64,000 nt of DNA from the NCBI RefSeq assembly GCF_026151205.1, contig NC_087077.1, positions 15,164,983 through 15,228,982 on the forward strand. The letters run 5' to 3'. Under the pieces are notes generated by a model. It did not search any database. It worked only from the letters and a program-made list of their open reading frames with translations, and was not told the origin of the DNA. The position numbers were made by a program, and so were the translations under genes. This DNA is from Bolinopsis microptera (lineage: Eukaryota > Ctenophora > Tentaculata > Lobata > Bolinopsidae). This document shows positions 1 through 64,000 of this stretch, piece by piece; position 1 is the stretch's first letter; each line of letters opens with the position of its first letter.

Positions 1-485
1 ATTGCTGCTATAATCCGTAAAATCTAACTTACATGATGGTTAGTAGAAGGGGTAAAACTATGGGCAGAATCACGTACACCATGTAGAGAAATAAATAGAG
101 ACCTCTCTCTTTTTGTCGTACTCCCAACTGAGATTTATAGTTATTATATAAGTTGAGAGATATTTACAAGCTTCGATGATGGCGGTGAACTCTGTTTGAT
201 ATACAGTGCAATAATCAGGAAGCTTGAATGATCTTTCCTCTAGGGTAGTGTTTTTATTGTCAGTGGTGATGCGATATAGCCAGCCTCGCTACCTGAGTCT
301 GTGCGTGACCCGTCTGTGTAGCAGGTGATAGTCTCACTGGTGATATTGTCGATGGTGTTTTGAAGTGAATCTCTATATTCAATGTTGTCAGCTCCAGGAG
401 TTGTGACGGTGAAGTGCCGTCCCAGCATCATGGTTGGTGTTGTTAGGTCTCTCGTTGCTCTAGGTAGGATAATGAGATCTGCCAT
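1..485 (-). mobile_element. LINE (non-LTR retrotransposon) RNase H domain fragment
   Basis: The minus strand encodes an RNase H-like stretch. It has the catalytic TDGS motif in the sequence CYTDGSRTDSGSEAGY. After a one-base frameshift near position 270 it continues with a second acidic motif, YQTEFTAIIEACKYL. The spacing of TDGS and the E of QTE is that of RNase H domains at the end of non-LTR ORF2 proteins. No reverse transcriptase is visible upstream within about 500 bases, and the frame is broken, so this is a dead fragment. A related degenerate copy (SFKLPAYGTVYE) lies at 11.26-11.77 kb on the other strand. The element runs off the left edge of the window. Confidence 0.75.
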
Positions 486-1463
486 GAATTGTTTGTTGAT
501 AGTGGTATGATTTTTGATAGTTCAATGTTGTCAGCTCCAGGAGAAACTTGGCAAGTTGTCCAGACACAGAAGAGATCTTGGTTGAATTTTAAATTTGTGA
601 CGCGTGGGATCAATTTAGCATGACAATGATTGATGATTAATAATCATTGACTATATCTAAACCGTTTGACGGATCACGCGAAATCGTAGGCGGGGAAGTA
701 GTTTATTAATTATTTAGTTCAAGCAGTTTATCTAGATTAGTTATTGACAGGGGTGAGACACAATATTGTCTGGGTAGTCGCCTTAAAAGGTGAATGTCTG
801 GCGAGGTTAATTAATGGTTATCAGATTGCAATCTGAAGTTCAGAGTTTGACAGTTATATTATGTTATATTATGTTATATTATGTTATATAGCGAATTGTC
901 GAACTTATATCATGGATATTATAGGTAAATACTACACGCTTATAAAATCAACTCTCCCGGTATTGTGAATTATACTAGAGAATATTTTGTAGATCGTAAA
1001 ATTAATCTTAAATTGTTGATAGGTATTTAGTATTTAAATACACGTGGCGAGACTAAACATCTTACGGCGACTTAACTTGAACTCCAATCATATGATAAGA
1101 ATTTTGACAGAATTAACTACTAAATTATGCAAATAAATTGCGCTGACGGGTTACATGTGAAATGATTTATTTGGTTCCAAGATAAAACTCACCATAGAGA
1201 AGTCCCAAGTACAGAGGGAAATGAACTTGTGCTGAAAAGTGTACAACTTTCCATTAGCAAAGGGAGAGCAGGAAGCGAGAAGGGAGCAGGTCCACAGAGC
1301 CATGATAACAACCCGATATCTCCTGATGTTGATCCACGTCCTATGTATCCGCGGGTAGACAATCGTCAACCATCTGAAGTGATGTTGTTGGTAGATTTGT
1401 TTACTTCTGTTCGTCATGGTAATCGTAATGGTAGAATACTTAGGGTTAGTCTTTCAATCGGAT
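486..1463. other. AT-rich intergenic stretch with a short 10-bp tandem repeat
   Basis: No supportable gene. About three to four copies of the 10-mer ttatattatg lie at roughly 857-889. The small open frames at 1151-1495 on both strands are mutual antisense shadows without recognisable motifs. Confidence 0.5.
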
Positions 1464-1965
1464 TGGTAGAACAAGTTTATAGAACAAGTTTATAGAACAA
1501 GTTTATAGAACAAGTTTACAACAAGTTTATAGAACAAGTTTATAGAACAAGTTTATAGAACAAGTTTATAGAACAAGTTTATAGAACAAGGTTATAGAAC
1601 AAGTTTACAGAACAAGTTTATAGAACAAGGTTATAACAAGTTTACAAAACAAGTTTATAGAACAAGTTTATAACAAGTTTATAGAACAAGGTTGTAGAAC
1701 AAGTTTATAGAACAAGGTTGTAGAACTTGTTTATAGAACAAGTTTATAGATTAAGTTTATAGAACAAGTTTATAGAACAAGTTTATATAAAAATTTTATA
1801 GCAAGTTTATAGAACACGTTTATAACAAGTTTATAGAACAAGTTTATAGAACAAGTTTATAGAACAAGTTTATAGAACAAGTTCACAACAAGTTTATAGA
1901 ACAAGTTTATAGAACAAGTTCACAACAAGTTTATAGAACAAGTTTATAACAAGTTTATTAAATTG
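1464..1965. repeat. 13-bp minisatellite, unit agaacaagtttat
   Basis: About 500 bp of tandem agaacaagtttat. Frequent variants occur (aagg for aagt, loss of the aga, and ttcacaaca insertions). Variant units recur in blocks, which suggests higher-order duplication. No coding frame survives. Confidence 0.95.
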
Positions 1966-2037
1966 TATAAATACAATTAAATATAATGTTTGATAAACAC
2001 CTGTCACAAGTAAGAAGAAGAATGAGTTGGACACTAG

Positions 2038-2470
2038 TCTTACTGACCACGTTGTACAGGAATCCGGACACATTACAATACACTAGAAACAGGTCACTGT
2101 GGTGGAGAAGTGTGTCCACTGTCGTGGATCTACCCTAGAGGAGTAACCGTGTTACTGGTTACTAGGCAACCTCTACTGGTTACTAGGCAACCTCTACTGG
2201 TTACTAGATAACCTCTACTGGTTACTAGGCAATACACTAAAAACAGGTCACTGTGGTGGAGAAGTGTATCAACTGTCGTGGATCTACCCTAGAGGAGTAA
2301 CCGTGTTAGGGTCTGCCCACACTACGCCATGTGGCGACGGGCCACATGGCGTGGGTCAAAAGGCACATTGTGTTTAGAGCTACCGCACTGTGCCACTTGG
2401 TAAGGGGAATAGAGGCACGGATTTTTAAAATCCGTTTCTACCCTAGAGGAGTAACCGTGTTAACCGGACC
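2038..2470. repeat. Complex local repeats and a GC-rich hairpin
   Basis: Four copies of a 21-bp unit (ctggttactaggcaacctct plus a) lie at about 2152-2230. Copies of the block ending in ctagaggagtaaccgtgtta lie at about 2130, 2290 and 2440, so the whole segment is partly duplicated. A perfect hairpin with 12-bp arms (acgccatgtggc at 2324-2335 and its reverse complement at 2341-2352) has a 5-nt loop. Confidence 0.85.
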
Positions 2471-3204
2471 TACATGGTATTTTAAACCAACTGCTTAATA
2501 TCTTAGTACCAGTTTAATGTTTCTAGAAATAACTTTAATTTTAATAACGTTTTCATGATCGGCAGCTGTAAATAGAATACATTATTAAACTAGATCTAGT
2601 ATCAAATTAAGATTTTAAGATGATCATATGTATCTTACTGTAGCGTGGGTGAATATAGAGAAAGGGGCGCAGATGCAACAGAGGATGAGATCGCTTCCCA
2701 GAAGATGAAAGTAGATGTAGAACGAAACGTTTACTTTGCCGGTCCGCAGTTTCAACCAGAACTCGTAGAACATCTTCCAGTTAAAGACGATACTGAGTAA
2801 GGTCATCAATCCTGGAAGTGATATTTTGTTATCTAAATGTTTATTTAGAATTATTCGCTTTCTCAGTATACAGCATAAATTTATGGGTGATTTTCTTGGA
2901 GCAAGGGCGCATCAAGATAAGCAAAAAATAATTTAATTGATTTTTGGCTCTGTTCTTTGGTGAAAATATTGCAATTCAACAATTAGTACTAATCCAAGAT
3001 GATTCATTCGAAAAGCAGTATTGTTTGCAGTCTACTTTATGTTCATTCGATGTAAAACGATCGAATAAGTTACTAAGTTAGAAGAATTACGATTAATTAT
3101 GTCTACTAAATATCTTTAAAGCAAACCTAGAACACCAGCCATAGCCCAATCGACCTCCAAGATGACGGGGTGTCGCTTATCATCGTCCCAGGGTGTTGTG
3201 ACTG

Positions 3205-3515
3205 GGGGAAAAGTGGCTGTCGCAGTGTAGTTCATCAGATTTAATTATCAAACTCTCATATTGCTCTATAATATGTTGTGTGTTAATATTTACAATAAAC
3301 TTTATTAAACTGGTGACAGGTTCAAGTTACAACAAAATTCACAAGTTTCGATATCTACTACTGCCGCACTCCGCAGTGTAGTTCGTCAAAAATAAATTAC
3401 CATACTCTCATACTGCTGTAATATGTTATGTGTTAATATGTACAATAAACTTTATTAAACTGATGAAATGAGGTATCAGGTACAACGAAATTCACAAGTT
3501 TCAATACCTACTGTG
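3205..3515. repeat. Direct tandem duplication, about 150 bp x 2
   Basis: The segment beginning cgcagtgtagttc at about 3218 repeats from about 3372 with scattered mismatches. Both copies contain aataaactttattaaactg and end in a caaaattcacaagtttc-like sequence. No coding content. Confidence 0.8.
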
Positions 3516-3729
3516 TTTGGGCTTTTGGATAATTAGGATTAGAAATTAGAATTAGAAATTAGAAAGATCATTACAAAATTACATGTGTCAGATCCCAATC
3601 AGTTAAATGAAAGTTATACAACCAAACAAAAAATTTAATATCGTAGATAAATAAATAAATGGTTTCAAAGTGTGCACGGAATACGGATACTAAGTCATAG
3701 CTTACTTTTAGGAAATCTTTCACGAAATA

Positions 3730-4631
3730 CAGGGTGAGTTGAAAATAGTGTGTAGAAAGTAAATGGCTCTAATTTTTCTGACAAATGAAATTTCCACTTA
3801 ATTTTTGCATATTTAGGTAATGAAAATATTTAAATATTATAATAATGCAATAAAAATACTTAATAAGTATTAATTTGCTCAACCCATTGTCCTTTATTGT
3901 TGATAGGACATGTTGATAACGTGTAAGACAATTGTCTATAGCCGACTTGACTGTATTAAGGGGGCGGGGGGGTCTTCGTGGAAATGTTCTCAAAATCGAC
4001 TTTTTAGTTGTTTCTGATAGAGGGGAGCAATATCTATCAGATGCTTTTGATCCCGTGGAAAAATATCGTTCCTAGCCGAAATTAATGCCGGTCAAAGGTC
4101 AGCGCGTGTGTGGTAATTGTATTGCGCGAGCGATTTTTGATCGCGTGCCCTGAAAATCGAGTCTAAAAATCTATCTTCTCATACATTTTTTGAATCGATT
4201 TTTAAACATTTTTTATTCGATTTTTAAAATCTTGGACCTCGTTTTTTGATGGTTTTTCGAGGTCCACGATTTTCAAAATCGAATAAAATTTTTTTAAAGG
4301 CCTCTCTCAAAATTCTGTCCGGCTCATATCTTCTAAATGATCCCTAAAACATATCCTGAAAGTTTCAGGGTGATTGCTCAAAAAATGTAGAAGAAGATAG
4401 ATTTTTAGACTCGATTTTCAGGGCACGCGATTTGAGAACCCCATTAGGACGAATTTACGAATTTTTGGAAAACTGCCAAAAATCAACCAAATTATGAGTT
4501 AGAATCAAATGAGAGGCAAGAATGAAATTTGTAACGTTTATGAACTGATAGCAATTCACCTTTCAAAATTTGCTCCTTCATAAAAAAATTATCGATTTTT
4601 ACATTCTACACACTATTTTCAACTCACCCTG
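3730..4631. mobile_element. TA-flanked inverted-repeat DNA element, copy 1 (902 bp)
   Basis: The ends are inverted repeats beginning CAGGGTGAGTTGAAAATAGT, and each is bounded by a TA dinucleotide (3728-3729 and 4632-4633). This is the signature of a Tc1/mariner-type insertion. There is no transposase. The interior holds a second nested inverted repeat: gccctgaaaatcgagtct at about 4147 is mirrored at about 4414. It also holds a further dyad around ggacctcg at about 4233 and its complement at about 4259, so single strands would fold into a branched structure. A second copy lies in inverse orientation at 7565-8546. Confidence 0.9.
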
Positions 4632-4633
4632 TA

Positions 4634-7564
4634 GATAATAAATAAAATTTCTGGTCTCAAAAATGTAATCCTAATTAAATAATTTACTGAATTGACTATT
4701 TGTGAGTATGTTGTGAACCCTTAAATCCAGGTAACTGTGACAAAAAAAAGTTGTCAACTAAAAGTAAATAGTAGAAATAACCTGAAAACCATGTGCTTTG
4801 CGAGGTGCGAGAGAAAAGAATTATACAGTATACACGGTACACCAATTTAGCAATTTCTCTGAAGCGAAAACGTTCGAAATTAATTTCTGTTAATATCGAA
4901 CGCGGAAATATGGCGGCCAAAGTATTACTATTGCATGAGTAATAAAATTCGGAGATACCAAATTGTCTCCTGGAAGTGTGCCAGAAACTGATCAAATTAA
5001 CTAACACATACAAATTACAATTAAATTCACAGTTCACACAGAAATATTTCAACAATGGCTATAATTCAACTTTATATATGAAATAAGACAGCTCCTAAAC
5101 CATTTAATTAGATTCAGTGCAATCAATAGACAATACTGAATACTGACAAATTACCTTTGAAATTTGAATAAAATGGTCTTATAATTTGCTATTTTACCGT
5201 ACATTATATAACCGTTATAGGGTTTAGCATCTTCCGAATCAACTGTCAAGTTCTTTAACTGATTTCTTCGAGAAAGCTGTTGCATTTTAAACAAAAGATT
5301 TGCATATATCGTCAGACGATAGGTTGCCCTAGGAGTGCACGATTGAAATATTTCTTTCTGGTATGACTTGTCATTCGAGGAATATATCAAATCAAGTACT
5401 AACGATGTTGATTTTTCCCAAATTTTCGCGTCATATTTTAGATCATAATATGTCAATTGTCAACAATGACTATGAAACAACAATATCTAGTGGTTAATTT
5501 TTCATACATTTACATAAAATGTTTAGTATTGAAATTAGTAATAGTATGTAATGAAATGACGACATGATAGTTGATATGGTATTTATAATTGCAACCTAAC
5601 TGCAAATCTAAGCAGTCCAAGAAATGAATGAATTGGCAGAAAATACTGAATATTTATATTATCACTCGCGCTGTAGTTCTACAGACTAAAAGTAAAACAG
5701 CGCGTATTTATTTATAATTATAGACACACGCGTGATTATTTTTCGCGTGATTATATGTTTTGACACTGACAGTACTTAAAACCAGGTGTGACAGCTGACA
5801 CTTTAACTTTAAGGAAGTTAAGACTAGCTTGTCATTACGCCGAATCTCTATCTTAATCTATGTTAATGAACATTATAGCCTGGGGTCCCCACGTAAGATT
5901 TGATGACTCTACAGACATAGCTGACAGAGTAGATAATTAATTTCTAGGTTAACTGACATAATGGTAAGATTTATAAACGAATTTTGGAAAGGTATCACAA
6001 ATTGACAATTGTATCTGATCAGTGGACCTTGAAATCGCATTATTGAAATCGCATACGGCCTTACGAGATATATTTATGTTCGACATAATTCTGGGAACCT
6101 AAATTGTAAATGATTTGGGAACGAAAATATGGGAATTTTTACCGAAAACCGCCACATTTCGTACCCCAAATTAAATCATGGTATTTGGGGATTTTTTTCA
6201 TCTCCTATTTTTTCATCTCCTATTTTACAAAAATGAAGCCCAATATTTGAGAAGATTAAGTAACAGTAATCTTCTATGATTAGCTATTCCATCTTGTAAA
6301 CAATTTCTCCGGAGCCACTATAAATCCCGAAATTTCACCGCCGTGACCCAATAAAGTAGTGACAGAGCTTGCTTATTTTTAATGGAACGTGTCCAAAATA
6401 ATTTTTAAATATAATATAAAAGTGAGGGTTTAAGTGATCAGACTATTATTGGAACCAAATGCTCAAAGGGAATAGCTTGACTCAAAAAGTGAGTCAACCA
6501 TTCCGACTGGCCTGTTCTGCAGCTACAGTTTGAGGTGCCTTTATCAAGTGATTGGTTAACTTTCACTAATTGGGTAGTAGTAGGAAAACAATTGTGTCGA
6601 TTACACCGGCCTAAACCATCTATAAGAGTATAAGGTGGACCAGTGCAAGTTATATTTATATTCAATAATGCAAATTTATTTACTTATTACGCTTGCAATG
6701 TAAGTGCACGTCACTGGTGTACTCACAAAATGTCAGTAGTTGTGATTGATAATGTTTTAACTTTTTAATAGACAGATTGTAAGTATAGATTATGAAGGAG
6801 GGTGACAGACCCATCACTTAGCTGATAGTGCCAAAAGCTCAACATTTTTAAAAACACTTGAAGAAATTGTCTATCGTTACAAATTTGTTTATGATAACAG
6901 AAATCCCCCTCCCCTTGGGAGGTAAGGGATTTATGAGCACTCTCAATTCTTTCTGATCCCTAATCTAAAATGTACGAGGGGTATTAAAGGTAGAGGCTAC
7001 TATAAATAAGTAGAGCAGGTTAATAGTTGAATAAATAAACATTTAAAATACCGAATTGGGAGGTCCTAATTAAGCTAGGATGATTTTACCTGGGGACATC
7101 AGGCTATTATATTTATGTTCATAATCATGAATAGAGATTCGGCGGAATGACAGGCTGAGCGCCGCCCAGTAAGGATGAATTACTTGATCGAGACATATGC
7201 TCCCTTTATTATGATAATAATATGATGATTTGGCAGCGAAATCCAAGTTAACTCTTTAAATTAATTAGTTAATTAAAGTCTATTGTTGTGCTACGACAGT
7301 TAACTTTATCGCTAATAATTGCTAGAGAATTTAATATAATTTAAATTTAATACAGTATGGCACATGCTTAGTCAGAAGTCTGTCACAATATTGTCTTATA
7401 TTGTTATACTGTTATACTTATAGCGAGTCCTAATTTTTACAATTAATTCCACGCTCCCAGACATTTATGTGACCCGGCTCCATATACAATTGAGTCTGCC
7501 AGTCTGTAGCTCATATATCGAGAGTTGAATTTGGGGTGCTTAACAAGGCTGGACTGTCAGTGTA
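4634..7564. other. Gene-free spacer with dispersed repeat fragments
   Basis: No recognisable gene. Minus-strand open frames at 4696-5055 and 5151-5456 lack motifs and do not exceed the length seen by chance elsewhere in this window. A dispersed repeat carrying gattcggcggaatgacaggc occurs at about 7088-7170, in reverse orientation at about 5835-5900, and again at 9.39 and 18.57 kb. Confidence 0.5.
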
Positions 7565-8546
7565 CAGGGTGAGTTGAAAATAGTGTGTGGAAAGTAAAAA
7601 TCGATAATTTTTTTTATGAAGGAGCAAATTTTGAAAGGTGAATTGCTATCAGTTTATAAACTTTACATATTTCATTCTTGCCTCTCATTTGATTCTAACT
7701 CATAATTTGGTTGATTTTTGGCAGTTTTCCAAAAAATCTTAAATTCGTCCTAATGGGGTTCTCAAATCGTGTGCCCTGAAAATCGAGTCTAAAAATCTAT
7801 ATTCTCCTACATTTTTAAAGCAATCACCCTAAAACTTTCAGGATATGTTCTAGGGATCATTTAAAAGAGATGAGCCAGACAAAATTTTGAGATAGGCCTT
7901 TTAAAAAATTTTATTCGATTTTGAAAATCGTCGACCTCAAAAAATCATCAAAAAACGAGGTCCAAGATTTTCAAAATCGAATAATTTTTTTTAAAGGCCT
8001 ATCTCAAAATTCTGTCTGGCTCATCTCTTCTAAATGATCCTTAAAACATATACTGAAAGTTTCAGGGTGATTGCTCAAAAAATGTAGGAGAAAATAGATT
8101 TTTAGACTCGATTTTCAGGGCACGCGATCAAAAATCGCTCGCGCAATACAATTACCACACACGCGCTGACCTTTGACCGGCAATAATTTCGGCTAGGAAC
8201 GATATTTTTCCACGGCATCAAAAGCATCTGATAGATATTACTCCCCTCTATCAGAAACAACTAACTAAAAATTCGACTTTGAGACAATTTCCATGAAGAC
8301 CCCCCTGCCCCCATAATACAGTCAAGTCGGCTATAGACAATTGTCTTACACGTTATCAATATCAATATGTCCTAACTAATAAAGGACGATGGGTTGAGCA
8401 AATTATTAATTATTAAGTATTTTAATTGTATTATTATAAAAAGTATATATTTTCATTACCTAAATATGCAAAAATTAAGTGGAAATTTCATTTGTCAAAA
8501 AAATTAGAGCCATTTACTTTCCACACACTATTTTCAACTCACCCTG
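7565..8546. mobile_element. TA-flanked inverted-repeat DNA element, copy 2 (982 bp)
   Basis: This is the same family as 3730-4631, in the opposite orientation. The part next to the left end here (caaattttgaaaggtgaatt) matches the right end of copy 1. TA lies immediately outside both ends (7563-7564 and 8547-8548). The copies differ by scattered substitutions and an internal length difference of about 80 bp. No coding capacity. Confidence 0.9.
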
Positions 8547-8652
8547 TAAGTTGCACACTACACTATTTAATCTCTACACTATCTAATCTCCCAAAGAGTT
8601 AGATAGTCAGTACTGAAATAAAAATAATACTCATAGCTTCTTAGTCTTATAC

Positions 8653-8955
8653 TGTCGGATAGTTATTAACTTAATACGAACTCTTTGATGAATAGTATTT
8701 ATAGATGTTAGATAATCGTAAAACTAGAGCTGAAACCATGTCTAACTAGGTAGGCAGCTCTCATGAGCTCATGCACTAAATGAGCTGCACTACCTATAAT
8801 ATACTACTGTCTGATAGTTATTAACTTAATACGAACTCTTTGATGAATAGTATTTATAGATGTTAGATAATCGTAAAACTAGAGCTAAAACCATGTCTAA
8901 CTAGGTAGGCAGCTCTCATGAGCTCATGCACTAAATGAGCTGCACTACCTATTAT
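8653..8955. repeat. Tandem duplication of about 156 bp
   Basis: The block from ctgtcggatagttattaact to gagctgcactacctat appears twice head to tail, starting at about 8653 and 8809, with almost no divergence. This points to a recent duplication. Each copy contains the short dyad gctctcatgagctcatg. Confidence 0.9.
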
Positions 8956-9008
8956 AACTATAAACAGTACCACGCACAATACGAACTTAGGACATGAACT
9001 TAACGCCC

Positions 9009-9247
9009 AAGTAGCGCAGTTGGTTCAGGTTAGAGCACTAGCTTTGCAATGGTGAGGTTGCAAGTTCGAATCCCACTGTCTGCCTGGTCGACGGTCGTGG
9101 GGTGAGCGTCATCGACGTTCTGCTAAGGATCCCATAGGATCTATGCAGCCTCCCGGTCCACCCAGCCAAATGCTCAAGAAATCGTGTGTGAGGGTTAAAT
9201 GGGGAGCTGTGCAGTGTGCAATGTAGTACAGCGAAAAAGAAAAAACT
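9009..9247 (+). mobile_element. tRNA-Ala-derived SINE
   Basis: The 5' head resembles tRNA-Ala(UGC). It has a box A-like tagcgcagttgg at about 9016, a TGC anticodon in a ctttgcaatg loop, and a clear box B, ggttgcaagttcgaatcc, at about 9056. Extra bases in the D arm and an imperfect acceptor stem rule out a functional tRNA. An unrelated body of about 150 bp follows and ends in an A-rich tail (gcgaaaaagaaaaaac). Head, body and A tail are the architecture of a SINE with an internal pol III promoter. Flanking target duplications are not clear. Confidence 0.75.
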
Positions 9248-9985
9248 TCACTGGATGGTTACCGTAATGGGTGCCACATGCCTAGCATGAAATATTTACC
9301 TACTTACTTGCACTCGTGTAAGTCTGTAGATACATTAGTATCGGGCGTTGCCTGCTACAGGCTATCCCGAAACTAGAAATATGCTTTAATAAACGTTCGG
9401 TGGAATGACAGTCTGAGCGCCGCCCAGTAAATATTGTGCAGCAGGTTACCTAATACGTTTGTAAAATTAAACGCGTCGTGGGTAAGGCAATCCATCACCA
9501 TCCTTTCAAAATAAATCAATATCGGAATGGATGTGCGATTAAAAATGAATCCTTATACTCCCATTAATAATAATTGTGACATTACTGGTTATCTTGCTTT
9601 GCTCTTATGAGTGGGTCAATCATTTATTTTTAATTGTAGTTGACGAAATGAGAGTCTCCACTCATTGTGTTAAAACATAATTCTTTGTCGACGTTTCGGC
9701 TACATGCCTTTGTCATAAACAGGACGTACTGAAAACTTACATAGCTGCAAAGATACAATGTTAAAATAATCTATTAATACTACGAAATATAACAACAAAA
9801 AATAACATCTTGAAACCCAACAACGATCACAAATTTTTCCAAAAGAAACATAAAATATAACGGCTAAAAGAATCCACAACGCAACAAGCCGTGAACAATT
9901 CCTCATAGTACTACAAACATTTTACCAAGATAGCTCCTTCATATAACTGATTAATCAAAAATTATCTAGGTTAATAAGTTCAATA

Positions 9986-10369
9986 TTACATTAACTTCCA
10001 AGTATATTTTATCCAATCACCTTCATTTACGGACTCAGACAATTGAGTATTTATTTCTGGGTTTTCACGTTTTATTAGAACCGACTGCCACAATTGACGG
10101 TCCATATAGTCTTTACATCTTTTTCGAACTATAAACCGAAACGGTATGTTTGGCATTGAAATGTCTGCATGCTCCTCTAGGTAGTGCTTCCCCATGGCCG
10201 TAGATTTGTTGCCATCCCTTACTGATTTGTAGTGTTCCCAGGCTCTACTTCTTTTAAACCTACCAGTTTCCCCAATGTAGGACTTATTACATATTTGGCA
10301 TATTAATTGGTAGCAAATGTTTTTGGTCATGCAGGATTTATCGCACTGGTAGCATTTGCTGTCACTTTG
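9986..10369 (-). pseudogene. Penelope-like GIY-YIG endonuclease fragment (left arm)
   Basis: The frame encodes a Cys-rich linker (CYQCDKSC), then CQICNKSYIGETGR, a downstream R in FKRSR, EHYKSV, LEEH and a C-terminal KRENPEIN. The combination of CxxC, YIGETGR and EH is characteristic of the GIY-YIG endonuclease at the C-terminus of Penelope-like elements. The reverse transcriptase that should precede it is missing. The open frame appears to extend to 10450 only because it reads through the palindrome centre into antisense of the other arm. Confidence 0.85.
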
Positions 10370-10387
10370 TATCACAAGTGCAATAAA

Positions 10388-10771
10388 CAAAGTGACAGCA
10401 AATGCTACCAGTGCGATAAATCCTGCATGACCAAAAACATTTGCTACCAATTAATATGCCAAATATGTAATAAGTCCTACATTGGGGAAACTGGTAGGTT
10501 TAAAAGAAGTAGAGCCTGGGAACACTACAAATCAGTAAGGGATGGCAACAAATCTACGGCCATGGGGAAGCACTACCTAGAGGAGCATGCAGACATTTCA
10601 ATGCCAAACATACCGTTTCGGTTTATAGTTCGAAAAAGATGTAAAGACTATGTGGACCGTCAATTGTGGCAGTCGGTTCTAATAAAACGTGAAAACCCAG
10701 AAATAAATACTCAATTGTCTGAGTCCGTAAATGAAGGTGATTGGATAAAATATACTTGGAAGTTAATGTAA
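10388..10771 (+). pseudogene. Penelope-like GIY-YIG endonuclease fragment (right arm)
   Basis: This is a mirror copy of the left-arm fragment. It differs by at least one amino acid (V for M in CKDY-DRQLW). The frame is intact from the 5' truncation point to the TAA stop, so little decay has occurred since insertion. The first residues of the apparent longer open frame (from 10307) are antisense of the other arm and not part of the protein. Confidence 0.85.
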
Positions 10772-11259
10772 TATTGAACTTATTAACCTAGATAATTTTT
10801 GATTAATCAGTTTTATGAAGGAGCTATCTTGGTAAAATGTTTGTAGTACTATGAGGAATTGTTCACGGCTTGTTGCGTTGTGGATTCTTTTAGCCGTTAT
10901 ATTTTATGTTTCTTTTGGAAAAATTTGTGATCGTTGTTGGGTTTCAAGATGTTATTTTTTGTTGTTATATTTCGTAGTATTAATAGATTATTTTAACATT
11001 GTATCTTTGCAGCTATGTAAGTTTTCAGTACGTCCTGTTTATGACAAAGGCATGTAGCCGAAACGTCGACAAAGAATTATGTTTTAACACACTGAGTGGA
11101 GACTCTCATTTCGTCAACTACAATTAAAAATAAATTGTGACATTACTAATGATTACTAATCATTCACATTATATAGTCTTACTCTTAGACTTAACTATTT
11201 CCTCAGGCTCAAAATTGAGACAATATTGCTTTAACTAGCTCACACTTAGAATACGAGAC

Positions 11260-11770
11260 GATCACCTGCTACGCTGACAGTAATAATACTTTAAATGGAA
11301 AATCATTCAAGCTCCCTGCGTATGGTACTGTATATGAAATAAAGCTCACAGCCATCTGCAGACAAGCTTGCAACTTTCAATTTACACCAACACGCACATC
11401 ATCATATGGACCGACACCCTCTCGTCTATTCAAGCTATCTCCTTGCATTCAACGAGTAGTAGATCTAGTATAGAGACTGTTACGACTCCCTTAACTCTGG
11501 AGATCCGAATGATAGCATGAACACACCCCGGATTGCGTGGAAACGAAAAAGCAGATGATCTGGATTCTGGCTAAGCTTAGCACAACCCGCGAATCCACTT
11601 TGTCCAGATTCACAATTTTATATCAAACGCCTGATCGACGACAAAGTCACCAGACTGAATCAGGAAGATTGATTAACTTATGGTCTCAAACACACGAAAT
11701 AAACTTGTGTCGAGCCTAAAATTGGAAATTTTGCAAGAACCCAACATGTATTGGCAACTTGTGACTTGAG
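11260..11770 (+). mobile_element. Degenerate LINE RNase H fragment
   Basis: Broken frames encode ITCYADSN, SFKLPAYGTVYEIKLTAI, IWTDTLSSIQAISLHS and TPGLRGNEKADDL. In this order these match the RNase H domain of non-LTR ORF2 proteins, including the terminal GNEKAD motif. Several stops and frameshifts intervene. It is related to the fragment at 1-485. Confidence 0.7.
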
Positions 11771-11809
11771 TTTTTACCTTTTTTAATTTTATAGATATAA
11801 CCCAAAGAA

Positions 11810-11990
11810 ACGGCCTCACTGAAACACTAACCGGAACCCCAACCCTAATAACAACCCTGAAGCAAACCGTAACCCTAACCACAATCCTAAATCTAACCTG
11901 AACCCTAAGGCTAAACAATCGAATTCGTGTTATACTAGCGTGTCACGTGACCAAAACAGTTTCTTGCTTATCGATCATCAGAGAAATAAT
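11810..11990. repeat. Telomere-like (CCCTAA)n-bearing dispersed repeat, copy A
   Basis: Degenerate aaccctaacc-type repeats (about 11830-11910) lead into a fixed flank. The flank contains ctaaacaatcgaattc and then gtcacgtgaccaaaac. The same arrangement of telomere-like repeats, the same flank and the same E-box-containing sequence recurs at 21.87-22.04 kb, so the two are copies of one repeat family. Confidence 0.8.
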
Positions 11991-11999
11991 ACATCGAAT

Positions 12000-12399
12000 G
12001 ACACTATTTTCATGCTCAGGGCCCTTTTGTAAAATTAAAAATCCTTGCCGAGTGATTTAGTGGGATCATCAGTCATAAACGAAGTAACTACAAGTAGAGT
12101 CAAGCTTGTAATAAAGTAAAGATCGGAGCGGATGGTCTAGTCACGGGGTACGAACGGTCAAGCTGATCAGGCTTATACCAAGTAAATAAAGTCCAATTAA
12201 TCGTCAAATAATACTCACACTGAAACGCTATTCATGTGACTCTAACAATACGAATATTTGTAGGAGTATCCCTTTCTTTCATCGGCCTCATGAAGCCAGT
12301 TAGTGATCACAATCTGACTAGGATTAGTCCAGTGCTGTCCCCTAAATAATATTACACTTACAGGATTAGATATTAGCTTTCCGGAATAGACATACAATA
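12000..12399. other. Spacer without recognisable content
   Basis: No supportable gene or repeat. It ends in the TA (12398-12399) that bounds the next transposon. Confidence 0.4.
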
Positions 12400-13499
12400 G
12401 ATGTGGATACTGGCGGGGAGGTGATAATTGTTTGTTTACATTAATAGTGAGCACATGTTAAGCAGGCTGAGGAGGTGATAATTGTTTGTTTACATTTTAG
12501 GTCGAGCACATGTTAAGCAGGCTGAGGAGGTGATACATATTTTGTATTATAGAAGGTTTGTAACACTTGTAACGCCTTCTTGTTACCCCCCTTTGAGGAC
12601 CCCGAATTATTTTCTGAACGAAAGCTCAAAAATAACCGAGAAATCGACCTTCTTATTAACTCATTTTGATGACTGTTTCTGACCTAAAATTGCACGAAAA
12701 ATCGATTTAGCTAGGTTTCAGAACCTATAAACACTTCCTTATCCCTCAAAATTGATGTTTTATAGTTAATACGACCAACAAGCAACATATATTTTGATCC
12801 TTCGGTTGTACTCATGACCTAGACAGTTAAGCTGAACCCGACAGATTGAGGCAATCCTCACCTTAACTGATCAAACTGGTACTAACACAATTTTCAGATA
12901 TAAATGTTCTTTGCGATACGTTTATTGCAGCTTTGCAACTTGAGTGAAGACCAGAGTACGAAAACACACAGCAGGTAAGCAACTCACTTTTGGTGACTGT
13001 TCCTCACGAACATTCTGATCCTGTAACATATGAACAGGGAGATCGTCTCCTTAACAAATCGAACAGGTACTATCACAATTTCCAGAGCACAGCATGATAA
13101 CAAAGTCAAAAGAAACACAATGAAGGTAGGTTACCAACACCACAATATAACAATCATACTGACAACTGAATTAAATGTATTCTGACGACGGGCAGCCCTG
13201 ATGTGCTCCGTGGTCCTCAACGAGCGACCACTTGTAATAGAGGTGTTATGTCATGTGACACCGATCCGTCCAATCACAAACAGGAAAAGTGAGCAGATCG
13301 ATGTCGTGTGTTTACTTTCCTTATCTTTATTTGACCCTCTGTTCACATTGTTATCTCTACCACATCTTGACTCGGCAAGGTTCGCGTGCAATATCTGCAC
13401 CGCGGTAAACACGCCATGATTACGTCATGAACTTGAAATAGTGTGATTGTTGTACACTTATATAACCGTGCCCATCGCCCACGTACATTACAAACTGTT

Positions 13500-13530
13500 G
13501 GGGGGGGGGGGTGGGGGCGGGGGATGGGGT
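13500..13530. repeat. G-rich tract in the left arm, mirrored as a longer C tract at 14321-14356
   Basis: A G run interrupted by T, C and A in the left arm corresponds to a C tract in the right arm whose uninterrupted part is about twice as long. The arms are otherwise nearly identical, so the homopolymer has changed length in one of them or has been mis-assembled. Confidence 0.85.
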
Positions 13531-13861
13531 TTAAGATAAACAACCGATCTTGATAGTGTGTTCGTCGCTCCTCCAACTGACTGTGATGCTTATCGTCCAG
13601 TCAGGAACAGAATAATAACATAATTTTTTAGTTATAGTATGTCTCGGCTGAACTGCGGAGATAAGTACAGTTTGCTGTAATATGTACAGTTTGCTGTAAT
13701 ATGTGGTCGCGATTATCAACTCAGTGGAATTCCAAATGATGAACTGTGCTTTAAGTTTACACCAACTGGAACCAAAGGAATATACCCATGAGTGCTCCCT
13801 AACTTAACTTGGACGGTAAGTGTTTGACAATAAAAACTAGGACACGAATTCTCTGACAAGA

Positions 13862-13981
13862 AATGTTAGCAGGTTTAAATAAAATATACCTGCAATTAGC
13901 AGATTTAAATAAAATATACCTGCAATTAGCAGGTTTAAATAAAATATACCTGCAATTAGCAGGTTTAAATAAAATATACCT
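13862..13981. repeat. 30-bp minisatellite, four units
   Basis: Four almost identical units of agcaggtttaaataaaatat plus acctgcaatt lie inside the loop region of the foldback transposon. Each unit starts and ends with the inverted pair gcaggt/acctgc, so each can form a small hairpin. Confidence 0.95.
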
Positions 13982-14041
13982 CCAACTGACTGTGGTGCTT
14001 ATCGTCCAGTCAGGAACAGAATAATAACATAATTTTTTATT

Positions 14042-14296
14042 TATTCAAGTAGCCCTGGTCATTTTAAAAAAATCGTTGTCGACCTCCCTTAAAAAAACAG
14101 GGTTCAAATTGACCAGTTGGGCGCACACGAATGCGATGTCGCTCAGATAAGGCAACATTTTCGCCACAACTTTGTTTCCCAAAATCTTGTACCGCTTCAG
14201 ATAGCCAATAGAGCGTTCCACGTGGATGCGGGCGATGCTGACTTTCCTACTGGCTGCTACTTCTTCCGGCGTGAACTGAGTCCAACACACTATCAA
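14042..14296 (-). pseudogene. C-terminal stub of a DDE (DDE_Tnp_4, IS4EU/ISL2EU-like) transposase
   Basis: About 83 codons encode FTPEEVAASRKVSIARIHVE followed by RSIGYLKRYKIL, then LPYLSDIAFVCAQLVNLNP and a stop. The ARIHVERxIGxLKxxxIL block and the following A-C-L-NLNP segment match the last catalytic-domain helix and C-terminus of DDE_Tnp_4 transposases. This block supplies the final Glu of the DDE triad (HVER). The N-terminal part is absent, and the stub abuts the inner end of the right terminal repeat. It identifies the parent superfamily of the foldback element. Confidence 0.8.
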
Positions 14297-15458
14297 GATC
14301 GGTTGTTTATCTTAAACCCCATCCCCCGCCCCCACCCCCCCCCCCCCCCCCCCCCCAACAGTTTGTAATGTACGTGGGCGATGGGCACGGTTATATAAGT
14401 GTACAACAATCACACTATTTCAAGTTCATGACGTAAACATGGCGTGTTTACCGCGGTGCAGATATTGCACGCGAACCTTGCCGAGTCAAGATGTGGTAGA
14501 GATAACAATGTGAACAGAGGGTCAAATAAAGATAAGGAAAGTAAACACACGATATCGATCCGCTCACTTTTCCTGTTTGTGATTGGACGGATCGGTGTCA
14601 CATGACATAACACCTCTATTACAAGTGGTCGCTCGTTGAGGACCACGGAGCACATCAGGGCTGCCCGTCGTCAGAATACATTTAATTCAGTTGTCAGTAT
14701 GATTGTTATATTGTGGTGTTGGTAACCTACCTTCATTGTGTTTCTTTTGACTTTGTTATCATGCTGTGCTCTGGAAATTGTGATAGTACCTGTTCGATTT
14801 GTTAAGGAGACGATCTCCCTGTTCATATGTTACAGGATCAGAATGTTCGTGAGGAACAGTCACCAAAAGTGAGTTGCTTACCTGCTGTGTGTTTTCGTAC
14901 TCTGGTCTTCACTCAAGTTGCAAAGCTGCAATAAACGTATCGCAAAGAACATTTATATCTGAAAATTGTGTTAGTACCAGTTTGATCAGTTAAGGTGAGG
15001 ATTGCCTCAATCTGTCGGGTTCAGCTTAACTGTCTAGGTCATGAGTAGAACCAAAGGATCAAAATATATGTTGCTTGTTGGTCGTATTAACTATAAAACA
15101 TCAATTTTGAGGGATAAGGAAGTGTTTATAGGTTCTGAAACCTAGCTAAATCGATTTTTCGTGCAATTTTAGGTCAGAAACAGTCATCAAAATGAGTTAA
15201 TAAGAAGGTCGATTTCTCGGTTATTTTTGAGCTTTCGTTCAGAAAATAATTCGGGGTCCTCAAAGGGGGGTAACAAGAAGGCGTTACAAGTGTTACAAAC
15301 CTTCTATAATACAAAATATGTATCACCTCCTCAGCCTGCTTAACATGTGCTCGACCTAAAATGTAAACAAACAATTATCACCTCCTCAGCCTGCTTAACA
15401 TGTGCTCACTATTAATGTAAACAAACAATTATCACCTCCCCGCCAGTATCCACATCTA

Positions 15459-16260
15459 TAGTTCAGAGAAATTTAACAGAAAAGCTCAACAGCAGTGTTT
15501 GAGGCATTGAAATTTGTGTCTTGGGAATCCGCTGAAGATTTGTGTCATACATTAAAAATGATTGAGCTAAAATCTTAAACCACTCATGAATCATGATATT
15601 CATTCTATCAATCTACGTCATAAGGTATCGAAATTTGTTTCTTAAGGTACACGGTCAACACGTACTCTAGTTCAACACGTACCAAAGTTTGGCAGGTAAG
15701 GGGTGATTTCTGGAGCTAACTTAAGTTGTCGAACTAGATCAGTGCGTTTCAAACTAAAGTACGTGAATAGTTTCTTGAGAAAATGTCTTAGATTTAAAAA
15801 AGTTTTGTGCTAAAGTGTGCTAAAAATGGTAAAAAGAACCGGTTCCGGTTACAAAATTGAAATCTGGTCCGGCTGAAAATCTAACCCGGTCACTGGTCAC
15901 AAGGGGCAAGCAAGTATTTCAGGGCTGAATGATCTTGCAGCTTTTGCAGCGTTAAGTAACAACAATATATTGCGTCACAAATATCATGACACCAGGGCCT
16001 ATCACGGTCATGTGATAAAAATATATATGTGTTACTTTAAGCGAGGGTACCAATATTATTGTGAGTGAGTGGATCTCCACTATTCACCGAGTACAATATA
16101 AACGAACAGCGATCATAGTTCGATCACAATGTGCGTGGCAGATTAACATAACACAGCTACATGAGAATTACTCCTGACAATCAATAACGATCATTGTTTC
16201 AACACGTTTTTTCAGGACTAATTTAAAAATTCATCAAGACTATAATTGTTGTCACAAAGG
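15459..16260. other. Spacer with one dispersed repeat
   Basis: No gene recognised. A segment with gcgagggtaccaatattatt at about 16040-16095 recurs with changes at about 18452-18520. Confidence 0.45.
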
Positions 16261-16356
16261 CTTTGTCACAAAGATTTTGTCACAAAGATTTTGTCACAAA
16301 TTGCATGTGGACAATGGAACAATTAAATCGCCGATTTTCAACACACTGTCTGGAAG

Positions 16357-16441
16357 ACACGTGGAACACACGTGGAACACACGTGGAACACACGTGGAAC
16401 ACACGTGGAACACACGTGGAACACACGTGGAACACACGTGG
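16357..16441. repeat. 11-bp minisatellite forming eight evenly spaced CACGTG E-boxes
   Basis: The unit gtggaacacac creates eight CACGTG hexamers starting at 16358, 16369, 16380, 16391, 16402, 16413, 16424 and 16435. The spacing is exactly 11 bp, about one helical turn. Apparent open frames through it (THVEHTWNTRG repeats) are artefacts of the repeat. Confidence 0.95.
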
Positions 16442-16449
16442 TGCAGCCC

Positions 16450-16505
16450 TCTGACGTCAGTAACACTTACACAACTATATAGTCGTGTAAGTGTTACTGT
16501 CATCA
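16450..16505. repeat. Hairpin with a CRE-like TGACGTCA at its foot
   Basis: cagtaacacttacac is followed after about 12 nt by gtgtaagtgttactg. The left foot contains the palindrome ctgacgtcag, matching the cAMP-response-element core. It lies directly after the E-box array. No adjacent gene is recognised. Confidence 0.7.
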
Positions 16506-16829
16506 GAGGTTTATCTGTTCAAGCTCAGAATAATCTACCAACTCCAATCTATTCTATTAAACAGCAGTACGTGGTACGGTTGTACATGGTACGGTTGTAT
16601 GTGGTACGGTTGGGGTCCCCCAACACCAGCACCACGTTGGTATTTTCACATTTAGACGTGAGTGGCCGGGAAATGAAATGAAATGAAATTAAATGAGGTA
16701 TTTATATCCCGCTCATATGATTAACCAACAACACAAGGAAGGTGGTTAACCATGTCAGAGCGGCTGACTGTGAGTGATGTGAGCAAATGTGTAAAAATGA
16801 ACAAGAGTATATAACTCAATATTAATATA

Positions 16830-17235
16830 AGACCAAGACAAAATTAAAACAACTTTTATTTCAAACCACACTAAACTGAAAAGAAGCAGAGACCATACAA
16901 TATATGTAGGTATAATAAAGGTTAGTACAGTGACATAGAAAGGTAGAGAACTTAGACATTAAATGGAGTGCGGTAAGAAATAAAAGCCAACTAGGTGTCT
17001 TGCAAAATGAAGACAAATGGAAAGAAAAAAACATCAAAACTGATTATATAAATGGTTCTTTAACATTCGCTTAAAGCAGTTGGTATCAGTAATACATCTC
17101 AACATCAGTGGAAGAGAGTTCCATGCAATCGGTGCATGGCTTGAGAAACGTCTGTAAATCCAACAAAATTCATCTAATATCATGGTAAGCCGTTCTTGCA
17201 GAGCTGCAACAAACCTTAAAGCGGTGAGGATCAAA
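16830..17235 (-). mobile_element. LINE ORF2 C-terminal fragment (CR1/L2/jockey type)
   Basis: Minus-strand codons at about 17037-17153 encode FSSHAPIAWNSLPLMLR followed by CITDTNCFKRMLKNHLY. This is the A(P)xxWNSLPxxLR...FKxxLKxHL signature near the C-terminus of many non-LTR reverse transcriptases. The upstream frame is unreadable, so only a 3' fragment remains. Confidence 0.75.
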
Positions 17236-17901
17236 TAAATGCCACTTAGTGATTACCGAGATATTGACAGCGGATGCGTTGCTTCTAAAACCCCAGTAGT
17301 GTGTTTTGTGTTTTGATCTGAATATTTTTAGGTTCGTCATTTATCGGGGTTTGTTTCTTAAGACAAATTATTGAGTGATATCAGGGAGCAGATTGGGGAA
17401 GTTAATGATTTGGTTTATGAGAATATACGGTGTGTTGAATACTACATATTATCCCTTAAAAAGTCGTGACTGATTGGTCGTTGAAACAGGTTTTTATCTG
17501 GTGCCATAAGGCAGTTTACTTATATGAATAATTTACAGAATATATTCATTAATGAAGACGATGGAGATTATAATCACCTCGGTGTGACATGTGACAGGGG
17601 TTGCTAGCACCGCTGCACCTTTTCTGAGATGACGCTGTTATTTAACTGTACAACTACTTATTATATTGTTACTTTGCTAATTAATGTAATTAAAGTTAAA
17701 CAACTTTTAACGTTTAAATCAGAAACGACATGCTGACTATGAGTATGGTAACATTCTACAAAAGACCGCAGCTTATTACGGCACGGATAGTAAGCTGCGA
17801 TTGATCAGGTCTTAATTGGGCTGCAATTCTTGACAGGCATATAATAGTATAATTACTCAATTTTAAATTAACAATATCTCATCGTAGAATATGATGCTCT
17901 C

Positions 17902-17977
17902 TTGTAGGTTTATAACCTACCAGGACGCGCGCCGAGTTGGACTCGTCGACAAATATTTTACGAGTATCACCCGTTAA
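17902..17977. mobile_element. Tiny insertion element (76 bp), copy 1, with a 9-bp target duplication
   Basis: The insert starts ttgtaggtttataacctacc (itself a hairpin) and ends tatcacccgttaa. It is flanked by gatgctctc on both sides (17893-17901 and 17978-17986). A second copy at 53495-53583 has an unrelated 8-bp duplication. No terminal inverted repeats, A tail or coding capacity are visible. Confidence 0.85.
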
Positions 17978-18029
17978 GATGCTCTCGTAAAGAGAATGCT
18001 TCCCGGAATCAGCATAATCAGTCATGAAT

Positions 18030-18364
18030 GATAATGAACAGTCACCAGAACAAAATGATGTGTCAAATGTGAATGAGAATCCACCTGGTCTCTAAACGTG
18101 GAATCAAGTGACAGAGTTGACATTAGATCCGTACTACGGGAATCGTACAGGAAGCCCAACAAACTGTCATATGATTACCCAATCAATTTTACTAACGCGA
18201 TAGACAAATTGCTCGAAAACTTCGTCATTTCAAATATGAAACATGGCTATGACTATGTTATAAGACCCAACGTATGTGTGCTGACTGTTGGCCCCCTCTA
18301 TAAGTCTATACACGTATTATATTTATTTTATATTAACTATACTGGACTCCCAATTTTGGGATAA
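18030..18364 (+). pseudogene. Unrecognised open-frame remnant
   Basis: A short frame from about 18023 starts MNDNEQSPEQNDVSN and stops after about 23 codons. A second frame (18098-18364) reads ESSDRVDIRSVLRESYRKPN and onwards. The composition looks protein-like, and it lies upstream of a LINE ORF2 remnant. It could be decayed ORF1/ORF2 sequence of that element. I recognise no domain and claim no function. Confidence 0.25.
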
Positions 18365-18627
18365 TATGTTTATTAGAATAATTTACTTTCTTAGATATTC
18401 AACAGGAGTGCATATTTTACGAACTTCGGCCATGCATACTGCAGACAAATTCTCAAGCGAGGGTACCAATACTATTGTGAGTAAGTGGATGTCATCTCCA
18501 TTATTCACAGAGTACATGGCACCCTTTTATATAATACCCGCAGGAAATCTCCGCACCAAAAGAAGATTTTACCTGGGGACCCCAGGCTATTATGTTCATA
18601 AACAATAAAGATTCGGCGGAATGACAG

Positions 18628-19055
18628 GCTACTACCAATACCAAAAGTTTTATGGAAGGGAGCGCTGCGGAGTATAAGTCATCAGAAAATGAGGGAAAGA
18701 TGGAGAACATTACCCAACACTCACTTTAAACGAGTATGGAGACACAAATTCGCCAGATCAATCCCGAAACTTGGCAAAGAGAGCACAAGAACAGCGATAC
18801 AATTCCTTACAGTTACTGGACATTGTGAACTAAACTATCACATCAATAAGTTCAAGCCGACAACGGTCCCTAAAACTTGTCCACACTGTCTCACGGAAGA
18901 GGAGACAATGAACCACTCTATTGTGCCCGAAGTGATCTTACCAACGAGGAGGATACTTTGACTCATTCTATCTTAGTGTGACAGACATATAATGGATAAG
19001 TTCTCGCTACCTAGGATCATCGGCTTCATACAAGCAACATGAAACGATTCCCGGT
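18628..19055 (+). mobile_element. LINE ORF2 post-RNase H C-terminal fragment
   Basis: The frame reads LPIPKVLWKGALRS, MRERWRTLPNTHFKRVW, IQFLTVTGHCELNYHINKFK and then CPHCLTEEETMNHS. After a frame break it continues FSLPRIIGFIQAT. The GHCxLNYHI...CPHCxxEEETxxH arrangement is the Cys/His motif that follows RNase H in several non-LTR ORF2 proteins, and FIxAT is the usual end. The start is truncated and the frame is broken near 18930. Confidence 0.78.
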
Positions 19056-20520
19056 CACCAAATACGGAGAAAACAAAGTTTAACTTTTTTCTCCACTAAT
19101 TAAAATTTTACCGGGGTAAGCACAGGGCTCCAATGCTCTATCTTACAGTCATTATCTTACGGTCATTATCTATCCAATAGTGATAATGACCACAGCCCCC
19201 TACCTCGCTACGCGTACGAAGAAGAAACACATACCTGTCGCAAGAAGGCCAGTTTACCTTATATTTGCTATTGAAGTTAATGCTTTTTAAAGGATTATTT
19301 TATAAAAACACCAATTTGGGGTTTAGTATTCTCTAGTGTTGGGCCATCCCTTGGGTTGTAGAGGTAGAGCTTATTTGACCGGACATTAAATGAACGAACA
19401 TAATTATGAACGGACATTAAAATGAACGCTCGAAGGCATTGATTAATTTTAATGCTTGGAAAAACAGTGAAGGGGGTATAATAGTATAAAGGGGAAATAG
19501 TATAGTGAGTATAACAGTCATGCTTGCCAGTAATGTGATGTAATTGTATTTATTAAATTATTAATAATTGTAACAATGTCGAAAAGACTGTCTACTGTTT
19601 ACACTGAATGCTTTTCGGATAACTTCAACAATTAACCATAATAATATAAAAGCGTAATTAGCTAAATTGATGCATGCTGTACAACCGCACGTAATGAATG
19701 GAATAACGTATAATTATTATGGTTAGATTCTGTTTTACAGGTCGTTGTAGTAAATTTTTTGCGGTTTTATATCATTTTATTATCAGTTTTATATAAAAAA
19801 ATAATATCGCTCTGGCAGTGGCATGACAGCGTTTCGAGGTGATTTGAAGGACATTAATTAGTCATGGTGGTTATTGCGGTGTATACTTCCGGTGGAATTT
19901 GGACAGAACTTTGTGTAACAAGAAAACAGAAATGCAGCCGCGCGGAGGATGGTTGCTCAACTTCCCGATCCATAATGGCGTCTCATATCATTACATTATA
20001 ATACATATATCACATTATTCCATATTCTCTATTGATAATTGATTAATATGAGAATCGTTTCTATTTCTATTTTCTATGGAACCCTATGCTTATGAATAGC
20101 CTATGAATAGCTTTTAATCAACTAACAAGTTAGGTAACCTTGATATTAATTAAGGTTACCTAACTTGTCGAGTTGTAATAGTGACCTTTATGGACACATG
20201 ACCAAATATTCAGCTGAACCCGGTTCTGGCATTTATAACTTATAATGTTCGGTGGTAAAAGTGCGACGAAGTATTTGCAAACAATTAACTGTTGCCACTG
20301 TAATCTTATAGTTTTAAAGTTAAATAAAGTTTAATCCCTCATGTTTTAATGATCAGATAAACAGGATTAAACAAAATTACTTCAGTGTCAGTGAACAAGT
20401 TAAATTGAAGAAGGAACTGACCGGATATTCGGCTTCAATATCCGGTTCGAACTAGTGGAGTGGGAGTGAGAGATTGAAAAGTCAGGAAATAAAGAGCAAT
20501 TTAAAGCCCTCATTGGATTG
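19056..20520. other. Gene-free spacer with a perfect hairpin
   Basis: Nothing coding is recognised. A perfect 17-bp-arm hairpin lies at 20125-20141 and 20152-20168 (acaagttaggtaacctt and its complement) with a 10-nt loop. Confidence 0.6.
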
Positions 20521-20540
20521 TCCAATAGCTGCTATTCGTA

Positions 20541-20654
20541 TTCAATATTACCCTATATAGTATATATAGCCTTTCTACATGATGCAACTGTCACTGTGTC
20601 TCGGCTGGAAATTTCTACTTCCAGTTTCAAAACTGAAACTACCACAACAAGAGA
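20541..20654. repeat. Dispersed repeat, about 110 bp (second copy at 22236-22345)
   Basis: Both copies contain tatatagcctttctac, aactgtcactgtgtctcgg and the segment ttccagtttcaaaactgaaa. They differ by short indels. Copy 1 ends exactly where the (GA)n tract begins, while copy 2 continues into unique sequence. Confidence 0.8.
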
Positions 20655-21869
<1,215 letters not shown>

Positions 21870-22038
21870 CGGTTTTACATAAACCCTAATCCCAACCCTA
21901 ACCCTAACCATAACATTAACCCCGAAGCTATCAATAACCCTTCCCACAACCCTAACCCTAACATGACACGAGCCCTAAACAATCGAATTCATGTTTTATT
22001 AGCCTGTCACGTGACCAAAACGGTTTTTTATCCATAAC
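21870..22038. repeat. Telomere-like (CCCTAA)n-bearing dispersed repeat, copy B
   Basis: Several aaccctaacc repeats at about 21883-21965 are followed by the same flank as copy A (ctaaacaatcgaattc, then gtcacgtgaccaaaac). The telomere-like units here are closer to perfect than in copy A. Confidence 0.8.
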
Positions 22039-22782
22039 GCTCTAGGGAAGCATTCGGAATCAGCGTCCAAAAATACACCAAATAGATAAATTTCATTGGG
22101 CCTTATCACAAGAATTTTCTTAAAATTTGGGCGAGCAATTTTGTAGAAGCGCATATTGTGTTATGCAAAGATTTAATTTCGGCACTACAATTTATAGCTT
22201 TCATTAAGTCTCATATACCTGCTATTTATATTTAATACCCCCTCATATAGCCTTTCTACGTGTACATGATGCTCAAGCAACTGTCACTGTGTCTCGGCGG
22301 GACAATTCTACTTCCAGTTTCAAAACTGAAACTACCGCAACAATACGCGATTCTTATCTTAAAGTTAAAGCCTAAAGGTAACATAACTTAAACAGTTTAA
22401 CGGTTTAAACGAAACGTAGCTTACCATAATGCAAATTATTTCAACCAAGTACGCTTAAACCAAATTCAACGTTATTAGCTAAGGATGATTCGTATTTAGA
22501 ATTAGAACCCAGAGCTTATGGCTAAGATTAATACACTCACAGTAGCAAGACTCAAGAGTAAGACGTTTCAATTAATCATCAAGGACAAAGGAGCAAACAT
22601 CGGTGCGGTCTGTTTGTCAAGAGTACTTTTATTCAATCATATTGCTCCAGCCACCTAAATTAGCCCAGTAGTACACCGGTAAAAACTTGTCCCGTTGATT
22701 AATTTGTCGAACCTACCCGCATTTTTCACCAATTCAAATTAATTAAATTCAGTTCAATTAAAATCGGGTTGATCATTTTTAT

Positions 22783-25192
22783 AGGGCCTGTCATGATATC
22801 ATGGATCGCTTAGGTTCCACCAGGATCTGATAGTCCTCATAATTCTGCGGCCTCTATGTATCGTCATCTCGCACAACTCCGTAAGACCCTTGTGAGTTTG
22901 GCATGTGAAAAGTTGTAGCCTTCCAGACATTGATTGGGTTAACGAGGTGTCGTACGTCACCTCAAGATCGGGTGACGGGGGGCTGACCAGGCCAGAAACC
23001 AATTGATTGGGTCTGAGGTAACGTTATTATGAGCCTGAGGTCACGTGACTGTGACGTCACCAGAGCTTGTTCTCCATTTCCCGCTCATTGGACCAGGTGA
23101 GCTTGCATGCTTGTGAATGTGGGTGTAAGTACAGCTGTACTGTAGTTTATATCTAATTACCCACTATTATAGAAACCATAAATTTATTTTCTGACAGAAA
23201 GCTAGAAATTTACCAAAATATTGACATTGTTATAAACTTATCTTGATGAACATTCCTGAAGCTGACCTAAAATTGCACGAATTAAACTTGGTTTCAGAGC
23301 TCAACAATGCTTCCTTATGCCTTAAAATCCATTTGATATCGATACAATCAACATTATGATCCTGTTTATCAATTAGTAACAGGTAACAAATACGCAGAAA
23401 CAACCATCACACCTACATTACATTCTTAATAACGGGTCGATTTCGAGTGACCAATAATCGTCGTGATGATACGTCATGTGTTCCTGATCATCATAAGCAA
23501 TCAAGAGACAGGAGCGGCAAGGTCAAAAGGAAACCTGCGACAAATCGCGATTTTTGACGTTTGCCGAGACAAACAGATCTTCGCGACAAATTGCGATTAT
23601 TCCAGGTCTCTGAGGACCAAATTTGCGCATTCTCCTTTAAATCCGAGGGCCAAATATCACGTTCTTTATAATTATATTGAACTTATCACATCCACAGCCT
23701 TTCGAATGTAGCTGTACGGACCGAAAAAGTATTTTCGGCTCACAATGCTCAGGGAAGCATGAAACATGAACAAAAGTAGTTTCCAGAAAAACTTTGAAAA
23801 TAATTTCGATTTAGAAAATTTCGGTCTGAGTCATTCTCGATAGGTACAATTAGGGTAAGGAAAGTGCCTCAATATGTAAGTTACTCTCCTTATTTCTATA
23901 TAAACATAACTTTTATAATAATTCTTACGTTATAATTATAATAATTTTCTATTATCACTAGAAGCCGCACAGACCTACTATCTACACATAACTTACTTAC
24001 TTGTACTTGAAAAGGTCTCCTCCTAGTCGTTGGAGTGGCCTGCACCACATAGTAACTCCTTTCTCCGGTGTATTAGACCTCTCCAGTGAACCCTGCACTG
24101 TCTGTAGCTTGTTGTTCTGCATCTTCTATCGTGATGTTATCGACACCTGTGAAGATTGCTGCATCCTCCCGGACACATGACAACCAGTTTTTCTACACAC
24201 AAACCAACTAGTAATTTTCATTACCCTAATCCAATGAACCAGTGCATCCCTAATTCATAATTCGTGTAACAACATCATGAAGAAGAGTCTGTTTAGATTC
24301 GATCTTAACACTTAAGATTATTAATATAGATGCTATTGTTTTGCCTGACGAGCCTGTCGCTCCCTAATCTATCTATACTAACAAGCTAGTTAACGAATTT
24401 ATGAAATCTAACTTAGCTCCGCAAATTCGCCGCGATTTTGCCTAGTTTGACTTGTCGCGGCGCCGCGATTTTTGGCCCAAATAATCGCGATTTTCTTTTG
24501 TCCTTGAGGAGAGGCGGTTGCTTTAAATCAATGGTTTACGTTATTTTTGTGAATTCGACCCCTGTTGAAACGGTTATCACACTTTGTAACTGCATATGTA
24601 TTGAGGATAGCTTTACAAATAAGAGGATCAGTAAATAAAATTGTTACTTGTTAATAATTAATCTTGAACAGGATCATAATGTTGATTGTATCGATAAAAA
24701 ATGGATTTTAAGATATAACTATAAGGAAGCATTGTTGAGCTCTGAAACCAAGTTTAATCGATTTCTCGTGCAATTTAGGTCAGCTTCAGGAATGTTCATC
24801 AAAATAAGTTTATAACAATGTCGATATTTTGGTAAATTTCTAGCAGTACAGCTGTACTTACACCCACATTCACAAGCAAAAACGGAGAACAAGCTCTGAT
24901 GACGTCACAGTCACGTGACCTCACAGTCACGTGACCTCAGGCTCATAATAACGTTACCACAGACCCAATCAATTGGGTTCTGGCCTGGTCAGCCCCCTGT
25001 CACCCGATCTTGAGGTGACGTACGAAACCTCGTTAACCCAATCAATGTCTGGAAGGCTGCAAATTTTCACATGCCAAACTCACAAGGGTCTTACGGAGTT
25101 GTGCGAGATGACGATACATAGAGGCCGCAGAATTATGAGGACTACCAGTTCCTGGTGGAACCTAAGCGATCCATGATATCATGACAGGCCCT
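22783..25192. mobile_element. 2.4 kb DNA transposon with long inverted repeats and an 11-bp target duplication
   Basis: The ends are inverted repeats starting AGGGCCTGTCATGATATCAT. Homology continues inward for roughly 550-600 bp per arm, with a 60-bp indel in one arm. Both sides are flanked by atcatttttat (22772-22782 and 25193-25203). Long inverted repeats together with a 9-11-bp duplication are typical of Mutator-like (MULE) elements. No transposase is readable in the interior (about 23390-24630), which is unusual for repeated tcgcgattttt-like motifs near 23541-23610 and 24425-24500. The mirror-image 67-codon frames at 22799-23002 and 24973-25176 come from the arms and match nothing I know. 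Confidence 0.85.
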
Positions 25193-25539
25193 ATCATTTT
25201 TATTTTCAGTGATTTATAAATCACTGATATTATTCGACTATTAGTATTTAGTATTATATAAATGTAATAATAAAAACCCGCTGATCGTTAAGTTGAAAAT
25301 AGTCAAAGCGTGAATCGTGATCAGTGTAAATATGAGCATTGAGCTAGTCCGAGTCGTATCATAATTCATCAAGTTATAGTAGTTGTACAACAATACTAAG
25401 GTATAATGGGACTACTACGGACCCTCTGCCGGATCCAGAGGATGTCACCATTTAACCTTCACACAGACATCGAACACTGTATAAGAAATGCTATATCTTA
25501 CTATATATAAAGCGAGACGATATATATATATTTATTTAT

Positions 25540-25849
25540 CCGCACCATTTTACTGACACCACGGCATCAACTTTAACACGGGTTTCTGCAAAAAACCGTA
25601 CAAGATATAAAACTGAAACTTTTTTAACTAATTCAAATGCTTTAATGGCCTTCAAATCAGCATGAAAAAATTGAAAATTGGCCAAGGAATAAGAATTTTA
25701 GTACCCAAAATTTGGACCCCCAAGTGGTGTCAAAAATTCGAATTAAATAGGTAATAATTATTTTCACTGGGAGACTTTAGAATAGGAAACTGATCCGGCC
25801 ACCAAAGAACCTTGACACCAGTCTTAAAGGTTTGACGGGCTCCTGCTAG
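25540..25849. repeat. Dispersed repeat (second copy at about 53448-53880)
   Basis: Shared blocks include accattttactgacaccacg, ggcatcaactttaac, tgctttaatggcct and aaatttggacccc. This copy lacks the tiny insertion found in the 53.5 kb copy, so it records the empty target site. Confidence 0.85.
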
Positions 25850-28800
25850 TATATGGACACGTTCATTGAAGTTTGAGGAAATTGGTAAATTTCTAAAACA
25901 GCGTTTTTGACGATAGTGGTTTAATTTTAACATATATTAATCTAGCGTGTTCATAAGTTCTGAACATTAGCCACGTGACCCATACTCCCATATGCACTGC
26001 TCAAAAATAAAATGTATTGCTTTTAGGCACTATTATGTAAAAAATGTCACATTTTTGTGACATTGTTTACCATAGCTGCCCAATTAGCATTTTTTGGTCT
26101 AAAATATAGTAGATTAGGTCAATCTAACAATTATGATACAATGTAGGCCTAAAGGGCAGTGATCGAACGGCTTTAAGGCAACATTTTGTAAACTTTGTCA
26201 CACTCAGAATACGAGACCTCTTTTCTACTGTGAGGTGTCCATAAAACCCTTTCAACTCATTATTTGATAGTTCTTCTGCCAGTCATAGCCCTAAAATATG
26301 TTGTTTTGAAAGGTTAACTTGAAATACATGCACTTGGCTATTGGGAAATGATGTAAATTCTGTCACATTATATGGAATTTAAAATTCTGGGTGAATTTCC
26401 GAAATTATTTATATCTGATTTTGGTTTGGAAGGCGGGAAAACTCTATATGAGGACGATACACGGATACAGTTGATTGAAGTATACTGTATAGCCCGGCAG
26501 TTGATGTAAACATCGTCACAAAATGATACGAAATCGTAAATGGACACGTTCATGTTGAAGTTTAAGGATATTGGTAAACCAAAAAAATAGCGTGTTCAGA
26601 AGTTCTGTACATAAGCCACGTGACCCATACTTCCATATACACGGCTCAGAAATACAATTTATTGTTTTTAGGCACTATAATATAAAAAATGTCACATTTT
26701 TGTGACTGTGTTAACCATAGCTGCCCAATTAGTATTTTTTGGTTTAAAATATAGTAGATTAGGTCATTCTAACAATTATGATACAACATTTGGCTAAAGG
26801 GCAGGGATCGAACGGTTTTAAGGCAATATTTCGTAAACTTTGTCACACTCAGAATACGATACCTCTTTTCTACTGTGAGGTGTCCTCAAAATCTTTTCAA
26901 CTCATCATTTGATGGTTTTTCTACTAATCATAGCCCTAAAATATGTTGTTTTGAAAAGTTAGCAAATACATGCACTTATTGGGAAATGATGTAAATTCTG
27001 TCACATTATATGGAATTTAAAATTTTGGGTGAATTGCCGAAATCATTTATATCTGATTTTGGTTTGGAAGGCGGGAAAACTGTATATAAGGACGATGCAC
27101 GGATAGAGCTGATTCAAGTTAAGGGCAGTTGATGTAAAAATGGTCACAATAATAATAAGGGCAGTTGATATGAAAGAAAATCTATCTAACTAATGCAATG
27201 GCTGATGTGACGAAATTTACATTTCTTGACCCTATTTTGAAGAAACATGCCTCGATTAGAATTCAATATTCTTCCAGGAATTATAAGTAGGTTATTATTC
27301 AGCAGATCATCAGAACTCAAGTTTGACAATTCTGAGTTTAATTATACGAAGTTACCGAAATGTGACGAAATTCACTTTTCCTGCCCCAAAAGTATAATTT
27401 CAATGTGATGAAAAATGGTCATGGGTTTCTATATTTCCTTTATCTCTGAATTAATCATTTCAAACTATAATTAGGACTGTTGATGTGAAAGAAAATGTAT
27501 CTAAATTTTACAATGACGTATGTGACGAAATTTACATTTCTTGACCCTATTTTGAAGAACCATACCCCGATTAGAATTCAATATTCTTCCATAAATTATT
27601 AGTAGGTTATTATTCAGCAAATCAGAACTCAAGTTTAACAATTCTGAGTTTAATTTTACTAAGTTACCGAAATGTGACGAAATTCACTTTTCCTGCCCCA
27701 ACAGTATAATTTCAATGTGATGAAAAATGGTTATGGGTTTCTATATTTCCTTATCTCTGAATTAATAATTATTGGTAGGTTATTTTTCAGCAAATCAGAA
27801 CCCAAGTTTAACAATGCTGAGTCACTAATTTACCGAAATGTGACAAAATTTACTTTTCCTGCCCCAACAGTATAATTTCAATGTGATGAAAAATGGGCAT
27901 GGGTTTCTATATTTCCTGTATAAATCCATTCCAACTATAATAAGGGCAGTTGATATGAAAGAAAATCTATCTAACTAATGCAATGGCTGATGTGACGAAA
28001 TTTACATTTCTTGCCCCTATTTTGAAGAATCATACCTCAATTAGTATATAATGTTACTTTATCACCATCACTATGTCGATAAATAAGTTATTTTGCCAAC
28101 ACGGAGCAAATAAAGTTATAATATTTTTTTTGTGACGAAATTTACAAATTTTTACCCTGTTCAGGTGTTGAAATTTATCCAATGTTAACATATCACTGCC
28201 ATATAATAATTTATATATGACCGGCGTATGGTTGAAATATTGTTAATTGATCCATAGTACGTAATATAGGGCGTTTAAGTTGGTATACTAATATTTACTC
28301 AATTTAACACATGTTGAGATATCATACAAATTTATGTGACTAAATTTACCTATTTCTGCCTTCTGTATTTGTATTTGCGTATAACAATGAAATATGTGAA
28401 CAATTCCAAACACATTCAGCTCACAAAATAATGCTAGACTATTCGGCATTTCTTGTCAGGATGTCATAAACATCCCTCATATAAATTTCTTAAATGTGTG
28501 ACGGAGTTTACATGGTGCTACCATTTAAGGAAAAAAGTCGCTAAATATGTAGATAATAGTCATATACAGCTATTCTATGAATTGGAAATTCGAAAATTTG
28601 GTCAAACACGGCAACAAGGGGTCCATATAAACTCCGTCACGTTTTTATAGTGTGACAAAGTTTACAACTCACTGCCGGCCGCATTTAAGCGATATCTTAT
28701 CGTCTGATAAAGATATCGTTATGCGACAAAGTTTATCTAGATGATGAAACGATTATCTTAGGGTTAGAGGGTTTATATAGTTTCATAGTGTGACACATTT

Positions 28801-28874
28801 TACATCATCGTGCCATTCAGTAGGGTCACTAATATTTACCAATATCCTCAAACTTCAATGAACGTGTCCATATA
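25850..28874. mobile_element. 3 kb non-coding modular element with TA-flanked inverted ends
   Basis: The termini 25850-25888 and 28836-28874 are 39-bp inverted repeats with one mismatch (core tggacacgttcattgaag), consistent with a TA target site. Inside, a unit of about 644 bp is tandemly duplicated (about 25944-26587 and 26588-27150), and another terminal-repeat copy lies at about 26540. Three related modules of about 300-460 bp follow (starting near 27157, 27474 and 27939). At least a dozen variants of TGTGACNAANTTTAC occur throughout in both orientations. No open frame has recognisable motifs, and 28453-28650 is unsupported. Confidence 0.75.
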
Positions 28875-28884
28875 TAATTGGTAA

Positions 28885-29060
28885 TGGCTGCACATTTTTT
28901 ACGACCTTTCTAAAAATTGCGAGCTTTCAACTCCATTTGCAAGCTAAAATTGGTCAATGTGAATTGCGAAAGGTCACTTTTTGGTCAATTTGTTGAGTTT
29001 TTTGCCGTTGCCGGGAAAATTTCGTCAAATTTAAAATATTTATATAGTATAGAAAACAGC
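28885..29060. repeat. Dispersed repeat (second copy at about 51296-51440)
   Basis: The copies share tttcaactccatttgcaagc, tggtcaattt-like spacers, ccgttgccgggg-like sequence and atttcgtcaa. They are diverged but collinear over about 150 bp. Confidence 0.75.
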
Positions 29061-30730
29061 TAGAAGTGTTCATTGAAAAAACATGTTTTCATAAATCTAA
29101 GCTAAGCTTTCTTCTTTGTTACAAAAAAGGTTTATAGTTTGAAATTTATATGCTCAAGGTTGAGGTGTTTTAACTATAGATGTTGGTGGGCACCCAGTCT
29201 AGATATTTTGCAACAAATTACACCTCAAAATGCAAAAAATACACGTAAAATTATGCGAACCCGCAACCGTCGCTACTAAATGGTGCCTTTGTGGAAAATA
29301 TGTCACTCACAGAATCTTAGTCGGTTTCAACATTCCAGGTTTGCAGCCACAAAATAGATCATTTGGATTGAAAGTGATCAGAATAATCGTTTTTACAAAA
29401 CTAGTTGGTAATGTTTGTAATTAGTCAGTCATGAGTCATTATATCGCTTAGAGTCGAAATTTCACTCCCGATCCTGGATTCACAATCCAATTATGTCTGT
29501 AGAAAAAGTAAAAATCCATGGTACTATAGCCCAACAAATTATACTTTGCGAGTACTTAAAGTTTCATCACCCTCTTCTCAACCGAGGTTTGGGTTAGAGT
29601 ACTTGGTACTGGTGATCAAAAATCTTACCCGACCAACAATAACAGTAAGCGAGCTTCAAAATTTGTCATTTTCCTGTAACAAATCTTTAGGACCAAGCCA
29701 GGTATGGCAAGGACCATTGGATATTGATAATGATTTTAACCAGGTTGAATTAAACCATAAAAATCCAATTTCGAATACATTTTTGGAACAATTTATAAAC
29801 TTGAACATCGTAGACAACTGTGACACTGATAACTAGATAAGGAGAATAAAGAATTGGACGCCTAATATATAATTTGAGTGGTGAATCCATGGAAACAAGC
29901 ACTAGTTACCACTAGTTACCACTAGTTACCACATAGATTACTCAATTTACCAATTAGATAAATAGACCAGACAGATTACATTGTCTACTTTCTCTAAGAA
30001 TATAATAACTTCTGTACCCATGGAAATTTCCGCGTGGAATATATCCAGATGATATTATTCATGCAAGTGAGGCGACGTAAATATATGATATAAAACTGGT
30101 ATAACTGTTGAAATAAGCATTTATCATCAGCAGAGACTGCAAAGTGTGCAGAACATTCTCAGAAACACACCTCGGGGCATGCACAGCGTGTACTTTTCCA
30201 ATAAAACTATAGAAATCTTGCCGTTTTTGCGATTTAGTGTTCAAATGACAAACGTCATACCCATATAAACGTTTCATTGATTTTCAAGAATCGACTAATA
30301 CTCTGAAAAATTCATGCAAAACTTTTGTCGGGAAAAAGGAAAAATAACCCCCTTTGCCGAGATGGAACGTAATGGATCAGCGTCCCTAATTCATTTATAA
30401 AACTGATTATAATAAACATATCCAATAAAGATACGATATCGTCAAACCGTCTAAATGTGACTGTAGAGTGTAGACAATAGACCTTTGCAACTGTAAGAAA
30501 TGTTAGGTTAAATTTCAACCCAGATTATTCGGCTGAAGAGGTTGGGCATGTCTCAAACAAACCTTTCTCACGCGCAGCAGTGTTCGTATCAAAATAATAC
30601 ATTCATTTAGTCAGCCTCTTATCCATCTTGCTAAATGATGAACTGCGATCCCGTTAGTGATATAACTGATTAGCTAGTAGTTGTATGTTTGATATTGCAG
30701 GTAGAAATCTACACCTTATCCCCCATTTTA
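29061..30730. other. Spacer downstream of the K+ channel
   Basis: No gene recognised. A 10-bp unit (actagttacc) repeats three times at about 29903-29932. Open frames at 29230-29424, 29546-29836, 30059-30277 and 30312-30518 have no motif, no homologous neighbours and unremarkable length. Confidence 0.45.
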
Positions 30731-33700
30731 TCAAAAGAATCCTGCATGATGGTCTTTATTGGGAATTTTCTTAAACTTTCTGCGCTTCTCAGAGACTTGT
30801 TCTTGATGGGCTTGGAGCGTGGAGCTGAACTTGCTCACTATTAGTGTCATTGGTAGGGCGATGTAGATCATGCTAAGGAAGAGGATAATAGAGCCAACAG
30901 ATTGACCGAGAGGAGTTTTGGGATAGAGATCTCCGTAGCCGACTGTCGTCATGGTAACTGCCGCCCACCAGCACGCGTGTAAAATACTAAACAGGGATGT
31001 TTAGATAAGATCAATGTTGATGAGGGTTCAGATCACTAATACCAATTATATCAATTAAATAAGAAATCAATTGATGTTTTTCCTTTGACATTAAAAGATA
31101 TCGAATATTATCAAGGAAACACACAATTTGCACACCAACCTTTTGAAGTCTGATTCGGCACTTTCCTCAATATAAAACATTATGGTTCCGAAGATGAGGG
31201 TTCCCATGACCCAGGTAAGAAACAGCATCCCCAGCTCTGATAAACAGCTGCTCACCACCTATATTGGTGAGTCAAAATGTGGATTCAAATCTGCAATTTA
31301 TTGTTTCATGGAGGTATAGCAACTATGAGTGGGATACAAATCATGTATAAATGTATAAATGGTTCATCCAAATATGTCACATGGTGGTTTGAGTGTGGGG
31401 TCTGTAACTATGCTCATATAGTTTAATGATTTTATCTTCATACGGTTGTCTGATTTTTTCCTCAATATTGAAACTGTTGATGCAAACTTCATTCATGAAA
31501 TAAAAATCGAATGTAACCAGTAAAATGTACGGGTAGCTTTCAGAGGTCTTACGGAGAAAATATTACATTCTGTGATTGTATGTACAATGATAACGATGTG
31601 GCTGCATTGACAAAACTAATTAATAATTAACTAAATTAAATAAATACTAATAGATGCGGTTACCTCCATCATCAGCATCATCCTCGAAGAGTGGCGTATA
31701 AGTTTGAATAGCCTCGTTATCCTGAATAACCTTAATATTCTGAATGCTGCCAAGCCTGGGAAACAAATGTTTTTAAAATTTTAAGAGTTATATAACTTAT
31801 AAGCAATAGCTAGGTCTTGCCAATTCTATTATAATCTTCGCAACGGACAATATCCATGATTATTGGCCTAATTTGATTTCCAGCCAACAAATACAATTAT
31901 AAGCGATAAATCTTTGCGTTTCATAGGGTTTTATCGATTTAGCTGTTCTCAAAACCTCTGAAATGAACAGACAGAATATAGTATTAACTATTACCTGATG
32001 CACTCTCTCTTCCGACAATAAGTTCGACGTAAAATGGCACAATAGCGAGGAAATCAAACCAGTTAAGAACAACTTTTAGGAAATTCCCTAAACTCGGTGT
32101 GCTTATCTGAAATTAGTCATTTACTTTAATGCCGTAAACTAAAATCGTAATTCATATTGACACATTATCTACGTAGAAATTTTTAAAGATTACAACATGC
32201 TCAAATTATTAAATACGCATAATATCAAAACTGTTTAATATTGAAAAGACAGTTGATTTGATAGTTTCTTACAATTCTAAGAACCAAATCAAGTGTGAAG
32301 TAAGACACACAGACAGTGTCCACTATGAAAAAAGGTTTCGATGCTGGTATCGTTTCGGTACTTTGGAATACTCTCCCATATCAAGTTAATCTGCAGGATG
32401 ATTTTAATATTTACTGTAAAATGAATAAATTATCGTACGATTGATTAAGTTGTTGACACTGATAAATTATTCATGAATTCATGTTTTTTAAGACTTGTTT
32501 AATCCACACTATTTAACGATTTACCATGGCTACAAGTAATTAGGGCAATAAATAAAATTTACAGAAATTGAGAATTTCATCGTAAAGCCTTACCACGCTG
32601 ATAACGATAATGAGTATATTACTGTAAGCCCAAATTCGGGCTGGAATGGACGACTTTGGATACTCCACAAAACCCCATAAAGCGGACCTCCAGCGCTGAA
32701 ATCCAACCGACTGACTGCAGGAAATAGTTCGTTAAGAGTCTTCAGTGACGACAAGAATACTGCAAGAGTTGTACTATTTTTCAAAAGAATGGCCATGAAA
32801 TGATCAACATGCGTTGAAGGGGTTAGGTTGTAGATGTGCAAAACAGTTTAACTATACAACTAATTATGCAAAATATGCTCTGCGATGTTACTTTTATGTA
32901 ATCTTGTATTTCGAGAATTAAAGCTATTTCCCATGAAGGTACGGATATTTTTAATATCATCTCTCCCTGGTACGGATACCTGATAATAAGATAACAATAA
33001 GATGATACCTGATAAGCTGGCTATGAGTCATGTCCGGTTCCGGGCTCTCTCCTTGTGACTCACCACAAGTACCGTCGATCAGCTGGAAGAATTCTAGCTC
33101 TCTTTCGAAAACGATGTCGGGCAACCCCTCAGGTTGGTATATGTCCCCACCTAGGGCGATGTAGATCATGCTAAGGAAGAGGATAATCCCCACCTAAATA
33201 TATGGTTTCAACCGTCTAGTGTCCTTTGCGAAATCCTGTCACAAATGTATAGGAGGTGTCTAGACTTTATAGATCCACCTAGACGTGACAAGTCACAGGA
33301 CATTACGTTGTTCAGCTGCAAATTATGAAAAAAGGGAATGCATCGTTCGATATGGTTTCTACAATACCTCAAAACCTCAAGGTTTTAACAGTAAAAAGGG
33401 TTCTACCTGTTTGATAGTAATACAGAATAGAGTCAAAAGCAATCTGATTTCTGTTGAAGTAGTACTCGTCGCGGAAAATGTCGTAGTACTGTTTCCTCGC
33501 ATCGTGATTCCCGAGCAGGGTGTCTGGAAACTTGTTCAGATCCACCAGGGAGGTCTCGAATATTTTACCCGCTGAGGAAAGAATTTATGTGTTAATTACA
33601 CGACTGTTCATTATTTTGACGGATATTTTAGAATCTAGTGCACCTGCGATCTGATATTTTGAATATCGCCGTACGTGGTTCACATATCAGACTGAGACAG

Positions 33701-33889
33701 CGTGTTTTTTCAGATATTAAATAAGGAGAAAATAATAACGTAAAAGAAGGTGGCGATATATTAAATGTTAGTAAAAATTAGGTACTGACACACGTTAATG
33801 GTGATTCTGTCACTGCTTGGGTACACGATCTTCTCCCCGTTGTTTACTAGCATGAAGTTCTTCATTTGTCGGTCCACGGATCCAAGCAT
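30731..33889 (-). CDS. Shaker-type voltage-gated K+ channel subunit, nine exons
   Basis: This is a pore-forming, or possibly modifier, subunit of a plasma-membrane voltage-gated K+ channel. Exons, 5' to 3': 33889-33790, 33571-33407, 33150-33009, 32687-32594, 32390-32273, 32106-31995, 31755-31664, 31258-31140 and 30986-30731. Phases join throughout to give about 398 residues if one base is ignored in exon 5. Residues 1-120 form a Kv1-like T1 domain (ITINV, FPDTLLG, DEYYFNRN, ILYYYQTGG) without the Kv2-4 zinc-site Cys pair. S1 is near 150 and S2 is FFIVDTVCVSYF. S4 (249-264) has six charges at every third residue (R249, R252, R255, R258, K261, R264). The filter is TVGYGD (328-333). S6 reads LPMTLIVSKF, so the second proline of the usual PVP hinge is Thr. 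The tail after S6 is only about 30 residues. An in-frame TGA just upstream supports the ATG at 33889. The oddities are the A6 frameshift at 32327-32332 and a 43-bp insertion at the exon 3 acceptor. Confidence 0.92.
33144..33196 (-). repeat. Copied S6-exon fragment inserted at the exon 3 splice acceptor
   Basis: 36 bp at 33152-33187 are identical to 30854-30889 in exon 9 (coding IILFLSMIYIAL). They are bracketed by direct repeats of tccccaccta (33144-33153 and 33187-33196). On the gene strand this produces two acceptors reading tag|gtgggg. Only the inner one (exon starting 33150) keeps the frame. The outer one leads to TAG after seven codons in the required phase. Confidence 0.9.
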
Positions 33890-36000
33890 TCCGCATTCAA
33901 TTGACCTTCAAGGTATTTCGGCTTGTCAGTATTACTATTTGAAATGGACAGAAGAATTAGCATGAAAAACAGTAGAACAAGTGGAGATTAAAGCGGTTCT
34001 ACTTTAAGTTGGGGCCGGCTAAAGAGCTATGGCCGTTAGTTATTAAAATGTTTGAAAAGCAAAAATGTTAAAAGTCAATGAATATCAACTTATCAACTTA
34101 TAATTTCTTACATGCCGGTCCCCTTTTCCAGGCTGACCTATCAGCGCACTGAACTCATATCACGTGACAATAACGGACTAATATAAGTTAGAGGTGCCCA
34201 CAATCTAAACACAGGAAGTTTAAGTACTATCAAAACAATTTATAGTATCGGAGAAGCTTGGTTGCCAGCTAATAAAGGCAGGATTTCTGGCTGATGGCTG
34301 TGAAGAATGCGGGATATAACAGTATAACGACTAATGAAGCCTGAAGGATGTGTTTCCCAATTAGGAGGTTAACTTCCCATTCCTGTCAATTTGCTTAGAA
34401 ACAGCATAGTACGGTTGTTACACAACATAAAAATCCAAAATTACAGATCAATTGTCAACATAGACTCTTGCATTGTAAAACTCCATCATCTTGTGTTTTT
34501 ACTACAGTATATTTGTCAACGGTAAGTTGTTCTAACACAAAAAAATTGTCAGAACAATTGTACTTAATATAACGTACCTGCTTTTGACGAAGGGTGTTGT
34601 GCCCCTGCGGCAGGTGTTAGACATTTGTATGTCGGGGGTGGGAGGGGAAAGTGTATTGTTCAGGTTGTGACCTCCCACATGGTTATTCGGCGATACCACC
34701 ACTGGCACGGGACTGATACTGAAATATTTCCCTGTTAATCGTTATTAAATCCTCTCTTTAGTCTGGTCGGTGTGATTTTCATGACTTTAGCATGGCGACC
34801 AAAAAGCGGAAAGGCGACGGAATTAAATACTGTTCACAATCAATTTCAGCCGAAAACTAAGAAAGAAATACTGCGTTTTAACAATGTTATACTACTACAC
34901 CCACGGAGAATAGCCGAATTGAACTTTCTTCGACATCAGAGTCAAAACAGATTATCACTGCACATAGCGATGTTGGCAAAAACGTTAAATGGTACTACAC
35001 GGTACAATTAAGCCTTTTGCAGGAAAAGGTCAAACTTCAGAGCATCAGAGGAAACTGAACAAAAACGAATCGGTATATGGCAATAAGAAAGTGTGCTAAG
35101 TTTAACTTTATTACGCAAAGTATACCCTTGTACCTGTTTAACAGCCAGCTAACGAACCCTTAGAACCTCCAGCAACGTAAACGTGCCAAGATAAATTTAG
35201 TTTGGTGGACCCCTATGACCTGGCAATTCTAATCTAATGAGCGCCGGAATAGAGGCATGGCAACATTTATAGTAAAGGTATCGATAGTTTACACAAGCCT
35301 TTAATAATGTCCTTAATGTCAAAGCCAGTTTTCGAACTTGATAGTAACGTGGAATAAACTAGACTGTAGACCTTCTATTCAGAATAATAGACATGAAAAA
35401 TTGGTTGCGAAAAGATGTACACTTGAAAAAAAGGTGACTGGATATATAGCGTCTGCTTTACGTAAGGTCATACCGTACTAGTACAACGTAATCAAGTATA
35501 CCCTTCCAAATGAGCTGAGGGAGTGAGGGAGTTGCATTTTTTCACGCAATTTTCCGATCCCATGAAGACGATTCAGAATCTCTGAGGTCAACCTACAGGA
35601 CACAGATCCATAGTCAACATATTTGACAACTTGCTAAAAATCGAGAAGAGTCGGAGGTAATAAACTTAAATCACAAGCAACATGATAGAGCGTGACATCA
35701 AGAGTAGTTCCGCATTTACATAAGATTCTCAACTTTATCTATTGTATTTGCTTTAAACAATAAAACAATATACTTGCATAAAATGTAATGCATCGAATTA
35801 GGGGATAAGCGTAAAAAATAAAGTAGCTACATCATTTTGCTATCACAATTCAAGATCTATGGCGTCATTTGTATTCAGTTACCCATAGATTCTGTTCAAT
35901 GGAACTATTGTAAGCTTTATGTTTGACGGAAAGTTTCACAATTATACAAGCACTCGAATAAAATAGATATTAGAACATTTGTTAAAAGTTTAAAACTGGA
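33890..36000. other. Spacer upstream of the K+ channel
   Basis: No gene recognised. A dispersed block of about 65 bp around gcccctgcggcaggtgt at 34580-34645 recurs at 36910-36975. The 79-codon frame at 34772-35011 lacks motifs. Confidence 0.45.
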
Positions 36001-36002
36001 AT

Positions 36003-36160
36003 ATATTAGTGATACTGTTACCCTGGTGATGTTACCTAGGGTGATTTTTACCCTGGTGATTGTTACCCTGGTGATTGTTACCCTGGTGATTGTTACCCTG
36101 GTGATTGTTACCCTGGTGATGTTACCCTGGTGATTGTTACCCTGGTGATTGTTAGTAACC
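36003..36160. repeat. 15-bp minisatellite, unit gttaccctggtgatt
   Basis: About ten units, some 14 bp long. The core is shared with the 28-bp array at 37.0 kb. Confidence 0.93.
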
Positions 36161-37004
36161 TCCAGGTTTCAACAAACAAACCTCGGAAGACTGGGCTGTG
36201 CTGAGTGGGATCTGCTGAGTCTACTTGTAGTACTCTGTCTTCTGGCATTACTGCCCATGTAGGAGTGCATATCTTCCTTATTATTGCGTTAATTCTTACA
36301 TACTACATACTACACATATACACACTGTTACATACTACTTCATTTGTTTTCTTGTCAAGTTTTAAGGACAAATTCAAAATATCTTATAAGAATTTGTATT
36401 TTACACAAAGCTGATTAGATTTAATAATAAATTTATTGAACGTTGACGTTTATGCGCAATAGCTTTATTTCGTCTTCAACGCTGAGCTTGATGAATTACA
36501 TATTGTATCTCGTCACATGTGTGCTGTAGTGAAATTCCATGCGAATCGATGATTTACCCGAAATAGAATGGACCGGGAATTGAATACTATATTCAATTGC
36601 AATTTTGAATTTGCATTTATGCTGGACTAATGCTGATTAATCTTACGCCGTTTATTATTCGACTAAGGCGTGTAAATTTATCGGCGGCAGCGTTTGGTGA
36701 TGGCCTGTTATAGCTCTGATGCTAGATGCAAGTGTTCGGAATTCAGTTCTGTAGAAAGAAGACGAATCACTAATCTCCATCATCGTGAAGATTCAAAATG
36801 TCGTGATTTTATTAATTTTGTAAACGGTACGTTCATGTCCTTACAAAAGAATGCCCGAGGGGAATGAGGATGTAACATCCTCAGGATGTTCATGTACCTC
36901 ACGTCTCACGCTTTTGGAGAATAGGGTTGCGCCCCTGCGGCAGGTGTAAGATATCTGAACGTCGGGGAGGGAGGACTCCTCCCTGAGGAACGAATTTAAT
37001 GGTG

Positions 37005-37220
37005 CTGTTACCCTTGTTACGTAGCCCTGGTGATGCTACTTTGATGCTGTTACCCTTTTGATGTTACCTTAGTGCTGTTACCCTTGTGATGTTACGTTAG
37101 TGCTGTTACCCTTGTGATGTTACCTTAGTGCTGTTACCCTTGTGATGTTACCTTAGTGCTGTTACCCTAGTGATGTTACCTTAGTGCTGTTACCCTTGTG
37201 AAGTTACCCTAGTAATGCAA
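37005..37220. repeat. 28-bp minisatellite (gttacccttgtgat plus gttaccttagtgct)
   Basis: About seven units. Each is made of two related 14-mers, both of which resemble the 15-bp unit at 36.0 kb, so the arrays share an origin. Confidence 0.93.
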
Positions 37221-38079
37221 CCCTGTCAACATAGTGATGGTAATCATGACGTTATCGCATACCTTGTAATGATGGGCTGCACTGAGTTGGATCTGCTGGG
37301 TTTACTTGTGTTACTTTGTCTTATCGGACTATTGTTATTTAATTCATACGATTTTTCTGGATCCCGTACATGCATGTTACATCTTGTCCAACACTTTGTC
37401 TCCGAATGTCACTCCGCTGATGAATTGTCATCAAACTGAGATAAAACGTTTTATTTGTTACGGCATTCTGGTACAAAACGCAACGGACCTGTTACTAAGC
37501 TGTCCATTATTGCCGTCAACCAGCTATATCTCTATATTATCGAACTGTTACTAAAAATGCTAGTCCTGAATTTGTCAATGACAACAGAAAGTGGAAGTTT
37601 CATTTCGAAAACTGATATGTGTGAGAAATTGTGTCAAAATGAATGCAGGGCTCAAACATATCCACGGAGACCAAATATATTGAGAGCAACAAGATACAAC
37701 TATAACAGTATAAAGCACTTTATTTGAGGTCTATTATAATATTAATGACGATGTGATGAAACTGCAATCAACTAAAATATGAGTATCAACAAGCCCGTGA
37801 AAACAAGATATTATAAAGATACAAGTCGTTGTTGTGCAGATGTACTTTTTCAGGTAGAGCATACAGGGTGTAGATTTGGAGGCCATAAAAACACAAGATG
37901 TACAACACGGAACTTACATAAAATGACTTGGCACATAGAAATGGGACTGTGAATTATGACTGACAATGCATTTCATGGCATTAGTCACAAGATTGGCCGG
38001 GTAGAGTAAGCGAATAAACCAGCTGAATATATAAAGCAGCACAAAGCGGTTACCCGGTAGTAGGAATCCTGCAACCACC

Positions 38080-38140
38080 TGCCTCCCCCCGCCCCCTGCA
38101 ACCACCTGCTGCCCCCCCCCCCCCCCCCCCCCCCCCCACC
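38080..38140. repeat. C-rich tract with duplicated ctgcaaccacctgc
   Basis: Two copies of tgcaaccacctgc surround C runs, the last more than 20 C long. The Gly-rich frame opposite (37914-38165) is an artefact. Confidence 0.9.
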
Positions 38141-41100
38141 CGGGGATTATAAACCGCTCTCCCAACCTGGTATAAATCTCTGTAATTACTGAACTTATTA
38201 CCTATTATCGTGTGACTCATGCTGGTAAACGACAGGATTTAATAACACAACAGTCATACAATACAACGTGAAACACTAACGATATCACTGCATACTGCCG
38301 GTACATTGGAATCTGTCAATCAGGCTGATACGACGAGAGTACACCTTGATACGATAAAGTGATCAGTTACAAAGTAGTCCTAGCTTCTCCTAGTACCTAC
38401 TACTAGTATAAAATTCGGATTGGAGTATTGTTTATGAGTCGAATTGTTGTAATGTATTCTGTGTAAAATTATCTTTATCCCGGTTACTGCGACAAGTAAA
38501 AATGCTCTTATTAGGGAAAGGAGTTTACTCTACGTTTCAATGTAACTACATCGTATTCATGATATAAAAACAAGTGTTAACAGTATAACAGTATAACCCC
38601 TAAGAGCAGCGTTGTCTAGACAACGCTAATCTTATAACCGGTAGTTGGATAAATTGGCAATTACAATGAATATGAAATGGAGTGGTGTCCTGACAAACCC
38701 GCTTCGTCCATTTGCTCTCCGAGTTTCTCAAAATTTGGTGTAGTAGAGCTTACACCAATGTGGTACTGATTTGAAACCATAAAATTCACAAACGTAATCT
38801 GTTGTTTCCGGTGCAATCACACAGATGTTTCCAAAGAAATGTTATGGAAATGAAGCTACAATCAATAATTCATGTCTACCCATTGTTATCCATAGGTTAC
38901 CGATATGTTTGAAATGGTTCAAATGTTCAACAGTTTTTAAGTTGTCTCATGGCATGATGCTACTACATAATTGTAAGTCTAAGTAAGACGTGTTAGATAC
39001 TAACACGTGTTTAAAACTTGGTCTACAGTGCAAACTTTTGTTTTGCTCTGAGATCTAACTATAATTTCATAGCTCAAAATCAAAGCAAAATTTCACGGTT
39101 AACAATTAGTGAAAGTTAAGCGTTCCTACTTTAAATTTACAATTTCGGTCAAACAAATGCTCTGTTGAAAGCAGTAACAATTCCGATGAAAGGGCATGTC
39201 AGTAACCTTAGGTTTTTAAACGGCATGAACTATTGTCCTACTGTTTGTTACTAAACTATTTATTACTTGAACATTGAATTATAAACCATTCTGGCCATAA
39301 ACATTTCATCAAGCACTGTTATAATTTCCAAGATCAATGATTATTGAGAAATTGTAAAAACAAACAAGCTGTTATTTACAAGTGCTTCTGGCAACAGTTG
39401 TGAAGTATGTCAGTGTAGTGTTGATATGTGTAATGGTAGGTGTTGACATGTGTAATGGTATGTGAAGTATTGGTCAGGTAGAACGGAAATAATGGGGGTA
39501 TTTTGGGAAATAAATACAAACCCTAATTCTTTGATGCAGGTTTATAGATAGCTGTTTTGAAATGGCTTTGCATTTCACGTTTGCAAGAATTTATAAATTA
39601 AGAATCCAGACATTGTGGAAAGAAATGCCTCCGACAAAAAAGACGAAAATCATTTCGATCGCCGATAAAGAAAAGTTATATACTAGTCAGTGATGATTGA
39701 AACTCAAAATTTAGAGTAGGGTTTCTATAAAAGTAGTACCATTGTGTATATAACTATATAAAAGTTGACGGTATCTCATCTTTTTGAACACCTAGTCACA
39801 CACAGGCGGGAGGTATGTTTTGCTACATATTGGGAATGTACTTATTATATAGCTCAATTTTAACGTCAATTTTCACATGCTCGTCCACGTGCCCCCTTCA
39901 GACAGATCTGAGTCAACTATCCTAACTGGATGGATAGAAATGTGTTTAACAGCTCATACGAGAATATACTTTGTTAAACCTTAAATTCAGCGCGAGTTAT
40001 TTCTGTTAAATGTTACCGCCTTTTTAAAACTGTCAGCAATCTGACGGATTCTTGTTGGGTGGGAACTAGCACAGAACAGAAAGCGGGTGGGGTGTGCATA
40101 GTGCAAAGTAAGGATGCTCAATTATTTAATTTAAAAGATGTTGGGTAACGTTGAGGTGATGGATGGAGGAAGGCAGGAATTAATAAGAGTTGTAGATGAA
40201 TAAACAAAAGATAGAAGTTCCTAACCGATATAAGCCGCACGTGTCTTGAACAATACCCTAAAGTTAATGGACACTCAATATGCATGTTCCTGATCAAACA
40301 AGCACCATCCAGGGATTTAATCTGAGCCGCACGAGACTAAACCCTTCAGTGATCCAACTATTTCTGAACTTAAGACCCAAACAAACTAAAACCTCGCTCC
40401 GCGGCGATGCAATTTTAGTCTAAAAACTAAAACCCTGATATAAACAGCCTTCAATTCTGTACCCAGGAAAACTAAGACCTTGCTATCACGATTCCCTCCT
40501 AAGTACCCACACCCCTATTGTAATCCGCCATACAAAATCGATTAACACAAGTCAGTGTAGGTGCATACGTCACGCGTTATAGGAGCCAAGCAGCATTTTA
40601 TATCCTGCCCAGTTGTCAAGTCAAAACTTTAATACCTGGTCCCTGGTTTAACTTGTTATAAACTTATAAACAAGGCGAGGATGGCTGTACACTTCACGGT
40701 ACCACTGAAGTTTGTTAAGAAAAAACAGGGCTGCCACTGTGGTTGTGCTTATAGTATAAGGATTATACAATACGAGCTTATAGTATATCTTATTCTTCAG
40801 GGGAATTAAGCTATTATCAGGCTCCTTTATCTTCTAAATACTCTACGTGTTATGCGCTTAGCCCTTATTGTAGTCCTGGCAAACTGCTTGTTATTTGTTA
40901 AGCTGCGTTGCACTATCACTAGAAATTAGCCTACAGAATGGATGGGGGTGCATCGTATTCAGCTTTCAGAATAAGATTTTCCAAAATACCTCAGATATTG
41001 ATCAGGATCATTTTGGGTAAAGTGACGACTTCAAGGAAGTTTTTACGGGTGTGTTAACTACTAAACATGCCAGAAATTTGTAGAACTCAACAAAGTCAAA

Positions 41101-44100
41101 ATCTGGATTGAAACTTCAAGAAAGGCTGTCAGAAATTGAGTTGTAAATACAAGGCAAGCATGTTTTGATATACTGAACCTGCCAGTAATTTGATTATGTT
41201 TTCTGGCCAAGAAAGATTACTTGTCAGCGCTGAATTCTACACTGTTACACTAACTAAGACAAGTGTTAAACGGTCGGACCTAACAGTAACCAAGAAACAG
41301 AGTCCAGACAGAACCAACTGTTAGGAGTTGTCATGACAACTCCTAAATACAGAACCAACTGTTGACAACTCCTAAATACCAACATGAAATTTTTAGCCAT
41401 GTAATGAAATGTTCTCGCCCAACAAAATGTTTAGAGCTGAATTTAAAACTGAATTTAGAACTGAAAACTGAGAAAGTAAGAAATATATGTATAGTGGATC
41501 GTGTCTAAAGGAAGGTTGATGACTATCATCTTTTTTGTAACAAATATACGCGGGTAAAGATTTATTGTCAGTTTTCTAATATTCAGGACATTAAAGACTA
41601 TAATGCAGCCAACATTTCAAAGATTTATGCGGGATTATAAAAGTAAGAATTTTATTAGCAAAATTTTGAACTTCTCAATTAATTAAATAACAATTGAATA
41701 AAGTATATATTTACTGAAATCATAATAGCTCGAAATTAAATATGTACACTATTATACCTGCACTGTATCACTATCTGTACTATTACTGGGTATTATGTCA
41801 TATTATTTCTATTGTTTTAAAAACTAATTACAACACTACAAATCTGTTCAATTTTATTGAGAACATAAATATCATTGAAACGATGAACAGTTTCCTTTAC
41901 CTGAAAAGAGCAATTTCCCTTGGCCGCATACACGGAATTATCAGCAATTTTGAACTCTAAACATCACAACAACGCGACTCATAAATAATGTTCCTCTCCG
42001 GATATTGAACTTATTTCGATTGTATGTATAATAATCTAGTTAAGTGAAGCCATGTTGTCTAAATTCAAAATTGAAACAGAACGAATGAACTTGCCAAAAT
42101 CGCATCAAAATATGAAATCACAAACGCCAAATGCAATATGCGTTAGGCAGTTAAAGAATTTCAGCGGCATATCGAAAAATTGAGATTTAACAGTACATTC
42201 TACGATCAAATAGAACTATAAATGCATTTGCATTTTGCTACTGCATATTGTATAAATAGCTGGTCTACTAATAAATAACTGAGTAGCGGTATAATCTGGA
42301 ACTTTTATTTTAACCCACGTACTTCTTTAAAACAAAAAATTGGTGTTGACTTGAATCTTCAATATCCTAATTTTAAGAACTCAATTGATATAGAAGTGCA
42401 ATAATGAGGCATTTAAAAACTTTTAGAATTCATCAAAATACAGATAGCACAATTAAAGTTATAATGAAGCACAACAATTCTCATCTGCGATGAAAGATCG
42501 TCTACGCTGTGTACTCTAACTGAGATCAAAGCGACCGTCAACTTCATATCAAATTAATCAAATACTCCACCAAAACTACCATGGAAAACTAACCGAACTC
42601 ATATCAGAAGTTTCACCCTAACGAAAAGAGAGCAGAAGACCATCAAGTAGCAACCAAGACTATTCCGGCGGCTGGAGCATGCGCTCAGTAATCGCCCTAT
42701 ATACTATCTCGTGTAGAGCTGCTAGCCATGTGTTAAAGGAAACTGTATGGCTGCTATATTTTTAATGCTATATGTTAATAGCAGTCGCATTGCTGAAAAT
42801 CTTAATGTCCATTAAACTGTACATGTCGATAGAGATTGAAAATGTGTAACATTTTAAGCTCAGTGCTCGGGAAAGATCTTTGATCGATCCACGTCAAGTG
42901 ATGGATATTCATGTTTACAGTTTTACCGATGAAGCAGGAAAACACTGTAAAACAAGTTTAAGGTTAACATATCAGCCGGACGCACTGATGCAACAGCCCA
43001 ACAGGGTTTAAATACACCAGCCTCTGTCAGGTTAAATTCAATTATCTTGTCGACAAAGAAAATGACGGTCGTCAATAAGTTTTTGTTGATGGCTACAAAT
43101 TAAAATTTACACCGTCCGGGAAATGAAGTTTAACTTTGTATTTTCAGAGTTTGATATCAAATTCATCACCAGCTTGATTTGATGCTAAGCTATAATATTA
43201 AAAGCCGGCTTCTCACAAGATGAATCACCGCACGAACTCAAGCAGTACCAAAGTTAAACAGACCGGTAGCTGCGTGTACTGAAAATCAAATAAACACTTA
43301 CCTTGGTGAATCTGGCTTTAAGTTTAAGGCCTCAATAATAGAATAATGGATAGTAAGTGCAATATTTGTTAGTGAGATATGATTTACATGTAAGGCCAAT
43401 TTAACCACTTCAGATGGAGAATTGTGACTGTTACTGTTAAGGGCTGGTCAGGACGGCCTGCATAGCTGGCGACTCTATGGTCTGGTGAGTAATATTTTTC
43501 AAGCAATTTGAGCAAATTTTACTAAATAGCTCGAAAGTGGTAATAACTTTATAAGTTTTGAAAGTTTAAGATTCTAAGTGATAAATTCTAAGCAGTCTAG
43601 ACGTCAGTCTGAATTTTTGACTAGCAAATAAAACTTACCTATTATAGCATCATGGGTTTTGGGTGTTCGGAGAGGAACTTAAAATCGAGTTAGAGTTAGA
43701 GGGAGACTTTCAGACTTATATGACTTTGTTAGTGCTCGGTTCTATTAGTGAGATATTTCATTTGTATTGGAGAACCTGGTTAATCTTCGACAGACTTGGC
43801 TGACGTGGCAGATTTATCGGCTCGAAGTTTAATGCTATATTTATTTTACGAATTATTCAGCTATATAATCATATTGGAACACATTAAATGTCACGCACTA
43901 TTTATTGTAAAACGGTCCTCAATTGAACGATTCTGTATGTAACATTTTGGTAAATTGAAAATTGTAATCTCGACCGCAAAATTCATTCAAAGGCTGCTCA
44001 AGTAGTCAAGTAGCAAATTGAGTTACCGATGCATGCACCACTAGTTATAACACGGGGCTTCCTACTCTAGAGCCTAGAGGTGTACTACGAGTCGACGTTA

Positions 44101-47100
44101 ACTCGAAAGTGAAGCTGTTACATTGTTTACCACCAGTCAGTCTCATTGTGGAACTGTTTTTAGCGGAAACTCTTATTGAATAATTGTGCAGACTCGAATG
44201 TGAGTTTAAATATAAATCCGTCATGCGAGCATCTATATTCTATAAGTGCATGAAAAAATAATTCTGATTGACAATGGAAGTTGAAAGTGCTATTTTTTGG
44301 AACTCGTATATCTGCAAACTTCGGTGAATAAAATGTCCTCGTCTCGACTTGATTCTGCAGGTAATTTTTGACGAGGACAAGTCAATATAACAATCATGCC
44401 TAATCTTAAAACTTGTGAGTTTAAACAAGAGGCGGAGCCAGTAAAATTAATTATGGAGCTGCGGGTGATTAGTAGACAATTTATTGACGTATTTACTTCT
44501 GAATCTACTTATGAAAGATACTCAGACCCTTTAGAAACTGAAATGTCTGCCAGGGTGTCAGGGTGTTCAATGTTCTACTGAGTGTTTGTAGCGTTAATTG
44601 TGTTTAAGGAAAGGAGCCTCACGATTCTTTCTCCGATGTAAGATGTTACAATTACATGTAAACTAGCCATTGTGTGCACTGTGCAGTCAGTAAGGCGGAG
44701 GACCCATCCATCAAGAACATACCGCCAGACTACAAATATATCTTAATCTGTAAATACAGATTCCGAATTATTTCAAGGACGAAAAAATATGTTTATGGAA
44801 GTTCATCATCTCTAATACTACAAGAACGGCAATTTACAATTACAAAGTGAAAAGTATCGTCATATTTTGTTGTTAATGGTACCTATATGTGACTTTAATG
44901 AAATAGAAAATGTTGGGAGTATAGCGATTGTTTATCCTTTATAATCAAATGTTGTTTGTTTGTGTAAAAATTCGGACGAAAGGCTCCAGATTAACAATCA
45001 GTTCGCGTCAATGCGCCGTGCTCCAAGCTGGTGAAGAATACAAGTTCACCAGTAATATTGACGGGCTCGTCATAAGTCATCCGAGACGTGCCAACCTCTT
45101 TAAGTTAATTAAACATGACATAATACAGACTTTGGCACCAAACAAGTTGGGTAATTTCTATTTGAGTTCATGTTTAAATTTACTTCACTTTCTTGAAGTC
45201 GAGAAGAATGAACTTTTAAAAGCAATTACTGAACTTTATCCGAACATTTTAACCACGTTTCAATTTTCATAGCAGTTTACCTATGTGGTCACTTTGTATT
45301 TTTTTGACTTAATTCTAAACGGACATTGATATGAACGCGTTTCAGAAACCTTTACATACCCGAAATTTGTTTGACGATTTAAAAAATGAACAAGGAAGCT
45401 GAATAAAGTATACCCACAATGAGATTTAGCCAAAAAATTGTTTAATAATAATATGTTTCTATTGATCCAATTATATCATTTAGTCTGATTGAAATTGAAA
45501 TTGACCGAAATTAAAAAGTAGTCATATCCTGGATAATAAGTTTGAAGTGGAATAATTTCGTCAAAGTCAAAGAAGGACTTTGACTTTGATGGACCGTAAA
45601 CGGACAGACTTTATTTGAACGGAAAAAAATATGAACGCTAAGGACTCCAGCCTCTTCTTAAAGTTAGTACGTTAAATAGTCAATTGACTTGACAAGGGGT
45701 AGGCCGGATAGTAAGATCATAATTTAATTTTGATGACTTGAAAGATAGAGGGTATGAGCTATAATTAATAATAACTAGTACTGACTACTTAAACGGTCCA
45801 ATAACGCCTGTCTCTTATACCTGGCAACTGTCTTGCCAGCTGAGTAGGTATCAGAGGATGTATCGCTGGAATGCTGGTAAGCTGGTAAAACCGAGTCACC
45901 GCGCCGTCTAGGGAATTAGACCAATTATTTCCCGTCTTAGAATTTTACTAAATTGAATTTTAAAATTAAAAGGTGGACTTAAAAAGGTAGACGCTGGACG
46001 CACCGTTATTGTTTTACCTTCTTGCTTTTCGTAAAATTGACGTTAGATCATTTTGTAATCGTCCTGCGTTTTTGGGACTCAAACCTGTCTAATTCGGATT
46101 ATTACGAATTATCAAAACTTTAAAACTTTGATTGTTCTGTTTCAGCTAACTGCCGTAGCTGAGATGTCCTAAAAATTACACATTTAAGCGATTATCACTC
46201 TCTTTAGGGTGGTTTATGAATATAATGAATTGTTTGGATGTTGAGGCTAAACTTGAGCTCCATAGGAGCCAGCGTTTAAACCGAAGGAACCATTCGGTTA
46301 TTTTAAATCTTATGGCAAATAAATATAGAGAGGCAAGTTCTGGTATACAGTCTTTTTTGTCCGGGTTGAAATGGCTTAACCTGGTTATCAGCGATCTCCG
46401 TAATTCTATCGATCAGAACGAAAGTATAATTGTGTTATTAGTAATTGGGAACTCATGGCCGTTGGTAAATTTTTGGGTGGGTTTCCATTATATTTTAAGT
46501 TTAAAATAAATCTGGAGCACTGCAGTTAATGACCTTAACGGAAAACTGGTTGATATTGCCGCGCGGGGACACTTTGTTATGGTAATGAAGATAATGACCC
46601 CATTTACCAACTAGATCACTTGCCACGAGTTTCACTACTTGTAAAAGAGGAGTTTCTTTTAAAAAAGGTCATAAAATGTGTAAAAGAGGAGTTTCTGTCT
46701 GAATAGTCTGTAAGCTATTTTGCTCGAATGAAATGACGTCATAACGCGTCCTGCGCAAAATGAAAACCTTGCTAAATAAAAACGAATAAATTGGTAGCTC
46801 TTGCTGACTGGGAAAAAGTAGGTACCAAAAGAGCAAACCATTGTTTACAAGATGATCATAAAACGAGTGTCGTTCGATCGCTTAGTCACAATGAAAACCT
46901 CACCAAACAAACTGAAACAGGGGCATGCTAAAAGTGAATGTTTTATAACCGTTCTCGTGTACACCGAGAACACAATATAAGCGTGTACACTGATGAGCCA
47001 TGAGGGCTTTTCGTAGCCTATCTGTTACGATATTGCGGAACATAGCCTGCATCGCAATTTATAATCAACAGCAATATAAAAGTTGACGCATGCTTTTGTG

Positions 47101-48900
47101 ATCAAGCCTCGGATTTTGAAAACTTTAGTGGCAAATACTGACTATCTGTTTAGTCAGTACTAAGCTGATAATAAAACACAGTCGTCTTATAACCAATTAA
47201 CACGACAATTCAAACAAAGATTTGTGTGATAAAACAACTCCAGTGTTACTAGAATGATCAATAACCAAAAATAGATTAAGTGAAAGAGACAAATCTCCGT
47301 CAAAACCACCAATTCAGTCTCTCAGATCAATCCGCAATAAAGGCCATTGCAATAGACTCTGGTTAAAAATATACACATTCAGTATAAATGCGAATTGATT
47401 GATAATTGTCATTATACAATTGGAATTGTTTACAATTCTTTGTGTTTCTACCCGACATTAAATGGAGTACAATCAGGCATAAATTATACCTGAGTACCTT
47501 GATAGTTAAATTTACGCTTAAATTCAAAAGAAGGGTTGGAAACAATAAGCAGCTTAAATTATGAATGGCCCCAATTATGAGTGGTATGGGGACAAAATTC
47601 CCTTTAAAGTGCGTTATAAAACGCATAGAGTATGGGTCAGAAACTTTACTGCCGTCGGGCAACAAGGTTTGTCGACCTGAAAGATTTTACGGGGAACGAG
47701 TCAGTCCTTACTCTCGCCACGATTATAATACATCAAGAAAATAAAGGTTAGATGACTTAAAAAATAGGAAGCTTCAATAGATATTAACTTCGATAAGCAC
47801 GAAAAAGAGCCACCTCTAGTTTATTTATTGGCGCGAGATCACTAATTTAAACATTTCAACTTCAAGTCTAGAAAAGTATTTTATGCTTCTTCTTTTAGGA
47901 AATCAGGAATCGCAACGATCTTGGAATTTTCAATTCGCAGAATCATAATTAACCTAGTAAAAATTATTGATGACCCTTAGCTCTAAGGGATCGCCTGCAA
48001 TGAAATGATGAATAGGAAATGCGTGCCCATGGCAATTATATACATGGCGAAAGGGGGTGCCCGACAGTTGGGTTGGAGAGCTTCCACTCCATAAGGCAAG
48101 CTGTACAAGGCTTGCAATAAGGACAATGCTCCAACCGTGGAGTTGCAAGGAAATGGATTGCCAGATATTGTAGTATTGTAGTGTATTTCACTGTTAACAC
48201 AAAGGATTCCACCAGTCATGAGGCAGCGCACTCGCTTGTGCAGCTGTAACATCTTACTGTACTCGGTAGCCAATGAGAAATCGGAACTGATAATATGTAA
48301 TACGTCTGATGTCTTATTGAAGTATTGTTGGTAAACTCTAGAGAGTTAGAATTAACCCAAATATCAGGGACACGAATGACTACTCCAGGATTTAAGAAAC
48401 TAAACTTTCAACACTGAAAACATTCAGATTCTTGCCAAATATATTTCGATTGTAGTCATCTCCAGTTACAGTTGGTAAACTCTAAATTTTCACATTCACA
48501 AGATCCATGAGCTCTGGATTACAGAGGTAACATAAAAATGCGATACAAGTACGTGTTAACACTTTTTTACCTGTTGTGACTGTTGCCTTTTTATTAAATG
48601 CTTTTCAAACTTTACAGAGTACAGCAATTATAACGAAAAAAAATTCGAACCATTCCCCGTTTATATCCAAATTATCGATTGTTTTCCAAGTACGACTCAT
48701 AATGGTACTGATATATTTTATACAAAACGAGAGAGGGTGAAACGTGGCAAATGAAAAACTCATTCAAAATACTCCGCGGTAAATCGGGGTATTACTGTAG
48801 TACTATGTCTATACTGCTAGTACTACTACGTTGGAACTAAGTCCGACCTACTCCTATAATAACCCTCCCATATTATATCCCTGTCACACATATCAGCCCA
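38141..48900. other. Long gene-free region
   Basis: No recognisable gene or transposon. There is a perfect 26-bp palindrome at 41321-41346 (ttaggagttgtca and its mirror) next to a partial tandem copy of acagaaccaactgtt. A hairpin with 12-bp arms lies at 45561-45589 (tcaaagtcaaag). About 48000-48280 is less AT-rich than its surroundings and open on the minus strand (HNTTISGNPFPCNSTVG-like). It may be an exon, but nothing identifies it. Frames at 44928-45272, 46216-46509 and 47363-47665 have no motif. Confidence 0.45.
48773..48796. mobile_element. Solo terminal fragment of the 54.4 kb MITE family
   Basis: ccgcggtaaatcggggt plus attactg followed by TA matches the right end of the MITE at 54446-54641, except for a change near the tip. 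No partner end is nearby. Confidence 0.6.
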
Positions 48901-49019
48901 TCATGGGTTCGTAGTTCATCTTTAAAGTTTGTCCCAACTCCCTTCAGTAACATAAACAAATAGCTTTGTCTCGGTCAGCCTTGTTGTGCTCTATTACGAA
49001 GGTTCCCATAAGACTAAAT

Positions 49020-49147
49020 ATATTGTAGTATTGTAGTGTATTTCACTGTTAACACAAAGGATGGGACAAACTTTAAAGATGAACTACGAACCCATGTCTC
49101 GGTCAGCCTTGTTGTGCTCTATTACGAAGGTTCCCATAAGACTAAAT
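49020..49147. repeat. 128-bp insertion assembled from three nearby templates
   Basis: 49020-49062 copies 48165-48207 in direct orientation. 49063-49096 is the exact reverse complement of 48902-48935. 49095-49147 repeats 48967-49019, the sequence directly before the insertion. The three tracts abut or overlap by about 2 nt. Sequence after 49147 (cactggagag) would have joined position 49019 originally. Confidence 0.92.
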
Positions 49148-49369
49148 CACTGGAGAGTAGCTCAGTGTGTCGCCATTTCTAATCTCTTGCTTCGAACCTT
49201 GTTTGACAGCCTTGGTAGGCTTCCATACAATACAACATTGTACTGAAGCGCCTAATTTGGCCAAATTTGCTGCACTCTTGCTGTAAATAAAGCAGTTTTA
49301 GGCAGGTGGGATCGCACTAATACTATATGCTTATATGCAACAAATTTGCTGCTGTAAGTGTTCGTTTTT

Positions 49370-49455
49370 TTGGGTTGTATCGTTTCTCTTTTCATTTTTC
49401 CATAAAATAACCAAGTTGGTTATTCTACGGAAAAATTAAAAATGGAAACGATACA
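49370..49455. repeat. Imperfect inverted repeat
   Basis: ttgtatcgtttctcttttca at about 49376 pairs with tggaaacgatacaa at about 49441. The centre is aaccaagttggtt. Arms are about 35 bp with mismatches. Confidence 0.75.
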
Positions 49456-51290
49456 ATCCAAGATTAAAACGAAAGGCAAAATAATGTTTAGTTTTAGTAT
49501 CTTAGCCGCATTTTGGATGTCGACATAAATTGTAAAACTATGGCAATGAAGTTTCTTGATCAATGTTTTTCCTTGAATAAATGCCAAGAATCTTCTAAAA
49601 ACTAAACAAACTTAAGTTGTAAAAATAGTCTAACTTGCTGAAAAGAAGGCTTCAACTTGGCCAATAAACAAAAATATTATGAAGTTGAATATAAATTGAT
49701 TACGAGGAATTAAAAAGAATATGGTAATAAAGAAAAACAAATATTTAAAAGGTTAAAGCTGAAGATGAAACCCGATCCGCCACGATTTCCTGTCGCCCAG
49801 ATTTGCTATAGTTTTTATCAATTAAAGAATTAAGGAGAAATGTTCCGTCTCATTAGTTTCTATGTTAAAGGTAATTAGTATTCATCATCGTAATCTTTCA
49901 TTCATTCTCGGTCAAGCTGAAGCCTTCTTTGCATAATGTTGCACCAATTACTCACCAGAAATAACAGAATTGAACTTGCTAGCATTGTGAAACTATTTTC
50001 AGTTCTTCTTACTCTCAAATTTCGCGTTTTCATCTTACCTCTCAACCACAAAGCACTAAACAAGCCCTCAATTTAAACGTAAAACCACATTAACAGCGAA
50101 CAACATAAATATTAATGAACAAGCAAGTAGTGAAAACAATTTGATGTGAGCGGCTGTATGTCGAGGAAGCATTACAACTTCGTAACCGGCCGCACTTCAA
50201 CAATAAATTGCACAGTGACGGAACTCTTGGAACTTAAATTTAGGTGTTGTATAACTATTGGAACTTGCAGAAATCGGAAATAGCATTAAAGCTCATTGTT
50301 TTCATCGCATTATCCAATCATAATTGTGGGTCATTATCCTTTCTTGTAGTGTAGAACAGGACCACGTACAAGAACTAAGATATATGCCCGCCTAACATAC
50401 GTACACAATTACAATATCATCTATCAGTTCCTGCTAATTTTTGACATGGATCAAGCAGCATGCAAGAAGTAGAGGCAATCTCTAACTGCCACTAATTAAG
50501 GTATTAGAGTAGCAGATTCCTAATGGGTTCCATGACTTTGTCCTGAGCTCAAACCTGGAATTTTGGGTAATATAATTAGTAATTTACTGTTCTGCGTAAT
50601 TATAAATTTTTGTTGATCAATGAATTGAATCCAAAGAACGATCAACCGGTCAGTGGTCCGATCTCAGTGCCTCAATGGTATTGTAGAAGCTTGGTAGCGG
50701 TATGTGGGTCCATGGTAGGTTCGCGATCTTCAAGCACTTGTCTGGATATTTACAATTGTCAGAGTGCCAACTATTCTGTGTAGGTGGGCGGTACCTCGAA
50801 AGTTAAGATTTATAATGCTACCGGTGTTTTATTTCTAAGGTTCATTAAGTCGCGCTATCTACCAGGTTGTTAAAAACCAGTTTAACAAGTTACTAATTAC
50901 TTACCTTATTCTTAAACGTCGTGAATTACAGCAAACATGAACAGCTTGATATATTGATCGGCAAGTTCACCAGAGGTAAACTCAGCACTAACGCCTTAAA
51001 ATTTCATTTGCAATAAGTTCACATTTCATATTGAGACTCACAATGTGAGCGTAAATCAGTAAATGTGAGCTAGTTATGACGTATCATTATAAAGCATGGC
51101 AACGCACGTTGCTAATCTGTTTTTGCTCGCGCACGTGCAATCTCTTGATGTTGCTAAGCAACGACGCAGGTAACCTTTGATGAAATTACGCCACTATTCT
51201 AACGTTTATTTTACCTCACTTCCGACGTTAATTATAGAAAATCTAAAGTCTTAATAAAAATTTTAAGAATTATATCTCCTATTCCTATCC
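49456..51290. other. Gene-free spacer
   Basis: Nothing recognised on either strand. Confidence 0.4.
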
Positions 51291-51295
51291 TTTTT

Positions 51296-51440
51296 TCTAC
51301 AACCCTGCTAAAAATCGCGAGGTTTCAACTCCATTTGCAAGCTGAAATCGGTCACGCCAGGTCGGTTTTTTGTCAATTTTCAGTGTTTTTTTTTGTGTCC
51401 CCGTTGCCGGGGGGATTTCGTCAAGTTCAAAATATAGTAT
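51296..51440. repeat. Dispersed repeat, copy of 28885-29060
   Basis: See 28885. It shares tttcaactccatttgcaagc, then tgccggggggatttcgtcaa-like sequence, then aaaatatagtatag. Confidence 0.7.
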
Positions 51441-51548
51441 AGATACCTCATCAAAAGGTCTCTGTGAACCTAACAATTTTAAAATCATTGCAATGTTCCT
51501 CTTTGAATCACAAAAGCTTTTAGTTTTGTTAACGAAAAAACTTACATA

Positions 51549-51595
51549 GATCAAGTTATTCAAATATATATCATATATATTTGAATAACTTGATC
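51549..51595. repeat. Perfect palindrome, 23-bp arms
   Basis: 51549-51571 and 51573-51595 are exact reverse complements around one base (outer arm gatcaagttattcaaa). It has no terminal features of a known transposon family. Confidence 0.9.
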
Positions 51596-51882
51596 AGGTA
51601 GTAAAAAGAAGAGTCATGGGTTTGGTATTCTGAATGGAGTTTGAGAATGGATGGTTTTATTTGATCTTGGACGACAACACGGATCACTGATCAGGTATTG
51701 GTCCATTTGTTGAACTGTTGGCCGCACTGGAGTGCCTGACAAGAAAACCTTATTCTCTTATTGCAATTAAAAGCCCCGAAACGGTTTCAAATAACTGCAT
51801 TTGTGAGCCAAAATTGGACACATTGAAAGATCACTTTCTGGAAAATCTCTAAAAAAATGTAGTTTGGATATAAAATATAGAT

Positions 51883-53104
51883 TTACACATTGATACTCTT
51901 TCCTTCAACACACCTGTTAACACAAATAGTAAAATTGTCAGGTACAGTTCGATTCATCTCAACTGTAACGCTGTGACGATGTAAAAAGCAATATTCGCAC
52001 AAGCAACCATCGTCAGTACTGATGTTACCGATCACATCTTCTACCTTACCCGCCCTCCATACGTCAGCATTATGAATTATAATTACTGGATCGCAATGAA
52101 GTCTAGGTCGAGAGTTGACCTCTTTATTCATCTCAACATTAACAACTGATTCTGTAGCATCGGAAGGACAAAATCGTGGATATTGTACTACCATGTCTGG
52201 TGAACCAACTTCAATTGACGTACTAAACAAATCTCTCCGAAGTCTGATTCCTGCAAGCTCCACAAAGTCCCTAGCAGTCGTTTCGGGGCGATAATTGAAC
52301 ACTTGAACTACTCTCATGAAGTCCCTCTGCAAGCAGTTTCTCAAATCCCCCATCCGCCAAATGTAAATAAGAGGGTTACACAAGGAGTTGAGAAAAACAG
52401 TTACCTGGCGAGCTAAGCTGTATCCATACAACAACATCCAAATGGACATGTTGTCATCGAAATCTGATAAGAGCATCAATTTGTTTTTGGATTTCTGACG
52501 CTGATGAAGAATTCCCAAGAGAAGTATAATGTTGAAAACCAAGCACACAGTTGATAGTGCTATAATAGATATCATTGATTGAACTTTCACCCTGTTTGAA
52601 ATTGAAATCCGTTTGCATCTGCTATTTTTACAAACGATAAGTCGTATAAGACTACAGCAGCATAGTGAGCAGCTTACTAAAATGAAAGGGAACGGTAAGA
52701 AAAGGGACACCATATGATACAGTGCCATACTCGAGTTTATTGTGCGATTACCTCTGTAATACATGTCCGTGCAACTGACTAAGAATTTGACCTAGCTGAA
52801 CTTGACATTCTGTTCATCAACTGCAAAGGGATAACTACAGTAGGGAGTAAGAAAATTGTGATGTCTAATACTAGCACTACAATCATGGTATTTTTGGATA
52901 TCTTTCGAAAGGGGGCACAAACAGCAAACAGGATACGCTCTAATTACGCTTTGAACTGCGACAATGTGAACTGAAGCTCGAGTTAAGAACTTCCAGAGGA
53001 GAGTCCAGATTTTACACCAGAGATGGTTCTGGAACATCAAGGGATCTCTCTGAGACAGCCCATAAAACACGGACAGGAGGCAGATCAAAATATGGATGAT
53101 GATT
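51883..53104 (-). pseudogene. Rhodopsin-like (class A) GPCR, frame broken, TM1 not found
   Basis: This encodes most of a seven-helix receptor. The first segment (about 53104-52915) gives part of TM2, NHLWCKIW with the TM3 cysteine 3.25, and SVIRAYP. Arg 3.50 falls exactly 25 residues after that cysteine, so the DRY motif is I-R-A. TM4 (KNTMIVVLVLDITIFLLPTV) is readable only one base out of frame, after a G5 run at 52911-52915. The frame returns before VSCTDMYYRGNRT, which holds the loop-2 cysteine. The last 293 codons carry TM5, TM6 (no CWxP), TM7 with NPLIY, and a tail of about 150 residues with several Cys. An in-frame TGA lies 21 bases before the first segment, and no TM1 exon was found. 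Either it is a recent pseudogene or the consensus has two indels and an unseen upstream exon. The ligand class cannot be inferred. Confidence 0.75.
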
Positions 53105-53447
53105 AATCACTCTACACTCGACTGTCCCGTGACTTTTTCAACTCGTTCTCTAGCTACAATGAGCATTTTAATAACAATATTAATTCAATCCTAAAGTAAC
53201 CATGTAATAATATTAAAACCGTTGTATGTATTGTTGAGGCCTGACTATAATTGAAATATAAATGGATCAGGGTTCGAGTTCGAGCTAACTTCATCAATAC
53301 GCTATAAGGGGGAGCCTTACTAGGATAATTAATACTGTATGCTCAATGCTCAGACGCAGTGCGATCATTAACATAACATGACATAAGGGTCATGTCTAAG
53401 GTTGAAAACTCGTGCGCGAGTCGATATAATATATGGATATATCCGTC

Positions 53448-53880
53448 CGTACCATTTTACTGACACCACGGCATCAACTTTAACGCGACTTTCCTTGTAG
53501 GTTTACAACCTACCAGGACGCGCGCCGAGTTGGACTCGTCGACGAATATATGGAACAGATATTTTACGAGTATCACCCGTTAAGACTTTCCGCAAAAACC
53601 GTAAAAGATATACAACTGAAACCTTTTTGACTGGGTCAAATGCTTTAATGGCCTCTAAATCAGCATGAAAAAATAAAAAATTTGCCAAGGAATAGGAATC
53701 GACGTTGCGAAGCAAGAATGCTAGTTCGCGCGGCGCGTCGAAGTCCTCCAAGAATTTTATATTAGAGCCTAAAATTTGGACCCCTAGGTGGTATCAAAAA
53801 CCCGGATTAAATCTAGGTAATCATTATTCTAGTCTTTTGAGTCTTGACACCATTTTAGGGTTATACGGGGTCCTGCTAGT
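53448..53880. repeat. Dispersed repeat, copy of 25540-25849, carrying an insertion
   Basis: It is collinear with the 25.5 kb copy through accattttactgacaccacg, ggcatcaacttt and aaatttggacccct. It is split by the 89-bp element at 53495-53583 and by a short extra segment near 53700-53755. Confidence 0.85.
53495..53583. mobile_element. Tiny insertion element (89 bp), copy 2, with an 8-bp target duplication
   Basis: It is flanked by gactttcc (53487-53494 and 53584-53591). It begins ttgtaggtttacaacctacc and ends tatcacccgttaa like the copy at 17902. It has about 13 extra bases in the middle (around atatggaacagat). The host repeat exists without it at 25.58 kb. Confidence 0.88.
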
Positions 53881-54124
53881 AATAATAATGCTCACGTCTA
53901 TATTTATAAATACATCTACTGTTCGGTGTTCTGATCAACAGCTGTACGCTCATTATATTATAGTAGAGATTATATATATCCATAGACACAGACCACAGTG
54001 TTTCGTCCTATTCAGTCCTATTCGTGCTTTTAGGATTCATCAGTATTATATGTACCTTACTCGGGAATATTATGACTAGGATAAAGTGGTGGGTTTTGGA
54101 AAATTCCGCCATATTTATGGCTCA

Positions 54125-54225
54125 AATACGTTTTCTTGCGCGCTAGCTAGCTAGCTAATAGCTGCGCGCGCTACTTAGCTAGCTAGCTTAGCTTACTTGA
54201 ATGATCATCGCGCGCGAGATTATGT
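54125..54225. repeat. CTAG/CGCG-rich palindromic cluster
   Basis: gcgcgctagctagctagcta at about 54138 is mirrored by tagctagctagc at about 54177, with gctgcgcgcgc between. It is self-complementary over much of its length. Confidence 0.7.
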
Positions 54226-54445
54226 AGTACAAAAGCATTCGGCGTGATCAAATATTATCAAAATAAGCACGACGCGAAATGAGGAGGGATTGTTTAGCCT
54301 AAATCACTTTTAAGTGAAACATCAAGGGTGACATTTGATGAGGAATGTAACTGAAATTCCACATGGAATAGCCACACCGCCTGTTCGAGCATCTCGGAAA
54401 CTGCTTACAACCAGAAGTTCTATAATTTCTAATTTGAATTCAATA

Positions 54446-54641
54446 CAGTAAAACCCCGATTTACCGCGGAGTTTGGGGGAAAGGAAACATCCGCGGTGAA
54501 TCGGGGTTTTGTTTGTTTACATTATGCATGTTATCTATAATGCCCTATTTGGGGGAAATAAGATGGTCGCGGTAAATCGGGGTTTGCGGTAAATCGGGGT
54601 TTGCGGTAAATCGGGGTTTGCCGTAAATCGGGATTTTACTG
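54446..54641. mobile_element. MITE with Tc1/mariner-pogo-like ends, 196 bp
   Basis: Inverted ends starting CAGTAAAACCCCGATTTACC are bounded by TA (54444-54445 and 54642-54643). Three to four direct copies of the 18-bp unit cggtaaatcggggtttg plus one base have accumulated near the right end. There is no coding capacity. A TA target with a CAGTNAAAC-like end fits pogo/Tigger-type elements. Confidence 0.87.
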
Positions 54642-54925
54642 TATATAGAACGCAGTGCAACATGTTTGTTTATGCCTTATAAACAAAACATACGTTACAC
54701 TGCACTTCGGTGCATTTTACATCACGTTATACAGTATGTATACGAAATAAACACTAAAACAATACAGATTATTCACTCTGCATATTGCATATTATATAGG
54801 CAGTTCATAAGGATGCAGTCAAATTCTGTCAAACTACTGACACTCAATCAGGACACTATGATATGTAATTGCACTTCTTAGTTTCAAGCAACACCCTGTC
54901 ATGGTAAGAGAGGAGTATACACTGT

Positions 54926-55012
54926 ACACTGTACACTTTAAACTGTACACTGTAAACTGTACACTGTACACTGTACACTGTACACTGTACACTGTACACT
55001 GTACACTGTACA
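54926..55012. repeat. 7-bp microsatellite, unit tacactg
   Basis: About twelve units with two aa variants. Overlapping open frames on the minus strand (CTVYSVQ repeats) are artefacts. Confidence 0.95.
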
Positions 55013-55189
55013 TGTAACATGTGGATTGTGTATACTTTACAGGCCAACACCCAACTCTCCACAACATTTGTAGTTAGTAAGTTTGTGTGTGCAGACTCTA
55101 GACAGTGCAAATTAGCTGATGATTTCCGGAACATCACTGCCATAATAACATAATGATTAATTAATTGCTCATTATGTACATAATACACT

Positions 55190-56104
55190 GAACATACGCC
55201 ACGTGCAGTACGACTAAGTACCTGTATATTACAAGGTCTAACTACACACCAGTTATCAAGACAGTTACTGAGCTACAGACAGTGGATATCTCTCTAGGGA
55301 GTTTTCAGGTCTCTCAACCTTACTTAGTTGACTGTGTCCCACAACCAAACACCTTGCCTAGAAGTCCGGCTCTATATATACTATAATGATCCTGGACCTA
55401 AGTGACAAGCAGCTCTACATTTAAAAAAATACTGAGCTAACCCTCCTTGCGGTGAGGCTACAACAGTGAGCTCTGTGAGGTAGGTTATTTTTATCTTTTT
55501 TATTATAATAATTCTCGTTCAAAGTGGTCAGATGTTCAATGTATATAACGAGTATCATATTTGTTTTGTTGAGTGCCAATTTAAAAAAAGTACAAAACAT
55601 CTTGTCAAACACTTGTAAAATGTAGAAGGGCGTCACCTTCACAACACAACGAAGTAGTTATAGGAATCTGGGTACATTGCAGCTAGATTCTTATAGTTAC
55701 CCATGTTTATTAAGTAACCTGGGACCCACATTATCATTAATAATCATTAAATTTACACAAGGATGAAGTTAAAGTCTAAATTGAAGAATTGGCAATCGAG
55801 AAACATCATTATTGAAAATGAAATGAGTTAGTTGATTAACAGAGTTGGTACAGGAGATCAGTGAAGGGAAAATAAAAGCCAATCTTCACAGAGTATGAAA
55901 TTCTGAATTATATATTATGAAATTTCTTTGTTAATCGTAATATTTTATACATCTTAAATACTACGGAAATTGTAACAAAATTGTCAAAGCGGTCAAAGAA
56001 ATTCAAAATGTCAGACATTAATACAATAAAATACTTTAAAACGTAAACACAAAATAACTCAAACTTACAAATAATAAATTCTAAAATTAGCAAATACCTA
56101 TTAC
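55190..56104. other. Spacer 3' of the POMGNT1-like gene
   Basis: No gene recognised. It presumably includes the 3' UTR of the minus-strand gene ending at 56105. aataaa-type signals on the minus strand are not distinctive in this AT-rich sequence. Confidence 0.4.
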
Positions 56105-59100
56105 CTATAGGCCATTATCTATTTCATCTTTATATTTAGCAATCCGTATTGGCGGAATTTCTTTCGGCATAAACTGTTTACCATACTTAGTCATACTGCC
56201 GACAATCAATAGTCTATTCCCTCTAAAATGGGTCCTCAAAACCCCATTAAACATTCCTCGAACCTTGTCTACATTCCACAAATTAAGACACCCAGCAATA
56301 GCCAGTGCTTGCTTAGTTTCTCTGGAATCTCTCTGATAGTAGTAGAGAACTAGTAAGTCCTCTCCTTCAGTTATAAAATGTTGATCACAAGGATTTTCAG
56401 TGTGATCGACCGGTTTAGCCCGTGATATAAGGTCGGATAAAAGCTCACTGTAGGTTTTAGGACCTAGCTTATCTAAACCTTGCAGCTGATAATGCGAATC
56501 CTTTGCTAGCACATGTTCTCTAAAATAACCATTGAAGAACTGGTTGTAGACGTTCGCTCCAGTTTTACCAATGTGATAAGTTCTAGAAACATCCGGGTAG
56601 AGCGTATCTAGACCACGCCCTTTTAACACATCCCTCATGAATAGATCCCAGCTGTATCCTTGACAACATGCCGGCCAGGAAGGTTCAACGACTTCCAGCC
56701 AGAACTTCCTGGATAGTAACCAGCCAAGCCCAGGGAAGAAATCTGTGCGATAAATCATCGTGGAGTCCTTAGCGGAGTGTCCATAACCGTTATCATTCCA
56801 AGCACTTGCACTGAACAGAGTTTTATCTGAACGCAAAACTGGAACTAACTGGCTGAAATAATCGAAGAAGTCAGGACTAACGATCAGATCATCTTCCATG
56901 ATAAAAACAAACTCTTTATCAGGATGCATTGCCCAGAGGACGTCGAGTGAGCGCTTGTAGTTTGTAGCGATATGGTCAGCTTGATTGAATGTGTCTTCTT
57001 TGTGATTTTTAGAATCAGTTTTAGGGAACCTCACCAGTCTTATTCCAAACTGTCTGGCAACAGCGAACGTCTCCAGATCGTAACCATCCTGAAACACTAC
57101 CACGTTCTCAGCCACAAACCCGGGTGCTTTGAAGAAACCAGATAAAACTTGTCGGAGATAAGATCCCCTATCCCCGGCTATAATAGCGATAGGGAAGGTG
57201 CTAGTAACGAAGTGTCCCCCTGTGTTAACCACAGGGTCAGGTATTGCCCATGTCTTCTTACAAAACTCTCCGTAGTTATCATATGTAGCACAGAACTCTT
57301 TATGAGAGGCTGCCAGCACTTCATCATCATCTATCTTGTTGGGAATACACTGGGATATAGCAACAGGGTCAGGCCAGGAGGAAGTGTCAAGTGAAGACTT
57401 CATCGCCTCGTAGGGTGATATTGAGGTTATTCCAACCTGTCCAATAAAGACCCAGCTGTATCTCCAGCCTAGGTCGTAAATCAGGGTACTGCCGAGTTGC
57501 TCTATTGTTTGTTTAGCTTCGTTATTCAGTGCTGTACTCGCTTCGTCTTGTGCTACCATCACTACAAAACGGTCGTCGTTCAGATTCTTTAGGATATCCA
57601 CCATGTCCGTCCCTGAAATTTTTGTGAAATATTAGACAGTTCCGGCAAACATGGAAATCGACAGTTGATTTTTATAGGTACACTGTACAATCTGCACATT
57701 TCCCTTCCGGAACTATATGCAGTGTATAGTATACACGATACACGAAAATCGAAATACATTATGAAACACGCCTCATATGACACTTGGAACATAGTACATT
57801 ATTATTAGTAGTATATTATGGATTGTTATTGGCTGAATGTATTGACAATAAGGAACCTTCATTCCAACTGTTAATTCTAGAACGTTTCTAAGATTGCTTG
57901 ACATTGCTTTATATCAAGTTTCTTAGTCACGCCCACCTATAATGATAATGATAATGACAAAATAGCAGACTATACATATAATTATGATGGTTGTGTACTG
58001 ACACAGCCAAATAAACTGTGTATTGGTTAGTTACTGGGGGAATGATCACAGAGTATTGGAAATTAACCTGCTACACCGATTAAGTAACTTAAGGGGGCAT
58101 ACACCAAATCTGTCCAGACCAAATGACCTCATAGGCAGTTCAGTGACCTTCTAGCGCACCGTTTCCACACCAAAAAAAAATATTTTGAGGATACCCATTT
58201 TTGTAATCGAGCATTTCCTGGTTAGAGTGGAATTTTCGGAAAAACACAATTTGTTTCGTGGAGAGGCTATAAGTTAATCATTTCTTGCGGTATCGGGTTG
58301 AAATTTTGCTCGCCGTCTATTCACATCTATTTCAAGGTGTGTGTAAAATCTTGATATCGTATCTAAAAAGGCTGGTGTGTTATAAATTTTTAAAGTTAAC
58401 AAAAGTCAAAAAGTTGAAATTGTCCTTTTCAGACTTATTTTAACCAAAAAGTCAGTCAGGGAAGATCGGATTGATTTGATGGTTGACATAAACTTGTTCT
58501 CTGAATTCTGGCGCAGTTTTTGATGCCCTCTAAAATGTTTCTCCTCATTTGTGTTCAGATCTATTGGACTTCAAAGCCAAACAACAAATTTAGGCACATA
58601 TTTCATTTTAAATATTTACTGATTTTTCTAAAGTTTTGATAGGAATGTGCTAGTGACTTTGTGAAGGGTGCAAAATAACCGCAACTAGCACATTTATATA
58701 TGAGGTATGAACAACAAAACACCCTAAAATGCTTCCCTTTAAAGTTATGGGAGAAAATGTGATTTTTTGGCTTTGCAGATAAAAAATCACATTTTCTCCA
58801 ATAACTTCAAAGGGAAGCATTTTAGGGTGTTTTGTTGTTCATAACTCATATATAAATGTGCTAGTTGCAGTTATTTTGCACCCTTCCAAAAGTCACTAGC
58901 ACATTCCTATCAAAATTTTAGAAAAATTAGTAAATATTTAAAACGAAAAATGTGCCCAAATTTGTTGTTTGGCTTTGAAGTCTAATAGATCTGAACACAA
59001 ACGAGGAAAAACATTTTAGAGGGCATCAAAAACTGCGCCAGAATTCAGAGAACAAGTTTATGTCAACCATCAAATCAATCCGATCTTCCCTGACTGACTT

Positions 59101-60888
59101 TTTGGTTAAAATAAGTCTGAAAAGGACAATTTCAACTTTTTGACTTTTGTTAACTTTAAAAATTTATAACACACCAGCCTTTTTAGATACGATATCAAGA
59201 TTTTACACACACTTTGAAATAGATGTGAATAGACGGCGAGCAAAATTTCAACCCGATACCGCAAGAAATGATTAACTTATAGCCTCTCCACGAAACAAAT
59301 TGTGTTTTTCCGAAAATTCCACTCTAACCAGGAAATGCTCGATTACAAAAATGGGTATCCTCAAAATATTTTTTTTTGGTGTGGAAACGGTGCGCTAGAA
59401 GGTCACTGAACTGCCTATGAGGTCATTTGGTCTGGACGGCACAAACCACTGTTTTGGTGTATGCCCCCTTAAGTGGGGAGCCAATCTCTTCCGTTAGTGT
59501 AAGACTAATTGGCTGTGTATTACAAGGACTAATTATACAACATTTACTGATCTGACTGTCCTGTCTAGTGTATGTATAAATGTCTTGTGACTAACGGTTC
59601 AACTTAGGAGTGAGGAGAAGCTTCCTTCGTGTAGATTATACAATATGTACTGTACAAACATTGAAAATGACAAGATATTATTGGTATATATTCACGTCCT
59701 ACTGACATCCTAATATTATCTAGAAAGTTATAGAAAACTAAAAATAAAGTATAAATTCTAAAATACACTATGAACAAGGAATACAATGTATTCTTTCTTC
59801 TTAGTGTATTTTATAATTCAATACATACCAGGAGTACAGAAAAGCAGAACATAGAGCTTATCTATAGATAGATACTAAAATGTATTTAAAAACATGCCAT
59901 AAACTTTAGGCATACCTCTAAAAAAGTATAAATTCTAAAATACATACCAGGGTTCTGATAAGTGTCGAAGCTATGCACACTGCCAGCAGTACCACGCTCT
60001 GAGTTTATCACGACCAGGTTTATTCCTCTACCTGTCTTCCAAGCAGGCAGCACCTGATTCAGGGTGTGTTTTCAGGTGACATTTTATCAATGAAGTTGCT
60101 TTATGGAGTACAGAAAAGCAGAACTTTTCATTTAAATTTTAATGATCATAGAGCTTATACGTAATCTATACTAAAATCTATTTAAAACATGCCATAAACT
60201 GTAGGCATACCTCTTTTCCATTCAAGCAAACTTTAGCTTTCCTAGGACCAGACTCAGCGTAGATGTGAACATGATTGTCAGGGCACTGAACCAGAGTAGG
60301 GCAGAGATCTGTAATCACTACATCCCCCTCCACGTGAGTAGCTAGTTCCTCACTCAGTACAGGTGGACCTGCAGCTTCTTGTGCGCTGTTTACTTTACCT
60401 GCTTGCTGGTCAGCTTCATGTTGTGCTATGGGGTTCACATCAAATCCTAGATCTGAAGAGTAAGTTTACGTCAACTAAATTACACAATATGAAAATGCTA
60501 TCATATGAAAATGCTCTGTTTCAAAGATAATTTCACTGCTCCAAAAAAATTGAATTATTTATTTTAAGGGAACATATTTGCTTTTTAAGTTAAATATTCT
60601 TAGGAATAAGATGTTTTTGAATTTCTCTGAAAAGGAAAATCGTACTTGCACTGAGAATTCAAATTCTTTGAATAATTAAACTTTACCTATATGAGGCAGG
60701 TTCTCTTCCTGCTCGATGTAGTTGTTCTCATTGTAAATAGCAAGTATCATCTGAGCATTGATGTAACAGAGGGCGATGATGAGGAATATTGCTATGCGCT
60801 CTGTGGTAAGTGGGCCTTTCTTCCACGTTAGAAACCTCTCCAGGCGAGATTTAGGGCCATACAACCGCAGTCTACGAGCTTTTGTCAT
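56105..60888 (-). CDS. POMGNT1: POMGNT1-like protein O-mannose beta-1,2-N-acetylglucosaminyltransferase
   Basis: The family transfers GlcNAc from UDP-GlcNAc to O-linked mannose in the Golgi (alpha-dystroglycan pathway). Exons: 60888-60687, 60452-60211, 60053-59948 and 57612-56105. Phases join to about 685 residues (human protein about 660). Residues 1-31 are basic and cytoplasmic; about 32-52 are a signal-anchor helix (IAIFLIIALCYINAQMILAI); then a stem. An ILEI/FAM3-like domain (about 120-245) contains HVHIYAESG, TGRGINLVVINSERGTAG and SFDTYQNPG. The GT13 catalytic domain starts near FPIAIIAGDRGSYL (about 323). It has the metal-binding acidic motif MEDDL (EDD at 423-425), SASAWNDNGYGH, PGLGWLLSRKFW and PDVSRTYHIG. 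Conserved cysteines are present and no frame break is seen. Intron 3 (2.3 kb) is mostly a palindromic transposon. The start codon abuts a tandem array. The assignment to POMGNT1 rather than MGAT1 rests on the stem domain. Confidence 0.93.
58093..59468. mobile_element. TTAA-flanked palindromic transposon in intron 3 of the POMGNT1-like gene
   Basis: Inverted ends GGGGGCATACACCAAA are flanked by TTAA (58089-58092 and 59469-59472), the target of piggyBac-type and Kolobok-type elements. The two arms of about 680 bp are almost identical reverse complements around ggctttgcagat at about 58769-58781. The right arm has about 16 extra bases near its tip (ggcacaaaccactgtt). No coding sequence. Confidence 0.92.
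59825..60215. repeat. Local duplication around exons 2 and 3 of the POMGNT1-like gene
   Basis: A block with gagtacagaaaagcagaac, then catagagcttat, then gccataaact-taggcatacctc occurs at about 60103-60213, spanning the exon 2 donor. It recurs at about 59830-59926 in intron 3. The second copy carries a decoy donor, gag|gtatgcc. A 20-bp segment around the exon 3 donor (tataaattctaaaatacat) also recurs at about 59750. Confidence 0.8.
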
Positions 60889-61478
60889 TCTAGAATAAGT
60901 CCATTCTTATTGTAATAGAGAAATGTATAAGTTGGGTAGGTTTTAAACATCAAGATATATTTAATATTCTATAAAATTAATAAAAAATATACTTCTACAA
61001 TAGAGAAGTATTCTAGAATAAGTCCATTCTTATTGTAATAGTGAAAGGTATAAGTTGGGTAGGTTTTAAACATCAAGATATATTTAATATTCTATAAAAT
61101 TAATAAAAAATATACTTCTACAATAGAGAAGTATTCTAGAATAAGTCCATTCTTATTGTAATAGAGAAAGGTATAAGTTGGGTAGGTTTTTAAACATCAA
61201 GATATATTTAATATTCTATAAAATTAATAAAAAATATACTTCTACAATAGAGAAGTATTCTAGAATAAGTCCATTCTTATTGTAATAGAGAAAGGTATAA
61301 GTTGGGTAGGTTTTTAAACATCAAAATATATTTAATACTCTATAAAATTAATAAAAAAATATACTTCTACAATAGAGAAGTATTCTAGAATAGGTCCATT
61401 CTTATTGTAATAGTGAAAGGTATAAGTTGGGTAGGTTTTTAAACTTCAAAATATATTTAATATTCCATAAAATTAAGG
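60887..61478. repeat. 123-125-bp tandem array abutting the POMGNT1-like start codon
   Basis: Five units start with ttctagaataag at 60888, 61011, 61134, 61258 and 61383. They differ by a few substitutions and single-base indels. The first unit overlaps the base before the ATG, so the 5' UTR and probably the core promoter lie inside the array. Each unit contains a small hairpin (acttct...agaagt). Confidence 0.93.
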
Positions 61479-61851
61479 GGGTGTAATGAAAAAGATTCTT
61501 CTACAATAGTCGAAGTGATTTAAAAACTCGTTTCACTCAATGACATGTCATCCATCCAATGTGTAATATGTATCGTTATTCTGGACCATGCTATAAACAA
61601 AATACCATGGTTTTTTTTTTATAGAATAAGCTGCTTTTTACCACATTTTGCAAAAGATAAGGTTTATTGGAGGTCAAAGAATACAAAAAATTAGTGACAT
61701 TTTTATTCAGTGAATTTTTTTAAGTGAATGTACACAATCCATATCAAAATAATGAAACGACTTAATAAAACTAGATGTCAAGGTTTCAATTTCATCTCTT
61801 CTTTGCAGTACATTGCAACAAATCACATGGCACAATGACGCTTTTTAGAAC
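61479..61851. other. AT-rich spacer
   Basis: No feature recognised. Confidence 0.4.
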
Positions 61852-62178
61852 TTACATAACATGAGTGAGATACAAAATGGCTAAATCAAGGCCAATAGAC
61901 GGGAAGAGTAATAATATAGCAGAGACAGCAAGTAGAACAAAACATAGTGGCTCATGGAAACAATGAATCAACTTCCTGCTTGAACTGTGGATCCCCTCAG
62001 CAAATTGTATAACATTTACAGTAAAATATCTGACAAATTTGCTTGTACAAATGTAGGTGACATGCAATAATGTGCTACGTAGCAGGTCGAACCCGAATGA
62101 TGTTTTGATGTGATTTGTGTCCTGACTTAACATTTCTTTCTTCTGGTGATTAAAATATGACGCACAGCAATTCCACAC
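61852..62178 (-). CDS. Possible membrane-protein exon, unrecognised
   Basis: Open for 108 codons. The frame stays open upstream to about 62250 (HPEKEFFFLLAFNLHNIWILE). It contains a hydrophobic segment near the C-terminus (LCFVLLAVSAILLLFPSIGL) and another at the upstream end. No family motif is visible and splice sites are not convincing. The length alone is not beyond chance in this window. Confidence 0.2.
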   Translation of the reverse strand: MWNCCASYFNHQKKEMLSQDTNHIKTSFGFDLLRSTLLHVTYICTSKFVRYFTVNVIQFAEGIHSSSRKLIHCFHEPLCFVLLAVSAILLLFPSIGLDLAILYLTHVM

Positions 62179-62399
62179 CTCCAGAATCCAGATGTTATGA
62201 AGATTGAAGGCTAGTAGGAAAAAGAATTCTTTCTCAGGATGAAATACCTCTCTTCATAGAAATCTTTCTTCTCTGTAGATTTATGAATGGTTTAAGCAGG
62301 CAGGTTCAGCCTAAATTTATTGTGGAACTTGATTTCACGGTAGCCATTTGGCCAACAAATTAAGGGCCATTGTCGAAATTTTGAGAGGTTCACGAACCA

Positions 62400-63707
62400 G
62401 TGCCCAAAATAAATATATATATATTTTTATTTTTATAATTCGAACAACATACATAAATAAATTCAGCAATCGTAATTGTCTAACTATAAGTTTGGACACC
62501 TGAAAGTAAACTTATGTCAACAAATAAATAAATAGAAACGTTATAAATTTTAAAACTAGAGTAGAAAACAAAACCCTTCATAACTTATATAAAATTATGT
62601 TATAAAATGGTCAACTAAAAACTAAAAATAAAATTGAAATATAGTAAAAGGTCATTCAAACAATGTGTACATTCAATTAAATCAAGTGATGCAAGTGGCA
62701 GAGCACAATCAAATTAAGTATTGCATTTGGCAGAGCACAATACATTGCTACCAATATTTTTAAACTTTAACAATTAAATATATAGTACACACAAGTTTCA
62801 AAACACAATAGGCTCTACTCCATTATAGGGGCAGGGATGAGGTTGTGTGAAACTTCTGTGCATCGATGAGCCTGTCATATTTGATGCAGATGTCCACCTT
62901 CCATAAATTCACATCACAACAAGTACAACATGCAGTTCATTCACCATTAAACACTTCCGACCTTTTTGCAGTCTGCATCTGACAAATGACATCACATCCA
63001 ACATCACAGTTAGTAAGTACCTAGCTTTGTGTTTTGTAATTGTGAAGCCTCAAATGCCATTCCTCCTGTTATACTTAACATCAAGTGCTTAAAAATGGTG
63101 AAGGAATTCAAAACACGGTCACCAAATTTTTTTTGAGCCAAAATTAAAAATCCTTAAACACAAATTGGTCAAAATATCGCTTACTGAATGTAATTTAATA
63201 TTTTTTATAATTCTGACCAAGTGCAGCACCGCGCGGCACAACAAAATATTTGGCAAGTTTTTTTAAAATTACAAATATATATATTTACGTTTATAATTTG
63301 AATTTTTAAATTTGTAGTTAGTTGATCATCGTTTGACTTAATGTCGTAAATGCATTTCATTTAACAGACAAAATTGTAACTGTGTATATTTTATTTAATA
63401 ATTTAAAATGTTGAATTTCGCCTATGTTATATTGAAATCGCGCCGCGCGCATATTATAGACTGTATAAATCGAGCGCTGTATTGTATTATTTGGCAATAC
63501 TCATTTATAACTGGAGGGATGAGTATTTTGTATTCTCGGACCTCGGTTCGTCTTTTCTGTAGTTCTTTGTTCTTGTTTGCTAATTATGAAGTAACCCGTA
63601 TACTCATCAATCATATGCGCATTATCATAATTTATAGTAGCAGTCGATACAATTTCTATGCCAGCCATTTTCTTACACTATTTATGAAACCTAAGTATCT
63701 CGTGACA
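62400..63707. other. AT-rich spacer with a short tandem duplication
   Basis: ggcagagcacaat occurs twice within about 40 bp (62696 and 62732) in a degenerate duplication. The plus-strand frame at 63408-63731 lacks motifs. No gene is called. Confidence 0.4.
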
Positions 63708-63712
63708 CTCAC

Positions 63713-63888
63713 TCAGGACTGCTCCCATTAAAAAGGTCTTCAGCATTCTTGACTAACAAAATTGTCTTCTCAGCATTGGTACGATAGACATACCAAGGAC
63801 CAATTTTCAAATAGTCTATTCCACCATTGCATTGGAGAAGATGGATGAAGCTCCCATAGGCAAAGCTCCCATCAGCGTACTTAACCAT
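63713..63888 (-). CDS. Candidate first coding exon of an unidentified minus-strand gene
   Basis: From ATG at 63888 the frame reads MVKYADGSFAYGSF, then HLLQCNGGIDYLKIGPWYVY and LLVKNAEDLFNGSSP. It reaches a strong donor CTGA|GTGAGTG at 63712, leaving phase 2. Codon use is less AT-biased than the surroundings. No domain is recognised and a following exon was not found. It could also be an internal exon, because a pyrimidine-rich (CTTA)n tract precedes it. Confidence 0.3.
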
Positions 63889-63889
63889 G

Positions 63890-63932
63890 ATTAGTAAGTA
63901 AGTAAGTATAAGTAAGTAAAGATTATGACATA
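63890..63932. repeat. (TAAG)n microsatellite
   Basis: About nine taag units with one interruption (tata). Confidence 0.9.
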
Positions 63933-64000
63933 ACATCATCACAAGTGTCTACAAAATATCATTGCACTAAATAAAAAAATAATTTAAATAAATATATTTT

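Follow-up and report, generated by a model that had tools for sequence, protein, structure and literature searches.

The neointrons of Daphnia carry direct repeats of 4-12 bp, which have been attributed to staggered breaks (PMC4202315), and the fill-in of 3' overhangs has been described as a source of small tandem duplications (PMC8355091). In rice, Vaughn and Bennetzen (2014), as summarized in a later review, reported insertions that combine duplications with patches, often taken from several sources (PMC7407515). The human templated sequence insertion polymorphisms (TSIPs) include a class 1, with a poly(A) and a preferred TTTT/A site, and a class 2, with no target-site duplication (PMC5110952). 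In Drosophila, novel introns were found whose splice sites are overlapped by direct repeats of 8 bp or more, and NMD was proposed to hide poorly spliced insertions (PMC2809761).

In the window, that is the whole stretch of 64,000 nucleotides of Bolinopsis microptera DNA analysed here (G000:C6:15164983-15228982), a short sequence from exon 9 of a voltage-gated potassium channel (Kv) gene appears to have been inserted at the intron 2/exon 3 boundary of the same gene. With the rice insertions, which the review attributes to paired nicks followed by end joining, this case shares a short insert, duplicated flanks and copied sequence; unlike them, it has a splice acceptor as its target (PMC7407515). 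The non-tandem class in that review has its sources within 200 bp, ectopic donors being listed apart, whereas the donor here is 2.3 kb away, a distance that may be counted against reading the insertion as a repair scar. As in the Daphnia neointrons, direct repeats are present between the intron end and the exon, but here the 3' end of an already existing intron would have been extended, and the insert has an exactly known source, in contrast to the neointrons as described in that study (PMC4202315). Like the human TSIPs, the insert is short and templated from elsewhere in the genome; unlike them, it shows the class 1 duplication but lacks the poly(A) (PMC5110952). As in the novel Drosophila introns, the repeat overlaps splice sites, and NMD could hide transcripts with a premature stop; the Kv case differs from them in that it comes without a demonstrated new intron (PMC2809761). 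Among the titles and abstracts listed by literature searches whose terms did not include the name of the locus, we found no report of this insertion locus.

The Kv gene spans roughly 33.9-30.7 kb of the window on the minus strand and has nine exons, whose junctions we set by eye from the reading frames and the GT/AG dinucleotides. Exon 1 (33790-33888, as used in our scripts) contains the putative 5' end and start codon. Exon 2 (33407-33571) belongs to the T1 domain and ends ACAG/gtagaa in phase 1, the slash marking the exon boundary here and below. Exon 3, counted from the inner of two acceptors (33009-33150), encodes the end of the T1 domain, GGDIYQPEGLPDIVFERELEFFQL... According to frames and translation, exons 4, 6, 7 and 8 correspond to S1 (32594-32714), S3 (31995-32106), S4 (31664-31755) and S5 (31140-31258), and exon 9 (30731-30986) encodes the TVGYGD filter, S6 and the C terminus up to the stop codon; exon 5 (32273-32390), with the S1-S2 linker and S2, contains a one-base frame shift. 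We searched Pfam with two parts of the protein and obtained BTB_2 (E 9.1e-19, exon 3 included) and Ion_trans (7.9e-35). In a PDB search, the best matches of the N-terminal part were the Kv1.2-Kv2.1 chimera and Kv1 entries (E 8.4e-30). With a T1 domain, a channel domain with TVGYGD and a best match to Kv1, the gene is of the Shaker type (Kv1). Its relatives in the genome are many: exon 9 gave 60 matches and the T1 exons gave 49, and these counts include exon pieces as well as the gene. Cnidarians, too, have many Kv genes (PMC9989356). We also observed two closely similar, adjoining Kv genes about 8 kb apart at G000:C8:11338237-11351400 (L050, L051), with a T1 fragment containing a stop beside them on the opposite strand.

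The initial annotation had noticed that 36 bp identical to exon 9 lie at the exon 3 boundary within a tccccaccta direct repeat, and both observations hold. Indeed, positions 33152-33187 of the + strand are identical (36/36) to positions 30854-30889 in exon 9, which code for IILFLSMIYIAL of S6; the two segments have the same orientation and are 2,298 bp apart. The 10-bp repeat TCCCCACCTA is present at 33144-33153 and again at 33187-33196. It bounds a patch of 33 bp derived from exon 9 (33154-33186, minus strand), and the 36-bp identity includes 2 + 1 nt that are common to the flanking repeats; the junction overlaps between patch and donor, read by eye, are small (1 and 2 nt) and near chance level. 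In total, the insertion amounts to 43 bp. Read on the minus strand, the duplicated 10 bp hold TAG/GTGGGGA, so the acceptor of exon 3 is doubled, as had been proposed: the first copy provides the inner acceptor together with the first 7 nt of exon 3, the second copy provides the outer acceptor, and the junctions fall exactly at 33150/33151 and 33193/33194, as predicted.

We used the segment 33100-33260 as a query against the 264.65 Mb genome (232 contigs). Among the best candidates scored, the query matched nothing but its own locus and the exon 9 segment, and none of these candidates was a second version of the insertion site on another contig. Across 20 simulated Markov sequences of 64 kb, the longest direct repeat reached only 15-17 bp, and the 36-bp match is therefore not due to chance. 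Random 33-bp segments drawn from the non-array sequence of the window had a 10-bp flanking direct repeat in 25 of 300,000 draws (2345 of 200,000 when tandem arrays were included). Since an exon 9-like pore/S6 match was present in all of the paralogue loci fetched (13/13), exon 9 was taken as the donor and not as the recipient.

Three AGs were considered for exon 3, at 33150 (inner), 33170 (inside the patch) and 33193 (outer). When exon 2 is joined to exon base 33150 it reads YYYQTGGDIYQPEGLPDIVFERELEFFQL, with the same layout as in the paralogues. When it is joined to 33193 it reads YYYQTGGDYPLP and then a stop, and with the patch-internal AG it reads YYYQTA and then a stop, so that the T1 frame is kept by the inner acceptor only. 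The translation thus confirms the premature stop that had been expected from the outer acceptor. The accompanying proposal, that the inner acceptor rescues the frame, is right for T1, which stays open, but not for the full-length frame, which, as assembled, is broken by the shift in exon 5; a functional rescue via the inner acceptor may be possible. With a small local matrix built from 12 acceptors of the Kv gene and two paralogues, all placed by eye, we obtained scores of 6.05 for the outer, 5.36 for the inner and 0.25 for the middle site. The leave-one-out scores of the 12 training acceptors ranged from 1.08 to 11.92, and among 7,182 AGs scored in the window 4.3% were above the outer site and 6.1% above the inner one. 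As the scores of the outer and inner sites are alike, the sequence does not decide which acceptor is chosen. The first AG downstream of the branch point usually has an advantage as acceptor, and the outer AG, which is nearer to any upstream branch point, should compete well with the inner one.

The frame shift of exon 5 became visible in an alignment, made by eye, of this exon with the paralogue closest to the Kv gene (C4, L043): one frame is followed up to ...SIETFF and the next frame from FIVDTVCVSYF onwards. The change sits at a run of six T on the minus strand (+ strand 32328-32333). Because exon 5 is shifted, the channel is truncated in the assembly with either acceptor. The remaining exons are open, and T1, S4, the filter and S6 are recognisable. 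Shifts in homopolymers such as T runs are a frequent error of long reads, and this one may be either an assembly error or the mark of a dead gene.

Intron 2 itself does not appear to have been created by the insert. Without the insert, the intron body (213 bp, 33194-33406) gave no other match in a search of the genome. We looked for the end-of-T1 pattern, a search that misses diverged relatives, in 24 other loci: 23 of them are open across the position of intron 2, and one, the C12 paralogue (L034/L055), is interrupted there by an intron of identical phase. Intron 2 may be old, or it may have been gained separately in the Kv gene and in the C12 paralogue. From frame arithmetic, use of the inner acceptor would add the 43 bp of the insertion to intron 2. 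A decayed duplicate of exon 3 within intron 2 (AG/GTGG at 33278) was also considered and rejected, since its local alignment was matched by 257 of 500 shuffles.

In the C12 paralogue (L055, 3929-4012), at the position of intron 2 of the Kv gene, the end of exon 2 and the donor are tandemly duplicated with a period of 41 bp. In the closest paralogue, 33 bp with the end of exon 4 and the donor (L043, 5033-5065) are repeated 115 bp downstream in the intron (5148-5180), where the repeat adjoins TATATTAGT repeats. In another Kv paralogue, a tandem duplication with a period of 62 bp (L052, 5924-6054) extends up to the start of the exon 9 match. These doubled donors and this doubled acceptor region prompted us to ask whether splice sites are a hotspot for short duplications in the paralogue loci. 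For this test, 25 rows outside the given gene, in 12 stretches and 13 loci, were merged by hand into 17 duplications. Three of the 17 touched an exon edge where 2.70 were expected (P 0.52), in a rough test in which exon edges were tblastn edges with a tolerance of 25 nt; the hotspot was rejected.

A companion event is found at 48967-49147, about 16 kb away. The initial annotation had set it, as the 49 kb mosaic, beside the Kv insertion as two short templated insertions within 16 kb, and it proved to be real, with the same layout: a direct duplication of 53 bp (48967-49019 and 49095-49147) encloses two patches, one of 43 bp copied directly from 48165-48207 and one of 35 bp inverted from 48902-48936, and all of these matches are exact. 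We looked for the layout direct repeat, patch, direct repeat in 216 kb, made up of the window, 40 kb flanking it and 112 kb from the paralogue loci, and required exact matches within 10 kb to cover at least 80% of the patch. The scan returned 32 rows, of which 28 were judged on visual inspection to be tandem arrays or clusters of short repeats and were dropped (13 at 36016-36144, one at 13866, one at 54572, ten in L043 and three in L049). The four rows kept were 33144, 48967, L043:5139 and L043:3845, the two L043 rows being less clean; the 216 kb thus contain two clean cases, both in the window, and the 152 kb outside the window contain none. Five Markov controls gave 0 rows under the same criteria. 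A pair of these events at a distance of 16 kb deserves notice, although the number is small. Of two earlier scans, both set aside, one gave 1305 rows, which among the 80 inspected were mostly tandem arrays (0 in a reversed-sequence control), and the other gave 132 rows, many inside longer repeats, and missed the Kv insertion. An initial list held 362 exact matches, of which 175 passed the filters, and among these only the ones with unlike flanks were displayed. The window also contains three long inverted repeats with arms that are 98-100% complementary, at 9622-11135 (arms of 749 nt, spacer of 16 nt), 58112-59437 (657 nt, 12 nt) and 12394-15462 (1128 nt, 813 nt).

We consider that the insertion in the Kv gene is probably, at roughly 80%, a mutational scar left by repair with a templated patch, and not an element or a built-in switch. 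From its layout we infer that an insertion took place and that it proceeded as follows. A break or stalled synthesis would have occurred at the intron 2/exon 3 boundary, one end would have used the gene's own exon 9, at a distance of 2.3 kb, as template for 33 nt, and after rejoining 8-10 nt of the target would have remained on either side. Most simply, the starting point would be a staggered double-strand break, with ends that were filled in and joined through the short copied patch; a round trip of the replication fork may have led to the same product. As expected of a staggered break, the target is duplicated on both sides, by 10 bp, which is within the 4-12 bp range of Daphnia, and the insert can be traced to its source over 36 of 36 positions. 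The companion event of the same layout also speaks for this reading. Counted against it are, besides the distance of the donor, that no empty allele appeared among the candidates of the genome search, that the overlaps at the joins are near chance, and that 216 kb held just two clean cases of the layout.

Other origins seem less probable. The patch could have been templated by the gene's own RNA rather than by DNA, since it derives, with unchanged orientation, from one of the gene's own exons and RNA-guided repair of breaks has been reported in human and yeast cells (PMC11390984). However, the patch crosses no splice junction, so that nothing marks it as RNA, and of the two patches in the 49 kb event one is inverted, and we regard an RNA template as improbable. 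A chimeric assembly, or an artefact of the library or of sequencing, appears slightly less likely still, even if the homopolymer shift in the same gene is suspicious: a perfect 10-bp duplication that encloses a perfectly matching patch looks like a repair signature and would be atypical of assembly joins, the locus is inside a contig of 20.9 Mb with no second version of it in the results of the genome search, and a second event has the same layout. The 10-bp direct repeats are also what a small mobile element would leave as a target-site duplication, but 33 bp with neither terminal repeats nor an A-tail (by eye), returned from two places in 264.65 Mb of which one is exon 9, make such an element extremely improbable, and a transposable element was rejected for want of several dispersed copies. 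We likewise rejected a LINE-mediated templated insertion (class 1 TSIP), as there is no poly(A) and the repeat end is not TTTT/A (by eye), and a class 2 TSIP, as the 10-bp duplication is present.

A different question is what the insertion means for the gene. The Kv gene could be a copy that is dying or already dead, with both the insertion and the exon 5 shift as neutral decay, a reading that is compatible with an origin as a repair scar. It would fit the one-base shift at the T run relative to the C4 paralogue and an outer acceptor that scores as high as the inner one; but a single shift is weak evidence, a shift of this kind in a homopolymer is commonly an error of long reads, and the other exons are open with their domains recognisable, which leaves decay as a serious, though not the favoured, possibility. 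The doubled acceptor might instead act as a splicing switch, in which use of the outer site would yield a truncated, decaying mRNA and use of the inner site a channel, the insert tuning the channel dose. The scores of both sites fall inside the range of the training acceptors, and the outer and middle AGs run into stops, as such a switch would have it. As assembled, however, the gene is frame-shifted in exon 5, and a new insertion needs no function; a regulatory role is thus very unlikely.

We also considered a broader proposal, which at present is rather doubtful: an ongoing germline process could repair breaks with one or more patches of 30-45 bp from within a few kb, placed between duplicated target ends and possibly copied from RNA, and some of these patches would bring coding sequence into splice sites, thereby creating splice-site alternatives within one gene family. 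The templated repair scar in the Kv gene is most likely a further case of an already known kind of mutation, and it changes no known mechanism. If it turned out to be polymorphic or recent, it would be a repair scar, traceable in full, by which a splice acceptor was doubled with coding sequence from its own gene, and it would provide a test case for shifts of splice sites and for the rate of templated insertion in an animal genome.
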